A DNA stretch of 64,000 nucleotides from Anaerohalosphaera lusitana (lineage in GTDB: Bacteria; Planctomycetota; Phycisphaerae; Sedimentisphaerales; Anaerohalosphaeraceae): assembly GCF_002007645.1 (NCBI RefSeq), contig NZ_CP019791.1:3774593-3838592 (forward strand). The letters run 5' to 3'. The position numbers were made by a program, and so were the translations under genes. Shown one piece after another: positions 1 through 64,000 of the stretch. Under the pieces are notes generated by a model. The model saw only the letters and a program-made list of their open reading frames with translations. It did not search any database and had not been told where the DNA came from. Within the stretch, counting starts at the first letter, position 1. Every line of letters starts with the position of its first letter.

Positions 1-720
1 CCCGAGAGGATGGCATGGGCCGACCAAGCCAGCAAAGATGAGCTCGTAAAAGCTTTCGGCCCGACAGTTGCGACCGTCGCTCCGATGTTCGGACCAGGCG
101 TCGGCGAACGCGGGCGAGCGGCATTAGATAAGGCCCGGGAGGAAGACTACTATGTCCGGACATTCCAAAACATGAAAAAAAGCGAATACGGCAGTCAGGT
201 CCTCGCCGATCAGATTGGGCAGGCGGCCGCCGAAGACATTAAGCTGGTGGACAAACGTGCTGCAGCCGCAGGGCAGGCGCGTAAAACATTCGAAAACGTT
301 TTACGAAATACCCCGGGGATTGGCTATACTGAAAAAGAAATAGCTCAAAAACTCCTGGAAATAGAAAGCACGATGGGCGATAGGCCCATTGAGCCGTTTA
401 TACAGCAAGCCGAACTGATTAGAAGCCGCGTTTCTGATCCGACACTCGAAAAGAAACTGCCCGGTGGAACCGTGCCTGGTGTTTATTACACTAAGGAAGT
501 TCCTAATCCCGCCTACAACCCGGAATCAGAGAAGCGATGGGAAGACGTTCTGCGATCTCTTGAAATGCAGCAACAGGCGTATCGGGAGCAAATGGAAATA
601 CAAAAGCAGCAGCTCGAAGAGACTAAAAGCCTCAAGGAAGAGACCAAAAAGCTCAACCAGAACATGGAAAACAGCAATCAAGGCGTGCCGGTGGGCGGGT
701 CGATGGGAGGGCTGGATTAA
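1..720 (+). CDS. C-terminal part of a phage tail/virion protein (possible tape measure end), 5' partial
   Basis: The frame is open from the first base; the ATG at 10 has no usable ribosome site, so the gene probably begins upstream of the window. About 240 residues are visible. The N-terminal part is rich in Ala, Gly and charged residues. From about residue 175 a Gln/Glu/Lys-rich stretch looks like a coiled coil, and the end is Gly-rich (PVGGSMGGLD). It ends 3 bp before the next virion-type gene. A tape-measure C-terminus is suggested by its place just ahead of large distal-tail-like genes and by the helical composition; no signature motif was recognised. Confidence 0.55.
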   Translation, partial: PERMAWADQASKDELVKAFGPTVATVAPMFGPGVGERGRAALDKAREEDYYVRTFQNMKKSEYGSQVLADQIGQAAAEDIKLVDKRAAAAGQARKTFENVLRNTPGIGYTEKEIAQKLLEIESTMGDRPIEPFIQQAELIRSRVSDPTLEKKLPGGTVPGVYYTKEVPNPAYNPESEKRWEDVLRSLEMQQQAYREQMEIQKQQLEETKSLKEETKKLNQNMENSNQGVPVGGSMGGLD

Positions 721-723
721 ACA

Positions 724-1098
724 ATGAGCACGATCGGAACCATCACATTTTTGAGGATGACAGGCCCGCAGCTTCCCTCGCTGTCGACGGTGGTCGTTCC
801 GTTCCAGCGGCCCGGCGTCGCCGGTGCGGGTTTTCGCAAGGAAGCCGCTAAGGCCGACGACTACGTCCTGGAGACCGTCCAGGCGGTCGGCTCGCAGGTA
901 TCGGCAAACCAGGCGGCCAACGCCTACGCCGCCTACAAGGGTCAGCTCGTCACCGTAGTCGACGACACCGGCAAGACGACCAACGCGGTGATGGTGCTCG
1001 ATGCACGCGTGACGCGGGTCGCCCGCGTGGCCACCAGCATACCGGCGGGCACGGAGTACCTGGTCTACGGCAGGTGGTCTCTCAAGCCCACGGCATAG
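724..1098 (+). CDS. Small phage structural protein, unknown
   Basis: This 124-residue protein starts at ATG 724, three bases after the previous stop, with GGGAGGG upstream. It contains alternating hydrophobic beta-type stretches (GQLVTVVDDTGKTTNAVMV, then a stretch rich in Val, Arg and Ala), consistent with a small beta-barrel virion protein. It has no signal peptide or membrane segment. Its position between the presumed tape measure and the 938-residue protein suggests a tail-tip or connector part. The family was not recognised. Confidence 0.6.
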   Translation: MSTIGTITFLRMTGPQLPSLSTVVVPFQRPGVAGAGFRKEAAKADDYVLETVQAVGSQVSANQAANAYAAYKGQLVTVVDDTGKTTNAVMVLDARVTRVARVATSIPAGTEYLVYGRWSLKPTA

Positions 1099-1130
1099 CG
1101 GGTGGTAAAAAAAAGGAATAGCGATAAACG

Positions 1131-3947
1131 ATGGCACAGAAGAGTTATCAAAACAAACAGATACACGTCTGGATGAAGTCTCGCTGGCACGCCCAGTGGA
1201 TCGCCCGCCCGGACATCGAGCCGTTGAGCAGCGAGCAGACGGTCGCCCCGAAGGTGGGCACCGCCGAGCTGAAGATCCGATACGGCGAGGGCTTTTTCGC
1301 GCACGGTCAGTCCCTGCTCAGCGGCGACTACGCAGCCAGCCACGGCGATCAGTACGTGCAGATCATCGCCGCCGACGACGCCTACGGCACCAACCGCCAA
1401 ATATGGTTCACCGGCGTGATCCCCGCCGAGCAGTTCGACATCCTCGGCGAGAGCGGCGGCGTAAAGACCGCCGACCAGACCGTCAAGGCGTACTCGCTGG
1501 AATATCTGCTCGACACCCGCATGGAGAGCGGGCGGATCGAGACCGGCGGCGGCATCGCGGGCCCCGGCAGCGACCCCGTCGAGCTTGGCTATCTGCCCAC
1601 GTTCAACCAGCTCGCCGTCTCGGGCGAGATGATCGGCAACCGCAGCGACAAAAAGTACGAATTCACCAGCGACGTCGAGACTTATAAAACGTACATCTTC
1701 AACGCCGCCCAGGACGACAAGTGGAGCCACTACGATGTGCTCGAATACATCGTCGGCCATTTTCAAAAGTCGCCCGGGCCGCGGATCCGCCTGTGGATGC
1801 CCGCGGCGATCAAGGAGATGCTGGCGGGCATGTACTCGATGATGGATCTTTCGTCGCTGAGCCTCCGCCAGGCGGTCAACGCGATCGTCAACCGCAGCCG
1901 CGGTCTGTGCTGGTACATCTACACCGACCTCGACGCCAACGCCTGGCTGGTGGTTCGATCGATGATCGACGAGTCGATCGAGATATCCGGCGTCACCATC
2001 CCCGGCCACGCCCTCGACGACCGCAAGAACCTCGACCTGTGGCGGCAGCAGGAAAACACCCGCGTCTCGCTCACGCTCGACCAGAGCCAGCGGTACGACC
2101 GCATCACCGTACGAGGCGCGCCGATACGCGTGTGCGGAACGTGGAACGCTGTGCGAGATGATATTGTAAAGGGCTGGCCATTCGCCGTGGAACAGGCATA
2201 CGAGGATGCGGCCAAAAACACCGACGGCTACGCAGAGCTCGACGAAAAGGCAAAGGCCGAGCTCAACGACAAATTCAGGTCCGAAGACAAGTTTGCCGAC
2301 GTTTTCACCAAATTCATCGTACCCAATACCTGGGACTGGACGCTCGGCGGCTACAACGCAAATCCCAAATGGATCCCGACGCTCGAGCCCGCCCCGCATA
2401 TCGAGCCCGCGCAGAACGCCCCCTACTGGAACGCGAACAAGCGGTTTCACGACATGCTGCCGTTCAAAGAAGGAGTCGATTATTCGCAGGATCCGCCCGT
2501 CGACAACAACCCCGCCGGCACGATCGCCGAATACCGAAAACCGTTCGCGATTTGCGACCAGGGCGGCGGCGGTGTCTACGCCGACAAAATGAAGGTACCT
2601 GCCCAGGTGCGATCGCTGCCGAACCAGCTCGGATTCGAAGTCAAAACAAATCCCCAGTACCTCATGGCACGCGACAATTTTTCGCTGGCCGAACCGGGTC
2701 TCTGGGACAGCGACCTGGACACACACGGCACGAACTGGCAATGGATGACGATTACCGCCATGATCAGCACCGACCAGCGGTTCGAGGTCACCGACACGCT
2801 CACCGGAGCGACCGCCGAGAACCCGCGTACGCTTATCATCGAGGTCGATGACGCGGAATACTGGTGGATAGTTCCCGGCACCTATGTCGGCGTTGATGCC
2901 GATGGTGCTCCGGTCGAATACAACGGCAACTCCACGTTCCGCGACGACACGCAGCGGCTGATCGACGTATTGATGGCGGCAAAGGCGTGGTACGGCCGCA
3001 AGCGGCTCAAGGTCGAGATCCGCAACGATGTGCTGCAGCCGCAGGCACGCATCGCCCAGATGCTCGAACACGTCGACATCACCACCGACCACGACGCACC
3101 CGGCAGCGTGGTCACATCGATCAAGACCGACTACCGGTCCAGCAGGGTGCACTACCGCACCGACCACGTCGAGCTGGATTTCGAAAACATCCTGCAGCTC
3201 GGCGGCCGGTCCGGCTCGACACACCTGCCGAACCTCAAGGTGACCGCCCGCCGCATCAACGACATCGACAAACGGCTCGCCGCGACCAAGGCCGACATCG
3301 ACAAACGCCCGGTACGCCAGAGCCCCCCGCCACCGCCGCCCGCCGGTGCGCCCGTACGCCGGGCGAAGGTCACCGAGGCAGCGGGCACCGGCGCCACGAT
3401 CACCGCCAACCTCTACGACCTCGAAGGCAATGAGATAACCACCGGCACCGGCAGCGGAATCACCGTAAACTGCTCGCTGATCGGCGGAACCGATCTAAGC
3501 GACGTATCGCCCACGCTGGAGGCGGGCAGCATCATCTTCGTGGCACAACTCAAAAACGATACCGGCGACGCGACCTGGTACTGCGTTGACCTCTTCGGCG
3601 AAGGCGGAGGCGGAGGCGATACCACCACATGGGCGGAGGTTACTACTCAGCTCGATTACACCACGCCTCAGACCGCGTTGGGCGTTAAGCTGCTGGACAG
3701 CAGCGGCACGGCACAGGACCCGGAGATCACCATTGACAAAGTAACCAACGAGCCCGGCACGGTGCAAGATTTGCGCAACTGGATGCCGTGGTTTGTTGTC
3801 GGTCAAGCGGTGGAACTGGTCAAGCCGTCGGGCGAATCCGACTGGCATATTCCGGCGTTGATGTATGTCGGAAACAGCTCGCCTCGCACAATTGCGTGCG
3901 TAGACGAAACGGATGGTAAAATAGGCGTTGTTTGGCCGATGGTATAG
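1131..3947 (+). CDS. Large phage tail/baseplate-like protein (938 aa)
   Basis: It starts at ATG 1131 with AAAAGGAA 13-20 bases upstream. The body (residues 1 to about 720) is Trp/Tyr/Asp-rich with segments such as LEYLLDTRMESGRIE and QRYDRITVRGAPIRV, reminiscent of tail hub or tail-associated proteins. Around residues 725-740 there is a run of seven prolines (PPPPPPP-type linker) followed by a Gly/Thr-rich C-terminal region that could be a host-contact or fibre-attachment domain. The last ~100 codons (from about 3640) are visibly less GC-rich than the rest, matching the next gene. Its exact role is inferred from order and size only. Confidence 0.65.
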   Translation: MAQKSYQNKQIHVWMKSRWHAQWIARPDIEPLSSEQTVAPKVGTAELKIRYGEGFFAHGQSLLSGDYAASHGDQYVQIIAADDAYGTNRQIWFTGVIPAEQFDILGESGGVKTADQTVKAYSLEYLLDTRMESGRIETGGGIAGPGSDPVELGYLPTFNQLAVSGEMIGNRSDKKYEFTSDVETYKTYIFNAAQDDKWSHYDVLEYIVGHFQKSPGPRIRLWMPAAIKEMLAGMYSMMDLSSLSLRQAVNAIVNRSRGLCWYIYTDLDANAWLVVRSMIDESIEISGVTIPGHALDDRKNLDLWRQQENTRVSLTLDQSQRYDRITVRGAPIRVCGTWNAVRDDIVKGWPFAVEQAYEDAAKNTDGYAELDEKAKAELNDKFRSEDKFADVFTKFIVPNTWDWTLGGYNANPKWIPTLEPAPHIEPAQNAPYWNANKRFHDMLPFKEGVDYSQDPPVDNNPAGTIAEYRKPFAICDQGGGGVYADKMKVPAQVRSLPNQLGFEVKTNPQYLMARDNFSLAEPGLWDSDLDTHGTNWQWMTITAMISTDQRFEVTDTLTGATAENPRTLIIEVDDAEYWWIVPGTYVGVDADGAPVEYNGNSTFRDDTQRLIDVLMAAKAWYGRKRLKVEIRNDVLQPQARIAQMLEHVDITTDHDAPGSVVTSIKTDYRSSRVHYRTDHVELDFENILQLGGRSGSTHLPNLKVTARRINDIDKRLAATKADIDKRPVRQSPPPPPPAGAPVRRAKVTEAAGTGATITANLYDLEGNEITTGTGSGITVNCSLIGGTDLSDVSPTLEAGSIIFVAQLKNDTGDATWYCVDLFGEGGGGGDTTTWAEVTTQLDYTTPQTALGVKLLDSSGTAQDPEITIDKVTNEPGTVQDLRNWMPWFVVGQAVELVKPSGESDWHIPALMYVGNSSPRTIACVDETDGKIGVVWPMV

Positions 3948-3949
3948 GT

Positions 3950-6900
3950 ATGAGTGAGCGGTATAAATTTGAACAATTTCCGTGGGACGAGTCAGGTGTA
4001 GAATTTGACGGCAAGGCGTATAATGATTTACGTTTTCTTGTGTTCTTGATGGTGTATGGTCGATATGCAAGAAAAGATGGTCAAAACCGCCCAACTGGAA
4101 CATATTATAAAGATGTCTTGACAGGTGACCCAGCCCCAAGTTATAGTAATTATGGGATAGATATTGATAGTAAGGCAGGCGGATGGTCCTCCGACATTTT
4201 ACAGTTCTCACAAGGTGTTAGTAGAGGGAAGTTTGGTTTTTTCGGAACCATGAAAGGGGTGGACAACTCTTACACCTCTCCCGATGACGAAAACCAAACA
4301 CGATATGCATGGGAATATAGTGAGACGGGTACAAAGGCCTATGACGGTACGAGGGGGGATGTGTTTTATGCTTCAGATTCTTCCGTGCAATCTACCGCCG
4401 ATAATGATGACTACGAAGATCCTTTCGGGCCAGGCTCGGTTATTCTTTGGTATGAAGAATCCTTTTCTCACTCTTATTCGGGCGTCACTAACGGCAAGTT
4501 GATCTTGTCGTATACCAATGAGAAATATCATCAACTCCGTCCTGGCACTCCTCTCCTTCTGTCCTCCTCCAATTCGGCGTGGAATAACCGTATAGTATGG
4601 GTGTCTGGTCGATTACAAAACGGCACGGATCTAGAGGTGTCTCTGAAAGATAATCGAAACAACTCCTTGACACCTCCGTCCATGTCGGGCTCAGTCTCTT
4701 GCGACTTCGGAGGAACATGGTGGGTTCTTCGTCAATGGAAAAATGCTGGATGGTTTATACACGATTCAACCAACCCTGAGTTAAATCCCAATCGACCTCC
4801 TGCTGGTGGTGACAGAGCTATGAATTCCACTGAATGGGGAAAGGCTGTCAATACATGTTTTTATCATCATTTCGATCGTAACGCGGACAGAATAGTATGT
4901 CGATGGGATTGGGATCACGGAGGACAAACTGTTCTCCCCACAGGCAGTGCCTATAGATTCAATCAAGAAAATCCTTCACACGCTTATTTACCACAGGACG
5001 TAGACTGGCGCGAACAGACGTATCCTCGTAAGTATTATGACACCGAACGCAACGAATGGATATTCAAAGGAGCTCCCGAGATAAATGCTAAGCATATAAC
5101 TGACCCCAATACATTAGGGGCTCAACACCCTCAACTTCACAAATGGTATCAAACTGCTAGTAATGCAATATATGGTTCAGCATGGACGGATCAGTATTGG
5201 AAAGCAAGTTGGATCGGGAATACCATAACCACAGTGCATAGGTCGCCTGTAGATGCCAAAGGGGATGGCATAGAAGATAACCCAAGAGGCGATTGGGAGG
5301 ACAGTGCAAAACTTTCTTCCTTGGCTATTCAAAATTGGGTAGAACTAGCTGCCGATATGTACGGATGGTCGGAGCCGGTTGATTTAAGTTATAAGTGGAA
5401 CTGGCTGCAAGAACATTGGTCCGGAACGTGCATGCACGATGACAAAGATCCGAAGAGAACCTATGGACAAGTTTTTGGTTCGGACGGTTCGGACGGTTAT
5501 ATCTCAGGATGGGGAGCTTGGAATCCTGATAGAAACCAATACCAACAACAGTACGCAAATCTAAATGACGAGTATTGGGGCTGTCATGGCAGTGCTTTTG
5601 AATTTTTGCTTTGGAAACTAAGAGACACAACTAGTTTTCATTTTGATTTATACATAGACGATGGCGACACAGCGTGGAATCCCGAAGACCATTTGAAAGC
5701 GAATGAAGTTGTCGAGGGCGAAAATTCTTATCACGGTTGGTCCAATCCACCGGAGTACGATGAAGCTACCGTTTCTATCCGTCCAACTTTTGAATATAGT
5801 TTCGGATGTGTAAAGAATCAGCCTTGGAAAATGATTGCACACGAGCAGGTTACCGGAGTCACACCCGATCTTACCTTGCCCAGTGATACATTCGGGGATG
5901 GATCCAATACCGGAGGGGATAACTGGCCACAGCGTTGGAAAGAAGATGATAGTTCGAGCAGCGATGGAAAAACTCCTGTAAAGGATCAGTGCAGCGATGA
6001 TTTTCTAACCACCACCCCTTCGATTAGTTTCGCAGCTTCAGATAGCTGGTCGGTTACGGCAGACGGTTCTAATAAGGTTAACATTTCTGAAGCAGCTATA
6101 TCCAACGCACCCGAGGCGGGACATCAAATATGGGATGAAACGCCTACCGCCTATACCGTTATCAAAGCGGAGTACGCGGACGGTGGAGGAGTTGATCTGT
6201 ACTTTGATAAGGACATGCCTTCGGGCTCTAACACAGTTTATTATAATTCATACATATCCAGTCGCCACGGAGCAAACTACGGAGACACAAATCAAAGAGG
6301 TTTCTGGGACAACCTGCTAAACATTTTAAGAGAATGCCATGACTTGCTCCATCTTTTGAAGTTTAAGGAAATACGAGCTAGCTTAGAGAATTGGAATTAT
6401 GAATTAACCAGAATGGAGTATTGGGAGGGCTCTTCGGCTGAAGATGTGACGAATCAGTGGGAGAATTATATTCAACAAAATAGGCCCGCTGATCCTGCTG
6501 AATTCAGGGAAAAGGGTGTCAAGGACACGGGCAACTATCCCAGCACGTTTTGGATTGCAAAAGAATTTGGGTGGTCTGAAGTTGAATATTCCGATCCAAA
6601 GGAGTACTTAGGTGGCGTTACAAACCTTTGGCGAGAGCACATGTTCCGTCTTATTATAGACGAAGGCTGGCACAGCGACAGAGTCCCATTGCCGCAAAAT
6701 ACGGTTCGATGTCGATTAAAAATGCAAGCATCTGACAATGGGGATGTGCCTTATTACGACCAATATGATGACGATCCGCTGCCTTGCGGTTATATATCCC
6801 CCAAAGTAAACGTGGACGGCAAAACAACTGTTAGTCTTCCTATCGGCTCGGGTTATGACATTGTCTACCGGTATATTGACATGGAGCCGATGGGGGACGG

Positions 6901-7522
6901 GACCTATGAATATGTACGAATATACTTGGATCATCCAGTTACGGTTATTACTTGCGGGACCAATCCAGACGATGGCGTTCTATTCTCCCGTGCTCGTATC
7001 GAAGCCGATCCAAATCAAGAGTTCTTGGTTGAGTACCAATGGAATGACTATGACTTAGAAATTTGGGATAGAACCTATGAACTGCAAGATCAAAATCCGC
7101 AAGATCCTACCACTGATACTGACCCACCGCAGCCAACTGCTGGAATGTACAACACCCCTAAGATAACAGACCTGAATGCTGATTATTATAACGGTGACTA
7201 TGGTTCACCTTATTCTGATCAGACTTACGAGCCCGATTGGGTTCTTGTAATGGAAAGCTACATAATGGAGGATCGTGGCAGCCCTCCGGTTAGTTATCAA
7301 TACTCAGAAAAGTTTAATGATGGTCCCTCTCGTAGCTGGTCCACAACTATAAAATTTACACACCACTTCTTGGACAAAGACGATGTCCAGTACCAAATAG
7401 ATAATAACAACGCCCGAAGCTGGCAGTACCAAGTAAAGGCTAAGGACACAAAAGGAAACACTGTTTCATCGAATTTCTATGACGTCGATTGGACGGACTG
7501 GGATGATGCGTACAGTCCTTAG
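3950..7522 (+). CDS. Very large AT-richer virion/adhesin-like protein (about 1190 aa)
   Basis: ATG at 3950 follows the previous stop (3945-3947) by two bases; a TTG at 3932 in the same frame is an alternative start. The protein is unusually rich in Trp, Tyr, Asp and Asn, with many short aromatic-acidic segments, and has no signal peptide. The last ~130 residues (after a QPTAGMYN linker) look like an Ig/fibronectin-type beta domain. Codon and base usage differ sharply from the flanking GC-rich genes (many A/T third positions, TTA/AGA codons), which points to recent exchange of this module. By position it is a receptor-binding, fibre or spike-type protein, but the family is not recognised. Confidence 0.7.
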   Translation: MSERYKFEQFPWDESGVEFDGKAYNDLRFLVFLMVYGRYARKDGQNRPTGTYYKDVLTGDPAPSYSNYGIDIDSKAGGWSSDILQFSQGVSRGKFGFFGTMKGVDNSYTSPDDENQTRYAWEYSETGTKAYDGTRGDVFYASDSSVQSTADNDDYEDPFGPGSVILWYEESFSHSYSGVTNGKLILSYTNEKYHQLRPGTPLLLSSSNSAWNNRIVWVSGRLQNGTDLEVSLKDNRNNSLTPPSMSGSVSCDFGGTWWVLRQWKNAGWFIHDSTNPELNPNRPPAGGDRAMNSTEWGKAVNTCFYHHFDRNADRIVCRWDWDHGGQTVLPTGSAYRFNQENPSHAYLPQDVDWREQTYPRKYYDTERNEWIFKGAPEINAKHITDPNTLGAQHPQLHKWYQTASNAIYGSAWTDQYWKASWIGNTITTVHRSPVDAKGDGIEDNPRGDWEDSAKLSSLAIQNWVELAADMYGWSEPVDLSYKWNWLQEHWSGTCMHDDKDPKRTYGQVFGSDGSDGYISGWGAWNPDRNQYQQQYANLNDEYWGCHGSAFEFLLWKLRDTTSFHFDLYIDDGDTAWNPEDHLKANEVVEGENSYHGWSNPPEYDEATVSIRPTFEYSFGCVKNQPWKMIAHEQVTGVTPDLTLPSDTFGDGSNTGGDNWPQRWKEDDSSSSDGKTPVKDQCSDDFLTTTPSISFAASDSWSVTADGSNKVNISEAAISNAPEAGHQIWDETPTAYTVIKAEYADGGGVDLYFDKDMPSGSNTVYYNSYISSRHGANYGDTNQRGFWDNLLNILRECHDLLHLLKFKEIRASLENWNYELTRMEYWEGSSAEDVTNQWENYIQQNRPADPAEFREKGVKDTGNYPSTFWIAKEFGWSEVEYSDPKEYLGGVTNLWREHMFRLIIDEGWHSDRVPLPQNTVRCRLKMQASDNGDVPYYDQYDDDPLPCGYISPKVNVDGKTTVSLPIGSGYDIVYRYIDMEPMGDGTYEYVRIYLDHPVTVITCGTNPDDGVLFSRARIEADPNQEFLVEYQWNDYDLEIWDRTYELQDQNPQDPTTDTDPPQPTAGMYNTPKITDLNADYYNGDYGSPYSDQTYEPDWVLVMESYIMEDRGSPPVSYQYSEKFNDGPSRSWSTTIKFTHHFLDKDDVQYQIDNNNARSWQYQVKAKDTKGNTVSSNFYDVDWTDWDDAYSP

Positions 7523-7597
7523 TTCGAACTAGAGGCGCCTGAATGAAAGGCATGGAACGACGCATATACTTACAAACAGAAAGGCAGGTTATAGATC

Positions 7598-8608
7598 ATG
7601 GCTAAAAAATACTGGTACGGCGGCGCGACCGACCACCTCGGCGAATGGGATTATGACAACGCAGCGGGCGGATACACCGGCAGCAACTGGCGGCTGGTCG
7701 CAGACGACACCGGCTGCGCCAAGCCCGCGGCGGGCGACGAGGTGTTCATCGACAACCGCGCAGCCTACAACGACACCGACGGCAGGTACCAGGACATCGA
7801 CACCAACATCGACGCGACCGGCACCGGCACTCCCGACCTGGCAGCGGTGACGATCTCCGCCGACTACGACGGCAACATCGGAGCCGACGGCTCGTACCTA
7901 GAGCTCGAGTGCAGCGGCGACGCGGTCATCGAGGGCGAAGGCAGCGTCTATCTAAAGGTCTCGGCTGGCACCGGCGTCAACGCCGACGTCGACAGGCTCG
8001 TCGTCAATAAGGCACAGGGCACGCTCTATCTCTCCGGTGCGGAGAACGACGGCTCAAACGTCGCCAAATTCGCCGAGATACTCGCGATCTCGGGCACCCT
8101 CAGCATCGCCGACAGCACAGCGGTCGACAAACTCACCAGCTTCGAGGCGGCGACCATCTCGGCGGGCAGCGGCTGCAAAGACGTTCTCAACGGCACACTT
8201 GCCGACCTGATCATCGTCGGCGGCACCGTCACCTGGAACTCGCCCATCGACACCGTCGACATCTTCGGCGGGATGCTGCGCTGGGGATCCGACGGCGACA
8301 CCGCCACCGGCCTTGACTGCAACCTCGCCAATATCTACCCGGCGGGCAGGCTGATATGGCAGACCGCGGACACGGACGTGAGCATCCTCAAAAAGTTCGT
8401 CTGCTGCGGCGGCACCCTCGACGCTCAGCAGCCGACCAACAGCCAGTATCGCAAGCAGATCGGCAGCGGTGCATCCGAGGTCTCCGAGGCGTGGTACAAT
8501 TCCAACCTCCGCCTTGCCGCCCGCACGCTGTCGCTGGCAAGCGGATCGAGCATCAAAAACTACGGAGCACGCATCACCGCCCCGGCGGGCGATTCGATCA
8601 GCTTCTGA
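7598..8608 (+). CDS. Beta-helix-like phage structural protein (336 aa)
   Basis: It starts at ATG 7598 with AAGGCAGG upstream. The sequence is Gly/Asp/Ala/Thr-rich with regular short beta repeats (for example LYLSGAENDGSNVAKFAEI, then GTLSIADSTAVDKLTSFEA), as expected of a parallel beta-helix or stacked-repeat fibre. The N-terminus (KKYWYGGATDHLGEWDYD) resembles the start of proteins that carry a compact capping domain before such a repeat. GC-rich codon use returns here, unlike the preceding gene. It closes the structural operon just before a strong terminator. Tail fibre or capsid decoration are both possible. Confidence 0.65.
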   Translation: MAKKYWYGGATDHLGEWDYDNAAGGYTGSNWRLVADDTGCAKPAAGDEVFIDNRAAYNDTDGRYQDIDTNIDATGTGTPDLAAVTISADYDGNIGADGSYLELECSGDAVIEGEGSVYLKVSAGTGVNADVDRLVVNKAQGTLYLSGAENDGSNVAKFAEILAISGTLSIADSTAVDKLTSFEAATISAGSGCKDVLNGTLADLIIVGGTVTWNSPIDTVDIFGGMLRWGSDGDTATGLDCNLANIYPAGRLIWQTADTDVSILKKFVCCGGTLDAQQPTNSQYRKQIGSGASEVSEAWYNSNLRLAARTLSLASGSSIKNYGARITAPAGDSISF

Positions 8609-8648
8609 ACCGGCTGAAGCACTAAAAAGAGCCCACCACTTTGCCCCC

Positions 8649-8693
8649 GCCCGGCGGCAGGCCGACACAACGGCCCCGCCGGGCACTTTTTTT
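8649..8693 (+). terminator. Rho-independent terminator ending the structural operon
   Basis: A perfect 9-bp stem, GCCCGGCGG (8649-8657) with CCGCCGGGC (8676-8684), is followed by A-C and then seven T residues. It lies 41 bp after the stop of the 336-residue gene and separates virion genes from the control region. Confidence 0.85.
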
Positions 8694-8708
8694 GCCCTTT
8701 TGAAAAAT

Positions 8709-8761
8709 TACTGCAAAAACGCAGTATTTCCTTTTGACTTACTGCGAATATGCAGTATACT
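8709..8761 (+). promoter_or_regulatory. Promoter with two identical-arm operators (TACTGC-N6-GCAGTA)
   Basis: Two 18-bp palindromes share the arms TACTGC/GCAGTA: 8709-8726 and 8740-8757, with centres 31 bp apart (about three helical turns). A sigma70-type promoter is superimposed: TTGACT at 8734-8739 and TATACT at 8756-8761 with 16-bp spacing, so the second palindrome fills the spacer exactly. A dimeric repressor bound there would block polymerase. The promoter reads toward the gene at 8818. The XRE-type HTH protein at 9903-10322, third gene of the same run, is the obvious candidate ligand; that assignment is inference. Confidence 0.8.
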
Positions 8762-8817
8762 ATTTAATAGAGTTGGTGATAACAAGTTAATAATCAAAAA
8801 AACGAAAGGGCAAAACG

Positions 8818-9279
8818 ATGACGACTTATGAAACACTCACAAAAGCACGCGAAGCAGCAAAAACCATTGACGGGGCAAGAATGGTAATCGAGATAGATCA
8901 CGCCGCCGAAGGCAGATGCTACATCGTCACAAAGTGCAACCTCAAGATGCTCCGCAACGCACTGAGCCGCAAGCCGATGGCCGAGATCGACCGTGTTGTC
9001 GACGAGCACTGCATCACAGAGCCGACTGAGCCGAGCGAAACCGAAAAGCTGCTCGCAAAAAGGGCGAGCCTGGTATCTCGCAGCTACAGCAGTGCACACC
9101 CCGCATCAGCCGCCTACGCTGCCGCAATGCAGGCAGCAAAGGACCTTGAGGCATTCGACGCCGATAACCCCGAGATAGCAGCACAGGCAAAGCAGCAGGC
9201 CGCAGAAGCCGCAGCCGACCGCCAGGCACGCATCGAGAGCAGTGATCGCTGCCGTCGCATCCGCAATCTGGCAGACTAA
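8818..9279 (+). CDS. Hypothetical protein, Ala-rich helical (153 aa)
   Basis: It starts at ATG 8818 with AAAGGG 8-13 bases upstream and is the first gene behind the operator-controlled promoter. An N-terminal ~60-residue alpha/beta-looking section (ARMVIEIDHAAEGRCYIVTK) is followed by a long Ala/Gln/Glu-rich helical tail (residues 85-150). No catalytic motif, membrane segment or signal is visible. As the first gene of an early-type phage operon it may be a regulatory or host-takeover protein; no family was recognised. Confidence 0.65.
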   Translation: MTTYETLTKAREAAKTIDGARMVIEIDHAAEGRCYIVTKCNLKMLRNALSRKPMAEIDRVVDEHCITEPTEPSETEKLLAKRASLVSRSYSSAHPASAAYAAAMQAAKDLEAFDADNPEIAAQAKQQAAEAAADRQARIESSDRCRRIRNLAD

Positions 9280-9289
9280 CCAACCAACC

Positions 9290-9307
9290 GCCCCGCCTCG
9301 GCGGGGC
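9290..9307 (+). other. GC-rich hairpin between two phage genes
   Basis: GCCCCGC and GCGGGGC flank a CTCG tetraloop-like tip, 10 bp after the stop of the previous gene and 34 bp before the next start. No T-run follows, so it is not a standard intrinsic terminator. It may stabilise or separate the two messages. Confidence 0.5.
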
Positions 9308-9340
9308 ATGCTTAAAACCCCAAAAACAGGAGGTAGCAAA

Positions 9341-9901
9341 ATGAAACTTGAATACAGATATGGCCAGCAATGTCAAGGCAGAAACCAGCGTACAGTTGCA
9401 GAAATCGAAAGCGACGACCTCGGCGAGATAGCCGACTGGCTGCAAGAGCAATTCGAGGAATATAGCGACAACAACGTAATCAGGCCGTGGGAATCTTTGC
9501 AAGACCCTGATTTACAAGACACGCTCGCGGAATACAACGAGGACATGCGGACACGGCTGACCGTTGCATTGACTGATTCGCCCGTGCCTGTTTACGAAAT
9601 TTGGCACGACGGCATCGCGTATTATTACCGATATTATTGCAAAGCTAGCCTTATCTTGATGATGTATGAGCACTCGCCCGACGATTATGATTTAGTCGGG
9701 GATGATTCAGATGTTTACAATTTGGCGAAACTTTACGACGCACTCGCTCGCTACTATTGGGGTGAAAATGAGTATGAGCAAGAGCACTTGGATATCATAA
9801 ATCGCAACAGGGATAAAGTTTTAAAGCTGGCTGACCCGGGCGGCGACGAAGTCGCAATGGGTGCGAATGCGTGGCAAGAGTGCATTGAGGAGGGCAATTA
9901 A
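9341..9901 (+). CDS. Hypothetical acidic, Tyr-rich protein (186 aa)
   Basis: ATG 9341 is chosen because a perfect AGGAGG lies at 9328-9333; an in-frame upstream extension has no ribosome site and crosses the intergenic hairpin. The protein is acidic with a Tyr-rich core (IAYYYRYYCKASL) and many Asp/Glu residues (SPDDYDLVGDDSDVYNLAK). Its small size, acidity and place in an early phage operon would fit a DNA-mimic or inhibitor, but this is speculation; no family motif was found. It ends two bases before the XRE-type gene. Confidence 0.65.
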   Translation: MKLEYRYGQQCQGRNQRTVAEIESDDLGEIADWLQEQFEEYSDNNVIRPWESLQDPDLQDTLAEYNEDMRTRLTVALTDSPVPVYEIWHDGIAYYYRYYCKASLILMMYEHSPDDYDLVGDDSDVYNLAKLYDALARYYWGENEYEQEHLDIINRNRDKVLKLADPGGDEVAMGANAWQECIEEGN

Positions 9902-9902
9902 C

Positions 9903-10322
9903 ATGACAACCGACAAACCAATGGGCAGCAGTTACGGACGCGAGCGAGGCGATTTGAGCGGCGCGGTATACATCGACCAGTTACGCAAATATGACCAGAC
10001 CATCTGGTACGACACCCGCGATGAGGAGTTTGTCAAGTATGCGGAGAAGGCGGCGACCTGGCCGGAATTTATCGAGATATGCAACCGCCATAACCGCAAT
10101 CTGACCATCTCGCCGAACCTGACTTACATGCTCTCTCGCAGTCAAACGCAGTTTCGGCAGATCGTCAAAGACGCGATGGCCGAGCAGGATTTAAAACCCT
10201 GGCAGCTCGAAAAGCTCACCGGCGTGCCCGACAGCACGATCTACCGGTTTTTGCAGGGCGCATCGCTGGGCAGCGACAAACTGCAGTTGATCCTGGAGGC
10301 GCTCGGCCTCAGCATCAGATAG
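9903..10322 (+). CDS. XRE/Cro-type helix-turn-helix protein (139 aa)
   Basis: ATG 9903 has GAGGAGGG at 9887-9894 and follows the previous stop by one base, so the two are translationally linked. Residues 84-138 form an XRE-type HTH: helices around FRQIVKDAMAEQDL, then WQLEKLTGVPDSTIYRFLQG, then KLQLILEALGL. The N-terminal ~80 residues (Tyr/Arg/Asp-rich) are an unrecognised domain. It is likely a repressor or Cro-like switch, and the twin palindromes at 8709-8757 upstream of this operon are a reasonable target, which would make the operon self-regulated. Confidence 0.8.
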   Translation: MTTDKPMGSSYGRERGDLSGAVYIDQLRKYDQTIWYDTRDEEFVKYAEKAATWPEFIEICNRHNRNLTISPNLTYMLSRSQTQFRQIVKDAMAEQDLKPWQLEKLTGVPDSTIYRFLQGASLGSDKLQLILEALGLSIR

Positions 10323-10359
10323 CCGATCAGGTAACGCCCTTGGCGTTATCATCAACTCG

Positions 10360-10391
10360 GGGCACGTCCGCGGTGGGCGTGCCCTTTTTTA
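10360..10391 (+). terminator. Rho-independent terminator after the HTH gene
   Basis: GGGCACG (10360-10366) pairs with CGTGCCC (10378-10384), followed by six T residues. It lies 37 bp after the HTH gene stop and abuts the end of the convergent minus-strand gene. Confidence 0.8.
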
Positions 10392-10616
10392 AAAATTTTC
10401 TTCATCCCCCGCAAACTCCACGTCGCCCGGCTCCAGCTCCTCGCCGGTGCGTATCTTCGCCTTGATCTTGAAAAAGCTGTTGGGCGTCAGCCTTACCGCC
10501 AGGAACACACCGACGTCGCCGATGTCCTGGTACGGTATGCTTGTCGAGTCCTTGTACGCCTCCATCTGCTCGCCGATGTGATCGCTGAGTCTGATTGTCC
10601 TGCGTGTTCGTGCCAT
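10389..10616 (-). CDS. Small ribbon-helix-helix-like protein (75 aa)
   Basis: The ATG at 10616 (MARTRRTIRLSDHIGEQMEAY) gives the most natural start; longer upstream frames lack a ribosome site. The beginning, a basic strand TRRTIRLSD followed by a helix, fits a ribbon-helix-helix fold. The remainder (residues 40-60, with a run of F, K and I) is beta-like and basic, and the C-terminus is acidic. It stands alone on the minus strand between two plus genes. A small DNA-binding regulator or antitoxin-like protein is likely; no partner toxin is visible beside it. Confidence 0.6.
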   Translation of the reverse strand: MARTRRTIRLSDHIGEQMEAYKDSTSIPYQDIGDVGVFLAVRLTPNSFFKIKAKIRTGEELEPGDVEFAGDEENF

Positions 10617-10790
10617 GGCGGCAGATAATACCAGATATTTGGCGTATGCAAAAGACAGCAATTGACAGATTTTGACAGCAAAACACAGCACACCGCCCGC
10701 AAATCGGTAATGTTAACCACTTTGCGGGCCGATAATTCCTGTGCAAGGGAGGTTTCAACCGCCAGTTGTTATCGATTTTGCGAGGTGACC

Positions 10791-10961
10791 ATGGACAAGC
10801 GATCAAGCGTTAGCGCTGTATCTGCGCCCAGACGAACAGACGAACGAACCGCCCGTGATCTGGACTTTGCCCGCGAACGGCTGTTGAAAAATATCCAGGA
10901 AAGACTCCGCGAAAAAGATACCCTTTACCTGATCGCCCTGCACGACTGGCTGAGCGACTAA
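10791..10961 (+). CDS. Small hypothetical protein (56 aa)
   Basis: It starts at ATG 10791 with GAGGTGA at 10782-10788. It is mostly charged and helical (FARERLLKNIQERLREK near residues 27-44, then LYLIALHDWLSD). It overlaps the end of the convergent minus-strand gene by 4 bp. The strong ribosome site supports it despite the small size. Function unknown. Confidence 0.5.
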   Translation: MDKRSSVSAVSAPRRTDERTARDLDFARERLLKNIQERLREKDTLYLIALHDWLSD

Positions 10962-11683
10962 TCCCCCGCAGCGGAGACAGACAACGGAGGCACCAGCGAT
11001 TCGGGCAGAGGCTCCGTTTCAGGGTATCCGGGCACTTTGTCATCCCAGACGGAAACGACGCCGTCATAGGCTGTTTCGATGCTCTCGGCCAGGCTTTCAT
11101 CAGCCGATTCACTAGCGGTATAAACAGACATCAACCATACATTGCTATTGTTAAGTAACTTCACAATGTCTGATTGCTTTTTTGCTTCCCAAAATGCTGC
11201 TGTTTGCAGGTTTCCCGCAACCATCGATAAATTATTGTCAAAGTGAGAGCCCCCCCAATTGGTGACTTCTTGTTCCAACTCATCTATTTTCGGTTCTAAA
11301 ATACTAAACAATCCAATACAAAGTCTTGCTGCGTTTTTCGTCTCCGGCCTGCTCATCATATCTTTGACGTGGTCAATTGGATCGTCGTCGGTCGGCTTAA
11401 AATACTCGCAGACTGAATTCCGTAAACGCGCAAATGATTCTATACGCCCTGCAAATCTCCCCAACTCCCATGTTTTCTCGACTAAAATATCCTGCTTCGC
11501 TTCAAGCCGGGTGTTCGCTCGCCTGAGCTTGTCCAGTTTGACAGCCGTCTTATCCGCATCAGCCATCCTTGCACCAATCTCGCTCTGCGTTGTCCTGGTG
11601 GTCAGCACACCGCCCAAAAATCCGCCCAAAGAGCACAACATTCCCATGATCACAAACCAGATAATCATTGCCGAACGATTCAT
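10958..11683 (-). CDS. Single-TM coiled-coil protein of the element (241 aa)
   Basis: ATG at 11683 is preceded on its strand by AGGAGGCG. One N-terminal membrane segment (about residues 5-28, very hydrophobic with Gly) is followed by a likely coiled coil (residues 38-75) and a soluble alpha-helical domain to the C-terminus, which is Pro/Ser/Glu-rich. It could be anchored facing the cytoplasm or periplasm. It is the last of three minus-strand genes (with the zinc-ribbon membrane protein and the coiled-coil protein upstream) transcribed against the phage genes, typical of cargo expressed from the integrated state. Family not recognised. Confidence 0.65.
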   Translation of the reverse strand: MNRSAMIIWFVIMGMLCSLGGFLGGVLTTRTTQSEIGARMADADKTAVKLDKLRRANTRLEAKQDILVEKTWELGRFAGRIESFARLRNSVCEYFKPTDDDPIDHVKDMMSRPETKNAARLCIGLFSILEPKIDELEQEVTNWGGSHFDNNLSMVAGNLQTAAFWEAKKQSDIVKLLNNSNVWLMSVYTASESADESLAESIETAYDGVVSVWDDKVPGYPETEPLPESLVPPLSVSAAGD

Positions 11684-11758
11684 TTTCGCCTCCTGAAGAA
11701 TATTTTTAAGCAGGTAAACTATAAAAATATACCCCGAAAAGCACGCCCCCGCAAGCGG

Positions 11759-12382
11759 TCAACCGACCTTTTCGCGGGAAATCTTCACGCCCGCCCCTTC
11801 CGCATCCTCTTGGTCGAGCTGTTCGTTCAGCATGATCAGCTCGTTTCTAATGATTCGCTGATTAGCGATCATTTCGCTGATGCGCAGTACTTTAGCCGCA
11901 ATACCCGAAGATATCATGGCAAGTGCAAAAGTTCCGGTGATGACTGATATCACGCCTGCAATTGCCCCCTCTATACCACCATCCATGGTTCCAAGCCCGA
12001 CAAATGCTGTGAACGTAAGGAGCATAGCTCCCTCTAGAATAAAGAGGCCCGCCATGCTGTCATTGTCAGACGGCATTTTTACGCGACGACCTTTTTGCAA
12101 CCGACCATCACTTTTTGTTGATCGCTTGGTCCGGACATGCGAGGTCCCGCACCGAGGGCACGCTGCAAGATTACCGTCATTTGGGTCCGGAAAAAATCTG
12201 TAATAACAATCCAGGCATCTAATCTGTTCAGTTTGCTCCTGCTCGTCTTCGGCCTGCGGTTCAGGTTTGGTTTGCTCGGCCACCTCGAACGAGTGCCCGC
12301 ACGCCTTGCACTTTACCTTTTTGCCCGCCCAGTCTTCTCCGACCTCGTAAACCTTTTGACAGTTGCCGCATCTAACCTGCAT
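11759..12382 (-). CDS. Double zinc-ribbon membrane protein (207 aa)
   Basis: The N-terminus carries an MJ0042-type zinc ribbon (C5-x2-C8 and C25-x2-C28) and, after an acidic Glu/Gln linker, a second four-Cys ribbon (C56-x2-C59 and C75-x2-C78). Two membrane helices follow (about residues 112-131 and 137-163), then a C-terminal charged helix. MJ0042-type ribbons are common in planctomycete and deltaproteobacterial proteins. The start overlaps the end of the preceding gene by 11 bp, so the two are coupled. Ribbons on the cytoplasmic side of the membrane suggest a sensor or adaptor, but function is unknown. Confidence 0.7.
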   Translation of the reverse strand: MQVRCGNCQKVYEVGEDWAGKKVKCKACGHSFEVAEQTKPEPQAEDEQEQTEQIRCLDCYYRFFPDPNDGNLAACPRCGTSHVRTKRSTKSDGRLQKGRRVKMPSDNDSMAGLFILEGAMLLTFTAFVGLGTMDGGIEGAIAGVISVITGTFALAMISSGIAAKVLRISEMIANQRIIRNELIMLNEQLDQEDAEGAGVKISREKVG

Positions 12383-12914
12383 TTTCCTTTTCCTCCAGCT
12401 TTTTGAGTCGCTGCGAGACGCCCTCCTGGTCGGCGATCATCTTTGAAAATTCCTCCCTCACCTTCTCATCGCAGCTTTTAAATGCTTCCTTCAGTTCCTG
12501 CATCTGCTCTCGTTCGTTGCCGGCGGGTTTGGGTGCCAGCTTCGTCCGCAGATCGTTGAGTTTGGCCTGGTCCTCCGGCGCGAGTACCTCAAAATGCGTC
12601 TGAGCGTCCTCGACGGCCGCCACCGCCTCGCCCAGCGGCTCGGGCTCTCGCGGCTTTTCCTCCGCATCAACGCCCGAGCGGGCCAGCTCATCACGCACGA
12701 TCCCCCGCACAAGCTCCTCGAAGCCCTCACTGCCCGCCGGGGCGTGCAGCAGCATCGCCTTGACGTGCTCCGGCAGCCGCATAAACAGTTCAAGCAGTAC
12801 CGTCATCAACTTCCGTCTGACCAAACCGTGCTGGTCAATGTAGGCGTTGACTTGCTCGGCAAGCCCTTTTTCTATGTCTGCCCCGAAATTTTTTTCGTTT
12901 GGTCCTCGTGCCAT
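12372..12914 (-). CDS. Predicted coiled-coil, possibly DNA-binding protein (180 aa)
   Basis: It starts at ATG 12914. The N-terminal ~60 residues contain helices (IEKGLAEQVNAYIDQHG, then RRKLMTVLLELFMRLPEH) that could form a small dimerising or DNA-binding domain. The remainder is Glu/Lys-rich and strongly helical (residues 125-178). It is the first gene of the three-gene minus-strand run, and a 16-bp palindrome sits 18-33 bp upstream of its start, the arrangement of an autoregulator. No firm family assignment. Confidence 0.6.
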   Translation of the reverse strand: MARGPNEKNFGADIEKGLAEQVNAYIDQHGLVRRKLMTVLLELFMRLPEHVKAMLLHAPAGSEGFEELVRGIVRDELARSGVDAEEKPREPEPLGEAVAAVEDAQTHFEVLAPEDQAKLNDLRTKLAPKPAGNEREQMQELKEAFKSCDEKVREEFSKMIADQEGVSQRLKKLEEKENAG

Positions 12915-12931
12915 AAGCGCATATTACACCG

Positions 12932-12947
12932 ACACTTAACTAAGTGT
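12932..12947 (-). promoter_or_regulatory. Palindromic operator upstream of the cargo operon
   Basis: ACACTTA-AC-TAAGTGT is a perfect 7-bp inverted repeat 18-33 bp upstream of the gene at 12372-12914. A TGTAAT hexamer on the minus strand just downstream could be the -10, giving a very short leader. It is the likely binding site of a repressor, possibly the adjacent gene product. Confidence 0.6.
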
Positions 12948-13701
12948 AACCTCCAATCTTCTCGTACTTCCCCAGAAATTCCCGTACTTTTTACTTGCAG
13001 CCTCTTGTATTCTCCCTTAATTATAAAATCATACTCAACGAGGAGTACTTAATCAGCGATAGGAGCTGGCCGACAAAATGACAAATTCAGGTCGCAAATC
13101 AAATTTGGAACACAGATCGGCAAAAACTTCACGGCACGGTCGTCCCGACCTTTCTTCCGCCCGGACGTTCGGCGGATCCGAGAGACACACGAACACAGTC
13201 ACAATCGCTTCTCACACAGCTCCCGCCGATTCCACGGCTGCCCCCTACGCAGGCGGCCCGTGCGGCAGGAGTACTCCTCGGCCCGGCGCCGGTTCCGACC
13301 GCGCCGGGTATATTTCATTATCCCAAGTAATCAATTGTATGTACTGTTCGTCGACGATGGGCTGTCCATCGCGTGACTGCCCTGTATATATTCTACCCGA
13401 CAGCAGCAGGACGCGGCGGACAAAAACCGCCGGCACGGTATAAATTAAACGAGATCGCGGCGAAAGGTCCCATAAACGCCTTCGCGAGATCGAGAGTAAC
13501 AAAGATTTTTTAACCGGATTTGTCAAATCCGGCGTCGAATAAGCAAATAAACGTGCTCTTTGAAATTTAAATATGCGTGGTTTGGCAGCGCGGGGTCGCA
13601 TGCAATTAATTAAAATTGTTGCCCTGCGGACCGTCTGCAACGTATAATCAGTATTGAAAATTGCGTTCAGGCGGATCGCAGCCGGTCGAAAGGAGACAGC
13701 T
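12948..13701. other. Non-coding stretch before the integrase gene, with one perfect hairpin
   Basis: I see no convincing gene here. A 121-codon frame at 13078-13443 has AGGAG about 12 bp upstream but a low-complexity, Arg/Ser/Thr/Pro-rich product with no fold-like pattern. A perfect inverted repeat CCGGATTT-GTC-AAATCCGG lies at 13514-13532, with no T-run, about 170 bp upstream of the integrase start; it could be an operator or a recombination-directionality site. The AT-rich run at about 13540-13620 may hold the integrase promoter. Confidence 0.5.
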
Positions 13702-14859
13702 ATGTCCAAAAAAAGACTGGTAAAATTGCGATTTCGCAAAACTAAGAGCCGTCGGGGAACCGGCGGTGCGTTCTTTTTAGATTTTAATAACCCTAAAACC
13801 GGAAAGCGTGTCCGAATCTCTCTCGGCCACGGCAGCTACGAGCGGGCAAAACGCCAGCAGCTCCGCAAGGAAGTGGAGCTGGGCAGCTTTGACGCGGGCG
13901 GGTGCGAGGGCGGCAGGCAGCGGCTCAGCGACATTATGATCGTGTACCTGCAGGCGAACAAGTCGATGGCGGCGATGACGCGTGACAAGACGATCAGGGC
14001 GTTTGATTACCTGATCGAGGTGGTCGGCGACATCATGCTCGAAAAATTCGACTACTCGCACGCCGAGGCGTTTCAGAATTTTTTCGTCGCCAAGGGCTTT
14101 GCCCCGCCGACGGTCAACAGCTACTGCAAGTCGATCTCGCCGGTGTTTTCGTGGGCGATCAGGCACCAGTGGATATTTGTAAATCCGTTCGTGTCGGTCA
14201 GCGGACTTCGCGAGGCGAAAGGCTTTGTCAGGGTCTACGAGCCGGCGGAGTTTGCCGCCCTTTGGCGGGTGGTCGATTCGGATCTGTGGCGGGCGAGGAT
14301 ACTGGCTGCAAAGACGGCGGGCCTGCGGCGGGCGGAAGTCTTGAATCTGTGCCGAGGCGACATCGACGAGCGAAGCGGAGTGATCCGTGTTCAGCCCAAG
14401 GCGAAGACGTCGACGACGTGGCGGTGGCGGATCAAGGATCATGATGCCCGCGAGGTGCCGTTGGTGCCGGAGCTGGCCGCCCTGCTCAAAAAGCTCGGCA
14501 ATGCCCTGGACGACGATCAGCCGTATCTGATGATCAGCGGGCATGTGTATCACAACAAGCTCGATGCGAGGATGCGAGGCAGGCTTTCCGATGTGGCACG
14601 TTTGTGCCCCGACTGGCAGTTCAGTGCGGAATTTTCGCAGCTTTGCAAGTCCGCGAAAATTTCAAACGCGACTTTCCATGACTTGCGGCGAACGGTGATC
14701 ACCGAGTGGCTCGAGTCCGGCCTGCAGCCTCACGAGGTGATGCAGCTCGCCGGTCACAGCAGCATCGAGACGACGATGAAATATTACACGGCGACTCGAA
14801 AAACACTGCTGGAAAAGGCCAACAAGGCGTCGAGTTTCGCCCTGGCGGGAGTGGCTTAA
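13702..14859 (+). CDS. Tyrosine recombinase / phage-type integrase (385 aa)
   Basis: The start at ATG 13702 is set by AAGGAGA at 13690-13696. The N-terminal arm-type DNA-binding region (residues 1-70, basic) is followed by a core-binding SAM-like domain (about 75-165) and the catalytic domain (about 175-370). Active-site residues are visible: first Arg in TAGLRRAEV (R209), HDLRR (H326 and R329), GHSS (H352), and the nucleophile in TTMKYYT (Y362). The gene points at the 3' end of tRNA-Pro 100 bp downstream, the usual arrangement for a tRNA-targeting integrase. Full length with no damage seen, so the element may be mobile. Confidence 0.95.
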   Translation: MSKKRLVKLRFRKTKSRRGTGGAFFLDFNNPKTGKRVRISLGHGSYERAKRQQLRKEVELGSFDAGGCEGGRQRLSDIMIVYLQANKSMAAMTRDKTIRAFDYLIEVVGDIMLEKFDYSHAEAFQNFFVAKGFAPPTVNSYCKSISPVFSWAIRHQWIFVNPFVSVSGLREAKGFVRVYEPAEFAALWRVVDSDLWRARILAAKTAGLRRAEVLNLCRGDIDERSGVIRVQPKAKTSTTWRWRIKDHDAREVPLVPELAALLKKLGNALDDDQPYLMISGHVYHNKLDARMRGRLSDVARLCPDWQFSAEFSQLCKSAKISNATFHDLRRTVITEWLESGLQPHEVMQLAGHSSIETTMKYYTATRKTLLEKANKASSFALAGVA

Positions 14860-14961
14860 AAGGGGCAAAAAAACACGTGTGCCAAAAAGTGCCGTTTTCG
14901 GCACACGCGAATCATTGTCGATCCAGAAGATAACTCCTGAATCCCCAACAAGTTACAAAAA

Positions 14962-15036
14962 TCGGGGCGACAGGACTTGAACCTGCGACCTCAGCACCCC
15001 CAGTGCTGCGCGCTAGCCAAACTGCGCCACGCCCCG
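14962..15036 (-). tRNA. tRNA-Pro (anticodon GGG)
   Basis: Read on the minus strand, the acceptor stem CGGGGCG pairs with CGCCCCG, the anticodon arm is CAGCA-CTGGGGG-TGCTG with anticodon GGG, the T arm contains GGTTCAAGTC, and the discriminator is A. CCA is not encoded. The 3' end faces the integrase gene, so this tRNA is the probable integration target and stays intact after insertion. Confidence 0.95.
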
Positions 15037-15230
15037 ATACAGGCGAGTAATTGTACCGGGTGGGTGGGGGCTTGACAATGCTTTTTTGCGCAAAAAGGCA
15101 TCTTTATCTAAGTCGTTGGATTCAAGTGACTTATATCAGTTTTTGCGAATCTGGAAGTTGGAGCTTAACTGAGGCTTTTATCATGTCGAAAGATAGATTG
15201 TAAAATCAGCCTACTATTCAGGACAGGGAA

Positions 15231-15704
15231 ATGATCGCAGAAAAAACACTTACCGAACCATTGTGGCAGGCAGCGGAAGAAGCGTTTAAGTGCATGATAA
15301 TGCTGGACTTAGATCGCGTTGATAAATTGGAAAAGCTCGATGAGAACACGCCCCGGATGGTGGGTTCGATAACGTTTATGGGGGCGCTGCAGGGTGCGGT
15401 GGTTGTGCAGTGTGATCTGGATACTGCCAGGATGGTCTCGCGGAGTATGCTGATGATGGGTGCGGAGGACGAGATAAGCGACGAGGAGGTCGAGGATGCG
15501 CTGGGCGAGGTGGTGAACCTTGTGCTGGGCGGATTTAAGTCCCGTATTGCAAATGACTTAGGCGAGATACAGATCTCTGTCCCGATGGTCATTCAGGCCA
15601 AGGATCCGTCGCCTGGAGCGGGTACCGGCGGTGAAGTGGCTGACGTATTTGTCAAATCCGGCGAGCATGAACTGCAGATGTCCGTAGTTTATAAGCAGAA
15701 ATAG
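15231..15704 (+). CDS. CheX-like chemotaxis phosphatase-domain protein (157 aa)
   Basis: The protein matches the CheX/CheC fold pattern: a mixed beta section (GSITFMGALQGAVVVQCD) and the family's E-x-x-N motif in LGEVVNLVLGG (E93, N96). CheX-type proteins dephosphorylate CheY-like response regulators. No chemotaxis or flagellar genes are nearby, so this may be an orphan acting on a stand-alone receiver protein. It is the first chromosomal gene beyond the tRNA and integration site. The ATG at 15231 follows a GACAGGGAAATG context with AGGG as ribosome site. Confidence 0.8.
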   Translation: MIAEKTLTEPLWQAAEEAFKCMIMLDLDRVDKLEKLDENTPRMVGSITFMGALQGAVVVQCDLDTARMVSRSMLMMGAEDEISDEEVEDALGEVVNLVLGGFKSRIANDLGEIQISVPMVIQAKDPSPGAGTGGEVADVFVKSGEHELQMSVVYKQK

Positions 15705-16191
15705 AAGCTCGTCAGAGGTCATTTTCGGACAGGTACGCCCTGCCCTTCTCTGGGCCGTAACAACCAGTTCATGCCAGATAACCACCTACACATCTTTCGT
15801 TACCAGGCCGGATATTACGGTACAAATGTCGATGCGGCTCTGGTTACAGGTGCGGATGTGAACTATGGGTAAAAGTACCAGATGGACACTTTGTAAATAA
15901 GACTTTGGGGCAAATCGGCTGATTTGGGCGATTTTTGGGGGTGCAAAAATGGGCAAAAGTAGGGTAAAAGCGCGCGTTTTGGGTATGAAAGTGGGGTGAA
16001 AAGGGGTGAAAAGTGACAAGGCATTTCCTACCAGTCAAGTAGGAGAATTTCATGGATATATCTCCGCCGGCGCGTGGGGAAAAGTACCGTAAAGACAGTT
16101 TCACCACGAAGGCGCGAAGGGCACGAAGAAAATCTAAAGGAAGCAAGATACAAGAGTAAGGAAGTCGCAATACAACTCTATTTTATGCTGG

Positions 16192-16211
16192 ATTCCTGCC
16201 TCCGCAGGAAT
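16192..16211 (+). repeat. REP-like hairpin
   Basis: ATTCCTGC (16192-16199) and GCAGGAAT (16204-16211) form a perfect stem with a CTCC loop, followed by GACAC. No second exact copy was noticed in the window. Confidence 0.6.
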
Positions 16212-16247
16212 GACACAAAGTGTATCCATAAAATCACTACACAAGTG

Positions 16248-16345
16248 CGGAATAATGTGGAGCAAGAATTCAACAGCCGCGCCTCCGACGAACTTTTTGA
16301 TGGGTCCATTCTCGGCGGACCTTTTTTGTTAATATTATGCGGCTG
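16248..16345 (+). repeat. Dispersed intergenic repeat, copy A
   Basis: It shares with copies B (36723-36831) and C (47678-47780) the start CGGAAT, the block GCGCCTCCGA followed by ACTTTT, and a closing GCGGCTG (CGGCTG in C). Outer arms CAGCCGC (16274-16280) and GCGGCTG (16339-16345) pair. Inside, GGTCC (16303-16307) pairs with GGACC (16317-16321), followed by TTTTTT, so this copy could also act as an intrinsic terminator. Confidence 0.7.
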
Positions 16346-16605
16346 GTGGGTGCGGTTGATGGTCGGGTAGATTCGATCGCTGCTTGCGTTTCTCCAATTG
16401 AATTTCGTAATGACCTATTTTGTTTGACAGGTCTTTCTGCATTCTCTGCGATTTCAACCATGGGGGCGCGTTTGGGGCAAATGTGCACGTTCAGGTTTCA
16501 GAATTTTTAGAATACTTTTACTTTTGCGGTCGGTCTGATTGGCGGTATAATGGGTTCCATGTCTTTTTATTATGGCAACTGCACAGCTTGCGAGAGGAGA
16601 AATCT

Positions 16606-17802
16606 ATGACTGCACTGAACGGCCGGTCGATTTTGCTGTTTGCTTTTGTGTTTATGTTTTGCGGGAGCGGGTTTTGTGATGTGGTTGAGTCGGAAGGTAA
16701 TCGCGGGGGATGGGTGAGGGTTTACAGCAATGGTAATTTCAGTGACAGGAATCCACGAATCATCATGGCCGAGGATGGGGGCCTTTATCTGGTTGTCAGT
16801 GAATCGAAATGGACGGGGAATTCTCTGACCTATAACGGGCTGTGGATCTGGAAGCTGGATGCGAATGGGCAGCGGGAGTGGGTAAAGGAGATCACAGGGC
16901 CTGAGATCGAGCACGTTCGAAGCTGGGACAGTGATGTAGTCTGCCCTGAGAAAGAACGGGTGATCGTTGCCTCGAGCGGGTCTGAAACGTGGATGATAGG
17001 TTTTGACGAGGCCGGAGAATCTAAAATTATTGGGCGGGTTGGTGAGGCAGGGAATTCTTATGCGATGCGGTCGATGGCGAAGTTGAAAGGCGGTTATCTG
17101 ATATCGGGTCAGAAGATGGGGGACGAGGTTGATGCGTGGGTGACCAAGATCGATGAGACGGGTAAGACTTTGTGGGAAAAGACTTATGACCGGGGCAAGG
17201 AGGAGTTTGCGTGGTCGATGGCGGTTGGTGAGGATGGCAGTTTTGTGATCGCGGTGGACAGCGGGGAGTATGACAAGTTCGGGGCGGGGCCTTCCGAGGC
17301 ACTGCTGATAAAGTGCGATAAGGACGGCAAAATTTTGAAAGAGGTGAACTTTAAGGGCAGGCATGCGGCGGTGGGGATGAGTTCGACGGGTGATTATGCG
17401 GTGTGCCATAATCGCGGTCAGTTCATGAATTTCAAGATGAGGGTGCGTGGGTATGACAGCGATCTGAATTTGAAGTGGGACGATGTGGAGCTTTATGACG
17501 GAATGGGGCTGGGCATGTATCTTATGGCGGACGGCGGGGATGGGTTCGCGGTCGCAGGGACGAAGCTTGGGGGCGGCTGCTGGGTGTGGATGGTCGGCAG
17601 CGCCGGTGAGATCGTAGAATCGAGGAAGATCGCGGATGGGCCGGCGGGTGTGGATTCTTTTGTCGGTTCAGGTGACGGGTATTTGATGGCCAGCAGTGTA
17701 TCGATTGAACGGGCTTCTGCTGGGGAAGGGGCTGTTGGGCCCTTGAGAATCCTTGTGGAGGATGAGGAGGATTTGGTGGTTGCGAAGATAGTTGGCTTCT
17801 AA
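16606..17802 (+). CDS. Secreted beta-propeller-like protein (398 aa)
   Basis: ATG 16606 is chosen because GAGAGGAGA lies just upstream and the product then begins with a clear signal peptide (basic start, hydrophobic residues 9-20, cleavage near FCDVVES). The mature protein has repeated units of a Trp/Lys-containing strand followed by a Gly-Asp turn (KIDETGKTLWEKTYD, KCDKDGKILKEVNFKG), the pattern of a multi-bladed propeller of the type seen in delta-60/PQQ-like repeat proteins. No catalytic motif was recognised. It is convergent with the next gene, only 16 bp apart, and no terminator was seen between them. Confidence 0.7.
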   Translation: MTALNGRSILLFAFVFMFCGSGFCDVVESEGNRGGWVRVYSNGNFSDRNPRIIMAEDGGLYLVVSESKWTGNSLTYNGLWIWKLDANGQREWVKEITGPEIEHVRSWDSDVVCPEKERVIVASSGSETWMIGFDEAGESKIIGRVGEAGNSYAMRSMAKLKGGYLISGQKMGDEVDAWVTKIDETGKTLWEKTYDRGKEEFAWSMAVGEDGSFVIAVDSGEYDKFGAGPSEALLIKCDKDGKILKEVNFKGRHAAVGMSSTGDYAVCHNRGQFMNFKMRVRGYDSDLNLKWDDVELYDGMGLGMYLMADGGDGFAVAGTKLGGGCWVWMVGSAGEIVESRKIADGPAGVDSFVGSGDGYLMASSVSIERASAGEGAVGPLRILVEDEEDLVVAKIVGF

Positions 17803-17818
17803 CGGTTGGATGTGGTAG

Positions 17819-19198
17819 TCATGGGTTCCAGTATAGTTTTGTATTTGGGGTTTTGGCGGGGTTTATTTTGCCGGTGTTTTTGCTGGAGTAGGAGTAGTCT
17901 TTTTCGAGGCGGTAATTGTAGGTGGTGTTGGCGAACTGTGAGGCGGTGAAGCGGCCGTTGCTGTCGGTTGTGACTTCGAAGAGTTTCAGGTTGGCGTCGC
18001 GGCCTGTTGTGGGCCAGAAGTTGATCCTGATGTTTGGTTTTGGTTTGCCGGTCTTTTTGTCGATGACCGTGCCGGTGACGGTGAGGGCAGGTTCGAGGGT
18101 GAGTTTGTTGTGGGCGGTCGGGGTGAGTTCGTGTTTCGTTTTGACGTAGCCGGGTGCGGTGAAGGTGATGGAGTATTCGAGTTTGGGATCAGGGTTGACT
18201 GAGGGGATGGTGAAGCGGCCCTTCTGGTCGGTTTCTATTGTGTCGCCGTAGGAGTGTGTTCGTCCGCCGAACGGGGCGTCAATATGCAAGGAAATGGTCG
18301 CGTCTGTTATTGGGTTTCTTCGGGTGTCGAGCAGTGTGCCTTTGAGATCGACGGCGTTTTGGGGGATAGTGATGTCGTACTCGCAGATGGATCGTTTTGG
18401 GGTCAGTTTGATGGGGTCGGTGAGCCAGTAGTAGTTTCCGACAGTTACAGTGATGCCGTATTCGCCGTCGAGAGGTACGGGGCCTATGTAATAGGAGCCT
18501 TCGGTGCGGAGGTCTATGGAACCAACGGAACCGTTCAGGTTGACGATGGGGGTCTGGTGGCGGTTGTCGGGTAACGCGGGGGAGCGTTCTATTACGTGGA
18601 TGCCCAGGTTTGCACGAGTCTGGTTAGGCGAGGTGTTTTTGAATTTGCCGAAGATGGCGCCTGCGGGATAGCATTTGATAGTTTGTATTGTGCTGGAAGC
18701 GGAGTTGATCTTTGCGCTGTCTCGGTAGAAGAAGAAGTTAGTATCTTTGGTGGGCTGCCATGATATCCTATTGGGCGTTGGTATTTTGATCTGGGCAGTG
18801 CCAGTTTTTATGTCGAGGGTTTCTGAATGAGCGTAGCGGGCGGAGGGGAGTTTTTTATAGGTTACTTTGAATTTGCCCGAGTCGGGGATGGGCTGAGACG
18901 GCGAGGCGGGAACGAATTCGAAGGTTACCTTGCGGGTTTCAAAGGATTCGGGTGTGGGGATATTTATGACGACGTCGCTGAGGTCGTCTTCGTCGATGTC
19001 GATGGTGTGGGAGAAGTCGCCTATCTCTATTTGCAGTTCGTGGCCGTAGTAATTTGTGATCTCGAAGTGAGCATTGTTGTTGTGGATATCAACATAGACT
19101 TTTTTGCTTACATCTGTTGAGGAATGGTAGGGAGCAAGGCGTACGTAATCTCTAAATTTAAAAAATTCACCTTTTTCGTCGTTGCTGAGTTTGCTCAT
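17819..19198 (-). CDS. Carboxypeptidase-regulatory-like repeat protein; third piece of a split M56 gene (459 aa)
   Basis: It contains several beta-sandwich repeats of the carboxypeptidase-regulatory/CNA-B type, for example GTLLDTRRNPITDATISLH, and later GTVIDKKTGKPKPNIRINF, each followed by DxxGRF turns (TDQKGRFTIPSV, TDSNGRFTASQF). There is no signal peptide. The start ATG (19198) overlaps the upstream stop in an ATGA arrangement, so it would be made by coupled re-initiation. Its N-terminus reads naturally as the continuation of the piece at 19195-19959, suggesting that this is the tail of a once-single BlaR1-like protein. GC-rich codon use matches the neighbours. Confidence 0.7.
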   Translation of the reverse strand: MSKLSNDEKGEFFKFRDYVRLAPYHSSTDVSKKVYVDIHNNNAHFEITNYYGHELQIEIGDFSHTIDIDEDDLSDVVINIPTPESFETRKVTFEFVPASPSQPIPDSGKFKVTYKKLPSARYAHSETLDIKTGTAQIKIPTPNRISWQPTKDTNFFFYRDSAKINSASSTIQTIKCYPAGAIFGKFKNTSPNQTRANLGIHVIERSPALPDNRHQTPIVNLNGSVGSIDLRTEGSYYIGPVPLDGEYGITVTVGNYYWLTDPIKLTPKRSICEYDITIPQNAVDLKGTLLDTRRNPITDATISLHIDAPFGGRTHSYGDTIETDQKGRFTIPSVNPDPKLEYSITFTAPGYVKTKHELTPTAHNKLTLEPALTVTGTVIDKKTGKPKPNIRINFWPTTGRDANLKLFEVTTDSNGRFTASQFANTTYNYRLEKDYSYSSKNTGKINPAKTPNTKLYWNP

Positions 19199-19959
19199 AT
19201 CACCTGTAATTTACCTGTTATCGACTGGAAGTCATTGAGTTTTGCAGTGACCTTGTCACCTGCCGTTATGTCAACGTAGCGTCGCTGGTAATCGGGGTGG
19301 TAGAGGAGGACGCGGTACTGTTCGCCGGGAGCGAGAGTTTTTAATTCGAAGAGGCCGGTTTCATTGGTCGTCCATTTTGGACGGTCGATGTAATAATTTC
19401 CCATTTGCTGGTATTCGTCTCCATACAAGAGTACGGCAGCGTCAGGGATGGGTTGGCCGGTCTTTTTTGAGAGGACAGTTATCTGGGTTGTCGGGGCGGG
19501 GTTTAGCTGCCAAGTATACGGTTTGTCGGGAGACAGATCGATCTTGTGTCTGGAGTCTTTAATGTAGCCGGGCGCTTCGCAGGTTAGATTTGCGGGGCTG
19601 TCGGTTGTGTGCTGTATGGCTGCGACGCCCTGTTCGTCGCTTTCGGATTTGATGGTATGACGCCAGCTCGAGTAGTCGGGCGGTTCGGGGAAGCCGCCGG
19701 TGAGTTGGACATTGGGTATGGGGCGGCCGTTTTGGTCAAGAAACTTGACAGAGGAGGTGAAGCCCCTTTTGAGTTTGAGGGTTAGATCTGTAACGGTTTG
19801 GCCGGGCGCGAATTTATAGGGGCCGAAGAATGTTATAGCATAGTCCTTTCTGGGGCGAGCCAGTATATAGAATTTCTTGAGTCGTGTAGAAAAAGAAAAC
19901 TTACCATCAGAGTCAATCGCAGGCCAGGCACGATTATCTTCATAGGGACTTATTTCCAA
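19195..19959 (-). CDS. Carboxypeptidase-regulatory-like repeat protein; middle piece of a split M56 gene (about 254 aa)
   Basis: The only start in this frame is a weak TTG at 19959, but the frame stays open upstream to beyond 20020, overlapping the end of the M56 gene; the overlap encodes NPSQIHTCKGCDGKKHKSV, a natural continuation. The body has repeats of the type VKFLDQNGRPIPNVQLTGG, then VLSKKTGQPIPDAAVLLYG. A one-base difference in the C-rich run near 20025 (frame +1 relative to the M56 gene) would fuse the two. It is therefore likely a frameshifted segment rather than an independent gene, or a sequencing error. Confidence 0.6.
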   Translation of the reverse strand: MEISPYEDNRAWPAIDSDGKFSFSTRLKKFYILARPRKDYAITFFGPYKFAPGQTVTDLTLKLKRGFTSSVKFLDQNGRPIPNVQLTGGFPEPPDYSSWRHTIKSESDEQGVAAIQHTTDSPANLTCEAPGYIKDSRHKIDLSPDKPYTWQLNPAPTTQITVLSKKTGQPIPDAAVLLYGDEYQQMGNYYIDRPKWTTNETGLFELKTLAPGEQYRVLLYHPDYQRRYVDITAGDKVTAKLNDFQSITGKLQVI

Positions 19960-19990
19960 GCTAACAGCAACAGATTTATGTTTCTTGCCG

Positions 19991-21319
19991 TCACAACCTT
20001 TGCAGGTATGGATTTGGGAGGGGTTTGTTGTCTTCGGTGGTGATGGTGCCTGAGACGGTTATTTTCTGGTCCTCGGGGAGAAGGCTTGTATTGTCGGAGT
20101 AGTCTTCGCTGATCTGCTGCATGGTTTGGGCACGCTGCTGGGGGGAGAGGTTTTCGCCGACGTATTTGAGGGTGGATTCGGTCGCTTTATGGAAATAGAC
20201 GAAGGCGAGGATGAAGAAGGCAATGACGATGACGGAGGGTATGATGCCGGGCCGGATCGCGGCGGAGCGGTAGGTTGGTGTGAGGAGACGTTTTATGCGT
20301 TCGGTGAGCTGGGGCGGGTTTGCGGAGGAGAAGGCAGGTGCGACAGCTTTGGTTTTGTGTGCTGAGGCGAAGTCGAAGAGGAGGCGGGCGTAGTCGCGGG
20401 GTGTGATGCGGCTGCTTAGGGCGCTACGGTCGCAGGCGGCTTCGCGTTCGAGGCGGATCTGGCGGCCGATCCACCAGGTGGCGGGATTGAAGAAGAGGAG
20501 GGCTTCGATGAGCATCTGGAGGATGGTACAGATCCAGTCGTGACGTTTGATGTGCATGAGCTCGTGGGCGAGGACGGCGCGGAGCTGGTTTTCGTCGAGA
20601 CCCGTAATGAGGGACGCTGGGAGGATGATGACAGGTTTGATGAGGCCCACGGTGCAGGGGACGAGGACGCGGTTGGAGAGTGCGAGGGTGATGTTTCTGG
20701 CGATGCGGGCGCGGGAGGCTAGAGCTGTTAGGACAGCGTTGCGGTCGGGGTCAGTGTCGGGCGTGAGGGAGCGTTTGAGGGTGAGTGTGCCGGTGAGATG
20801 GGCGAGGAGGCGGATGAGCATTGCGGCGACGCCGAGGATGTAGGCGGTGAAGAGGATGCGGGGCCAGTGGTGTTTGAGGGTGGTGAGGGTGGATGCAGTT
20901 ACGTGGTGTTCGGAGGATTTAGCTGGTGCCGGTTTTGCGGATGCGGGCTGTGTATCGGGGTTGGTGCCGTTGTTTTGCGAGATCGGGGGTTCGGCGGGCA
21001 GATCGGCGCCGTTTGCGTGGGCTTGCGGCTGGGTTTGTGTTTGTGTCTGTTTTTGGGCCCGGGGGACGTATTCGGTTGTGGTGTATGAGGGCGCGGGGGT
21101 ATCGAGGCTGATGAGTGAATAGGTGAGGATGGGTGTGGCTGCGAGGATGATGATCGCGAGGAAGGAGACGGCGTAGCGGGTTGCGGGTGCGGAGCGGGAG
21201 CTACGGAGGTATAGCCAGAGGAGGAGTGCTATAACGGTGCCCTGCCAGAGGCTGTGGGCGAGTGCGAGGGTGGCGGTTCGGATGAGCTGGTCGGTGAAGA
21301 TGTCTAATATGGCAGACAT
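19991..21319 (-). CDS. M56-family BlaR1/MecR1-like membrane metalloprotease sensor (442 aa, C-terminus frameshifted)
   Basis: N-terminal membrane helices (about residues 14-38, 50-72 and 160-180) and a zinc protease motif in AHELMHIKRHD (H252, E253, H256) with the downstream EREAACD ligand (about 291-297) identify the M56 domain. A fourth TM lies near residues 365-385. Family members cleave a partner BlaI-type repressor on signal; the blaI gene is directly upstream (22 bp). In place of a penicillin-binding sensor the protein runs into a regulatory-like domain (VSGTITTEDNKPLP) that is cut off after 8 codons by a frame change. See the two following pieces. Confidence 0.85.
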   Translation of the reverse strand: MSAILDIFTDQLIRTATLALAHSLWQGTVIALLLWLYLRSSRSAPATRYAVSFLAIIILAATPILTYSLISLDTPAPSYTTTEYVPRAQKQTQTQTQPQAHANGADLPAEPPISQNNGTNPDTQPASAKPAPAKSSEHHVTASTLTTLKHHWPRILFTAYILGVAAMLIRLLAHLTGTLTLKRSLTPDTDPDRNAVLTALASRARIARNITLALSNRVLVPCTVGLIKPVIILPASLITGLDENQLRAVLAHELMHIKRHDWICTILQMLIEALLFFNPATWWIGRQIRLEREAACDRSALSSRITPRDYARLLFDFASAHKTKAVAPAFSSANPPQLTERIKRLLTPTYRSAAIRPGIIPSVIVIAFFILAFVYFHKATESTLKYVGENLSPQQRAQTMQQISEDYSDNTSLLPEDQKITVSGTITTEDNKPLPNPYLQRL

Positions 21320-21341
21320 GGGGGCTCCGTTTATATGCAGG

Positions 21342-21734
21342 TTATTTCTTTTTGCTTTCGATGAGCTGTTCGAGTTTGGCGAGTTCGGCGTCTGTGAGTT
21401 TTTCGCTGCCGAGCAGGGACTGGACCATGCTGACCTTTGAGCCGTTGAAGATATTGCTTGCGAGGCGTTTCATTAGGGGGTCGACGACGGCACGGCGGGG
21501 TTTTGTGGGTTTGTAGATGTGGGTGTTGCCCTGGCGGGTGTGGGTGAGGAGGCGTTTCTTTTCCATGACCTGCATGACGGAGAGGACGGAGGTGTATGCA
21601 CGCTGTTTGCCATCGGGAAGGGAGTTCATGACGTCGCGGACGGATGCGGGGCCTTTGTCCCAGAGGACGGATAGGACCTGGAGTTCGAGTTCGGATGGGC
21701 GAGAGTTTTCTTTTTGACTTTGTTTTCGCGGCAT
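21342..21734 (-). CDS. BlaI/MecI/CopY-family repressor (130 aa)
   Basis: The winged-helix DNA-binding domain occupies residues 12-85, with the family pattern LELQVLSVLWDKGPASVRDV and the wing region TRQGNTHIYKP. The C-terminal helix pair (95-128) is the dimerisation region. Length is typical. It is the first gene of an operon with the M56 sensor. Two adjacent 18-bp operator-like repeats overlap its own promoter (21766-21819), so autoregulation is expected, relieved when the M56 protease is activated. Confidence 0.9.
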   Translation of the reverse strand: MPRKQSQKENSRPSELELQVLSVLWDKGPASVRDVMNSLPDGKQRAYTSVLSVMQVMEKKRLLTHTRQGNTHIYKPTKPRRAVVDPLMKRLASNIFNGSKVSMVQSLLGSEKLTDAELAKLEQLIESKKK

Positions 21735-21765
21735 GGGGTTTTCTCCTTTTTGCGGACCCGGGACT

Positions 21766-21819
21766 CTACTGTAATTGCCGTAGCTACTGTAAACATAGTA
21801 GATCGTGGCGTAATGTCAA
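21766..21819 (-). promoter_or_regulatory. blaI-family operon promoter with tandem operators
   Basis: Two abutting 18-bp units, 21766-21783 and 21784-21801, both begin CTACTGTAA and end GTAG/AGTAG on the plus strand, each an imperfect palindrome. On the minus strand TTGACA (21814-21819) and TATGTT (21792-21797) with 16-bp spacing form a promoter whose -10 is inside one operator. This is the layout expected for BlaI-type autorepression. Confidence 0.8.
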
Positions 21820-22012
21820 AGAATAATTTTATATTTTCTGGAGATTTGCGGGATTTTATGGACTTCACAGGGATGTGGGGCGGTGGCGGTTAGTGAAAAA
21901 TAAGGATTATCCTAATACGATGTATTTGGGGTTCGTTATATAATCGTTGGCGAGCGTGCTGTGGCGTTTGTATGGTGCGCGTTACTGGTATAGTCAATTG
22001 AAAGGGAGCGAT

Positions 22013-23068
22013 ATGAGTGTTGACAGGATTGCGGAGATACTTGGCGGTGAGGCGGATGCATTGCTTGGGCATAAGTGTTCGACGGTGGGTAAGGGGCAGT
22101 TGGCTGTGCCGGGGCCTGATTTTGTGGATCGGGCGATGGCGGGGTCGGATCGGCCGGTGGCGGTGCTGCGTAACATTCAGACGATGTTCGATCATGGTCG
22201 GCTCGGGGGGACGGGGTATCTTTCGATCCTGCCGGTGGATCAGGGGATCGAGCATTCGGCGGGTGCGTCTTTTGCGCCGAATCCGATCTATTTCGACCCG
22301 GAGAACATTGTGAAGCTTGGGCTTGAGGGCGGATGCAATGCGGTTGCGTCGACCGTGGGGGTGCTTGGAGCGACGTGTCGGAAGTATGCGCACAAGATAC
22401 CGTTCATTGCGAAGATAAATCATAACGAGCTGCTGAGCTATCCGAATACGTATGATCAGAAGATGTTCGGGTCGGTGCGGCAGGCGTTCGAGATGGGGGC
22501 GGTCGGTGTGGGGGCGACGATCTATTACGGGTCGGAGGAGTCGCCGAGGCAGATCGAGGAGATAAGCGAGGCGTTTCAGATGGCGCATGAGCTGGGGATG
22601 TTTACGGTGCTATGGTGCTATCTGCGGAACTCGGGGTTCAAGAAGGACGGGGTGAATTATCAGACGGCGGCGGATCTGACGGGGCAGGCGAATCATCTTG
22701 GGGTGACGATCCAGGCGGATGTGATAAAGCAGAAGCAGCCTACGTGCAACGGCGGGTTTGAGGCGATCGATGTGGGGAAGACGCATCCGCTGGTTTATGA
22801 GAAGCTGAGCAGCGACAATCCGATCGATCTGACGCGGTATCAGGTGGTGAACTGCTATATGGGCAAGGCGCCGCTGGTGAACTCGGGCGGGCCCTCTGGT
22901 GAGAACGATCTGCAGCAGGTTGTGAAGGCGGCTGTGGTGAACAAGCGGGCCGGCGGTGCAGGAATGATCACGGGGAGGAAGGCGTTTCAGCGGCCGTTCG
23001 AGGAAGGGGTGAAGATATTGAATGCGGTGCAGGATGTGTATCTGACCGAGGAGATCGGGCTGGCTTAG
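22013..23068 (+). CDS. fbaB: Class I fructose-bisphosphate aldolase, DhnA/FbaB type (351 aa)
   Basis: ATG 22013 has AAAGGGAG at 22001-22008; the longer frame lacks a ribosome site. It interconverts fructose 1,6-bisphosphate with dihydroxyacetone phosphate and glyceraldehyde 3-phosphate. Landmarks are the start of the TIM barrel ([20 protein letters not shown], residues 69-88) and ADVIKQKQP, where the family's Schiff-base lysine is expected (K239). Length matches E. coli FbaB. A TATAAT box at 21939-21944 could be its -10. It stands next to, but divergent from, the BlaI operon, and its triose products connect to the KDPG-pathway operon nearby. Confidence 0.92.
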
Positions 23069-23106
23069 TGCGGTGAAGGACGCAGTGAGAGGATGAAACG
23101 AAATAG

Positions 23107-23142
23107 CCGGGAGCGCGGTTTGGGTGCGTTCCCGGTTTTTTT
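23107..23142 (+). terminator. Rho-independent terminator after fbaB
   Basis: CCGGGAGCGC pairs with GCGTTCCCGG (one G-T pair), followed by seven T residues, 39 bp after the fbaB stop. Confidence 0.85.
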
Positions 23143-23159
23143 GTGTGTGTTTGGGGTGG

Positions 23160-24533
23160 TTATCTTGCGGTGTGGGCAGGTTGTGTTTTGCTGGTGAGCT
23201 TGTGGGATATGTAGTGCAGGGCGCAGATTATGATGATGCCTTCGGCGGGGAGTCTGAGGCGTGCGCCTCCGCCTGCGATGAATACGGGGCCGATGAGGTA
23301 GGCGAGGGTTGCTAGGAGGATGAGGAGGAAGGTGAGCTTTTTGTGTGTGAGCAGATTCAGGAGGAAGAGTGCGAAGGCGGCGTAGACGGCGAGGTGGACG
23401 GCGGCGAAGAAGAGGGAGACGTATTTTACGAGGGTTGAGTTTTCGGCCTTGTTGCGGGCGTTGGAGGAGAGGTACCACCAGCTTTTGTTGAAGTGCTGGA
23501 AAGCGGGGAGCCAGTGCGTTATGCCGAGCATTTTTGCGGAGCTTCCGGCCATTGCGCGGAGGGTTGTGAGGGGGTACTGTTTGAATATTTTGACGGCGGA
23601 TTCGACTCTTTTGTGGTACTCGGAGGCGGGGTCGGGCTGGGCCTTTATCTCGGCGAGGTATTGCTGGTAGAGGTCCTGACGGTTCTGCTGGGTGAGGACG
23701 TATTTGCCGGTGATGTTGAAGGCGTTGATGCCGAGGACGTGGGAGGGGACGGCGGTGTTGTAGTGTTTGTAATTTTTTATGGTGGGGATGGCGGCGATGG
23801 CGGTGATGGGGATGATCGAGCAGAGGATGAGGGCGGCGTATTTTAGTGCGGGGGTTTTGTGGGTGCGGCAGTGCCGGACGGCGAGAGCGGTGAGGATGGC
23901 GAGGTGGAGGACGGGGAAGAAGTAGAGGGTTGGACGGACGAGGGAGGCGTAGCCGATGAGGAGGACCTGGGGGATGAGCCAGAGCCAGCTTCGGCGGATG
24001 ATCATGAGCATTGCGGATGCGAGGCCTGCGTAGAAGGAAACGACGAAGATGAGGTCGGTGAGGACGTATGCGACGCGGGAGACGTAGGCACCGACGAAGA
24101 GCATGAAGATGAAGAGTGCGTTGAGCTGGCGGGTGGTGGAGGCGAAGAGGGTGCGGGAGATAATGCTGAGGGCCGGGTAGATCAGTGCGGAGACGACGGC
24201 CTGGAAGTAGATGAGGAGCGTGATCCAGTGGGTTGGGGAGATTTTCATGGTGAGGGCGATCAGTGCGGGGTAGCCCATGGTTCGGTATCGGTTCGGAGGG
24301 CCGAGGAGGCCGTGGCGGTCAAATTCGGAGAGGTATTTTTCGGCGGGGTTGACGTAGGAGATGGTGTCGGGGGCGATCCAGGTTTGCTGGGTGGTGGAGG
24401 TTTTGACGGCGGTGCAGGCTGAGTCGGTGTTCAGGACAATGGCTGCGAAGGTGAGGTGTATGCAGGCTCCGATGAGGAACTGCAGGAGGAGGGTTCTGCG
24501 TATGTTTTCATGGCTGGGCCGTGGTGTATTCAC
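23160..24533 (-). CDS. Multi-pass membrane glycosyltransferase-like protein (457 aa)
   Basis: An N-terminal membrane helix (about 14-34) is followed by a loop with DTISYVNPAEKYL, then about ten further hydrophobic segments; the C-terminal end GGGARLRLPAEGIIIICAL matches the R-x-P-x-E type signature near the last helices of GT39/ArnT-like lipid-linked sugar transferases. Such enzymes move sugars from polyprenyl phosphate to lipids or proteins across the membrane. Acceptor and donor cannot be told from the sequence. It converges with fbaB across the terminator and precedes kdgK by 73 bp, but does not look functionally tied to the operon. Confidence 0.7.
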   Translation of the reverse strand: MNTPRPSHENIRRTLLLQFLIGACIHLTFAAIVLNTDSACTAVKTSTTQQTWIAPDTISYVNPAEKYLSEFDRHGLLGPPNRYRTMGYPALIALTMKISPTHWITLLIYFQAVVSALIYPALSIISRTLFASTTRQLNALFIFMLFVGAYVSRVAYVLTDLIFVVSFYAGLASAMLMIIRRSWLWLIPQVLLIGYASLVRPTLYFFPVLHLAILTALAVRHCRTHKTPALKYAALILCSIIPITAIAAIPTIKNYKHYNTAVPSHVLGINAFNITGKYVLTQQNRQDLYQQYLAEIKAQPDPASEYHKRVESAVKIFKQYPLTTLRAMAGSSAKMLGITHWLPAFQHFNKSWWYLSSNARNKAENSTLVKYVSLFFAAVHLAVYAAFALFLLNLLTHKKLTFLLILLATLAYLIGPVFIAGGGARLRLPAEGIIIICALHYISHKLTSKTQPAHTAR

Positions 24534-24606
24534 TGTTTTTCTCCGTTAGGGTGATGGGGAGATGATAGTGAATATGGGGGCTGTTGGCAAGTGCGGTTTT
24601 TGGAGA

Positions 24607-25707
24607 TTATCTAGAGACTCGGGCGGATGCTCCATTTATTACGCGTTCTACTTCTGGGAGGGTTGCCATTGTGGTGTCGCCCGGGGTAGTCATTGCGAGG
24701 GCACCGTGGGCCGCGCCGTAGTTTACTGCCTGGGCGGGGGATTTGTCTTCGAGGAGGCCGTAGATGAGGCCCGATGCGAAGGAGTCTCCGCCGCCTACGC
24801 GGTCGTAGATCTCGAGCTGGGGGCGCATTGTCGCTTCGTGGAACTGCTTGTCGGCGTAGATGACGGCGCCCCAGTCGTTGCGGGTGGCGGTGGTTGCGTT
24901 GCGGAGGGTGGTTGCGACGACTTTGAAGTTGGGATATTCGGCGACGGCGTTTTCGATCATTTTCTTGAAGTTGGAGGGGTCGAGTTTTGAGAGGTTTGCA
25001 TCGAGGCCGGGGACCTCGAAGCCGAGGGAGGCGGAGAAATCTTCTTCGTTGCCGATCATGACGTCGACGTAGGGAGCGATGGCGCGGTTGACTTCACGGG
25101 CCTTTTGCTGGCCGCCGATGGATTTCCAGAGGGAGGCGCGGTAGTTGAGGTCGTAGGAGACGATTGTGCCGTTTGCCTGGGCAGCGCGGGCGGCTTCGAT
25201 GATGACGGGGGCTGTGTTTTCGGCGAGGCCCGCGAAGATGCCGCCTGTGTGAAACCAGCGGACGCCGTCGTTGGCGAAGATGGAGTTCCAGTCGATCTGG
25301 CCGGGTTGTATCTGTGAGGCGGCGGAATTGGCGCGGTCGGAGCAGCTCAGAGCTGCGCGTACGCCGTAGCCTTTTTCGACGAAGTTGAGGCCTACGCGGG
25401 TGTCGCGGCCGATACCGTCGAAGGGCTGCCACCGGATGTATTCGGTGTTTACGCCGCCCTGGAGGATGAGGTCCTCTAGGAGGCGGCCGACGGGGTTGTC
25501 GGGTATGGCGGTGACGACGGCTGCGCGTTTGCCGAAGCAGCGACGGAGTCCTCGGGCGACGTTGTATTCGCCGCCGCCCTCCCAGACGCGGAAGGAGCGG
25601 GTTGTGTGGATTCGGGTGTCGCCGGGGTCGAAGCGGAGCATTATTTCGCCGAGGGAGAGGATGTCGTATTTGCAGTTTTGTGCTGGTTTGATGTTCAGGA
25701 CAGACAT
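24607..25707 (-). CDS. kdgK: 2-keto-3-deoxygluconate kinase, PfkB family (366 aa)
   Basis: It phosphorylates KDG to KDPG with ATP. The PfkB signatures are present: EGGGEYNVARGLRR (residues 43-56) and YDRVGGGDSFASGLIYG (301-317), with the catalytic base D308. Length is normal. It is the last gene of the uronate operon and starts 15 bp after eda ends. Other PfkB sugar kinases (fructokinase, ribokinase) are excluded mainly by context: kduI, kduD and eda on the same transcript make KDG kinase the expected activity. Confidence 0.9.
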   Translation of the reverse strand: MSVLNIKPAQNCKYDILSLGEIMLRFDPGDTRIHTTRSFRVWEGGGEYNVARGLRRCFGKRAAVVTAIPDNPVGRLLEDLILQGGVNTEYIRWQPFDGIGRDTRVGLNFVEKGYGVRAALSCSDRANSAASQIQPGQIDWNSIFANDGVRWFHTGGIFAGLAENTAPVIIEAARAAQANGTIVSYDLNYRASLWKSIGGQQKAREVNRAIAPYVDVMIGNEEDFSASLGFEVPGLDANLSKLDPSNFKKMIENAVAEYPNFKVVATTLRNATTATRNDWGAVIYADKQFHEATMRPQLEIYDRVGGGDSFASGLIYGLLEDKSPAQAVNYGAAHGALAMTTPGDTTMATLPEVERVINGASARVSR

Positions 25708-25722
25708 TTGAGGCTCCTGTGT

Positions 25723-26406
25723 CTATTCTTTCAGTTCGATTCTTATTGTGTTGATCGTTTCGAGGGTTTTGCGGACGGTGTCGGTGAGGGAGGCGTAGTC
25801 GCCTGCTGCAATGAGTTGTTTTGATACGAGCTTTGAGCCCATTCCGACTGCGGCTGCGCCGGCGGTGAACCATTCGCGAAGGTTTTCTGGGTCGGGTGAG
25901 ACGCCGCCTGTCGGGAGGATGTCGGTGAAGGGCATCGGGGCGCGAGCGGCTTTGACGAAGGCTGGGCCGCCGACGGTGTTTGCGGGGAAGAGCTTGCATA
26001 TTTCGACGCCCGCCTGGTGGGCGGTGTGAATCTCGTTGAGCGAGCCGCAGCCGGGGAGGTAGGGTATTTTGCGGGCGTTGCAGAGGCGTGCGGTTTCGGG
26101 GCAGAAGATGGGGGCTACGATAAAGTCCGCGCCTGCTGCGATGTATGCAGCGGCGGTGGGTGCGTCGAGGACGGAGCCTACGCCGAGGACGAGGTCGGGG
26201 CTGTCGGTGTCGCGGTGCTTGACGAGTTCGGTGAAGGGTTCGATGGCGCGGTCGCCGCGGTTGGTGAACTCGATGACGCGTGCGCCTCCGGCGAGACACG
26301 CGGAAGCGATCTTTTTGGCGGTGTCCGAGTCGGGGTGGTAGAAGAGCGGCAGGAGGCCGATCTGTTTTATGAGTGTGAGGGTCTGCATGCGTGAGTATCG
26401 TGCCAT
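25723..26406 (-). CDS. eda: 2-dehydro-3-deoxy-phosphogluconate (KDPG) aldolase (227 aa)
   Basis: It splits KDPG into pyruvate and glyceraldehyde 3-phosphate. Class I aldolase features are visible: the acid/base glutamate in VIEFTNRGD (E46) and the Schiff-base lysine in EICKLFPANTVGG (K138), with the phosphate-binding region ILPTGGVSP near 163-171. It lies between kduD (75 bp) and kdgK (15 bp) in the operon, so the last two steps of uronate breakdown are encoded side by side. Confidence 0.92.
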   Translation of the reverse strand: MARYSRMQTLTLIKQIGLLPLFYHPDSDTAKKIASACLAGGARVIEFTNRGDRAIEPFTELVKHRDTDSPDLVLGVGSVLDAPTAAAYIAAGADFIVAPIFCPETARLCNARKIPYLPGCGSLNEIHTAHQAGVEICKLFPANTVGGPAFVKAARAPMPFTDILPTGGVSPDPENLREWFTAGAAAVGMGSKLVSKQLIAAGDYASLTDTVRKTLETINTIRIELKE

Positions 26407-26481
26407 GATACGGTTCCTTTATTGAGATGGTGAAACCGGCAGGACGGATCGGGCCGCCCTGCCGATGGGGTTCAGCATTGG

Positions 26482-27243
26482 TTATCGTGCGAGCCAGCCG
26501 CCGTCGACCGCGAGGGTGTAGCCCTGGATGTAGTCGGCTGCGGGTGAGGCGAGGAAGACTGCTGCGCCTGCAAGGTCCTCGGGGGTGCCCCAGCGGCCCG
26601 CGGGGATGCGGCCAAGAATCTCTTTGGAGCGTTGCGGGTCTGCGCGGAGGGGAGCGGTGTTGTCGGTGGCCATGTAGCCGGGTGCGATGGCGTTGACGTT
26701 GATGTTCTGGTCGGCGAGTTCGTTGGCTAGGAGTTTAGTCAGGCCCATTACCGCGCTTTTTGAGGCGGTGTAGGACGGAACGCGGATGCCGCCCTGGAAG
26801 CTGAGCATGCTGGCGGTGTTGATGATCTTGCCGCCGCGGCCCTGTTTGGTGAAGATTTTTGCGACTGCCTGGGAGAGGAAGAATAGAGTGCGGATGTTGA
26901 TATTCATCACGTCGTCCCAGTCGGCTTCGGTGAATTCGGCGAGGGGTGCGCGGCGGATGATGCCGGCGTTGTTTACGAGGATGTCGATGCCGCCGAGTTC
27001 GTCTACTGTTTTAGTGACGATGGTGTCGACGCAGGCCTTGTCGGATAGGTCGGCGGGGATGGTGACGCATTTGCGGCCTAGTGCTTCGACTTTGGCCCTG
27101 GTGTCGTCCATGTCGAGGATGTCGACTGCCGCTATGTCTGCGCCCGCTTCGGCGAGGCCGAGAGCCATGCCCTGGCCTAGTCCGCGTGCTGCGCCGGTGA
27201 CGATCGCTGTTTTGCCGTCGAGTTTGAATTTGTCGAGTATCAT
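26482..27243 (-). CDS. kduD: KduD-type SDR oxidoreductase, DKII reductase (253 aa)
   Basis: A classical short-chain dehydrogenase: the NAD(P)-binding motif TGAARGLG (16-23), NNAG (91-94), catalytic S145 in NTASM, and YTASK with Y158 and K162. KduD reduces 2,5-diketo-3-deoxygluconate (DKII) to KDG. The specific call comes from context with kduI directly upstream (28 bp) and KDG kinase and KDPG aldolase downstream. A broader gluconate 5-dehydrogenase role is the main alternative. Confidence 0.9.
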   Translation of the reverse strand: MILDKFKLDGKTAIVTGAARGLGQGMALGLAEAGADIAAVDILDMDDTRAKVEALGRKCVTIPADLSDKACVDTIVTKTVDELGGIDILVNNAGIIRRAPLAEFTEADWDDVMNINIRTLFFLSQAVAKIFTKQGRGGKIINTASMLSFQGGIRVPSYTASKSAVMGLTKLLANELADQNINVNAIAPGYMATDNTAPLRADPQRSKEILGRIPAGRWGTPEDLAGAAVFLASPAADYIQGYTLAVDGGWLAR

Positions 27244-27271
27244 TGTGCCTCCTGTGTTTGTGTTAATTTGC

Positions 27272-28102
27272 TTATTTTACCTGGTCGATGGTGATGTGGT
27301 CCATGTCGTCGAAGGCCTGGTTTTCGCCGCCCATGCCCCAGCAGAATGTGTAGGCTTTTGTGCCGACGCCTGAGTGGATGGACCAGCTTGGGGAGATGAT
27401 CGCCTGTTTGTCGGCGACGGTGATGGTGCGTGTTTCTTCGGGTTTGCCCATGAAGTGGAATACGCGGGCATCTTCGGGGATGTCGAAGTAGAGGTACGCT
27501 TCCATACGGCGTGCGTGGGTGTGCGGGGGCATGGTGTTCCAGACTGAGCCGTCCGCGATCTCGGTGAAGCCCATGACGAGCTGGCAGCTTTTGACGCCGT
27601 CGGGGTGGATGTACTTGTAGATGGTGCGTTTGTTGCACTGCTCTTCGGAGCCGAGGTTGACGGCGGCTGCGTCTGCCTTGCGAGCCTGGGCGGTTGGGTA
27701 GGTCTTGTGTGCGGGATAGCTGAGCAGGTAGAAACAGGCTGGGGAGGATTTGTCTGCGCTTTCGAAGGTAATCTCTTTTGAGCCCATGCCTACGTAAAGG
27801 GCGTCGCGGTTTGCCATGTCGAAGGCCTGGCCGTCGACGGTGATCTTGCCGGCGGAGCCTACGTTGAGGATGCCGAGCTCGCGACGCTGGCAGAAGTATT
27901 GGGCTCTGAGTTCGTCAGCGGATGCGAGGGTGAGAGACTTTTCGACGGGGACAGCGGAGCCGATGACCGCGCGGTCGATGTCGGAATAGACGAAGTCTAT
28001 CTTGTCTGATTCGAAGAGGGATTCGATGAGGAACTCAGAGCGAATCTCTTCTGTTGTCATGCGTTGAAATCTTACCGGATCTGCGGAATATCTAACCTGC
28101 AT
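27272..28102 (-). CDS. kduI: 5-keto-4-deoxyuronate isomerase (276 aa)
   Basis: It isomerises 4-deoxy-L-threo-5-hexosulose uronate (DKI) to DKII. The cupin-fold zinc site is conserved: MPPHTHARRMEAY supplies H194, H196 and E201, and SIHSGVG supplies H243. Length and motif spacing match E. coli KduI. It lies between the secreted polysaccharide enzyme gene (60 bp) and kduD (28 bp). Its ribosome site AGAGG is 9-13 bases upstream. Confidence 0.95.
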   Translation of the reverse strand: MQVRYSADPVRFQRMTTEEIRSEFLIESLFESDKIDFVYSDIDRAVIGSAVPVEKSLTLASADELRAQYFCQRRELGILNVGSAGKITVDGQAFDMANRDALYVGMGSKEITFESADKSSPACFYLLSYPAHKTYPTAQARKADAAAVNLGSEEQCNKRTIYKYIHPDGVKSCQLVMGFTEIADGSVWNTMPPHTHARRMEAYLYFDIPEDARVFHFMGKPEETRTITVADKQAIISPSWSIHSGVGTKAYTFCWGMGGENQAFDDMDHITIDQVK

Positions 28103-28162
28103 TGTGAAACCTCTTAATTTTGGAATAACAGTTTTCGTTGTTTTACAGCTATGATAATATCT

Positions 28163-31100
28163 TTATTTCCAACCCTTCGAGGCCTTTGGGGGGTTGGCCT
28201 TGTTTTTGGCGAATGTTTTAACGTATTTATCCCACTGTGCGCGGGTGTCGAAGTCGTTTGACTGATCCCAACCTGCGCCTGCGTAGTAGGTGATGGTTTG
28301 ACCGTCGGTGACAGGTGTGACGAGCAGGCCGTGACCGTGGTCGTCGACAAAATTGACGTCCGCATCAGGGACGACGACTCCGCAGCCGATGGTGCCGTGA
28401 GCTGCATGGGGCGGCTGCCAGTAGGTCATCCAGCCTTCGGCGAGGTTGTAGGCGAGGTCGCCGCCGTCTTCGCGTTTGACTATACCTATGGCGACGGGAA
28501 GTTCGTTAGAACCAGCGATGTCAAAGGTGCTTTCGAAACGCGAAACGTTAGAGCCAAGGTCGATTGAGATGCGTTTGGTCTCGCTGACCTCTGTGCCGGC
28601 TGCATCCCAGGGTGCGAAAGTGAGCTCGAAGGTGGTGCGGATCGGGCCGTTGGTGATTACTTTGTAATCGGTGTAGTTGGAAGATTTGTAGAGTTTGTCA
28701 TCGGTGTAGATGCCGATGCCGCCGCAACCGAGTGATGGGCCGACTTTGTAGAAGTCGAGGCCTTCGCCTGTGTTGTCGTGGTAATGTCCGTGCTCGTACC
28801 ATTTGTTGATGACGGGGTAGCGGACGGATTTGGCCCATACGTCGACGCCGGAGGATACTTCGCCTGTGGCGGCGAGTGCGGGGCCGTACATGCGGAAGCC
28901 TATGCGGTCGTTTTCCCATGCGAAGTCGTCCTTGCGTTCGGGGACGAAGCGGCCGAAGGTGGTGTATTCGGATTCGGGGATGTCGTAGCTGTCTTTTTGG
29001 GGGACGACGCGGAAGATCTTGCGTTCGCCGGGTGCGAGGTCGGCCTGGAAGAGAAGCGTGTCGTCGTCAACAGTCTGAGTAACTTCGAAATCTTTGGTGT
29101 CGAAGTTGAAGACGGCGAGATCGTTGCCGTACTTATCCAGCGGCAGTTCGATGGTCTGGCTGTCGCGGAAAGTGGTGATCGGGTTCGCGACAGTCAGGAG
29201 GTCGCCCGCTGTGTGGACGGAGGCGATGGTGTAGACTTCGGAGCCTGCGAGGAGGAACGCGCCTACGCCGTAGATCTCTGTCATTTCGAAGGTTACCTTT
29301 TTGGGGTCGGCGCCGATGGGCTGGACGTAGCCGAGTTTACCGTCGGCGTGGATGGACTTGACGAGGCCTGCCCATGCTTTTTTGACGACAGGCAGATACT
29401 CGTCTTCATCGAGTATGCCGCGGTTTATACCCCATGCGAGGCCATAGGTGAAGAAGCCGCTAGAACTTGTTTCCGGTGCCGGATAGCTGCCCGGATCGAG
29501 CAGACTTGCGCGCCAGAGGCCGTCAGGCTGCTGTATGTCGGCGAGTTTTGCGGCCATTTCCTTGTAGAGCTTTATGTATTTGTCGCGGGTGGGGTAGTCC
29601 TGGGGCATGTAGTCGAGGACACGACATATGCCGCCGAATACCCAACCATTGCCGCGGCCCCAGAAGATCTTTTCGTTGTTTGCTTCGCGTCTGTCGAAGT
29701 AGCGGCTGTCACGGAAGTAGAGGTGTTCTTCTTCGTCGTAGAGGTAGTCCGTGGTCGCCCACCACTCTTCATCCATGAAGTCGATGTACTTGTCATCGCC
29801 TGTGACGGCGGAGAGACGTGCGAGGGTCGGGGGAGCCATGAAGAGAGCATCGCACCAGCTATATCTTTCCTGGGACTTACGGGAGAATTTCAGATCGGCG
29901 TAGGAACGATTTTTGATGACCCAGTCGAGACGCTGCTTTGTATGAGCGATCATTTCGGGGTCCTTCAGCCGTTCGAAGAGTTCGATGTACATCTGGCCGA
30001 TGGCGTGATCGTCGGCGTGGTACTTTCGGTGACCGAGCTGCCAGTTCGTGTCGTTGCCCAGTTCAATGAGCCAGTCGGTGTATTTATCCGTTTCGGCCAT
30101 CTGCGCCCATGCTGACATGCCGGCGGTGAGTGCGCCGGTGGTCCAGTTCGTCTTGGAGTGGCGGAGGGGATTTTCGAGCTGCCAGTCGGCGACCTTGGCC
30201 ATTGCTTTTTCGATTTCGGCTGGTTCGATGGCTGTGCTGAGCGGTCTTGGTGGTACGTCCATGCGGATTGAGGTGTCGTAACCGCCGTTGCGAGCGAAAT
30301 GAACGTATTTGCGGTTGTTCATCCAGAGGACGCGAGGGCCTTCGGTTTGTGCGGGATAGTCGCGGATGACGAAAGGTCGGACATTGTCGTTGGTGCTGTT
30401 GACAGTGACGGCAGTCCTGTTCCAAGTTTCTCCCTTGTCGGCGGTGGTCCATTTTTCGATCTCGAATGTTCCTCCGCGGGGTAATGCGAGGTAGACCGTA
30501 GATGGGTCGTTGTGGTCGAGTATGATGCCTGCGGAGTAGTGCGGTTCGGGTTCGCGTTTGCCCTGGGGGGTTTCGGGGAACCACTTGCCTGCTTTGCAGA
30601 GTTCGACGTCGAGCCACTTTTCACCTGTCCAGCGTGCATAGTGGTAGCGGTGGTCGGTTTCGGAGGGCAGGCGAGTGTAGACGATGACGGGGTTGCCGTC
30701 TGCGTCTGCTGCGGTGTCCCAGACCCATGCGCGGACGTTTGTTTCAGTTGCATCGTAGACGATGTCGGCGTCTGTATGGGCGATGGGTGTTTGGTCGATG
30801 TTCGCTATTTTTGTGCCGTCGGCTTTGTAGAAGGCGCCGTCGCGGTATCGCATGAAGAAGACGCTGTTCTGCGGTTCGCGGCGTGGGTGGCCGGTGGTGA
30901 AGGCGATGTCGAAGCGGTCGTTGTGGTTGGTACCAACTTTGACGTATGGGCGGCCGCCTGTGCTTGTGATGACCTGGGTTGGCTTTGCCCATGTCTTGCC
31001 TCCGTCGGTGGAGGTGGACATGGTGGGCTTCCAGTCGATGCCGCGCCAGAGGACGTACATCTTGTTGTCTTCTTGTGAGAGCTGCACGGGGTTGGAGTAG

Positions 31101-31561
31101 CAGACGCCGTAGCGGTTTTTGGCATTTGAGAAGCCGGGGTTGATGACAGGGCTCCATTCGGAGATGTCGAGCGGATTTTCGGAAATGCGGATGTACATAT
31201 TGCGTCCGCCGTGGAGTGTATAGAAGACGACGAGGCGGTTGTCGGGGCGGATCAGGATGGAGGGATTGCAGTGGTCGTCTGCCTGGAACTTTTCGTGGAG
31301 GACGGTTTGCTGGGTTTCGCCTGTTTTGTAGTCGTATGTACCGACAACGATGGAGCCGTCTTTTGTGACCCAGCCCGCGTAGGCCTTGCCGTCTTTGTAG
31401 ACTGCGCGGGGGTCGGAGAACCAGCACCATGCTCCGTCTTCGGTCATTGGCTGGTAGGCCTGGCCGGGGAGTGGCTGGTCGGGTGCTGCTGTGAGAGTGC
31501 CGGCTGTGAGCAATAGTGAGACAGCGATACATAGCAGCGACAAGGTTTTTGCGATTCTCAT
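28163..31561 (-). CDS. Secreted three-domain polysaccharide enzyme: BNR-4 + GH105 + DUF4861 (1132 aa)
   Basis: A signal peptide (residues 1-26, cleavage near LTAAPDQ) precedes a BNR-4-type propeller (about 40-435; WCWFSDPRAV, STDGGKTW). A GH105/GH88-type (alpha/alpha)6 barrel follows (about 445-770), with the candidate catalytic aspartates in YHADDHAIGQ (D517/D518) and RYSWCDALF (D571). The C-terminal section (about 830-1115, EHGHYHDNTGEGLDFYKVG) matches DUF4861. GH105 enzymes hydrate unsaturated uronyl residues left by polysaccharide lyases, giving DKI-type products. The downstream genes consume exactly that product. These domains usually occur in separate proteins or pairs; all three in one chain is notable. 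Confidence 0.88.
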   Translation of the reverse strand: MRIAKTLSLLCIAVSLLLTAGTLTAAPDQPLPGQAYQPMTEDGAWCWFSDPRAVYKDGKAYAGWVTKDGSIVVGTYDYKTGETQQTVLHEKFQADDHCNPSILIRPDNRLVVFYTLHGGRNMYIRISENPLDISEWSPVINPGFSNAKNRYGVCYSNPVQLSQEDNKMYVLWRGIDWKPTMSTSTDGGKTWAKPTQVITSTGGRPYVKVGTNHNDRFDIAFTTGHPRREPQNSVFFMRYRDGAFYKADGTKIANIDQTPIAHTDADIVYDATETNVRAWVWDTAADADGNPVIVYTRLPSETDHRYHYARWTGEKWLDVELCKAGKWFPETPQGKREPEPHYSAGIILDHNDPSTVYLALPRGGTFEIEKWTTADKGETWNRTAVTVNSTNDNVRPFVIRDYPAQTEGPRVLWMNNRKYVHFARNGGYDTSIRMDVPPRPLSTAIEPAEIEKAMAKVADWQLENPLRHSKTNWTTGALTAGMSAWAQMAETDKYTDWLIELGNDTNWQLGHRKYHADDHAIGQMYIELFERLKDPEMIAHTKQRLDWVIKNRSYADLKFSRKSQERYSWCDALFMAPPTLARLSAVTGDDKYIDFMDEEWWATTDYLYDEEEHLYFRDSRYFDRREANNEKIFWGRGNGWVFGGICRVLDYMPQDYPTRDKYIKLYKEMAAKLADIQQPDGLWRASLLDPGSYPAPETSSSGFFTYGLAWGINRGILDEDEYLPVVKKAWAGLVKSIHADGKLGYVQPIGADPKKVTFEMTEIYGVGAFLLAGSEVYTIASVHTAGDLLTVANPITTFRDSQTIELPLDKYGNDLAVFNFDTKDFEVTQTVDDDTLLFQADLAPGERKIFRVVPQKDSYDIPESEYTTFGRFVPERKDDFAWENDRIGFRMYGPALAATGEVSSGVDVWAKSVRYPVINKWYEHGHYHDNTGEGLDFYKVGPSLGCGGIGIYTDDKLYKSSNYTDYKVITNGPIRTTFELTFAPWDAAGTEVSETKRISIDLGSNVSRFESTFDIAGSNELPVAIGIVKREDGGDLAYNLAEGWMTYWQPPHAAHGTIGCGVVVPDADVNFVDDHGHGLLVTPVTDGQTITYYAGAGWDQSNDFDTRAQWDKYVKTFAKNKANPPKASKGWK

Positions 31562-31572
31562 GTTACACTCCT

Positions 31573-32337
31573 TTAAATGTTATTATTGTGTCCGAGTTTT
31601 TTTGAGAGTTTATTTGCTGCGCCGACCACGAGGGCGGCGAGTTCTTGGGTTCTTTCGGGGGTGAAGCTGGATGTTGTGGCGGTTATGCCGAGGGCGGCGA
31701 CGACCTGGTTTCGTCCGTCGAAAACGGGGGCGGCGAGGCAGCGTACGCCTGTGTGATATTCTTCGTCGTCGGTAGCGTAGCCGAGCTGCCTGATCTTTTC
31801 GGTTTCGGCCTGGAGGTCGGCGACGGTGCATTTGGTGTTGGCGGTGCGGTGTTCGAGCTTTACGTCGGCGAGAGTTTGGGCAAGACGATCCTTGAAGAGA
31901 TACGCAAGGAAAACTTTGCCGGTGCTGGAACAGTGCATGGAGACGAGTGTGCCGGGTCTGGATGCGACGCGGACGGGGTTGGGTGAGTCGCAGACTTCGA
32001 GGATCAGCGATGAGGTTCCGCTCGGGATCGCAAGGTGGGCGGTTTGGCCGGTCGTTTGTGCGAGTTCCTGGATGACGGGTACGGCCTGATCGCGGACGTT
32101 GACGGAGCTGATCGCCCTGCCGGAGAGTTCGAGCAGGGTCGGGCCGACGTGGTATGTGCCGCCGTTCTTGGTTACCATGCCTTCGTGGCAGAGGGTGCGG
32201 AGAATTCTGAATGCGGTTGTCTTGGGTACAGCAAGGGTCTGTTCTATCTGGGCAGCGGTCATTCCTTTGTCGCTGGCCGCGATGCAGGAGAGCATGCGGC
32301 AGGCCTTGCTGAGATTTGGAATTATGTAATTATTCAT
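31573..32337 (-). CDS. IclR-family transcriptional regulator (254 aa)
   Basis: The N-terminal winged HTH (about residues 8-70, with KGMTAAQIEQTLAVPKTTAF as the HTH) is followed by an IclR effector domain (75-250; HCSSTGKVFLAYL and GVRCLAAPVFD are typical). Members such as KdgR sense KDG and repress uronate genes. It is the first gene of the operon, only 11 bp ahead of the BNR-4/GH105 gene, so it probably regulates its own operon in response to KDG or a related acid. The ligand is inferred. Confidence 0.9.
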   Translation of the reverse strand: MNNYIIPNLSKACRMLSCIAASDKGMTAAQIEQTLAVPKTTAFRILRTLCHEGMVTKNGGTYHVGPTLLELSGRAISSVNVRDQAVPVIQELAQTTGQTAHLAIPSGTSSLILEVCDSPNPVRVASRPGTLVSMHCSSTGKVFLAYLFKDRLAQTLADVKLEHRTANTKCTVADLQAETEKIRQLGYATDDEEYHTGVRCLAAPVFDGRNQVVAALGITATTSSFTPERTQELAALVVGAANKLSKKLGHNNNI

Positions 32338-32367
32338 ATATGAAACCCTGCATTCTAATATGGACTC

Positions 32368-32396
32368 ATTTAAGGGCGCATGGCGGAAAGTGTCAA
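32368..32396 (-). promoter_or_regulatory. Promoter of the uronate-degradation operon
   Basis: On the minus strand TTGACA (32391-32396) and TTAAAT (32368-32373) are 17 bp apart, about 30 bp upstream of the IclR gene start. No other promoter of this quality was noticed in the gaps down to kdgK. The KdgR-type operator was not identified with confidence. Confidence 0.7.
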
Positions 32397-32529
32397 GTGA
32401 AAATATTCGAGTCGTGGGGAGAAAACGGCACGGCGGTGCTTTATGCAGAGGTCTTGGGCAGCGTTTATGGCTCTTAATTAAGGATTTGCACGTTACTTAT
32501 CGGCGAAATTTGCGTTCGGACAAAGATTT

Positions 32530-33612
32530 TTATGTTTGCTCAGCATCCTTATCGAGCCATTCTTTTTCGAGGGCGGTCAAAGTGACATCGACGTCTCGGG
32601 GCTCGGGATTGTCGGGACTTATGACGGTGAGATTGACCGTCTGGCCGGTTTTTCGGCTGCGGACGGCGTGGAGGAGCTCGTCGCGGTACCGGACCTTTTC
32701 GCCTTCGACAGCGGTGATGATGTCATCCGGTTTGAGGCCGGCTGAGAATGACGGGCCCGGTTCGCAGACTATGCGCACGATGAGGCCCTCGATGGATTCG
32801 CCGTTTTTGAGGGGGTTGGAGCCCTGCTCCCACATTTCTTCGCATGCGATGGCGAGGGTTGGGGTTTGGACGGTTTTTTTGTTTTTGACCAGTTCGCGAA
32901 GGGGCCGGGCGGGTGCGACGAAGGATATTCCGACGTGGCCGCCATCGAGGACCATGCCGCCTGACTGAATGCCTATTAACTGCCCTTCTGAGTCAAACCA
33001 GGGGCCTCCGGACATGCCCTGAGGAGCGAGGGCGGAGAAATGGATTATCTCGATGTATTCTTTTTCGCTGCCGTACCATTCAAAGGCTGTCTGGTTGCGA
33101 GCAACGCGGCCAGCGAGCATTACACCATGGCGGAACACAGGCGCACCGAAGACGTAGGCGGGTGTCGAGGCGGGCGGTGTTTTTTCGGCTATAGGGAGGT
33201 ATGGGAAGTTTTCCCGGTCCGAGTCCACCTGGAGCAGAGCGAGATCATGGGCGCAGTTTACGGCGACTACTGAGGCGGGGATGCGGTCGCGGGTGTTGGT
33301 TATTACCTCGATTCTGCGATCCGGATGAGCGAGGACGTGTTCGGCGGTGATCACAAGGCCGGTTGGGGCAACAAAACATCCTGAGCCGGCAAGTCGTCCG
33401 TCGACGAGTATTTCTACTGAGGCGGGTGCGACGTGGTCATAGAGGTTTTGCTGGGGCAGGTCGGGAGATTGCTTTGAAGATTCGGCGGTATCTGGACCTG
33501 TGTTATCGGCGGTTGCAGGAGCGAGTATGGTGAGAGAGATCAGACCCGTAAGCATCGTTAGAAAAAAGATGAATAAAACAATTGCTCTGGGTGTCCATTT
33601 GGCTTTACTCAT
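32530..33612 (-). CDS. Trypsin-like serine protease with PDZ domain (360 aa)
   Basis: ATG at 33612 begins a protein with one N-terminal membrane/signal segment (residues 9-32), so it is anchored or exported. The S1C/DegP-type catalytic triad is visible: ITAEHVL (H92), NCAHDLALL (D123) and PQGMSGGPW (S201). A PDZ domain lies at about 265-350 (GPSFSAGLKPDDIITAVEG). The frame is open further upstream, but there is no good start there. It is a stand-alone gene, probably for periplasmic protein quality control or a specific cleavage. Confidence 0.88.
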   Translation of the reverse strand: MSKAKWTPRAIVLFIFFLTMLTGLISLTILAPATADNTGPDTAESSKQSPDLPQQNLYDHVAPASVEILVDGRLAGSGCFVAPTGLVITAEHVLAHPDRRIEVITNTRDRIPASVVAVNCAHDLALLQVDSDRENFPYLPIAEKTPPASTPAYVFGAPVFRHGVMLAGRVARNQTAFEWYGSEKEYIEIIHFSALAPQGMSGGPWFDSEGQLIGIQSGGMVLDGGHVGISFVAPARPLRELVKNKKTVQTPTLAIACEEMWEQGSNPLKNGESIEGLIVRIVCEPGPSFSAGLKPDDIITAVEGEKVRYRDELLHAVRSRKTGQTVNLTVISPDNPEPRDVDVTLTALEKEWLDKDAEQT

Positions 33613-34262
33613 TGTAAAATCCCGTATAGTGAATATAATACAACTGTTTGAGACGGCGATTTTCAGTCCGTCAGATTTACTGCCTCCAATTCTATGCGTT
33701 AAACGCAGTATAGGCATGTAAATTTTTACAAAAAAAAGCACAAAGCTATGACTATGACTTATAGTGTGGTGTAGAATAACGGGTTCTATCAGGCGGTCGA
33801 ACGTATCGAGGTTTTGTACAGCCAGATCGACAAAGGTTGCCAGATGAGAGTTTGCAGGTGTGTCTGAGGGCAAAAAGCCGGTTATTTCCTGTGATGTGTG
33901 AGCAGGCAGATTTGCCCGGCACGTTCCTATTATTAAGGCACCTCTAAAAATTCATTTTGGCGGACAAGCGAATCTTTTTGGTTCCGAGCGGCGTCAGACA
34001 AAAACCGCTTTAGCTACAACTAAAGCTGATTTGTCTTCCTTGCCGGAACGCAAAAATCTTCTACTTGCCGCTCAAAAGCAATTATTAGAGCTACCCTTAA
34101 GATATTAGGGGCTGAAGGGATAAGGAGGAGGCAATACGGAGTTCTTGACACGTGTTTTGATCGGTTTACGTATTTGTGATTGACTATATAGAGAATGGTA
34201 TGCTATATTCGCATTTTAAATTAACGGAATCTAAAATTGACAGCAGAATGGGGAGAACGTCA
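33613..34262. other. Intergenic region containing a foldback element
   Basis: Divergent gap between the protease and the Sel1 gene. Apart from the repeat at 33933-34100 and the two gene leaders, nothing gene-like is visible; the possible N-terminal extension of the protease frame (up to 33873) has no supporting ribosome site. Confidence 0.6.
33933..34100. repeat. 168-bp imperfect inverted repeat (foldback, MITE-like)
   Basis: The two halves are near-complements: the start TTAAGGCACCTCTAAAAATT matches the reverse complement of the end (TTAAGGGTAGCTCTAATAAT), and the tip is a perfect GCTTTAG-CTACAA-CTAAAGC (34008-34026). Mismatches and small gaps occur along the ~80-bp arms. No protein frame is inside. 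The form is that of a miniature foldback element or a structured RNA; target-site duplications were not clear. Confidence 0.75.
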
Positions 34263-36116
34263 GTGCGCAATAGATTTATAGCGGCATTTTTTGCCCTTTT
34301 GGTCATATTAGGCGGTCATGTTCAGGGTGCGGATCCTGTTGCAGACTGGACAGAGACTGAGCTGCCGAATGAGGATGAGGACCAGGCAAAAGAGTATTCA
34401 CGCTCGGCCAGGATGGGTAACGTAGACGCAATGTACCAGATGGGGTTGTTCCACCTGGAGGGCAAGGGCGGAGTTGACCGCGACTATGCGGTGGCAATGG
34501 GCTGGTTCGAAAAGGCTGCGCGCACGGGTCATGCGCTTGCGATGGGCAAGCTGGCAGATATGTATGCAGAGGGGATGGGCATATTCAAGAACGAATTGAA
34601 GGCTGCGGAATGGTATCAGAAGGCTTCGCAGCAGGCGATCCGGGACGGCATGTACAAGGAAGCGATCGGGTTTCTGGAGAAGCTCAAGGACTATGCCGAC
34701 GATCCGTCATCACTCGAAGTGAGGATCGATCTTCTCAAGGAGAAGATGAGAAACCTCAGCGACCTGCAAAGACTTCAAGAGGGAATCAACCTTTATAACG
34801 GATCGGCGGGCCAGGTTGACCATGAGCAGGCGAAGGGTATTTTTCTGGAGCTGGCGCTTGACGGGCACCAATTAGCAAGGATGTGGGTTGCGCGATGTTA
34901 TTACCTGGGCAAGTGCAATTTTGAGGTGGATAAGCTCAAGGCAAGGCGGCTTGCGATCGAAGCTGTCGACAGCGTCAGAAGGAATGCAGAGCTTGGTTAT
35001 GCACAGGCAGCGTTTCTGCTTGGCAGCGCGTATAAGGAGGGACTGGGAGTAGGCAGGGATATTGAGAAAGCCTTTGATTGGTTTGAGCGAGGAGCCGAGA
35101 GCGGAAGCAGCAATGCGATGACAAGTCTTGCCAGGCTTTATCATCTGGGCAAGGGCGTAGTTAGGGATTACGACAAGGCGATCAAATGGTACATGCGTGC
35201 AGCCAACAACGGAGATGTGCACGCGATGGTAAGTATTGGTGTGATGTATCGTGAAGGCCAGGGTGTGATACAGGACAGTCTGCAGGCGATTGAATGGAAC
35301 CTGCGTGCTGCTGAGCGAGGCAGTGACGGAGGTATGTATTTGCTTGCTAAGATGTATGAGAGCGGCGAGGCCATAGAGACAGATTACGAGAAGGCCTGGG
35401 CGTGGTACATGCGTGCGGCTGAGGCGGGCAACGTCAAGGCAATGCTGTGGCTTGGTGATGAGTATTTTCACGGCAAGGAGACGCAGAGGGATTACGCTGA
35501 TGCGGTCGATTGGTATGAGCGAGCGGCTGAGGCGGGTAATGCCGAAGCTATGTATAAGCTGGGCGCGATGTATGAGAGAGGGCTTGGTGTATCGAGCGAT
35601 GTGAGTGAATCCGTTAAGTGGTACCGCAAAGCTGCGTACGGAGGGTATCTGGACGCGATGATGTGGATGGCGGATAATTATTATGACGCCGGAAGGGATA
35701 TGGCGAAGGCGTTTGAGTGGTACCATAAGGCGGCTGTGAAGGGTGATGCAGGTGCGATGGTGAAGGTCGGTCATATGTATGAGGAAGGCGTGGGGGTCGA
35801 GGTGGATCATACCAAGGCAGCGGACTGGTTTACGCGGGCAGCGGACGCGGGCAGTGTCGATGCGATGGTGTGGATCGCCAACGAGCACAGCGAGGGGAAG
35901 CTGAAGAACGAGAGCCTAAAGAAGGCCATGAACTGGTTTGTGCGGGCCGCCAGGGACGGCAATGTGAGTGCAATGCTGAAGGTTGCGCAGGCCTACTATG
36001 CCGGTGAGGGTCTGGCGAAGAATTATGACAAGGCTGTGAACTGGTGGCAGCGTGCGGCGAGGGAGGGCAATCACGAGGCGCAACTGCAACTGGTGTATCT
36101 CGGGGAGCAGTGGTAG
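34263..36116 (+). CDS. Secreted Sel1-repeat (SLR) protein (617 aa)
   Basis: GTG 34263 is chosen because GGGGAG at 34250-34255 is ideally spaced; ATG 34248 is an alternative. A signal peptide (residues 1-22, cut near VQGADP) is followed by about 14 Sel1-like repeats of ~36 residues (typified by A-x-x-W-x-x-x-A-A-x-x-G and A-M-x-x-L-G-x-M-Y-x-x-G). These alpha-solenoids act as protein-protein scaffolds, often in envelope or signalling complexes. A non-repeat insertion lies around residues 130-180. A second secreted Sel1 protein is encoded at 49241-50509. The partner is unknown. Confidence 0.9.
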   Translation: MRNRFIAAFFALLVILGGHVQGADPVADWTETELPNEDEDQAKEYSRSARMGNVDAMYQMGLFHLEGKGGVDRDYAVAMGWFEKAARTGHALAMGKLADMYAEGMGIFKNELKAAEWYQKASQQAIRDGMYKEAIGFLEKLKDYADDPSSLEVRIDLLKEKMRNLSDLQRLQEGINLYNGSAGQVDHEQAKGIFLELALDGHQLARMWVARCYYLGKCNFEVDKLKARRLAIEAVDSVRRNAELGYAQAAFLLGSAYKEGLGVGRDIEKAFDWFERGAESGSSNAMTSLARLYHLGKGVVRDYDKAIKWYMRAANNGDVHAMVSIGVMYREGQGVIQDSLQAIEWNLRAAERGSDGGMYLLAKMYESGEAIETDYEKAWAWYMRAAEAGNVKAMLWLGDEYFHGKETQRDYADAVDWYERAAEAGNAEAMYKLGAMYERGLGVSSDVSESVKWYRKAAYGGYLDAMMWMADNYYDAGRDMAKAFEWYHKAAVKGDAGAMVKVGHMYEEGVGVEVDHTKAADWFTRAADAGSVDAMVWIANEHSEGKLKNESLKKAMNWFVRAARDGNVSAMLKVAQAYYAGEGLAKNYDKAVNWWQRAAREGNHEAQLQLVYLGEQW

Positions 36117-36263
36117 GTTAGAGGCAGTTCCATGCCTGTCAGGACGGCGGTCCTGAGCGTTTTAGAAGCCACTTAAAAACAGCTTCCAGCCATTATAAGC
36201 CGGGGGCTGGTTACTGACCTGCGAGCACTTCATTCAATTCATATAAGAAGACCCCAAGACCTT

Positions 36264-36635
36264 TCAGCCGCCAACGAGGGGGCGGATCTTCGTGACCTTG
36301 AAGTATACCGCGGTACTTTTGGAGGCGTCGGGTGAGTCGGGCCTTTTTCTTCTTCTGATCGATTCGACGAGTTCGGGGTCGGATTCTTCGCGGATCTTTT
36401 GCAGGTGGAGCCTTTTGCCCTGGTAGCCGTCGGTCTTTTCGATGAACATGTAGGCGGCTTTGGGGTTGGACTGCAGGTTGGCGTGGCTCAGTTTGTCAGC
36501 CATTACAAAAGCGATGGTGCCCTCGTTCTCAACGTGGGGTCGAGCGTATACCGCGAGGTCGACATTTCCATCGGCATCGGTTGTTGCGAGGATGCCTGTT
36601 CCCTGTGCGTTTTCGAAGTAATCAGCTAGTGACAT
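36264..36635 (-). CDS. Pyridoxamine 5'-phosphate oxidase-like flavin split-barrel protein (123 aa)
   Basis: A single split-barrel domain: beta strands with GTGILATTDADGNVDLAVYARP (shortened here to its start, residues 11-30), FVMADKLSHANLQSNPKAA (48-66) and AYMFIEKTDG. These features match the PNPOx-like superfamily that binds FMN or F420. The C-terminal ~45 residues are charged. It probably works as a small cytoplasmic flavin-dependent reductase or flavin carrier; substrate unknown. It is isolated by repeat copy B from rnd upstream on the same strand. Confidence 0.8.
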   Translation of the reverse strand: MSLADYFENAQGTGILATTDADGNVDLAVYARPHVENEGTIAFVMADKLSHANLQSNPKAAYMFIEKTDGYQGKRLHLQKIREESDPELVESIRRRKRPDSPDASKSTAVYFKVTKIRPLVGG

Positions 36636-36722
36636 TTTTCAGCTCCTAAACAAACTCATCTCTTACAATCATAGTAGCGGTATTGTGCCGATATGTCGAG
36701 GTTTAAAATTTTGGCATCCTCA

Positions 36723-36831
36723 CGGAATAATGGAGAAACGGCAAGTTGGGCGGGAGCATAATTTAACAGCAGCGCCTCCGATGTACTTTTAGGAGGGTCC
36801 ATTCTCGGCGGACCGTGAAATTATGCGGCTG
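36723..36831 (+). repeat. Dispersed intergenic repeat, copy B
   Basis: It shares CGGAATAATG, GCGCCTCCGA, CTTTT, GGGTCCATTCTCGGCGGACC and TTATGCGGCTG with copy A. Here the outer arms GCATAATTT (36756-36764) and AAATTATGC (36818-36826) are a perfect 9-bp inverted repeat, and CCTCC/GGAGG and GGTCC/GGACC nest inside, so a folded structure seems to be conserved. It lacks the T-run of copy A. Confidence 0.75.
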
Positions 36832-36896
36832 GGTATTCGGCAAACATAAGGAGATATCTGGATGCAGCTTGCGTAGTCGGGCACTTTGTGATGAAC

Positions 36897-38060
36897 CTAT
36901 TTTTTGGGGTATTTGGCGAGGGTCTCTTTTATGTCGGGTAGCAGGATATCGGCCTGCCAGGGAAGCATGCCGACTTCTTCCACGAGGCGGTCAAAATCGC
37001 TGATGCGGTCACGTCCGATGTGGGTTAGAGTTGCGCGGGAGGCGATGATCTGGGGCGGGAGGTTTAGCTGTTCGCCCTTTTTGCGTGTGCGTTCGCGAAG
37101 GTCCTCGATGATCTGCTGACAGTATGGAATCGCAGGTGCGGACTTTTTGCGTTTTTGCTTGGCCACCATCTGGTCGGGTGGTGTACTCAGGGCCTGGTGG
37201 ACCGCATTTTCGAGGGCCGCACGGCGGGAGCCTCTGCAGTTGTCTGGGAGCAGGCCTGATTTGCGAATCGATGCGTGCGGGTGGGATGCGACCCAGTCGG
37301 CGAGCTTCAAAATATCCTTGTTGTGCATGAAGTGGAAGGCTGGGCGGTCGGCTTTGCGGGCCTCGTCGTTTCGCCAGTGCCAGATGTGCTTGACGAGGGT
37401 GAGTCGGAGCGGGTCTAGTTTTGAGGTGCCTTTTATGCGCCAGATGCGGTCGGGGTCGGGGGGTTCTTTTTCAGCGGTAGCGGAGCGTACCATCTTTTTG
37501 CAAGCCTGATCGTGCCATTCGAGACGGCCGAGCTGCTCGAGCTGGTTGTGCAGTTTTTCGGCGAGGACGTGGAGGTAATAGGTGTCGTCGCTTGCGTACT
37601 GGAGCTGGTTGGGGGTGAGGGGTCGTCGTGACCAGTCGGATTTCTGGCCGTGCTTGGAGAGGGATACGCCGCAGAAGTGTTTTATCAGTGCGACGAGGCC
37701 GAGCCTTTTGTAGCCGAGCAGTTGGGCGGCGAGCATAGTGTCGAAAACTGGGGCCTTCGTTTCGAAACCGAAGGAATTTTTGAGCATTCGCAGGTCGTAG
37801 CCGGCATCGTGGAGGATGAGTGTTTTATGGGCGAGGACCTGGAGGAACGGGTCAAGGTCCATGTCGGTGAGCGGGTCGACGATGTAGTTCTCTTCTTCTA
37901 TGGTGATCTGTATGAGACAGACCTTTTCGAAGTAGTGGTGCAGAGAGTCCGCTTCGATGTCGATGGCGATGCTTGGGGCGCGTTCGAGTGCAGGCAGCAC
38001 TTCGGCCATGCCTTCGTCTGTGTCTACGTATGTAAAATTTGTGTGCTCAACATCAGGCAA
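36897..38060 (-). CDS. rnd: Ribonuclease D (387 aa)
   Basis: A 3'-5' exoribonuclease for tRNA and structured-RNA maturation. The DEDDy catalytic residues are visible: AIDIEADS (D34, E36), HDAGYDLRM (D89) and YASDDTYYL (Y155, D159). An HRDC domain follows (about residues 210-300), then a second helical C-terminal region (330-387). Length is typical. The start overlaps the end of the RND pump gene by 8 bp, so it is translationally coupled to the efflux operon, an unusual partner. A weak internal promoter cannot be excluded. Confidence 0.92.
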   Translation of the reverse strand: MPDVEHTNFTYVDTDEGMAEVLPALERAPSIAIDIEADSLHHYFEKVCLIQITIEEENYIVDPLTDMDLDPFLQVLAHKTLILHDAGYDLRMLKNSFGFETKAPVFDTMLAAQLLGYKRLGLVALIKHFCGVSLSKHGQKSDWSRRPLTPNQLQYASDDTYYLHVLAEKLHNQLEQLGRLEWHDQACKKMVRSATAEKEPPDPDRIWRIKGTSKLDPLRLTLVKHIWHWRNDEARKADRPAFHFMHNKDILKLADWVASHPHASIRKSGLLPDNCRGSRRAALENAVHQALSTPPDQMVAKQKRKKSAPAIPYCQQIIEDLRERTRKKGEQLNLPPQIIASRATLTHIGRDRISDFDRLVEEVGMLPWQADILLPDIKETLAKYPKK

Positions 38061-41000
38061 CGTTCGCTTCTTCCTGTTGGTTCACTGTGAGTGCTTTTTT
38101 GAGTTTTTTGGGCATTTTCTTTATGTCTTCCAGAATCATATACAAAGATGGGACAAGAATCAAGGTAATCATTGTTGCGAAGGCGACACCGAATGCGAGG
38201 CTTACGGCCATCGGGATGAGGAACCGTGCCTGGAGGCTTTGTTCGAGCATCATGGGGACGAGGCCGAGGAAGGTGGTCATGGTAGTCAGCAGGATGGGTC
38301 TGAAACGGCGTGTGACCGCGTCTTTGATGACCTGCATGAGCTTGATTCCTTCGCCGCGTTCTCGGTTGATAAGGTCGATCATGATGAGTGAGTCGTTCAC
38401 TACGATGCCGGAAAGCGCGATTATACCGAAGAACGAGAGCAGACTGAGGTTGAAGCCCATGAGCAGGTGGCCCAGTACCGCTCCGACGATGCCGAAGGGG
38501 ATTGCGGACATTACGATAACTGGCTGGACGTAGCTTTTGAACTGAACTGCGAGCAATGCATAGATAGCGAGCAGCGCGATGGGGAATGCTGCGAACATCG
38601 TACCGAACGAATCCTGCATTTCGCGTTTTTCGCCGGCGTAGCGCCATTTGAGGCCCGGATGCTTTGCGATGAGTTCGGGAAGGACATTACGGCCAAGATT
38701 TTCGTTAATTTCGTTTGCGTTCGCAACGGTTTCATCTACGTCTGCGGTGACGTTTACGACTCGCATGCGATCGGCACGCTGGATAGTTGCGTAGCCCTGG
38801 CCGTATTCTACGTTGGCAACCGTTTGGAAAGGTATTTCTGTGTTATCGGGCAGGCGGATGCGCATTGTTTCGATGTCTTCGAGGCTGGTGCGTTCTTCGT
38901 AGGGGTAGCGGACCATTACACGGATGTCGTGGCGGCCTCGCTGGATTCGCTGTGCCTCTTCGCCGTAAAAGCCCTGGCGGACCTGGGAAGCAAGGTCGGC
39001 GAGGGTGAGCCCGAGTGTACGGCCCTGAGAGGTGAGGGAGAGCTTAATTTCGTCCTTGCCGGGTTCGAAGCTGTCTGAGATATCTTTTACACCGGCGTAG
39101 TCGTCGAGGATTTGTTTGAGCCGGTTCGAAGCGGCAAGCAGCATATCGAAATCGTTGTGGGCGAGTTCGATGTTGATTTTTTCGCCGGCGCTCATGATCT
39201 CGGCCTGGTATTCGAGTGAAGACACGCCGGGGACCTCGCCAACGAGCTCACGCCACCTGTTGAGCAGCTCTTTGGAAGAGACTTCGCGGTATTCGCCGCC
39301 GATAAGTTCGATGTTTACTTCCGCGAGGTGCGCTGCTGAGATGCTGTCCATGCTGGCGCTGCCTGGGCCGCCACCTTCGCGTTTAATGGGCTGGTCGCCG
39401 ATGGTGGTACCGACGTGTTTGTACAGGGAGCGAGCACCTTCGGGTCGTTTTGCGTCAAATTCTTTGCGGACCTGCTGGGCTGCGGATTCTAGTCTTTCGA
39501 CGACCTCGATCGTGCGTTCGACAGGTGTGCCCAGGGGCATTGTGACGTCGGCGATCATGTTGTCGGCTTCTATTTCATCGAATAGAACAATCTTTATGAA
39601 TCCGCCGCCTATGAGCCCGAAGATGGCGAGCAGTATTGCGAATGCTCCTGCGAGTGTGGCGTAACGGCAGCGGACGGCGAGAGCTGCGAAACGTTCGAAG
39701 GGGCCATTGATGAACGATTGCAGTGCGCGGCCGATAGCGGCGTGCATTCTCTTTATGGGGTGGTGTTTTGTGGGTTTGTCGCTGATCTTAGCACCGGCGA
39801 GATGAGCGGGCAGGATCAGGAAGGCCTCAATGAGAGAAACCGCCAGGACGGCGATGACGACGATAGGGATGACACGCATGAACTTGCCCATGACGCCGGA
39901 GACGAAGAGCAGAGGTGCGAATGCGAACTGGGTGGTGAGGACGGCCATGGTGACTGGGGCGGCCATTTCGCGGACACCCTTGATGGCGGCCTGTGTGGGT
40001 TTCATGCCACGCTGACGGTATTCGAAGATATTTTCGCCTACGACGATGGCGTCATCGACGACGATACCGAGAGACATGATGAATGCGAAGAGCGAGATCA
40101 TGTTTATGGATATGTCGAAAGCCGGGAGCATGCAGAAGGCACCGAGGAAGGATATGGGTATTCCCAGGGTTGTCCAGACAGCGAGTTTCGGATCGAGGAA
40201 GAGGGTGAGGCTGAGGAAGACGAGGATCAGACCCATTACAGCGTTCTTATTGAGAAGCTGTATCCTGGATCGGAGCATTTCGGAGGTGTCTTCCCATATC
40301 GCGAGTGAGAGGCCCGCGGGAAGGTTCTTTTCTTTTTCCGCTATGTAGTCCTTGACTGCACCGGCGACTTCGAGGGCGTGCTGTTCGCCGACCCGGAAGA
40401 TGCGGACCTGGACCGCCCTTTCGCCGTCAAATCGGGTGTATAGTTCGGTGTCGTCAAAGCCGTCGATTACGTTGGCGATGTCGCCGAGGCGGATAGAGGT
40501 GCCGTCGGGCTGTGAGAGTAGGATAATGTTTTCAAATTCGCGACCGGTGTAGCGCTGGCCCTTGGTGCGTATGAGTATTTCGCCGCCTTTGGTTTTTACG
40601 GAGCCGCCGGGGATGTCGAGGGATGACCGGCGGACGACATTTGCGACGTCGCTGAAGCTCAGGGAGTAGCGGCGGAGGTCCTCTTCGGAGACTTCGATGG
40701 ATATTTCGTAGGGACGGACGCCGCGGACCTCTACGTAGCTTATGTTGTCCAATGCTGTGAGGTCGTCCTGGATGTCGTCGGCGATTTCCTTGAGGGTGCG
40801 TTCGGTAGCGTCGCCGTAGAGGACGATGGTTATGACCTGTCGACGGGCCTTGATCTCGGTAATGATTGGCTTTTCGGTTTCTTCGGGGAAGGTGATGATG
40901 CGGTCGACTTCGGCTTTTACGTCGTCGAGGACCTCGGTGGTGTCGGCGTATTCCTCGACTTCTATGGAGACGGTGCCGGATCCTTCGGCGGCGGAGGCGT

Positions 41001-41265
41001 TTAGTCGTTTTATGCCTTCGATGCCTGCGACGGCTTCTTCAACGCGTAGGATGACGCCCTGCTCGACTTCGTCCGGGGAGGCACCGAGGTATGGAACGGT
41101 GACGGTGATCAGGTCGAGACTCATCTCGGGGAAGAGCTCGACTTTGATGGTGGCGATGGTGATGATGCCGGAGGCGATGATGAGGACCATCAGGAGGTTT
41201 GCAGCAACGTGGTTGCGTGCGAACCAGGCTAGGGGGCCCTTTTTGTATGTGGTATCGTTTTTCAC
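38053..41265 (-). CDS. RND-family efflux pump, AcrB/HAE1-like (1070 aa)
   Basis: Twelve-TM architecture: TM1 at about residues 18-42 (after KGPLAWFARNHVAANLLM), a large periplasmic loop, TM2-6 about 340-500, a second loop, and TM7-12 about 880-1040. The proton-relay aspartate pair is in MSLGIVVDDAIVVGEN (TM4), as in AcrB. It pumps drugs, lipids or other hydrophobic compounds with the membrane-fusion and outer-membrane factors encoded upstream; the ATGA overlap with the MFP gene shows tight coupling. The substrate is unknown; heavy-metal (CusA-type) signatures are not evident. Confidence 0.93.
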   Translation of the reverse strand: MKNDTTYKKGPLAWFARNHVAANLLMVLIIASGIITIATIKVELFPEMSLDLITVTVPYLGASPDEVEQGVILRVEEAVAGIEGIKRLNASAAEGSGTVSIEVEEYADTTEVLDDVKAEVDRIITFPEETEKPIITEIKARRQVITIVLYGDATERTLKEIADDIQDDLTALDNISYVEVRGVRPYEISIEVSEEDLRRYSLSFSDVANVVRRSSLDIPGGSVKTKGGEILIRTKGQRYTGREFENIILLSQPDGTSIRLGDIANVIDGFDDTELYTRFDGERAVQVRIFRVGEQHALEVAGAVKDYIAEKEKNLPAGLSLAIWEDTSEMLRSRIQLLNKNAVMGLILVFLSLTLFLDPKLAVWTTLGIPISFLGAFCMLPAFDISINMISLFAFIMSLGIVVDDAIVVGENIFEYRQRGMKPTQAAIKGVREMAAPVTMAVLTTQFAFAPLLFVSGVMGKFMRVIPIVVIAVLAVSLIEAFLILPAHLAGAKISDKPTKHHPIKRMHAAIGRALQSFINGPFERFAALAVRCRYATLAGAFAILLAIFGLIGGGFIKIVLFDEIEADNMIADVTMPLGTPVERTIEVVERLESAAQQVRKEFDAKRPEGARSLYKHVGTTIGDQPIKREGGGPGSASMDSISAAHLAEVNIELIGGEYREVSSKELLNRWRELVGEVPGVSSLEYQAEIMSAGEKINIELAHNDFDMLLAASNRLKQILDDYAGVKDISDSFEPGKDEIKLSLTSQGRTLGLTLADLASQVRQGFYGEEAQRIQRGRHDIRVMVRYPYEERTSLEDIETMRIRLPDNTEIPFQTVANVEYGQGYATIQRADRMRVVNVTADVDETVANANEINENLGRNVLPELIAKHPGLKWRYAGEKREMQDSFGTMFAAFPIALLAIYALLAVQFKSYVQPVIVMSAIPFGIVGAVLGHLLMGFNLSLLSFFGIIALSGIVVNDSLIMIDLINRERGEGIKLMQVIKDAVTRRFRPILLTTMTTFLGLVPMMLEQSLQARFLIPMAVSLAFGVAFATMITLILVPSLYMILEDIKKMPKKLKKALTVNQQEEANVA

Positions 41266-42668
41266 TGCTGATCTTCCTTCTTATCAGAATTGTCAGTGAG
41301 CCTGGGTCGGATCTTCATGTTGTCGGTGACCGCTTCGAGGGAGTCGGTTATGACGATCGTGCCGTCGGGGATGCCCGCGGATATATATGCGTTTTCCTTG
41401 TCCATGCGTATGATGTCGACTTCTTTGATGTGCAGGCGGCTGTCGTTAGCGATCCAGAGCTCATTGCGTTTGTGCAACGCGGTGCGGGGGACGGGGATGA
41501 CGTTTTTGAGCTGTTTGCCTATTATGTCGACGTCGACGAATACGCCGGGCTGGAGAGGTGGTCGGCCGTTGGCGTTTTCGAAGGGCTGGGGGACCTGGAC
41601 GACGACGTTGACCATGCGGGAGCGGGGGTCGATCCGGCCCTCGGTGCGGACCACCCGGCCGTCCCAGGTGTGGGTTCCGCCTGCGAAATTTGCAGTTACT
41701 ACGGCGGGTGAACCTGTGTCATCGCTTTGACCGGCGAGGGGGACGTCGAACCACTGGAGCTGTTTGTCTTCGAGCGGGACGGTAATTTCGACTGTGTCGG
41801 TGCCGTAGACGGTCGCGATGGACTGGCCCGCGGTTACGTACTGGCCTATGTCCACGGATTCTTCGAGGACGCGGCCGTTGAACGGCAGTGAGATAGTGGT
41901 TCGTTCGAGGTTGAGTTTTGCGTTTTCGAGCTGGGCCTTGGCGGCTTTGAGTGAGGCTTGGGCCTCGGCGATCTGGGGCTTTCGCAGGACTAGGGGTGAG
42001 GTTGGTTCTTTGCCTGGATTGAGCTGCTCCCACTCACGGCGGGCGACTTCGGCTTCGGCCTGTTCGCGTTCGAGGGCGACCTCGGCTCGTGCAACGGCTG
42101 CCTGTGCGTTCTGGACGGCATTGCGGTAATCGCGCTGGTCGATCTTAACGAGCGTTTCATCGGCACCGAAGAAGCCGCCGTTGACGAAGTTGGGGTGCAA
42201 TTCGGTGATGCTTCCCGATACCTGGGGGATGATCTTGACGGTTGTTTTGGCCTGGACGGTGCCGAAGCCTGAGACGGTGACGGTGATGTCTTTCGCGTGG
42301 ACCTTTTGGGCCTGGAGCAGAGGTGCGACGACTTCGGTTTCTACCTTTTCGGGGGCCTTTTTCATTGAGACCAGCATGCGGGCAGCGGTAAGACCGATGG
42401 CTATGAAGATGATGGCGGCGGATGCGTGTATGAGCATGGGTCTGCGTCTGCCGTTCCTGCCGTAGTATAAATACCAGCAGAGGAAGAAGATCAAAAGTGC
42501 GGCAGCGATGGCGATGGGAAGGCCGATCGCGAATACATTCAACTGCGGAAGCGGTTTCTTTTTGAGTCCCATAAAGAGGCCGAAGACCGCACCACCGATC
42601 AGCAGCGCCATAAACAGGAAGTACAGATGGGCGAGAACAGTTTTGATCGTCTGAGTTAATGTTTTCAT
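41262..42668 (-). CDS. Membrane-fusion protein of the RND pump (468 aa), with extra N-terminal TMs
   Basis: The HlyD/AcrA-type core is clear: a lipoyl half-motif (VKIIPQVSGSITELHPNFVN), an alpha-hairpin (about residues 175-265, AEVALEREQAEAEVARREWE then ASLKAAKAQLENAKLNLERT), the second lipoyl half (FNGRVLEESVDIGQYV) and beta-barrel domains. Unusually, three hydrophobic segments (about 15-35, 45-66 and 79-97) precede it, where the family normally has one anchor or lipid tail. It links the pump (next gene, 4-bp overlap) to the outer-membrane factor (3-bp gap upstream). Confidence 0.9.
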   Translation of the reverse strand: MKTLTQTIKTVLAHLYFLFMALLIGGAVFGLFMGLKKKPLPQLNVFAIGLPIAIAAALLIFFLCWYLYYGRNGRRRPMLIHASAAIIFIAIGLTAARMLVSMKKAPEKVETEVVAPLLQAQKVHAKDITVTVSGFGTVQAKTTVKIIPQVSGSITELHPNFVNGGFFGADETLVKIDQRDYRNAVQNAQAAVARAEVALEREQAEAEVARREWEQLNPGKEPTSPLVLRKPQIAEAQASLKAAKAQLENAKLNLERTTISLPFNGRVLEESVDIGQYVTAGQSIATVYGTDTVEITVPLEDKQLQWFDVPLAGQSDDTGSPAVVTANFAGGTHTWDGRVVRTEGRIDPRSRMVNVVVQVPQPFENANGRPPLQPGVFVDVDIIGKQLKNVIPVPRTALHKRNELWIANDSRLHIKEVDIIRMDKENAYISAGIPDGTIVITDSLEAVTDNMKIRPRLTDNSDKKEDQQ

Positions 42669-42671
42669 GGA

Positions 42672-44141
42672 TTAATTTCCTTTGCCTGTTTCTTTGTTTG
42701 CTACAGGATCTATGATTTCAGTAATCTGCCAATCGCCGCCGAGGGCAAGGTGGAGGTCGATACGTGCCTGCCAGAGATTGCCCTTGGCGAGGGCGAACTG
42801 GTTTTCTGCCTGGCGTCTTCTGCGTTCGGTTTCGAGCACGAGCAGAATATTATCAACGCCGCTGACGTAGCGCTGGCCGGCGAGTTCTTCAGCTTTGAGT
42901 GCTTCATCGAGCTGGGTTCTCAGTTCGGCGATACGGGTCCGCTGGTTCTTGAGGGTGACGAGGGCATCTTCGACTTCCTTTATGGCGGTAAGGATCGTGC
43001 CTGAATAATTTGCGGCTGCCTGTTCGACGCGGGCTTTTGCTGCGTCTACGCCTGCGACGAGCTGGCCGCCCTGGAAGATCGGTGCTGCGAGGCTGATGAT
43101 GCCGGAGTAGACCTGGTTTTGGGCCTCTGTGAGCTGGCGGAAAGATGAGGAGTTATAGCCGAAGGAGCCTGTGAGTGTGAAGTCGGGGAGCATCTGTGCG
43201 ATGTTGACGCCGACGCGTTCGGTTGCGGCTGCGACCTGCATTTCGGCCTGGCGGACGTCGGGGCGCTGTTCGAGGAGGTCGATAGGCAGGCCGAGGGGGA
43301 CGGGTGAGAGGTCGGGGAGATCGTCAAGGGTTTTCGTCAATTCTTCGGTTGTGCCGGCTGGACGGCCCAGCAGGACATCGAGACTGTGGTACTGCAGTTG
43401 GAGGGCTTGCTGGATGGACGGTTCGGCGGCTTTGGATGAAGCGAGGTTTTCGCGGGCGAGCCGGACGTCGAGAGGGGTTACGAGGCCCGATTCGTAGCGG
43501 CGGTTTATGATCTCGAGATTTCGCTGCCAGTTAGCGGTATTGGCACGGGCGATGTCGAGCAGACGCTGGTTTGTGGCGATCTGTACCCGGGTTCTTATGA
43601 CCTGTGCGATAATCGCGTGGGCGAGGGAATAGTGTGCGTGGGTGGTGGAGAGCAGGTCCGCGTATGCGGCCTGTTCGGCTCGGCGGAGTCTGCCGAAGAT
43701 GTCGGCGATGTAGGTTATGTTTATGTCCTGGGAGTAGTCGGTCGTGAGGATGGAACCGCCGAAACCAAAGGTATTGAGTGAGCGTTTGGCTCTGAGGCGG
43801 TCGGCGTTGTATGATATCTGTGGCCAGCGTGCACCGTGTGCCTGGCGGAGGATGGCCTGGGATTCGATAACGCGGGCGGCGGCTGATTTGAGATCGTAGT
43901 TTTCTTCGAGAGCGAGCCGGACGAGCTTTTCGGTTACGGGGTCGCCGAAATTCTGCCACCAGGTTACTGGCTCGGGGAGCTGGTTGGGATCGTGCCATTC
44001 GGCGGGGACGGCGTTGTAGGAACCTGCTGTATCGGCTGGAGTTTCGGGCCGTTCGTAATCGGGGCCCACGGTACAGCCTGTGAGGAGCAAGCCAATGGCG
44101 GCTGTTAGAGCAAGAGCAAATTTTGTGGATTCGCTAGTCAT
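42672..44141 (-). CDS. Outer-membrane factor lipoprotein, NodT/OprM type (489 aa)
   Basis: ATG 44141 is chosen: AAAGGATC precedes it and the product starts with a lipoprotein signal, LLLTGC (lipidated Cys about residue 22), followed by TVGPDYERPE, the NodT/OprM hallmark. Two OEP (TolC-like) helical repeats follow (about 60-250 and 270-465). Longer upstream frames run through the TetR gene and are less likely. It forms the outer-membrane channel of the tripartite pump and overlaps the TetR gene end by 8 bp. Confidence 0.92.
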   Translation of the reverse strand: MTSESTKFALALTAAIGLLLTGCTVGPDYERPETPADTAGSYNAVPAEWHDPNQLPEPVTWWQNFGDPVTEKLVRLALEENYDLKSAAARVIESQAILRQAHGARWPQISYNADRLRAKRSLNTFGFGGSILTTDYSQDINITYIADIFGRLRRAEQAAYADLLSTTHAHYSLAHAIIAQVIRTRVQIATNQRLLDIARANTANWQRNLEIINRRYESGLVTPLDVRLARENLASSKAAEPSIQQALQLQYHSLDVLLGRPAGTTEELTKTLDDLPDLSPVPLGLPIDLLEQRPDVRQAEMQVAAATERVGVNIAQMLPDFTLTGSFGYNSSSFRQLTEAQNQVYSGIISLAAPIFQGGQLVAGVDAAKARVEQAAANYSGTILTAIKEVEDALVTLKNQRTRIAELRTQLDEALKAEELAGQRYVSGVDNILLVLETERRRRQAENQFALAKGNLWQARIDLHLALGGDWQITEIIDPVANKETGKGN

Positions 44142-44838
44142 TTGCCGATCCTTTCGTGTTTTCGACGCAGCCGCGGATTCCTGCTGCTGAGAAATGGACC
44201 ACGTGGTCGATGGTTCGTTCAAGGTCGAGCGCGGGCCAGTCGGTGTAGCCTGTCTCCGAGAGGAAAGTTTTCATCTGGAGTGCATAAACGAGCTGACCGA
44301 CTACCGACTGAATGCAGAAGTAGGAAACGTCCGTGCTAATCTGAGGAAAAACCCTTTTAAGGGCCTCATGAGCAGCATCTCTTACGGGACGCATGCCTTC
44401 GTCAATGCATAGTCCCGGAGGCAGTCTTTTTTCGTCCAATTCTCGCTGCATAAGCCTCATAAACATTCTGCCGCCTCCGTTTTCCAGAAGTGGGTCAATG
44501 AATACACGGCAGAAGGTTCTCAACAGTTCTTCAAGGGTAAATCCATGCTCACGTTTAAGCAGCCCTTCAAGAGCGGCGACTCTTACCTCTGTCAGGTTTC
44601 CTATAACACTTCTGAAAGCTTCGACGTAAAGATTCTGCTTCGAGCCAAAGTAGTAGTTTACGGATGCCACATTGCAGTCGGCTTCTTCGGTTATTGCACG
44701 GACAGAGCTTGCTCGAAAGCCTTTTTCGGCAAAATGTTGTCGGGCGATTTCAAGTATACGACAACGAGTGTCATCGTTGGACTGGTCAATTATTTCTGGT
44801 TTTCTTGCCAATTTGGAAACACCTACTTTCAAACACAT
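44134..44838 (-). CDS. TetR/AcrR-family repressor of the efflux operon (about 234 aa)
   Basis: The N-terminal HTH (ILEIARQHFAEKGFRASSVR followed by AITEEADCNVASVNYYFGSK) is typical TetR; the longer C-terminal domain with GGRMFMRLMQRE resembles the CecR/DUF1956 group. The start is uncertain: ATG 44838 directly follows an operator palindrome, whereas TTG 44811 (MARKPEIID) with AGTAGGTG upstream gives a more typical N-terminus; longer frames to 44886 run over the promoter. As first gene of the operon it should control itself, the pump genes and, by coupling, rnd. Confidence 0.9.
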   Translation of the reverse strand: MCLKVGVSKLARKPEIIDQSNDDTRCRILEIARQHFAEKGFRASSVRAITEEADCNVASVNYYFGSKQNLYVEAFRSVIGNLTEVRVAALEGLLKREHGFTLEELLRTFCRVFIDPLLENGGGRMFMRLMQRELDEKRLPPGLCIDEGMRPVRDAAHEALKRVFPQISTDVSYFCIQSVVGQLVYALQMKTFLSETGYTDWPALDLERTIDHVVHFSAAGIRGCVENTKGSAND

Positions 44839-44879
44839 GTTTAATACGAACATATTAAACGTTTGTTTGAGGGCGTCAA
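44839..44879 (-). promoter_or_regulatory. Promoter and palindromic operator of the tetR-efflux operon
   Basis: GTTTAAT (44839-44845) and ATTAAAC (44854-44860) form a 7-8-7 inverted repeat. On the minus strand TTGACG (44874-44879) and TAATAT (44852-44857) are 16 bp apart, so the operator covers the -10. A second TTGACT lies just upstream. This fits autorepression by the TetR protein. Confidence 0.75.
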
Positions 44880-45115
44880 GAGTCAACGTGAGCTTTTTTA
44901 CTAAATTTTTATAAAGTTATATCAGGCAAGTACTTAAAGCCGAACTCTGACAACAATTAAAAGACACCGCCTATCTGTATCTTTAGAAAAATATATAAAT
45001 AGCAAGAAAGTGTTAGTTAAAGATGAGATAGGCAAAGCAGAAGTTTGTCGGTGGGATTATTCTCTTAGCTGGTTTGGAGAAATTAACATTCTGGAATTTC
45101 GAAAGAGAATTGGCC

Positions 45116-46741
45116 ATGACTGGACGTGAGCGAGTAAAGGCAGCGATCAAGTGTGAAAAGACCGACAGGACGCCGTGGGTTCCTTTTGTGGGAAGCCATG
45201 CGGGAGCCCTTCTGGGGATCGGAGCGGACGAGTATCTCAAAAGCGCTGACATGATAGTAAAAGGAGCGGGTGAGGCAGTTAAACGGTATAAGCCGGACGG
45301 GCTGCCTGTGACGTTCGATCTGCAGATAGAGGCGGAGGTGCTCGGCTGCGGGCTGAAATGGGCCGAGGACAACCCCCCTGCCGTCGTGGACCATCCGCTT
45401 GGCAACGGGACCAAGCTGGAGCAGTTGAAGGTGCCGGGTGCCGGCGAAGGCAGGATCGGTGTTGTAATGGAGGCCGCGAGGCGGATACGAGAGGAGCATC
45501 CGGATGTTGCTGTGTACGGGCTGATCACGGGGCCGTTTACGCTGGCGCTGCATCTGCTGGGGACTGACATCTTCATGAAGATGTTTGATGATCGTGAGTA
45601 TGTGATGGAGCTGCTGGGGTTCTGCCGGGATGTGTGCAAGGCGATGAGCAGGTACTACGTTGAAGCGGGCTGTGATGTGATCGCGGTGGTGGATCCGATG
45701 ACCAGTCAGATCGGGCCGGACCAGTTTACCGAGTATGTGAGTCCGTTCGCGAAGGAAGTTTTTGACAATGTTCGGGAGCTGGGGGCGTTGAGTTCGTTCT
45801 TTGTCTGCGGGCATGCACAGCAGAACATCGAGGTGATGTGTGAGTGCGGGCCGGACAATGTTTCGATTGACGAGAATATACCGCTGGACTATGTGCGGGA
45901 CGAGTGCGTTAAGCGCGGGATCAGCTTTGGCGGCAATATGCAGTTGACGACGGTGCTGCTGCTGGGAAGTCCGCTGGATGCGCAGAAGAACGCGGTAGAG
46001 TGCATGGAGCTGGGCGGGGATAAAGGGTTCATACTCGCGCCTGGGTGTGATCTGCCTTATGCGACTCCGGCGGAGAACCTTGAGGCGGTTGTCGAAGTCG
46101 TCGAGGATGAGTACAAGCGGGACGTTGTCAAGACGATGGACGAAGAGGCGGCTGCGGGCGAGAAGCTGGATATGTCGCAGTACGGGCAGAGCGACAAGGT
46201 GATCGTGGACATTATCACGCTGGACTCGGAGGCGTGTGCGCCTTGCCAGTATATGGTGGACGCGGTGCGGAAGGTCGCGCCGGAATTTGACGGCCTTGTG
46301 GAATGGCGGGAGCATAAGATCAAGCAGAAAGATTCGCTGGTGCTGATGACGTCGCTTATGGTGCGGAACGTGCCGACGATATGTATCGACGGGAAGATCA
46401 CGTTCGTTTCGCGGATACCGCCTAAGAATGAGCTTATCGAGGCGATACAGAAGCGGATCAACGAGAAGATGCGGCGGAGACTCAGCCAGCGGCGAGCCAC
46501 GCTGAGCGTGGTTGGGAGCGACGACGAGAAGGCGCAGCAGGCGATGGAGAACGCAAAGCGGGCGGTCAAGGAGCTGGGCGCGGATGTGGATGTCGAACGG
46601 CTGAAGGATAAAGATTCGGTGCGCGATTACGGGGTCGGCAGTGACGGTGATGTGGCGGTTGTGCTTACGCGGCGGCAGGTAAAGGCGGCGGGCGAGGTGC
46701 CGGAGACGATCGTTATTAAGGAATGGCTGAAAGAGCTATGA
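45116..46741 (+). CDS. URO-D/MtaA-like methyltransferase fused to two thioredoxin-like domains (541 aa)
   Basis: ATG 45116 follows GAAAGAGA by 7 bases; an in-frame TTG at 45074 is weaker. Residues 1-345 form a uroporphyrinogen decarboxylase-superfamily barrel of the corrinoid methyltransferase (MtaA/MtbA/CmuA) type. The zinc-site region is altered: FVCGHAQQN supplies C231 and H233 where H-x-C-G is usual, with C311 in LAPGCDLP. Residues 360-445 are a thioredoxin fold with C374-A-P-C377 and a cis-Pro before T421 (VRNVPT); 460-541 is a second, Cys-free thioredoxin-like domain. It is coupled by ATGA overlap to a CobW-type GTPase. A redox-controlled methyl transfer or metal/cofactor handling role is inference; heme synthesis is unlikely. 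Confidence 0.8.
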   Translation: MTGRERVKAAIKCEKTDRTPWVPFVGSHAGALLGIGADEYLKSADMIVKGAGEAVKRYKPDGLPVTFDLQIEAEVLGCGLKWAEDNPPAVVDHPLGNGTKLEQLKVPGAGEGRIGVVMEAARRIREEHPDVAVYGLITGPFTLALHLLGTDIFMKMFDDREYVMELLGFCRDVCKAMSRYYVEAGCDVIAVVDPMTSQIGPDQFTEYVSPFAKEVFDNVRELGALSSFFVCGHAQQNIEVMCECGPDNVSIDENIPLDYVRDECVKRGISFGGNMQLTTVLLLGSPLDAQKNAVECMELGGDKGFILAPGCDLPYATPAENLEAVVEVVEDEYKRDVVKTMDEEAAAGEKLDMSQYGQSDKVIVDIITLDSEACAPCQYMVDAVRKVAPEFDGLVEWREHKIKQKDSLVLMTSLMVRNVPTICIDGKITFVSRIPPKNELIEAIQKRINEKMRRRLSQRRATLSVVGSDDEKAQQAMENAKRAVKELGADVDVERLKDKDSVRDYGVGSDGDVAVVLTRRQVKAAGEVPETIVIKEWLKEL

Positions 46742-47646
46742 GTGATCGGATAGACGTATACATCCTGACCGGGTATCTTGGTGCGGGCAAGACGACGGTG
46801 CTGAATCATCTGCTGGAGGACGGCGGATTGAAGGATCGAGAGGTCGCGCTGGTGATCAATGAGTTCGGCAAGGTCGGCGTGGACGGTTCGCGGGTGCGGG
46901 ATGGAGATTATGCAAAGTTCGAGATCAACAAGGGGAGCATATTCTGCATCTGCACGAAGACGGAGATGCTGAAGGCATTCACGGAGATCGCGGAGAATGC
47001 TCGGCCGGACGCGGTGATCGTGGAGGCGACGGGAATCGCGGAGGTGCGGGATTTTGAGAATATTCTGGCGGTGCCCGAGCTGCTGGCGAAATTCCAGGTG
47101 CGGGCTAACGTGTGTGTTGTGGATGCGCTGAACTACAGCAAGGTCGCGCCGCATCTGCGGGTGGTGAACGGGCAGGTAGGCCTTGCGGACGGGATCGTGA
47201 TAAACAAATGCGATTTGGTGAGCGATGAGGCTGTGGGGGTGGTGCGGAAGATCGTGAGTGGTGTGAACGGCCGGGCGAAGATCGTCACGGCAGAGCGGGG
47301 AAAGCTGCTGAGCGGGTTCGTGGACGGGCTGGTGCATGCGAAGACGGATGGTGAGGCGGTGGATGAGAGGCCTGCGGATGTTTATGCTGTTTCGTTTCGT
47401 GATGCGGGGAGGATGGATCGTGAGGCGTTTGAGAGGGTTACAGATGAGCTGGGTGAGAGATTGCTGAGGTTGAAGGGGAACATCGACTTTGGGGACGGGG
47501 CGGAGTATGTGGAGGTAGTTTACGATCAGGTGAGCCGGGAGAAGGCGTGCGGAAAGCTGGGGGCGGGGACGACGTTTACGGCGATAGGATGGAAGGTGGA
47601 CAAGGATGAGCTGCGGGGGATGTTTGAGGGGTGTGTGACGGGCTAA
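46738..47646 (+). CDS. CobW/COG0523-type G3E GTPase (302 aa)
   Basis: Walker A GYLGAGKTT (12-20), INEFGKVGVDG switch (40-50), VEATG (96-100, in the Walker B region) and NKCD (156-159) define a G3E P-loop GTPase. The metal-binding CxCC of the family is reduced to C70-I-C72-T. A smaller C-terminal CobW_C-like domain follows (about 220-300). Such proteins load metals or cofactors, or reactivate metalloenzymes, with GTP. The ATGA overlap with the methyltransferase-thioredoxin fusion indicates that the two work together, with this one probably inserting or protecting the partner's metal or corrinoid. Confidence 0.85.
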   Translation: MSDRIDVYILTGYLGAGKTTVLNHLLEDGGLKDREVALVINEFGKVGVDGSRVRDGDYAKFEINKGSIFCICTKTEMLKAFTEIAENARPDAVIVEATGIAEVRDFENILAVPELLAKFQVRANVCVVDALNYSKVAPHLRVVNGQVGLADGIVINKCDLVSDEAVGVVRKIVSGVNGRAKIVTAERGKLLSGFVDGLVHAKTDGEAVDERPADVYAVSFRDAGRMDREAFERVTDELGERLLRLKGNIDFGDGAEYVEVVYDQVSREKACGKLGAGTTFTAIGWKVDKDELRGMFEGCVTG

Positions 47647-47677
47647 TTCCGCCTACTTGCATTTTTTGGGCTCATCG

Positions 47678-47780
47678 CGGAATGATAGGGATTATTCATT
47701 TGAGCCTCCGTAGAATTTGACAGCCGCGCCTCCGACGAACTTTTTGGAGGGGCTTTCAGTGATTTTTTCGGTCCGGCTGC
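47678..47780 (+). repeat. Dispersed intergenic repeat, copy C
   Basis: It begins CGGAATGATAGGG, then GACAGCCGCGCCTCCGACGA and CTTTTTGGAGGGG as in copies A and B, and closes with CGGCTG (47774-47779) pairing with CAGCCG (47721-47726). CCTCC (47729-47733) pairs with GGAGG (47746-47750). The inner GGTCC/GGACC part has diverged. Confidence 0.7.
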
Positions 47781-47878
47781 GCATTTCCAGCTTATTTTCG
47801 GTCTTAGAGTTTGCTTAGTGCGAGTACTGACATTATAATCACTTACAGATTTCTTGAGGTTCTGAGGTTTTTAGCGAC

Positions 47879-49171
47879 ATGAGAATTTGCCTGCACTACG
47901 GTGAAGGTGAGGTAAGGGTCGATATTCCTGAGGAGAATTTGCAGGATGTGATTCGGCCCTGGAGCGCTGGAGGTGAAGGCAACTGCCTGGCGATGGCGGA
48001 GAGAATGCTCGGGAGAGTGGAGGGGGAGAATTTTTCTGAATCCGTAGCGGGGCGGAATGTTTGTGTTCTGATTGCGGACGGCACGCGGGATTTTCCATTG
48101 GATGATGTTTTGCCGGGACTGGTGCATCTGCTGATGGGGGCGGAGAGGGTGAGCTTCGGGATCGCGACGGGGACGCACGATGCGGATACGGAGGCGAACG
48201 GTCGAATCATCGAACAGATCAGGCGGATAGCAGAGCGGGAGGGTCTGGTGCATTACGATATTTTCGTGCATGACTGCGAGGGGGCGGAGTTTGCGGAGCT
48301 GGGGGTGACGAGTCGGGGGACGCCGGTGCGGGTGAACGAGAAGGTTCTGGGGGCGGATGTTTATGTTGTGCTGTCGGATGTCAAGCCGCACTATTTCGGG
48401 GGGTATTCGAATCCGGTTAAGTATTTTCTGCCGGGGATGTGCGCGTATGAGACGGTGGAGAAGAATCATGCGCTGGCGCTGGATGAGCTGTCGACGTTCT
48501 GTGTGCATCCGTGGTGCGGGGACGAAGGCAGGCGGGGTAATCCTTTGGCGCGCGATCAGTTGGAGGGGATGGAGATGATCGTGGGCGGGCGCGAGGTGTG
48601 GGCGGTTGCGATTGTCAGCAGCGGCGGAAAGGCGCTGTGGGGGGAGTTCGGGCTGGCGGAGGAAGTTAGTCGGGAGGCGTTCGAGGTGAGTGATGAGCGG
48701 AACGTGCGGGAGGTGGGCAAGGCGGATCGGCTGATCGTGTCGCCGGGCGGGCTGCCGAACGATGTGGATCTGTATATTTCGCAGCGGGCGCTGGAGCTGA
48801 CGGGGCAGGCTGTACGGGACGGGGGCGAGGTGCTGTTCGTGTCAGCGTGTCCGGGCGGAGTGGGGGCGGAGCGGACGCGGGCGAATTTTTACGACAGGTT
48901 GACGCAGCCGCTGGAGGATGTGCTGGCGAGCATCGACGAGGAGTATGTGCTTTTTGCGCACAAGCCTTACAAGTTCGCTCAGATGATAAGGCGGCTGAGG
49001 AAGCTGTGGGTTTATTCGGAGATGGATGATGAGACGATACGCCGGGCGCACATGGAGCCTGCGGGGGATGTGCAGAAGGTGGTGGACGAGTGGATACGGC
49101 AGGAGCCGGGGTGCAGGATAACTGTTGTGGACGGGGCGAATAAACTTGCGCTGCGTGCAGTGGAAGATTGA
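47879..49171 (+). CDS. LarA-family nickel-pincer racemase/epimerase (430 aa)
   Basis: The active-site pattern of lactate racemase is kept: DGTRDFP (D67, T69, R70), GTHDADT (H100), HYFGGYSNPVKYFLPG with H171 and K181 (the lysine that holds the nickel-pincer nucleotide), and NHAL (H197). The protein inverts an alpha-hydroxy acid centre. LarB, LarC and LarE, which make the cofactor, are not in the window. Many LarA relatives act on substrates other than lactate, and the GTHDADT and DGTRDFP variants suggest so here. It follows repeat copy C, with no operon partner. Ribosome site weak. Confidence 0.88.
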   Translation: MRICLHYGEGEVRVDIPEENLQDVIRPWSAGGEGNCLAMAERMLGRVEGENFSESVAGRNVCVLIADGTRDFPLDDVLPGLVHLLMGAERVSFGIATGTHDADTEANGRIIEQIRRIAEREGLVHYDIFVHDCEGAEFAELGVTSRGTPVRVNEKVLGADVYVVLSDVKPHYFGGYSNPVKYFLPGMCAYETVEKNHALALDELSTFCVHPWCGDEGRRGNPLARDQLEGMEMIVGGREVWAVAIVSSGGKALWGEFGLAEEVSREAFEVSDERNVREVGKADRLIVSPGGLPNDVDLYISQRALELTGQAVRDGGEVLFVSACPGGVGAERTRANFYDRLTQPLEDVLASIDEEYVLFAHKPYKFAQMIRRLRKLWVYSEMDDETIRRAHMEPAGDVQKVVDEWIRQEPGCRITVVDGANKLALRAVED

Positions 49172-49240
49172 GGGACAGCGCTAAAGTTACAACGCTTGCT
49201 CGAAGCTGTTTCGCAGGCAGTTCGAAAAATCATGCAGGCT

Positions 49241-50509
49241 TTAGAAGATGTTCAGCAGGCCCTTGTCTTCGAGCTCTTCGACCTTTTCGGCTGCGACATC
49301 GCTGCCTTTATCGGCAGCCTTTTTGTACCAGGCGAGAGCTTTTTCTTTATCCTGCTCGACGCCTTCGCCTTTGAGGTACATTTGAGCGAGGTCGAGGATG
49401 GCGGTGAGATTTCCTGCCTGTGCGGCTTTGCGGACCCACTCGACGGCCTTGTCCTTGTCCTGCATGAACGGAGAATCGCTGCGATATATTTCAGCCAGAG
49501 CAAGCATGGCCTTGACCAGTCCGTCATTTGCGGGCGGGAGGAGCAGGTTTGCGGCCTTTTCGAGGTCCTTGCCGACCGTGTCACCGTTTAGGTACTTGAG
49601 ACCGAGTAGCTGCATGGCGCGGAGATTTCCGCCCTGAGCAGCTTTTTCCAGCCATTTAACCGCTTTTTCGGGATCCAGGGCGACACCCTCGCCGTTATCG
49701 AACATTAGCCCCAACTGCAGCATTGCGTCTGAATTGCCTTGCTTGGCGGCCTTGCTGAACCATTCAACGGCGGCATCGATGTCCCTGGGCATTCCGCGGC
49801 CTTCGCGGGCAAGGGTTCCGAGGGAGTACATGGCGTCGGAATTCCCTTCGTCTGCAGCGGCTTCGTACCATTTTACTGCCTTGTCGATGTCCTGGTCCGT
49901 GCCGACGCCCTCTTCGTACATGGTGGCGAGATAGTACATGGCGGAGATATCGCCGGCTTCGGCGGCTTTCTGGAACCAGTGATAGGTCTGTTCGTCGCTT
50001 TGCTGGACGCCGGTGCCGTTTTTGTACATGTCGCCAAGCCAGTACATAGCGTGGGGTTCGCCTGCGCGGGCAGCCTTTTTGTACCAGCGGACAGCCTCGG
50101 GCAGGTTGACCGCAACGCCCTTGCCGCGGTGGTAGAGTTCACCGAGATAGAACATCGCGTTGGCATCGTCCTTTTCGGCGGCCTTTTGCAGCCAGTAGAT
50201 TGTTCTGTAGGGGTCAGGCCGGACGGGATCGCCCTTCTGATACATGAACGCCAGAGCGATCATCGCCTCTACGTGTCCCTTGTCGGCGGCCTTCTTGAAC
50301 CACTCGTGTGCCTTGTCCAGATCTTTCTCGACGCCGTCATCGCCTTCCTGGTACATATAGCCGAGTACGAACATCGAGTCGGGGTCGCCCTCGTTTGCGG
50401 ATTCTATGACGCGTTTGACGACGGGGCCCGGTTCATCGAATGCCTGTGATATGCTTACAATAGCCGTGACGGTAATCAAAGCTACCAAGAGGAGTCGATC
50501 CAATCTCAT
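49241..50509 (-). CDS. Secreted Sel1-repeat protein (422 aa)
   Basis: ATG 50509 has GGAGGTG on its strand; the upstream in-frame Met codons lack it. A signal peptide (residues 1-22, LLLVALITVTAIVSISQA) leads to about ten Sel1 repeats of 36 residues, typified by A-x-x-W-x-x-K-A-A-x-x-G-x-x-x-A-M, running to the C-terminus. It probably acts as a periplasmic scaffold. It is the second such protein in the window; the repeats are more regular than in the one at 34263-36116. Confidence 0.9.
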   Translation of the reverse strand: MRLDRLLLVALITVTAIVSISQAFDEPGPVVKRVIESANEGDPDSMFVLGYMYQEGDDGVEKDLDKAHEWFKKAADKGHVEAMIALAFMYQKGDPVRPDPYRTIYWLQKAAEKDDANAMFYLGELYHRGKGVAVNLPEAVRWYKKAARAGEPHAMYWLGDMYKNGTGVQQSDEQTYHWFQKAAEAGDISAMYYLATMYEEGVGTDQDIDKAVKWYEAAADEGNSDAMYSLGTLAREGRGMPRDIDAAVEWFSKAAKQGNSDAMLQLGLMFDNGEGVALDPEKAVKWLEKAAQGGNLRAMQLLGLKYLNGDTVGKDLEKAANLLLPPANDGLVKAMLALAEIYRSDSPFMQDKDKAVEWVRKAAQAGNLTAILDLAQMYLKGEGVEQDKEKALAWYKKAADKGSDVAAEKVEELEDKGLLNIF

Positions 50510-51086
50510 TTTAACACCTCCTGTCTCCATGAGTAATCCCCTATTAAAGTATAACCTATGCTGCATGATCTCCAAAAAGCTTTCTTAATATATGTTAGAA
50601 TTAACGGCTAAATTGTTCATTTATTCTGCGATTTCCCGGCAATCGTGGCGCAGAGACCCCGCACCTCTAAGTGTTTTTCGGCATCGGAATGAGCTATATG
50701 ATGCTCAACTAAAACCCCAAAAACCTTCTGCCCCTTAAGTCAGCGGGGCATGTTACATATCTTTTATCGACGTTTCAAGTGATCGGGCTTGAAAATTGGT
50801 GGCGATATATTCAATCAGCAGCAAGGTCACTCTGGGCATTCATTATGCACCGGAATGCGGGCGAGGAAGTTTAGGGGAAGGACCGGTAAAATGCGGTTTT
50901 TTGATACCGGCAGTGAATTTATGTGAAATTTCTGGAAATTCGTTCGGATTTTGTTAGGGTTTTTGTATGGGTCTGGCCGATAGAGTCAGGTGTGGCAGAA
51001 ATTATCAATGGCCTGCGGCCCGAGGTGGCATGGAAACGGGTCGTTAGACGGAGCGAATTTGATGTTCAAGGATTTGAGGTTTAGAA
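50510..51086. other. Intergenic region with short palindromes, no gene
   Basis: No gene is supported. AATTTC-TG-GAAATT (50927-50940) is a perfect palindrome and CCGGTA/TACCGG (near 50884-50910) an inverted pair; either could be a regulatory site for the lexA region. A short GC hairpin-like stretch lies at about 50732-50750. Confidence 0.5.
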
Positions 51087-51587
51087 ATGTACACTAACAG
51101 GTTTGATCCGAAAAGGGATGTTCCTTTATGCAGCTTTGGGCCTGGCGGTGATTACGTCTCGGAGTGGCCGGAGCGCAGGGAAGCCGGACGAAGCAGTGAT
51201 CGGACTTCGCTGGGCGGTATTCTTTCTGCACTGGCGGAAATAATCGGCGGAGTGCTCAACCCGGAGATGCTGTCGGAGATGGAAGCCGAGGTAAGAGCTG
51301 AAACGAAGGCACTGGAGAGAATAGCGGAATTAAGGATCGCACGTGAAGAAGAGAAACGAAACGCAAGGCGTGACGCCGAGGCAGATGGAAGTGCTCAAGC
51401 TGATATGGGAATTCGAAAACAGCCAATGCTATTTGCCGACGATCGCAGAGGTGTCGAAGAGCATGGGCGTAAGTCGTACGACCGCATACGAGCATATCGC
51501 CGCAGCTCGCGAAAAAGGTTTAATTGCGAGCGCAGACGGCAAGGCACGCTCTTTGAGCTTGACAAAAAAGGCCAGAACGCTGCTTAA
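51087..51587 (+). CDS. Hypothetical protein overlapping lexA (166 aa)
   Basis: ATG 51087 has a modest GAGG upstream. The first ~85 residues look protein-like (GGILSALAEIIGGVLNPEML, then a helical AEVRAETKALERIAELRIA) and do not overlap anything. The last 81 codons lie in another frame inside lexA and are Arg-rich, so the true end might differ. The gene may be a small helical protein upstream of and co-transcribed with lexA. Function unknown. Confidence 0.5.
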   Translation: MYTNRFDPKRDVPLCSFGPGGDYVSEWPERREAGRSSDRTSLGGILSALAEIIGGVLNPEMLSEMEAEVRAETKALERIAELRIAREEEKRNARRDAEADGSAQADMGIRKQPMLFADDRRGVEEHGRKSYDRIRAYRRSSRKRFNCERRRQGTLFELDKKGQNAA

Positions 51588-52008
51588 AAAGGCGGGCGTT
51601 TACTCGGAAAAACAAAGCAGAGGAACGGATGAGGAGGCCGGTGTGCCGCTGGTGGGCCTTGTGGCTGCGGGGGCGCCGATCGAAGCGATAGAAAACGTCG
51701 AACGGATGTCGCTGGGGTCGATGTTCGGTCAGCGGGACGATGTTTTCGCGCTGGAGGTGCAGGGTGACAGTATGATCGAGGACGGTATATTCGACGGGGA
51801 TCTGGTGATCTGCAAGACAAGCTCGACGGCGGAGAACGGGCAGTTAGTGATCGCTATTGTTGAGGGGGACAGTGCTACGCTGAAGCGATTTTATAGAGAG
51901 AAGAACAGGATCAGGCTGGAGCCTGCGAATGCGGCCTATGAGCCAATATATACGGATGACTGCAGGATAGAGGCGAGGGTGCTTGGGCTGGTCAGGAGGA
52001 TGGATTAG
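51343..52008 (+). CDS. lexA: LexA-family SOS repressor (221 aa)
   Basis: The GTG start at 51343 has AAGG near 51331 upstream; the protein then opens with the LexA-type TPRQMEVLKLIWEF. A winged HTH (residues 10-75) precedes the S24 peptidase domain with the self-cleavage site AAG (A109-G110), the nucleophile S143 in GDSMIEDG and the general-base lysine K181 in GDSATLKRF. RecA-stimulated self-cleavage should release the SOS genes. The operator type of this lineage is unknown to me and none was assigned. It overlaps the upstream frame by 245 bp. Confidence 0.9.
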   Translation: MKKRNETQGVTPRQMEVLKLIWEFENSQCYLPTIAEVSKSMGVSRTTAYEHIAAAREKGLIASADGKARSLSLTKKARTLLKKAGVYSEKQSRGTDEEAGVPLVGLVAAGAPIEAIENVERMSLGSMFGQRDDVFALEVQGDSMIEDGIFDGDLVICKTSSTAENGQLVIAIVEGDSATLKRFYREKNRIRLEPANAAYEPIYTDDCRIEARVLGLVRRMD

Positions 52009-52093
52009 GTCATCGGCAGACTTGCCTGAGGGGAAGAGCGGAAAGATATGTCGGTGGGCAGAGTTGGATTTTATGCATTGCTGGGGGCGGATA

Positions 52094-52945
52094 TTACGAG
52101 ATGAATCTTAGCTGTTCAGGACGTACATCGGGGGTTGACGTTGCAATACGGCGGATCCAGTTATCCCAGATATCGATATATCTGCTGCCGGAATGGAGGA
52201 AGCCTTCGTTGTGGCTGCCGTAGATCCGGGCGAACTCTTTAGGTTCGTGGGCGATGTCGTGGAGTTTGAGGCCCATTTCGTAAGGGACGACTTTGTCGGC
52301 CTTGCTGTGCATTATGAGAAGCGGGCAATCTATTCGACGTATGTAATCGGCTGTAGGATAGCGATATTCGGCAAAAAGTTTTACGGGCATGAAGGGGTAG
52401 TAGTGCTTTCCGATTTCTATGTAGGATGTGAAGGCGCTTTCGACGACCAGGCCGGCGGGATGGACACTGGAAGCGAGTTGAGCCGCGATACAGCCGCCGA
52501 GCGAACGGCCGAACAAAATGATCGAGTTTTCGGGTATTCCTTTTATGCGGGTGAGCCAGTTCCAGGCTGAGCGAGCGTCATCATAGGTGCCCTGCTCGGT
52601 CGGAGAGCCCTGACTGAGGCCGTAACCCTGGTAGTCGAACAGCATGCAGTTGATGCCAAGGTCGTGAAATATCTTTACGGTGTCGAGGCGATGGGAAATG
52701 TTGCCTGCGTTGGCGTGACAGAGCAGGACGGTAAGCCGGGCATTTACGGCGGGGACAAACCATGCAGAGAGCTTGCAGCCGGCGGTCGAATTAAGGGTAA
52801 CATTCTCGAATGCAAGCCCGATATCGGAGGGATCGTAAAGAACTGTCCGCTTTGGCTGATAGAGCAGGGACGGCTGTATGAAGTAGATGGTCCACCCGAT
52901 GATCGAATAGGCCAGCAAAATAATAAGCGGCAGCAGCCAAATCAT
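52094..52945 (-). CDS. Membrane-anchored alpha/beta hydrolase (283 aa)
   Basis: The start at ATG 52945 gives one N-terminal TM (residues 2-22) followed by a hydrolase fold: oxyanion region HANAGNISHR, nucleophile elbow LFGRSLGG, acid in HSKADKVVP and base in GSHNEGF. This belongs to the BEM46/YqkD-like (PF12146-type serine aminopeptidase/hydrolase) group. It would act at the membrane surface on esters or acyl groups. It is divergent from ispG. The specific substrate is unknown. Confidence 0.85.
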   Translation of the reverse strand: MIWLLPLIILLAYSIIGWTIYFIQPSLLYQPKRTVLYDPSDIGLAFENVTLNSTAGCKLSAWFVPAVNARLTVLLCHANAGNISHRLDTVKIFHDLGINCMLFDYQGYGLSQGSPTEQGTYDDARSAWNWLTRIKGIPENSIILFGRSLGGCIAAQLASSVHPAGLVVESAFTSYIEIGKHYYPFMPVKLFAEYRYPTADYIRRIDCPLLIMHSKADKVVPYEMGLKLHDIAHEPKEFARIYGSHNEGFLHSGSRYIDIWDNWIRRIATSTPDVRPEQLRFIS

Positions 52946-53078
52946 TGATGTGCCCCCAGTGTGATAAATACAATCTAAGATTGCCAACAAACCAAACTAT
53001 GAGTCCAAGATGACGGCTTATCAAGGTGCTTATTCATTTTAGTTTGCCGGGATGGTAAAGACAAGCTATAATCGGGTT

Positions 53079-54137
53079 ATGATAAAAAGAAGAAATTCAA
53101 AAACAGCAAATGTTGGTAGCATCAAACTCGGGGGAAGTAATCCGATAGTACTGCAGTCGATGACTAAGGTTGCGACCACTGACGTTGCGGCATGCCTTGG
53201 TCAGATAGCGGAACTGCGCGAGGCTGGGTGCGGTCTGGTGAGGCTAGCGGTTCCTACTAAGGCCGACACTGCTGCGTTTGCGAAGATAGTAAACCAATGT
53301 GATATGCCGCTGGTGGCAGACATACATTTTTCGCGTGCGCGGGCGATCGAGGCTATAGAGGCAGGGGCGGCGAAGATAAGGCTTAATCCGGGCAATCTGA
53401 AGGAAAGGGCCGATATACTGGAGATAATCGAGGCTGCGAAGGCTCACGGAACGGCGATCCGGGTCGGGGTGAACGAAGCGAGCATCCGCGATCTGCGTGC
53501 GGGTGATGTGGCTGAGGGTGGAAGAGTCGGTCTGATGCTGGAGGAGATGAGCGGATATGTGCGGGTTTTCGAGGAGGCGGGGTTTGAAAATATCGTGCTG
53601 AGTGCGAAAAGCGCGGATACTGTGCGGACGATCGAGATCAACAGGCTTATGGCGGAAAAATTCGAGTATCCGATACATCTGGGGCTCACGCATGCGGGGC
53701 TGGTGGAGGACGCGACGGTGTCGTCCTCGGTTGCGATAGGGACCTTGCTTGCAGAAGGCATAGGCGATACCATCAGGGTAAGTGTAGCGGGAGACCCGCT
53801 AGAGGAGATTCGGCTGGGCAGAGAGATACTCGCATCGCTGGGGCTTGCGGAAAAGCGTGGGCCGGAGCTGATCGTGTGTCCAACATGCGGGAGGTGCCAG
53901 ATCGACGTTGTGGCGCTGGCGAGGAAGGTGCGCGGGGCGCTTGAGAATACGGACAAGAAGGCCAAGGTTGCGGTTATGGGCTGTATAGTTAACGGGCCCG
54001 GTGAAGCGGCGGATGCGGATGTCGCGGTCTGTGCGGCCAAGGGGAAGGGATTTTTGTACAGTCACGGCAAGAAATTGTGCACCGTGCCGGAAGATCAGCT
54101 TCTGGATTCACTGGTGCAGGAGATAGATAGATTGTGA
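53079..54137 (+). CDS. ispG: 4-hydroxy-3-methylbut-2-enyl diphosphate synthase (352 aa)
   Basis: It makes HMBPP from MEcPP, the sixth step of the MEP isoprenoid pathway. ATG 53079 gives the family-typical start MIKRRNSKTANVGSIKLGG; ATG 53052 would add nine residues. The [4Fe-4S] ligands are C267 and C270 (CPTCGRC) and C302 (GCIVNGPGE), with E309 nearby, and the TIM barrel has QSMT and DIHFS. It is the short two-domain form, lacking the large insertion of plant and some bacterial enzymes. It is followed at 41 bp by the DUF218 gene on the same strand. Confidence 0.95.
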   Translation: MIKRRNSKTANVGSIKLGGSNPIVLQSMTKVATTDVAACLGQIAELREAGCGLVRLAVPTKADTAAFAKIVNQCDMPLVADIHFSRARAIEAIEAGAAKIRLNPGNLKERADILEIIEAAKAHGTAIRVGVNEASIRDLRAGDVAEGGRVGLMLEEMSGYVRVFEEAGFENIVLSAKSADTVRTIEINRLMAEKFEYPIHLGLTHAGLVEDATVSSSVAIGTLLAEGIGDTIRVSVAGDPLEEIRLGREILASLGLAEKRGPELIVCPTCGRCQIDVVALARKVRGALENTDKKAKVAVMGCIVNGPGEAADADVAVCAAKGKGFLYSHGKKLCTVPEDQLLDSLVQEIDRL

Positions 54138-54178
54138 ATTTTAGTCTGAGCATGGGTCATTGATGTGATCATTTTGAT

Positions 54179-55267
54179 ATGGGGGCCGCTGTGTGGGATA
54201 GGGAGAGGTTCAACAATATAACCGAGGTCGTCAGCAGAGGCGCGGCGGGTTTTCTGGGTATTTTCACCCTGCTGAACGTGGCTGCGGAATATCTGATAGA
54301 GGGCTTTGACGCGAACCGGTGGTGGATCGATTTTCGGCCGATGCCGAACGCTGTTTCCGTGCCGGTGCTCGCTGTGTTTTCGGTTCTGCTTTTAGCATAT
54401 GCGATATTGCCTCGGATGTCGGGTACAAGGCGGCGAATAACCGTGTTCTTGTGCTTTGTGATGCTTTTAGTGGTAATCGCAAACATATGGCAGTTCTATT
54501 ACCTTGTGATCAACAAGCGAATCGAGGCGGGTTGTTATATTCCGTTTTCTTCTTTTGTCGCGATCGGGATGGCGGTGGTTCTTCTGGGGCTGCACAATAA
54601 AAATGCCGACACGCAAAACGCGTGGTGCATTTTGGGGACAGTTGTGACAGTTCTGGTGTGTTCGGCATTGTTTACGGTTGGGCAAATGGTCTGTTTCGGC
54701 AGTACGGACTACCGAAGGCATGCGGATGCCGCGGTTGTGTTCGGCGCGAGGGCCTATGCGGACGGGAGCTGTTCGCAGGCACTTTCGGATCGCGTGGTCA
54801 CGGCATGTAAACTGTACAAGGCGAACTTGTGTGATGTGCTGATCTTCTCGGGCGGGCCGGGTGACGGCGATGTTCACGAGACCGAGGCGATGAAACGACT
54901 GGCGGTGCAGCTTGGTGTCAAGGAAGATCATATCCTGCTGGACAGAAACGGGCTGAATACGCGGATGACGGTTGCGAACACAGTTAAGATGAGCCAGGCG
55001 TACGGTTATGACGAGATCATGGCGGTGAGTCACTTTTATCATCTGCCGCGTATAAAGATGAGTTTTCAGCGGGCAGGCTTTGATGTTTATACGGTACCTG
55101 CGCGGCATACTCATGGGTTGCGGGATATGCCGTTTTACATGGCGAGGGAAATGGCCGCGATGCTGTATTACTATATAGAGCCGTTGGGTGAGCTGGTGAG
55201 GGGTAAAGAAAAAGGCCCTGCTGATGCGACAACAGGGCCCTGGGTTAACGAGACTAATGGCGGGTGA
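54179..55267 (+). CDS. YdcF/DUF218-family membrane protein (362 aa)
   Basis: Four hydrophobic segments (about residues 21-40, 60-78, 86-106 and 118-138), then one near 150-168, precede a DUF218 domain (about 180-330; DAAVVFGARAYADGS, then SGGPGDGDVHETEAM, and VSHFYHLPRIKMSFQRAG). Relatives (ElyC, SanA, YdcF) are linked to envelope integrity and polysaccharide carrier handling. The last codons contain the stem of a terminator for the opposing gene, and the stop abuts the opposing stop with no gap. Confidence 0.85.
   Translation: MGAAVWDRERFNNITEVVSRGAAGFLGIFTLLNVAAEYLIEGFDANRWWIDFRPMPNAVSVPVLAVFSVLLLAYAILPRMSGTRRRITVFLCFVMLLVVIANIWQFYYLVINKRIEAGCYIPFSSFVAIGMAVVLLGLHNKNADTQNAWCILGTVVTVLVCSALFTVGQMVCFGSTDYRRHADAAVVFGARAYADGSCSQALSDRVVTACKLYKANLCDVLIFSGGPGDGDVHETEAMKRLAVQLGVKEDHILLDRNGLNTRMTVANTVKMSQAYGYDEIMAVSHFYHLPRIKMSFQRAGFDVYTVPARHTHGLRDMPFYMAREMAAMLYYYIEPLGELVRGKEKGPADATTGPWVNETNGG
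55214..55239 (-). terminator. Intrinsic terminator for the PIN-TRAM gene, inside the opposing gene
   Basis: GGCCCTG (55214-55220) pairs with CAGGGCC (55233-55239). Read on the minus strand it is followed by TTTTTC. It lies within the coding end of the DUF218 gene, 28 bp beyond the PIN-TRAM stop. Confidence 0.75.
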
Positions 55268-56362
55268 TCAGTTTTGTTTCTGGTCGTATTTTTTCTTTTC
55301 AGGACGGCCGTTGGATCTTGGTTTGTTTGCGGCCATCTTTTCGAACTTGCCGAATATCATCCGCCCTGCCGATGTCTGCAGTGAGCTTGTGACGGATATT
55401 TCGATGGTCTGATTGATCTTGTCACGCGCGTTTTCGACTACTACCATTGTGCCGTCGTCGAGGTAGCCGACGCCCTGCTGGGGTGAGTCGCCGGGCTTAA
55501 TGATCTTGACGGTCATCATCTCGCCAGGCAGGGTCACGGTCTTCATCGCGTTCGCGAGGTCATTTATGTTGATGACGTCGACGCCGCGGAGCTGGGCGAC
55601 CTTGTTGAGGTTGAAGTCGTTGGTGACGAGTCGGCCGTCGCAGTTTTTGGTGAAGGCGACGAGTTTCTGGTCGACGGGCGAGTTGATGTCCATGCCGGGC
55701 GGGGGTGTGTCGTCGATGTCGACTTCGACGATAGTGCTGGACTGGAGCTTGTTGAGCATGTCGAGTCCGCGTCGGCCCCGGGTTCGCTTCATTTTGTCGC
55801 CTGAGTCTGCGATGAGCTGGAGCTCGTTGAGTACGAATCGGGGTACGATCAGGGGAGCGTCGAAGAGCTTTGTTTCGGAGATGTCCGCAATTCGGCCGTC
55901 GATAATGACGGACGTGTCCAGTACGAGCGGGCGGAGGCCCTTGGTCTGGCGGGAGAATTCGACGTAGGGGACGATGAAACGCTTGTCATCCTTGGTGCGG
56001 ACGACCAGGCTCATCGAGAGATAGCATATACATGCACCCATGAGCCACTGGGACATTTTGAGTGGTTCTTCGCTCATCTGGAAATAGAGATCGTTTAGCA
56101 TGAGGAGTACGGGGGACATTGCCCAACTGATGAGTACGCCGATGAGGAGCCCGAAGAATGCCGCGGCGACGGACTTGAGGGCCTTTTTCGGGGTGAGCCA
56201 CTCCACAGCGATGACGAAGAAGGTTACCGCGAGCGTGTAGCCGACCCGCCAGGATAGCATGCCGATACTCATGCCGTCTTCACTGCTGGCCTTGAGGCTG
56301 AGGAGGAGGAGTGCGATCACGACGACGACGAAAATCGCCCTTATGAACATCAAAAACAACAT
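55268..56362 (-). CDS. PIN-TRAM domain membrane protein, YacL type (364 aa)
   Basis: Four N-terminal TM helices (about residues 4-23, 38-54, 64-88 and 103-120) are followed by a PIN nuclease-type domain with acidic residues in LVLDTSVIIDGRI (D149, D155) and further acids near RLVTNDFNLNK, and a TRAM domain (about 270-330, GEMMTVKIIKPGDSPQQG). This is the architecture of the widespread YacL family, thought to act on RNA. The C-terminal ~20 residues are basic. It faces the DUF218 gene end to end. Confidence 0.92.
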   Translation of the reverse strand: MLFLMFIRAIFVVVVIALLLLSLKASSEDGMSIGMLSWRVGYTLAVTFFVIAVEWLTPKKALKSVAAAFFGLLIGVLISWAMSPVLLMLNDLYFQMSEEPLKMSQWLMGACICYLSMSLVVRTKDDKRFIVPYVEFSRQTKGLRPLVLDTSVIIDGRIADISETKLFDAPLIVPRFVLNELQLIADSGDKMKRTRGRRGLDMLNKLQSSTIVEVDIDDTPPPGMDINSPVDQKLVAFTKNCDGRLVTNDFNLNKVAQLRGVDVININDLANAMKTVTLPGEMMTVKIIKPGDSPQQGVGYLDDGTMVVVENARDKINQTIEISVTSSLQTSAGRMIFGKFEKMAANKPRSNGRPEKKKYDQKQN

Positions 56363-56831
56363 TTATAAGACCTTTCGCTTAGATATAATGGTTTCGTTGG
56401 AAGACTTTCGGACTTCCAGCAAGATATAAAATGTTATCGTTTATAACAATAAATGCAAAAAAACGGTCAAACCGCAATTCTGTTTAATGCCAGAGATGCG
56501 GTTTTGTTTGTTTTATTTCTTAATTCATCGCATGTAAGACCGTGGGCGCCTGCAGCGTTGCAAACATGACTGATCCGATCTTCTTACGAGCAGCAAACAC
56601 CGGCAGAGCAGTAAGTATCAAGGTCGCTTATAGCTATATCGACAAACTGGGGGCCGGCGGTTAATTCAATATACGGATATGGCGGGGTAAAGTCAATGCG
56701 CATGGAGGTTTGCGCGTGTCGGCCGATTAATTGAGCCATGCTGAAGGGTTAAAATACGTGTTTACGGTGGAAGGCTGTGGTGGTGATGGTACAATACGGG
56801 GGTTTTATGGATTTCTCGGGAGCATTTGCGT
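56363..56831. other. Intergenic region with one hairpin, no gene
   Basis: It separates the divergent PIN-TRAM and MscS genes. AAACCGCA (56469-56476) and TGCGGTTT (56497-56504) form a perfect 8-bp stem with an inner TCTG/CAGA pair, followed by TGTTTGTTTT on the plus strand. This could be a terminator or a structured leader; no gene ends nearby on that strand. The rest shows nothing I can assign. Confidence 0.5.
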
Positions 56832-57974
56832 ATGGACTTTATTGTCGGTCAGGTTGATTCGTGGTGGAACATCCTCGATTACGAGCTGGTTCGGGGCAAC
56901 GGTGTATGGCGGTTTATGCTGGTGCTGCTTGGTATTATCGGCACTTTTGTGGTCGCGATGCTGTTTCAGTATTTTGCGAATCTGCATGTCAAGCACCACA
57001 AAGACATGGAAGAGCGGCGGTTTTTGTCGCTGGTTCTGCAGGCTATCGTAAAGCCGGCGTATGTGGGGATATTCGCGATCGGGCTCAATGTTTGCAAGGT
57101 TTTCCTGTATTTCAATGAGGAGAACGGAATCAAGCCGGCTATAGAGGCAGGATGGACGAAAACGGCCCAGGTTGTGGGTGCAGTTGCGGTTGCTTATGCG
57201 CTTTATTCGCTGGTGGATGTTGCGGAGTATTACCTCAATCGACTCGTGCGGCGGACCAAGACGGAACTGGATGATATGCTGGTGCCGCTTTTGCGGAAGT
57301 CGCTGAGGGTGACGATCGCGATAATTGCCGCGTTGTATGTGGCTGAGAACACGGTCGGAACGGATCACATCAAGTCGCTGCTGGTGGGGGCGGGCATCGG
57401 CGGTATTGCGATCGCGATGGCGGCGAAGGACACGGTAGCGAACTTTTTCGGTTCGATAACGATATTCGCGGATCGGCCATTTCAGCTTAACGAGCTGGTC
57501 GAGATCGAAGGGAATATGGGTTTTATAGAGGATGTCGGGTTCAGGAGTACGCGGATACGGACGCTGGACGGGCACCTGGTGACGCTGCCGAACAGTATCG
57601 TGACGAACTCGGTTGTGATCAATATTGGCAATCGGCCCCACATCAGGCGGGAGTTCGAGATCACGATCACGTACAATTCGGGAAGCATGAAGACGGCCGA
57701 GGCGGTGGATATTATCAAGAAAGTGCTGGCGGAGACGCCGGAGGTGAACACGGACACGGAAAATCCGTCGAGGGTGTATTTTAGTGAGTTTGCAAGCTGT
57801 TCATTGAACATTTACATTGTATACTGGGTGGTTCCGGCGGATCGGTGGGTGTTCCGTGAAGTGAATGAGAGAGTGAATTTTGAAATAATGAAGCGTTTCG
57901 AGCAGGCGGGGATCGAGTTTGCGTTCCCGACGCAGACGCTTTACCTTAAAAAAGACGATGGGCGAGAAGAATAA
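56832..57974 (+). CDS. MscS-family mechanosensitive channel (380 aa)
   Basis: ATG 56832 with CGGGAG at 56817-56822. Four membrane helices (about residues 25-50, 68-90, 104-125 and 150-180, the last being the pore-lining Gly/Ala-rich LLVGAGIGGIAIAMAAKDT) precede the MscS beta domain (DRPFQLNELVEIEGNMGFIE, then TLDGHLVTLPNSIV) and a C-terminal alpha/beta domain. It opens under membrane tension to release solutes. It overlaps the next gene by 17 bp. Confidence 0.93.
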   Translation: MDFIVGQVDSWWNILDYELVRGNGVWRFMLVLLGIIGTFVVAMLFQYFANLHVKHHKDMEERRFLSLVLQAIVKPAYVGIFAIGLNVCKVFLYFNEENGIKPAIEAGWTKTAQVVGAVAVAYALYSLVDVAEYYLNRLVRRTKTELDDMLVPLLRKSLRVTIAIIAALYVAENTVGTDHIKSLLVGAGIGGIAIAMAAKDTVANFFGSITIFADRPFQLNELVEIEGNMGFIEDVGFRSTRIRTLDGHLVTLPNSIVTNSVVINIGNRPHIRREFEITITYNSGSMKTAEAVDIIKKVLAETPEVNTDTENPSRVYFSEFASCSLNIYIVYWVVPADRWVFREVNERVNFEIMKRFEQAGIEFAFPTQTLYLKKDDGREE

Positions 57975-59349
57975 CAGACGGGGTAACCGCATCACGGCTC
58001 AGCAGAGGCGCCGCAGCATGTCTTGCGCGAAGATATACGCACTGAGCCAGGTGATAGGGTTTACATGTGTGGGGACGAATACGCTTTCGCTGGTGGCGAT
58101 CAAGCTGGGAGCGGGGGAGGTCGTGCTGGGTCTGCTGAGCATGATGATGATCAGTACGCTGGTTTTTCGGGTCTTTACCATGTCAGCGGTGGAGAAGTAC
58201 GGCAAGAAGCACGTCATCATACTCTGGCAGGGAATCGCTATAGTCTGCTGTGTGCCGTTTTTGATAATACCGTTCGTGGCGGAAAAGTGGGCGAAGGAAG
58301 TTACGCTGGGGATACTGCTGGTGACGGTGTTTGCGAGGGTTGCGACCGCTTCGATGGGGAATACGGGCTGGTTTCCTTTTCTGCAGGATATCGTGCCCAG
58401 GCGGATCACGGGTCGATTTTTTGCGAGCCTGCGGATGACGTGGCAGACGGCGAATCTGATCACGCTTCTGGCGATAAGCTGGTTTCTGGGTAAAGATGCG
58501 GCATGGTGGAAGTTCGAGGTGGTGTTCGTGGTGGCGATATTGGCGTACACGGTACGGATTATCAGCATGATACCGACGACGGAGAATCCGCCTAAGGGGA
58601 AGGATGCGGTTACGCCGAAGCTGCGCGAGAGGTTCGGTGAGATATTCTCAAACCGCAAGCTGCTCGGTCTGACGGGGTTTGTGACTAGCTACTGGATAGC
58701 CGCGACGATGGCGACGCCGTTCAAGATCAAGTATTTGAAAAATCTGGATTACGGCGACGGGTTCATTATTGCGGCTACGGCGATGATCAGCGCGGGTGCA
58801 GTGGTGTCGCTGTGGGCGTGGGGCAAGCTGGCCGACAGATTCGGGAATCGTTCGCTGCTGGGGCTGTGCCATCTGGGCCTGCCTGTTGTTACGGGGCTTT
58901 GGGTGCTTGTCGGGCCGCAGAGCCATATTTTCGTGCTTGCTTTGTTTCTGGGTTGGAGCGTGTTCAACAGCGGCGCGGGTATCGCGATGATACGGCTTTT
59001 GATGCACAACATTCCACAGGAGAAGCAGAATCAGATCAATGTAATTAACGTGATCGGCAATTTCTTTATGGGGCTGGCGCCGTTGGCGGCTGGGGTGTTC
59101 ATCAGTTCGCTGGATGGGGTTGATATCAGGCTGGGTGTGACGGATATGGGGCATTATCATGTGTTTTTCCTGGTATCGGCGGCACTTTTCGCAGTGCCCT
59201 ACTTTGCGAGTATGGCGGTACGGAATGAGAGAGAAAGTTCGACCCGTGAGATGATGGTGGTAGTGACCCGGCCGCTGCTTAGCATGGTCGGGCCTGTCGT
59301 GAAAATAAATGGGCGAAAGCCGTTTGAAAAAGACTCAAAAAGGTCTTGA
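57958..59349 (+). CDS. MFS transporter (463 aa)
   Basis: ATG 57958 overlaps the MscS gene by 17 bp; a later ATG at 58018 (MSCAKIYAL), with GAGGCG 7 bases upstream, is an equally possible start and would avoid the basic N-terminal stretch. Twelve hydrophobic helices in two six-TM halves are visible, with the cytoplasmic RVFTMSAVEKYGKKH motif after TM2 (motif-A region). No substrate-specific motif. It ends 36 bp before tRNA-Leu. Confidence 0.85.
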   Translation: MGEKNNRRGNRITAQQRRRSMSCAKIYALSQVIGFTCVGTNTLSLVAIKLGAGEVVLGLLSMMMISTLVFRVFTMSAVEKYGKKHVIILWQGIAIVCCVPFLIIPFVAEKWAKEVTLGILLVTVFARVATASMGNTGWFPFLQDIVPRRITGRFFASLRMTWQTANLITLLAISWFLGKDAAWWKFEVVFVVAILAYTVRIISMIPTTENPPKGKDAVTPKLRERFGEIFSNRKLLGLTGFVTSYWIAATMATPFKIKYLKNLDYGDGFIIAATAMISAGAVVSLWAWGKLADRFGNRSLLGLCHLGLPVVTGLWVLVGPQSHIFVLALFLGWSVFNSGAGIAMIRLLMHNIPQEKQNQINVINVIGNFFMGLAPLAAGVFISSLDGVDIRLGVTDMGHYHVFFLVSAALFAVPYFASMAVRNERESSTREMMVVVTRPLLSMVGPVVKINGRKPFEKDSKRS

Positions 59350-59385
59350 CTGAAACGGGGAAAACTGTAGTATTAGTCCCCTGCC

Positions 59386-59469
59386 GCGGATGTGGCGGAA
59401 CTGGCAGACGCGCAGGCTTCAGGTGCCTGTGGGCATTAGCCCGTGGAGGTTCGAATCCTCTCATCCGCA
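59386..59469 (+). tRNA. tRNA-Leu (anticodon CAG)
   Basis: Acceptor stem GCGGATG with CATCCGC and discriminator A; the anticodon loop TTCAGGT between CAGGC and GCCTG gives CAG. The long variable arm (TGGGCATTAGCCC) is typical of a class II tRNA. GGTTCGAATCC T arm. CCA is not encoded. Confidence 0.95.
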
Positions 59470-59640
59470 TTTCATTTCTCTTGGCCTTTTGGTCAATCCT
59501 TCCTTTTTTGTTTGGCTTGGTTATTTCGCGCTGTCATAGCGAACATCTGAGGCAAATCCGGGCATTTTTCAGGTTTTTGGTGGTAATGGGCCGATAAAAA
59601 GGGGTGGAAAGATGTTATCAGCTTTTATTGGTGGAGTTCA

Positions 59641-60399
59641 ATGCCCGAAACAGCTCAGAATATACAGCAGGTCGCTCAAGAAGCAGCCTCCATGATACCG
59701 GTGATCGGAGGGATCGGGTGCGTAGTGTTCGGGCTGTTCTTCTGGCTTGGCGGGTTGCGGTGGAGCCGTTTGATCGCGGCTTTGGTCGGACTGGTAACAG
59801 GAGGGATGGGTATCATAGTGAGCGGGTATGGGTTGCATGGGCCCGCGGTGCTGGCGATGCCAGTTGGAGCGTTGGTCGGCTTGCTGGCTAACAGGATACT
59901 GCTCGGAATCATGGGGAGCTTGATACTAGGATCGCTGGTGATGGTAACGGTTTCAGATAAGGGTATGCCCGCATTCAATATCATGTTCAGTGTTGAAGAA
60001 TTCAGGGCCGAGGACGGCAGCTTTAGTCATGAGAGCGTGATGGCTGGTGTGCGGGGCCGTGTTCAGTATTACGGAGCAACGCTGAAGGAGTATGCAGTCG
60101 GGCTGGAGGGCAAGGCGATCACGGCGGGTGTTGTGACGGCGATCATCGCATTGTTTTTGCGGTCGCAGATACTCAGTTCGGTGACTTGTGCGAGCCTCGG
60201 GACGGGGCTGATATTTGCAGGGATGATCCTGGTTCTGATAAACAAAGGTGCCGCGCCTGTCGAGCGGATCGCGGAGCGGCCGGGCCTTTACAGGCTGGCG
60301 GCGGGAGGGATGCTTGTTTTTGGGACGGCTGTGCAGTATGCTTTGTTCAGAGGCAGGAAGGCTGATAAGAAGGTTAAGAGCAATAACGGAGACGAATAA
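59641..60399 (+). CDS. Multi-pass membrane protein (252 aa)
   Basis: At least six hydrophobic segments rich in Gly, Val and Leu (about residues 18-38, 42-58, 62-95, 160-180, 184-200 and 222-240), in the style of TM198/DUF4203-type membrane proteins. The loop at about 105-150 is soluble and acidic. GGTGGAG is the ribosome site. It shares a TAATG stop-start with the next gene, a related membrane protein, so the two probably form one complex. Function unknown. Confidence 0.75.
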   Translation: MPETAQNIQQVAQEAASMIPVIGGIGCVVFGLFFWLGGLRWSRLIAALVGLVTGGMGIIVSGYGLHGPAVLAMPVGALVGLLANRILLGIMGSLILGSLVMVTVSDKGMPAFNIMFSVEEFRAEDGSFSHESVMAGVRGRVQYYGATLKEYAVGLEGKAITAGVVTAIIALFLRSQILSSVTCASLGTGLIFAGMILVLINKGAAPVERIAERPGLYRLAAGGMLVFGTAVQYALFRGRKADKKVKSNNGDE

Positions 60400-61079
60400 T
60401 GGGTGGTCTGGAAATACTAGCGACGGCGGACGGGGCGATGGTGAACGAGGTTCAGATCGTGCCGATAGACGAGCTGTGGGCACAGGTGGCGGGAATGAAC
60501 TGGCTTACGGCGATCATGGCGATAGCGTTCGGGTCGGTTTATCTGCTGTACGGCTGGCGGATATTCAAGGCGCTGGCGGTGATCGCGTTTGCGATGATCG
60601 GGCTGTATGCCGGTATCATGATCGGGCGCGAATTAGGCAGTGAGATGTGGGGCGGGGTTATCGGCGTGGCCGCTTTGGGGGCTTTGTCGCTGCCGTTGAT
60701 GAAGTATGCAATTTCGATACTGGGTGCGCTGGCTGGGGCAGTGCTGACGGGGGCGCTTTGGTATGCGTTCGACCTGCCGGAAATGTATCTTTGGGCGGGT
60801 GCGCTGGTTGGACTTGTGGGCGGGGGCATGATCTCGTTTATCGTGTTCAAGGCCGCGGTGATGCTGTTTACGAGCCTTGGGGGTAGTGCGATACTTGTGA
60901 TGGGGCTGCTTGCACTGCTGAATGGCTACGAGGTAACGACGGGACATGAGGAAAAACTGGTTTATCATTATGTACATAATGTTAGCTGGTTCCTGCCGGC
61001 GATACTGCTGGTGCCGACGATAATCGGCATGTTCATGCAGCATCGGCTGATCAAGAAATCGCCCGAATGGGAAATTTAG
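60399..61079 (+). CDS. Multi-pass membrane protein, partner of the preceding gene (226 aa)
   Basis: It starts within the previous stop (TAATG). Seven Gly/Ala-rich hydrophobic segments (about 25-45, 50-66, 72-88, 90-112, 118-140, 145-170 and 192-212) with LYGWRIFKALAVIAFAMIGL, the typical TM198/DUF4203-like opening. The composition is like that of the upstream protein, suggesting a paralogous pair. Function unknown. Confidence 0.75.
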   Translation: MGGLEILATADGAMVNEVQIVPIDELWAQVAGMNWLTAIMAIAFGSVYLLYGWRIFKALAVIAFAMIGLYAGIMIGRELGSEMWGGVIGVAALGALSLPLMKYAISILGALAGAVLTGALWYAFDLPEMYLWAGALVGLVGGGMISFIVFKAAVMLFTSLGGSAILVMGLLALLNGYEVTTGHEEKLVYHYVHNVSWFLPAILLVPTIIGMFMQHRLIKKSPEWEI

Positions 61080-61108
61080 TATAAGCTGAACAGCATCATT
61101 CAACAGTT

Positions 61109-61795
61109 CTAGGGTGAGCAGCTTCTGCAGGGACGTCGGCCTGATTTGACGGCCTGTTCACGGGCGTTGAAACTCACGCGGTTTTCATCGGTTATTCTCT
61201 TGGCAGATCGGCAGGTGGGTTTGTGGAATATCTTGCTGCTTTTGGAGGCGATGAAAGGTGCGTTCGGCTGAGCCGTTGGGGAGGCTGTATCGTCTTGTTT
61301 TTGGGGACCGGTGGTGTTGGCGATCTCTTTTTTGCCAGTAGCGGCCGGGGTATTCTTCACAGGCGGGACGTAGTGGCGGGCGAGGCCCTTCTTTATGAGC
61401 GTCCATGCGAGGCTCTGGCCGTCGATGTAGACATCCGCGACGAGTTGGAATGAGGTTGTGCCTCGGCGAATGCCTTTCAGCTCGATCTTTTTGGCGGCTG
61501 ATAATTTTTCGGTGATGAAATCCGCAAGCTGTTTGTTGTAAAAGAGATTGGGCTTTTCGGATTCTGCAACGATCGCGGGCGGAGCGAGTTCGGCGATGCG
61601 TACAGGTATGTTCTTGCCCACGACCGGCGGGAAGCCATCGATGTCGCATGTGAAGACGAAGGGTTCGTCTGACTGGATGAAACGCTTGACGGTCGCATTG
61701 CCGTAGTTCTTTTGACCGGGGGCGAGTTTCGCACCTGCGATACAAACGGTTGAAGCCGCGATCAAAGTAAGCAGCGATATACGTTTGATGCTCAT
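61109..61795 (-). CDS. Secreted SNase-like protein with Ada-like zinc tail (228 aa)
   Basis: A signal peptide (residues 1-22) precedes a staphylococcal-nuclease-like OB-fold region (about 30-145; IPVRIAELAPPAI, then GIRRGTTSFQLVADVYIDG and SLAWTLIKKGLARHY) in which the usual DGDT and the catalytic Arg/Glu pattern are weak. After a Thr/Pro/Gln-rich linker, residues 185-228 form an Ada-type metal-binding module: H191, C195, C223 and C226 (HKPTC ... RRPCRSC). It probably binds DNA or zinc outside the cytoplasm; nuclease activity is uncertain. Confidence 0.75.
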   Translation of the reverse strand: MSIKRISLLTLIAASTVCIAGAKLAPGQKNYGNATVKRFIQSDEPFVFTCDIDGFPPVVGKNIPVRIAELAPPAIVAESEKPNLFYNKQLADFITEKLSAAKKIELKGIRRGTTSFQLVADVYIDGQSLAWTLIKKGLARHYVPPVKNTPAATGKKEIANTTGPQKQDDTASPTAQPNAPFIASKSSKIFHKPTCRSAKRITDENRVSFNAREQAVKSGRRPCRSCSP

Positions 61796-61814
61796 TGTTT
61801 CCTCCTGCTAAAGA

Positions 61815-63899
61815 TCAGTTCTGTTCTGTGCCGCCCTGCCGGGAGGGTGTGACGGTTTTTGCGAGTTCGATCCACTCGGGATCGCCGTAGACGCCTGCCT
61901 TTGTGTAATCGAAAGGTTTGAAGCCGATCTCGAGTGCCGGCGAGTTTTCTTTGAGATGGAAGTCGAAGTTTTCGATGTCTGCGAACAGCGGATCGGCAAC
62001 GATCGAGTTTTTGTCGTGGCCTGTCTGTTTCTGCCATTCCGAGAGGGTCTTTCCAAGAAGCTCGACAGGTTTGTCGCCTGCGCGGTAGTAGCAGTTCCTG
62101 TCCAGGGTCACATCGATCCGATCCCACGGGCCCTGAAGCAGAACGCCTTCGTCGTAGTAAACGATATTATTGACGAAGTCGAACGAATGGTGGTTTTCGA
62201 CGCGGGTGGCCTGGAGCTGGTAGAGTTTCGAGAACGCTATGATGTTGTTTTTGATGACGTTGTTTTTGCCGTAATGCTGGTGGAAGCCGCCGGTTTTGAC
62301 GTTGTGGACGAGGTTGTTTACCATCGTGATGCCGGTGGAGCCTTCGTCGGTGTAGAGACCCCAGCCGCCATATGAGTAGGCGTAGACGTCGTGGATGTGG
62401 TTGTGGCTGACGGATGTGCCCTCAGACGGACCGAGAGTGTAGACGCCGCCCATATCCGAGAGGACGCCCTGGCCGATGTGGTGGATGTGGTTGTATTCGA
62501 TGGTGTTGCGTTTTGCGGGGGAGTGTGCGTAGCCCCATCGCCAGCCTACAGAGACGCCGGTGTAGTAGAAGCCCGCGATCTCGTTGTGGGTGATTTTGTT
62601 GTCGGGGCTGTGGCCGATCCATGCGCCGACGGCACAGGGGAAGATATGGCCGCCTGAGTGGATGATGTTGTTGTCGAATGTGCAATGGCTGGTTTTGTCC
62701 TGATCGTTCTGGCGGATGGCTGTTTCGCCGATGCGGACGCCGCCTGCGCCGAGGTCGTATATGCGGCAATGCCGGACGGTGCAGTTCTTACAGCCCCTGC
62801 GGAACCATACGCCGTAGGTGCCGGTATGGGCGATGGTACAGTTTTCGATCGTGATGCTGCGGGCGTGGTCGGCCATTACGACAGCTTCGATGATGGACGC
62901 AGCCTGGTTGGGTTCGAAACCTGAGGGCGGGAGAGTGTAGCCGGCGTGCAGAAATTTTATGCCCTCGATATTTATGTGCTGGACCGGGTTGTGCGGCTCG
63001 CCTTTGAAGATGAGAAATTTTTCCACAGCAGGCACCGATGCGGTGATGATTTCGCCTTGCTGATCGGGCGTTGGTTTGTATGAAAGTTTGCCGGTTTCAG
63101 AGAGGAACCATTCGCCGGGTGAGTCGAGTGCGGCGGGATAATTTTCGAAATAGAAACGTGTGCCCTTGCGAAGGGGATTCCAGGGTTTCATCCCCTGGCC
63201 CGAGATGGTTAGAGTATTGTTTTCGGGATCAATGGAGTCGATGAATTTGCGGGTGTTGTCCCATTTGTGCAGAGCAACGAAATTGACGTTTTTGAGCTGG
63301 CCTGGCGAAAGATCGGTCAGCTCGTTCATAGCTTCGGCTGGGATGGTGATCGTCTGGATCGCCTTTTCGGGGACCCGGCCGGTGCCCTTTTCTGTCACTT
63401 GCTGTTCGATCACTTGGATCTTGAAATATGAATCATTCGGGGTTCTAGCCCGCGTTGCGCGTCGATCAGTGATGTAGAGCTGTTCGAAAGGACTTTCATC
63501 TGGCTCCATATCTGCCTGGTACATGCCGTTGTTTGTTTTTTCGAGCTGGACCGGCCTGCCGAAATCGAAAATGGTTCGGCCGGGCTGGGCGGCTTTGTAG
63601 TTAACAGCCTGGGTTTCGGTACCGGAATCGGCATGGGTAAGAATGATCGGTTCAGTCAGGCGGTATGTGCCGGGTGCGAAAATGACGGTAACAGGTTCTT
63701 CCAGCACGCCCTGTGTTTTATGATTGCGGATCTTCTGCTGAGCTGCGGCAAATGCAGCGAGCGGGCCGTCACTGCTGCCGGGGGTCGGGTTCAGGCCCGA
63801 ATTGGAATCGCTGCCCTGGGGTGAAACGTAAAATGTTGCTGGAAACGCAGTTGCGCAAAGAACCAGGAATACGGCAACTGTGATGCCCGATTTTGTCAT
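61815..63899 (-). CDS. Secreted right-handed beta-helix protein, possible glycan-active enzyme (694 aa)
   Basis: ATG 63899 has AAAGGG upstream and yields a signal peptide (residues 1-21, cut near [11 protein letters not shown]). [15 protein letters not shown] is typical of secreted beta-helix enzymes. A beta-sandwich-like segment (about 130-330) interrupts, then a long series of parallel beta-helix coils (about 350-610: [51 protein letters not shown]). The architecture resembles GH141/GH120 and lyase-type beta-helix proteins; a substrate cannot be given. It fits the polysaccharide-degrading theme. Confidence 0.8.
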
Positions 63900-64000
63900 G
63901 ACAGCCCTTTCACCATACAATTTATCAGATTGGGGCATTATAGCGTAAGATCTATTTGCGAGCAAGATAATCGGGTCCATATCTTCCGGATACATGCAAA
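63900..64000. other. Upstream leader of the beta-helix gene
   Basis: The minus-strand leader of the 694-residue gene; its frame stays open to 63995, but those codons have no ribosome site. The neighbouring gene is outside the window. Confidence 0.4.

Follow-up and report, generated by a model that had tools for sequence, protein, structure and literature searches.

The window, i.e., the whole 64,000-nucleotide stretch of Anaerohalosphaera lusitana DNA that was analyzed, contains two overlapping genes, which encode a URO-D barrel fused to two thioredoxin-fold domains and a CobW-type GTPase respectively. Their features are as follows (evidence in parentheses):

45116..46741, + strand: URO-D-Trx-Trx' fusion, 541 aa (ORF/translation, Pfam/NCBIfam, orthologs, AlphaFold)
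45116..46105, + strand: URO-D/MtaA-fold barrel, aa 1-330 (PF01208, TIGR01463)
45800..45808, + strand: F229-V230-C231 at the H-x-C zinc site of MtaA, with His replaced by Phe (4ay7 alignment)
46046..46048, + strand: C311 (in LAPGC), counterpart of the third zinc ligand (4ay7 alignment)
46202..46465, + strand: thioredoxin-fold domain 1, Thioredoxin_3 type (PF13192)
46235..46246, + strand: CAPC redox motif, C374-C377 (translation, alignment)
46487..46738, + strand: degenerate, Cys-free thioredoxin-like domain 2 (PDB 1ilo match, alignment)
46738..46741, + strand: ATGA overlap of stop and start codons (ORF reading)
46738..47646, + strand: COG0523/G3E (CobW-type) GTPase, 302 aa (PF02492, PF07683, model, adjacency)
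46933..46953, + strand: GSIFCIC motif in place of the GCxCC metal motif of the family (alignment)

The fusion protein and its GTPase

The open reading frames, the ATGA junction and the domain make-up agree with the preliminary description of this locus (ORF reading, Pfam). The barrel matches PF01208 over aa 3-330 (E=1e-63, 215.7 bits) and scores 190.4 bits against TIGR01463, the MtaA/CmuA family of NCBIfam, which is below the cut-off of 235.4. As modeled by AlphaFold (pLDDT 87.6), the fusion is structurally nearest to a methanogen methyltransferase, PDB 4ay7 (TM 0.90 on the target, rmsd 2.1), confirming the MtaA-like fold first proposed from the letters alone. As it shares a Pfam superfamily with uroporphyrinogen decarboxylase, the barrel might be taken for an ordinary decarboxylase of heme synthesis with unrelated domains fused to it; however, this is contradicted by its score against the HemE model (75.8 bits, far below the cut-off of 302.95), by the methanogen methyltransferase as its best structural match, and by the occurrence of 17 other URO-D matches in this genome, and has practically no probability left.

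The His-Cys-Cys site of MtaA is not present in the fusion, where Phe229 occupies the position of the zinc His and both zinc Cys are retained. F229, C231, and C311 are invariant among the aligned homologs (orthologs at 50 loci, across phyla, share 53-69% identity), and the barrel keeps F-x-C..C in 52 fusion-GTPase pairs from several phyla. A shifted zinc site consisting of C231, H233, and C311 had been suggested. Its two Cys are conserved, but many homologs have N, Y, F, or Q instead of H233, which was rejected as a zinc ligand, so that only C231 and C311 remain as conserved ligands and the shifted site is doubtful.

Both thioredoxin-like domains of the preliminary description, one with CAPC and one free of Cys, were recovered. 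Domain 1 matches PF13192 (Thioredoxin_3) over aa 371-444 with 45.5 bits against a cut-off of 24.8 (E=8e-12); T368, C374, A375, P376, C377, and the cis-Pro P420 are invariant, and DS-x-x-CAPC is found at 51 of 52 loci, the exception being AS-E-S-CAPC at L082. Domain 2 matches the MTH895 thioredoxin-like protein (PDB 1ilo) over aa 465-515 (E=9e-4). It has no CxxC in the window protein; CEAC is kept there elsewhere (Raymondbacteria homolog; L066), and short-form homologs are without domain 2 altogether.

The GTPase exceeds the Pfam cut-offs for both PF02492 (cobW, 126 bits) and PF07683 (CobW_C, 28.5 bits), has an intact P-loop, and yields a model (pLDDT 92) whose nearest structure is YjiA. CxCC has been given as conserved throughout COG0523 (PMC2770081), whereas the GTPases of all 52 pairs carry GSxFCxC, with S67, F69, C70, and C72 invariant in 32 aligned sequences. 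The canonical motif is thus altered, as had been noticed, although by substitution of GCxCC rather than by the proposed shortening to CxC. A plasmid search with the GTPase as sole query returned more than 1400 matches, which were ordinary COG0523 proteins.

Distribution and neighborhood of the pair in planctomycetes

Both genes are present and adjacent in 12 of 59 relatives from the same order, and the other 47 have neither; the GTPase gene adjoins the fusion gene in all 12 relatives with the pair. The conservation of this arrangement across the several phyla in which the 52 pairs were found excludes a chance association, and the pairing is real.

No corrinoid gene is present in the window or in the surrounding genome neighborhood of the pair, and no corrinoid, reactivase, or sugar genes adjoin it in the window or at most planctomycete loci. 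Many planctomycete genomes have the pair standing alone. A Pfam census of 79 neighbors at the planctomycete loci revealed no conserved third gene, the only recurring families being URO-D and B12-binding (three each). A LarA-like neighbor in the window (47879-49171) was rejected as a member of the system, as it is missing from all other 50 loci.

The sole corrinoid protein with a full B12-binding module in the window genome is encoded at about 660 kb. It occurs in all 59 genomes of the order, including those without the pair, and was therefore rejected as a protein that tracks the pair; its order-wide presence suggests that it probably also serves methionine synthesis. Methionine synthase is split in the order, and no link to a full-length MetH was found, since Met_synt_B12 is present in only six of the 59 genomes and bears no clear relation to the pair. 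Likewise, RACo is not a pair-dependent partner, being present in 53 of 59 genomes irrespective of the pair. At sixteen further URO-D loci of the window genome, the neighbors include AraC (five), GH2 (three), fucosidase (two), and GH109 (two), while neither AraC nor GH2 was among the families listed for a random-locus control.

Corrinoid and sugar genes beside the homologs

Unlike the window locus, many Bacteroidota loci are linked to a corrinoid protein and to sugar genes. At a total of 36 Bacteroidota loci, with genes up to five positions from the homolog identified by Pfam, a corrinoid protein and the GTPase are each present at 32, a Met_synt_B12-like (B12-reactivation) protein at 22, an additional and variable URO-D at 18, a homocysteine methyltransferase at 12, and RACo at seven. 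The lack of a nearby corrinoid protein, pointed out earlier for the window, thus holds for the window and its genome neighborhood and fails for the homologs, and a neighborhood check for a known corrinoid methyltransferase set gives a largely positive answer in Bacteroidota (32/36) and a negative one at the window locus.

This association bears on the earlier proposal that the pair senses redox state and handles metal or corrinoid in a GTP-driven manner, taken here to mean that it is no methyltransferase itself. The lost zinc His, the attached thioredoxin, a GTPase from a metallochaperone family, and the pairs that stand alone in planctomycetes would suit such a role. However, the barrel fold and C231/C311 are kept at the above identity across phyla, and the homologs sit within methyltransferase operons, which makes this very improbable. 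Metal or corrinoid handling is right in outline, but as part of a methyl-transfer pathway and not as a free-standing sensor; nothing was found in support of redox sensing.

In two operons (L169 and L171), the order of genes is galactokinase, URO-D, corrinoid protein, URO-D-Trx, GTPase, and reactivase. RhaT, RhaM, and alpha-L-fucosidase are also among the homologs' neighbors, together with AraC (nine), sulfatase (five), alpha-amylase (three), GH95, and SusD; such genomes are rich in polysaccharide loci, and the presence of glycosidases alone is therefore weak support. In a gut Firmicute (L135), the fusion and a GTPase with GSIFCAC are accompanied by a URO-D and by what appear to be genes for glycosidases and sugar transport.

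Some Bacteroidota loci have neighbors with different themes, i.e., sarcosine-oxidase-like Fer2_BFD/DAO genes (L078 and L179) and a hydantoinase with an Nramp-like transporter (L074). A PocR-type regulator is encoded at L081, and related ones at L119 and L125. Together with the several types of MT1 barrel, these would fit a substrate-neutral core for corrinoid methyl transfer from other (N-methyl or S-methyl) substrates that differ by lineage, which we regard as decidedly unlikely, as the identifiable specific neighbors are mostly sugar-related.

A P450, a ferredoxin, and a reductase are encoded as a trio at L093 and L102. Both P450s score 631-637 bits against PDB 6g5o, which we take to be a 6-O-methyl-galactose demethylase, and 158-165 bits against the next structure. 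Such a P450 is present in two of 14 pair-bearing genomes, as a single copy about 4-6 kb from the pair, and in two of 295 genomes of the order, both within the 13 that have the fusion; in G114 the P450 is on a different contig. The oxidative 6-O-methyl-D-galactose demethylase consists of a P450, a ferredoxin, and a reductase (PMC10033563), and the trio at L093 and L102 is, judged by sequence, orthologous to it.

In the tree of the barrels, the sugar-linked barrels split from the MtaA-like side (100/99), on which the thioredoxin barrels form one clade (100/99). The ligands are H-x-C..H in the former (MT1) barrels and F-x-C..C in the fusion. From the variability of the barrels, these ligands, and the tree, which has several long branches, we infer MT1 and MT2 roles for the variable and the thioredoxin-fused barrels respectively.

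A candidate route for oxygen-free sugar demethylation

As homologs in other anaerobes share operons with sugar genes and a B12 protein, the two genes are the best candidates found here for a part of oxygen-free sugar demethylation, and on balance we favor, with modest confidence, their membership in a system that demethylates O-methylated sugars by corrinoid chemistry and without oxygen. In this system, a URO-D barrel specific for the substrate (MT1, with the three zinc ligands H-x-C..H) would transfer the methyl group of an O-methyl sugar, e.g., 6-O-methyl-galactose, onto the cob(I)amide of a stand-alone corrinoid protein. The thioredoxin-fused barrel, from the MtaA or thiol-methyltransferase side, would then shift it from methyl-cob(III)amide to a thiol acceptor, possibly homocysteine, sulfide, or a low-molecular thiol, while the tethered CAPC thioredoxin would maintain either C231/C311 or the thiol acceptor in a reduced state. 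The GSxFCxC GTPase may serve as a dedicated G3E chaperone in the loading or repair of the metal or corrinoid site, and Co(II) could be re-reduced by RACo or the Met_synt_B12-like protein. In the window genome, the pair would presumably use distant MT1 barrels and the distant corrinoid protein. The chances are about even that such demethylation, of 6-O-methyl-galactose first, extends over Bacteroidota, Planctomycetota, and some gut Firmicutes, combining interchangeable sugar-specific URO-D barrels with a core that stays the same, namely the corrinoid protein, the GSxFCxC GTPase, and a thioredoxin-tethered methyltransferase lacking the zinc His.

Instead of demethylating sugars, the system might serve folate-independent methionine synthesis or salvage, in which the fusion would receive methyl groups from (or donate them to) a methyl-sulfur compound by way of the corrinoid protein, with homocysteine as acceptor and the sugar genes as incidental neighbors. 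The homocysteine methyltransferase and Met_synt_B12-like genes counted above, the split methionine synthase of the order, and the place of the fusion barrel among the thiol-type barrels in the tree are in line with this, as are the related type 1 mlp clusters, for which a role in methionine salvage and methyl-S/Se metabolism has been proposed (PMC10418091). However, the homocysteine enzyme is missing from two thirds of the loci, the second barrel of the operons is variable with mostly O-type H-x-C..H ligands, and there would be no explanation for the galactokinase, for RhaM, or for the P450 trio of the demethylase beside the operon; we therefore consider it unlikely.

With sugar demethylation as the preferred reading, the system can be compared with several known ones. 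The fusion shares the barrel fold (26% identity), two of the three zinc ligands (both Cys), and, in homologous operons, a corrinoid partner with the methylcobamide:CoM methyltransferases MtaA/MtbA (4ay7, TIGR01463), but differs in its Phe for the zinc His, its thioredoxins, its TIGR01463 score below the cut-off, and the lack of a coenzyme M pathway. In acetogens, corrinoid O-demethylases such as OdmB/VdmB have aryl methyl ethers as substrates and tetrahydrofolate as the methyl acceptor (PMC10418091). The logic of MT1, corrinoid protein, activator, and second methyltransferase is shared, but no folate methyltransferase was recognized at the fusion loci, which have a thioredoxin-fused thiol-type barrel in its place. 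The proposed route would bring about, on the same sugar, the net reaction of the oxidative demethylase that is linked to the pair at L093 and L102. The oxidative enzyme needs oxygen and yields formaldehyde (PMC10033563), whereas the proposed route would use B12 chemistry without oxygen.

How anaerobic bacteria demethylate the 6-O-methyl-galactose of porphyran has not been elucidated, with the mechanism to be discovered and no suspect demethylation gene near porphyran loci (PMC12316285). Our search of the open-access literature, which leaves out most subscription journals, found no anaerobic sugar O-demethylation by corrinoid enzymes. The galactokinase operons and, in two lineages, a P450 demethylase next to this core provide named, testable candidates for a route that would demethylate the sugars of algae and plants without oxygen. 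If such a route exists, it would tie methylated algal sugars to B12 and to the production of methylated thiols in anoxic sediments, and possibly also in the gut.

COG0523 subfamily 13 GTPases adjoin MtaA-type corrinoid methyltransferases (Haas et al., 2009, PMC2770081), a genomic association that the homologs share. This linkage is already known; the remaining combination is new, and a literature search returned no useful match to the exact set of genes, in keeping with the initial impression that it belongs to no described pathway. A close parallel is the type 1 mlp cluster (Kountz and Balskus, PMC10418091), which also combines several URO-D barrels with a corrinoid protein and a Ram/RACE-type activator in anaerobes, and which a COG0523 GTPase may also accompany (L136). 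In the window genome, no such set (Mlp2, Mlp3, corrinoid protein, and Ram/RACE) is within reach of the pair, while the Bacteroidota loci have the corrinoid and some RACo genes but differing barrels. Type 1 mlp clusters contain Se/S genes, whereas the fusion loci contain sugar genes. Further, the mlp barrels have His-Cys-Cys and no thioredoxin, and the GTPase at L136 carries GCICC, compared with F-C-C plus thioredoxin and GSxFCxC here. The fusion has lost the zinc His and its GTPase has lost CxCC; set against the L136 combination, this coupled loss offers a test case for client recognition by COG0523 chaperones.

The URO-D-thioredoxin fusion, its GTPase and their distribution

ORF and domain analysis of the window confirmed the two reading frames of the preliminary description, their ATGA overlap and their domains:

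45116-46741, protein 1, the URO-D-Trx fusion (541 aa), with a URO-D barrel (aa 3-330) and a Thioredoxin_3 domain carrying CAPC (aa 371-444)
46738-47646, protein 2, a COG0523 GTPase (302 aa), with two Pfam domains, each above its cut-off

The tail of protein 1 is a Cys-free thioredoxin-like domain matching MTH895 (PDB 1ilo, E=9e-4). Both AlphaFold models are good (pLDDT 87.6 for protein 1, 92.2 for protein 2); among solved structures, protein 1 comes closest to 4ay7, a methyltransferase of Methanosarcina mazei (TM 0.90 on target), and protein 2 to YjiA.

The fusion is present in 12 of the 59 relatives searched (own genome included) at 55-69% identity, and in all 12 the GTPase lies directly downstream (41-49% identity, own copy apart). 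Neither was found at that identity level in the remaining 47, among which G038 contains only two, more distant COG0523 matches. Such co-occurrence would have a chance of about 1 in 10^12 if the genomes were independent, which they are not; joint inheritance or transfer of the two genes is probable. Scanning genome contigs brought in another 50 loci, from Planctomycetota, Bacteroidota, Spirochaetes, Raymondbacteria, Lentisphaeria, and Calditrichota, and a plasmid collection search added one gut Firmicute, Subdoligranulum variabile (L135). Across 52 loci, the distances of fusion and GTPase are correlated (r=0.81, a value reached in 0 of 2000 permutations), something that shared inheritance would equally produce. 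No GTPase was found at L060, L065, L088, L089, and L098 despite enough flank. The S. variabile element (OY725850.1; L135 1559-2569 and L180 1351-6116) encodes the fusion, a GTPase with GSIFCAC, a second URO-D protein, sugar ABC transport genes, two apparent glycosidases, and a protein judged by eye to be a biotin-synthase-like radical SAM protein, with no Pfam match at 1e-6.

Metal-site motifs and two kinds of barrel

The zinc ligands of the MtaA family are His-Cys-Cys. In the alignment of the fusion, an invariant F229 occupies the position of the zinc His, and C231 and C311 are both invariant. Many homologues have N, Y, F or Q in place of H233, which makes its previously proposed role as a shifted zinc ligand doubtful. 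In the GTPase, GSxFCxC replaces GCxCC in 52/52 pairs. In contrast, the barrels of a type 1 mlp-like cluster in Acetoanaerobium noterae (L136) read HICG..C and its GTPase reads GCICC; in the cases seen, loss of the zinc His and loss of CxCC thus coincide, the contrast being drawn from this one locus. CAPC and the cis-proline of the first thioredoxin domain are invariant in a 36-row alignment. The second is absent from short-form fusions (part of the Bacteroidota, G042, and G046) and retains CEAC in a Raymondbacteria homologue (L066 10001-11617), and therefore looks like a decayed copy.

The second barrels linked to the fusion in operons are mostly H-x-C..H, with one type (L073, L100) being H-x-C..C. 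S-methyltransferases have His-Cys-Cys, while URO-D O-methyltransferases have one or both Cys ligands replaced (PMC10418091). In a 45-barrel tree, one side holds the sugar-linked barrels and most of the window genome's paralogues, the other the MtaA-like, mlp, and thioredoxin barrels (support for the split 100/99). The thioredoxin barrels form a single clade (100/99) on the MtaA side, where their exact placement is not firm because of several long branches. TIGR01463 (NCBIfam) scores agree with the tree: the fusion reaches about 147-190 bits, sugar-linked barrels 44-83. Based on ligands, tree, and scores, we tentatively assign the variable barrel as MT1 (sugar side) and the thioredoxin barrel as MT2 (thiol side).

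Gene neighborhoods and a predicted sugar O-demethylation system

Neighbors within five genes, identified by Pfam, were counted at 36 Bacteroidota loci. The corrinoid protein and the GTPase each occur at 32/36, a second URO-D barrel at 18, a Met_synt_B12-like protein at 22, homocysteine S-methyltransferase at 12, and RACo at 7. The second barrel varies by lineage, and the core (corrinoid protein, fusion, and GTPase) is constant. Genes related to sugars turn up repeatedly: RhaT and L-rhamnose mutarotase are found at L091, L094, and L096, with alpha-L-fucosidase also at L091, and 109 neighbors include nine AraC regulators, five sulfatases, three alpha-amylases, GH95, and SusD. The L169 and L171 operons run galactokinase, URO-D, corrinoid protein, URO-D-Trx, GTPase, Met_synt_B12-like protein, and RACo. 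At a planctomycete locus (L119 9979-14697, G015:C38), the GTPase is directly followed by the corrinoid protein, and an upstream regulator is a homologue of L081's PocR-AraC protein.

At L093 and L102 (different families), the core adjoins a P450, a 2Fe-2S ferredoxin, and a ferredoxin reductase. These P450s score 637 and 631 bits against PDB 6g5o/6g5q (next structure 158-165), 6g5o being the carbohydrate-demethylating P450 of Zobellia galactanivorans. In the system described for it, P450, ferredoxin, and reductase turn 6-O-methyl-galactose into galactose and formaldehyde, and genes for a zinc ADH and an esterase lie close by (PMC10033563); L093 also has these last two genes. Among 14 pair-bearing genomes, only those of L093 and L102 contain this P450, each as a single copy lying ~4-6 kb away from the fusion gene, the genome sizes being 6.4-6.9 Mb. 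Across 295 genomes belonging to the same order as L102's, the fusion occurs in 13 and the P450 in 2, both among the 13 (chance ~0.002 if independent). In G114, P450 and fusion sit on separate contigs; both adjoin an AraC gene, and the two AraC genes belong to one family.

In the likely order of the predicted pathway, MT1 would transfer the methyl of a sugar-OCH3 to the corrinoid, URO-D-Trx would pass it from methyl-corrinoid to a thiol, and RACo or the Met_synt_B12-like protein would perform reactivation. Thiols are reported to act as methyl acceptors of cobalamin O-demethylases in vitro (PMC10946705). One guess for the thioredoxin is that it could hold either the C231/C311 pair or the acceptor in reduced form. 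The GTPase probably acts as a chaperone of metal or corrinoid that is specific to its client, in line with what has been proposed for COG0523 in general (PMC2770081). Already known are COG0523 proteins associated with MtaA-type methyltransferases (subfamily 13; PMC2770081), as well as corrinoid clusters with several URO-D proteins (PMC10418091); the open-access literature yielded no account of a thioredoxin-fused barrel, of GSxFCxC, or of corrinoid sugar O-demethylation, and the anaerobic demethylation step has been named as undiscovered (PMC12316285). Homologous 1078-aa proteins adjoin the core at L078 (3813-7049) and L179 (2799-6035), where a Pfam census of neighbors includes members of Pyr_redox_2, Fer2_BFD, and DAO; their resemblance to sarcosine or proline oxidase subunits suggests other substrates for some versions of the system.

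The window genome and other features of the window

The window genome (4.25 Mb, single contig) has 18 URO-D matches, one stand-alone corrinoid protein (660.7 kb, G000:C1; L115 8734-9357), one RACo (2614.9 kb), two homocysteine methyltransferase genes, and a second, weaker B12-binding_2 match in a 260-aa frame at 2121.6 kb, perhaps a regulator. The neighbors of its other URO-D genes include AraC, GH2, fucosidase, GH109, and sugar transporters; a random control of 75 genes gave single GH109, GH125, and GH127 members and three sulfatases, and its 25 listed families contain no AraC or GH2. The parts thus exist in this genome, but scattered. The corrinoid protein (59/59 relatives) and RACo (53/59) occur with or without the pair and so have an older role, probably in a split methionine synthase; the pair would be an added outlet. 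A Met_synt_B12 domain is found in only 6/59 relatives, and ~620-690 aa frames hold a homocysteine S-methyltransferase domain; taken with the corrinoid protein and RACo counts, this resembles a methionine synthase that is split throughout the order and activated by RACo (sites in the window genome: G000:C1 at 660.7, 752, 2157, and 2615 kb).

Two further features flank the pair in the window:

47879-49171 (+), directly after the pair, LarA-type nickel-pincer racemase homologue
38053-44886 (-), efflux pump set of RND pump, membrane-fusion protein, outer-membrane protein, and CecR/TetR-type regulator

The best model for the former is LarAH5 malate racemase (213.9 bits, below the 462 cut-off), and the gene is not conserved at other pair loci. 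The efflux set is transcribed away from the pair and looks unrelated to it. The GC skew, close to zero or negative up to ~14000-16000, rises sharply there to +0.2 to +0.4 and remains high as far as the window end.
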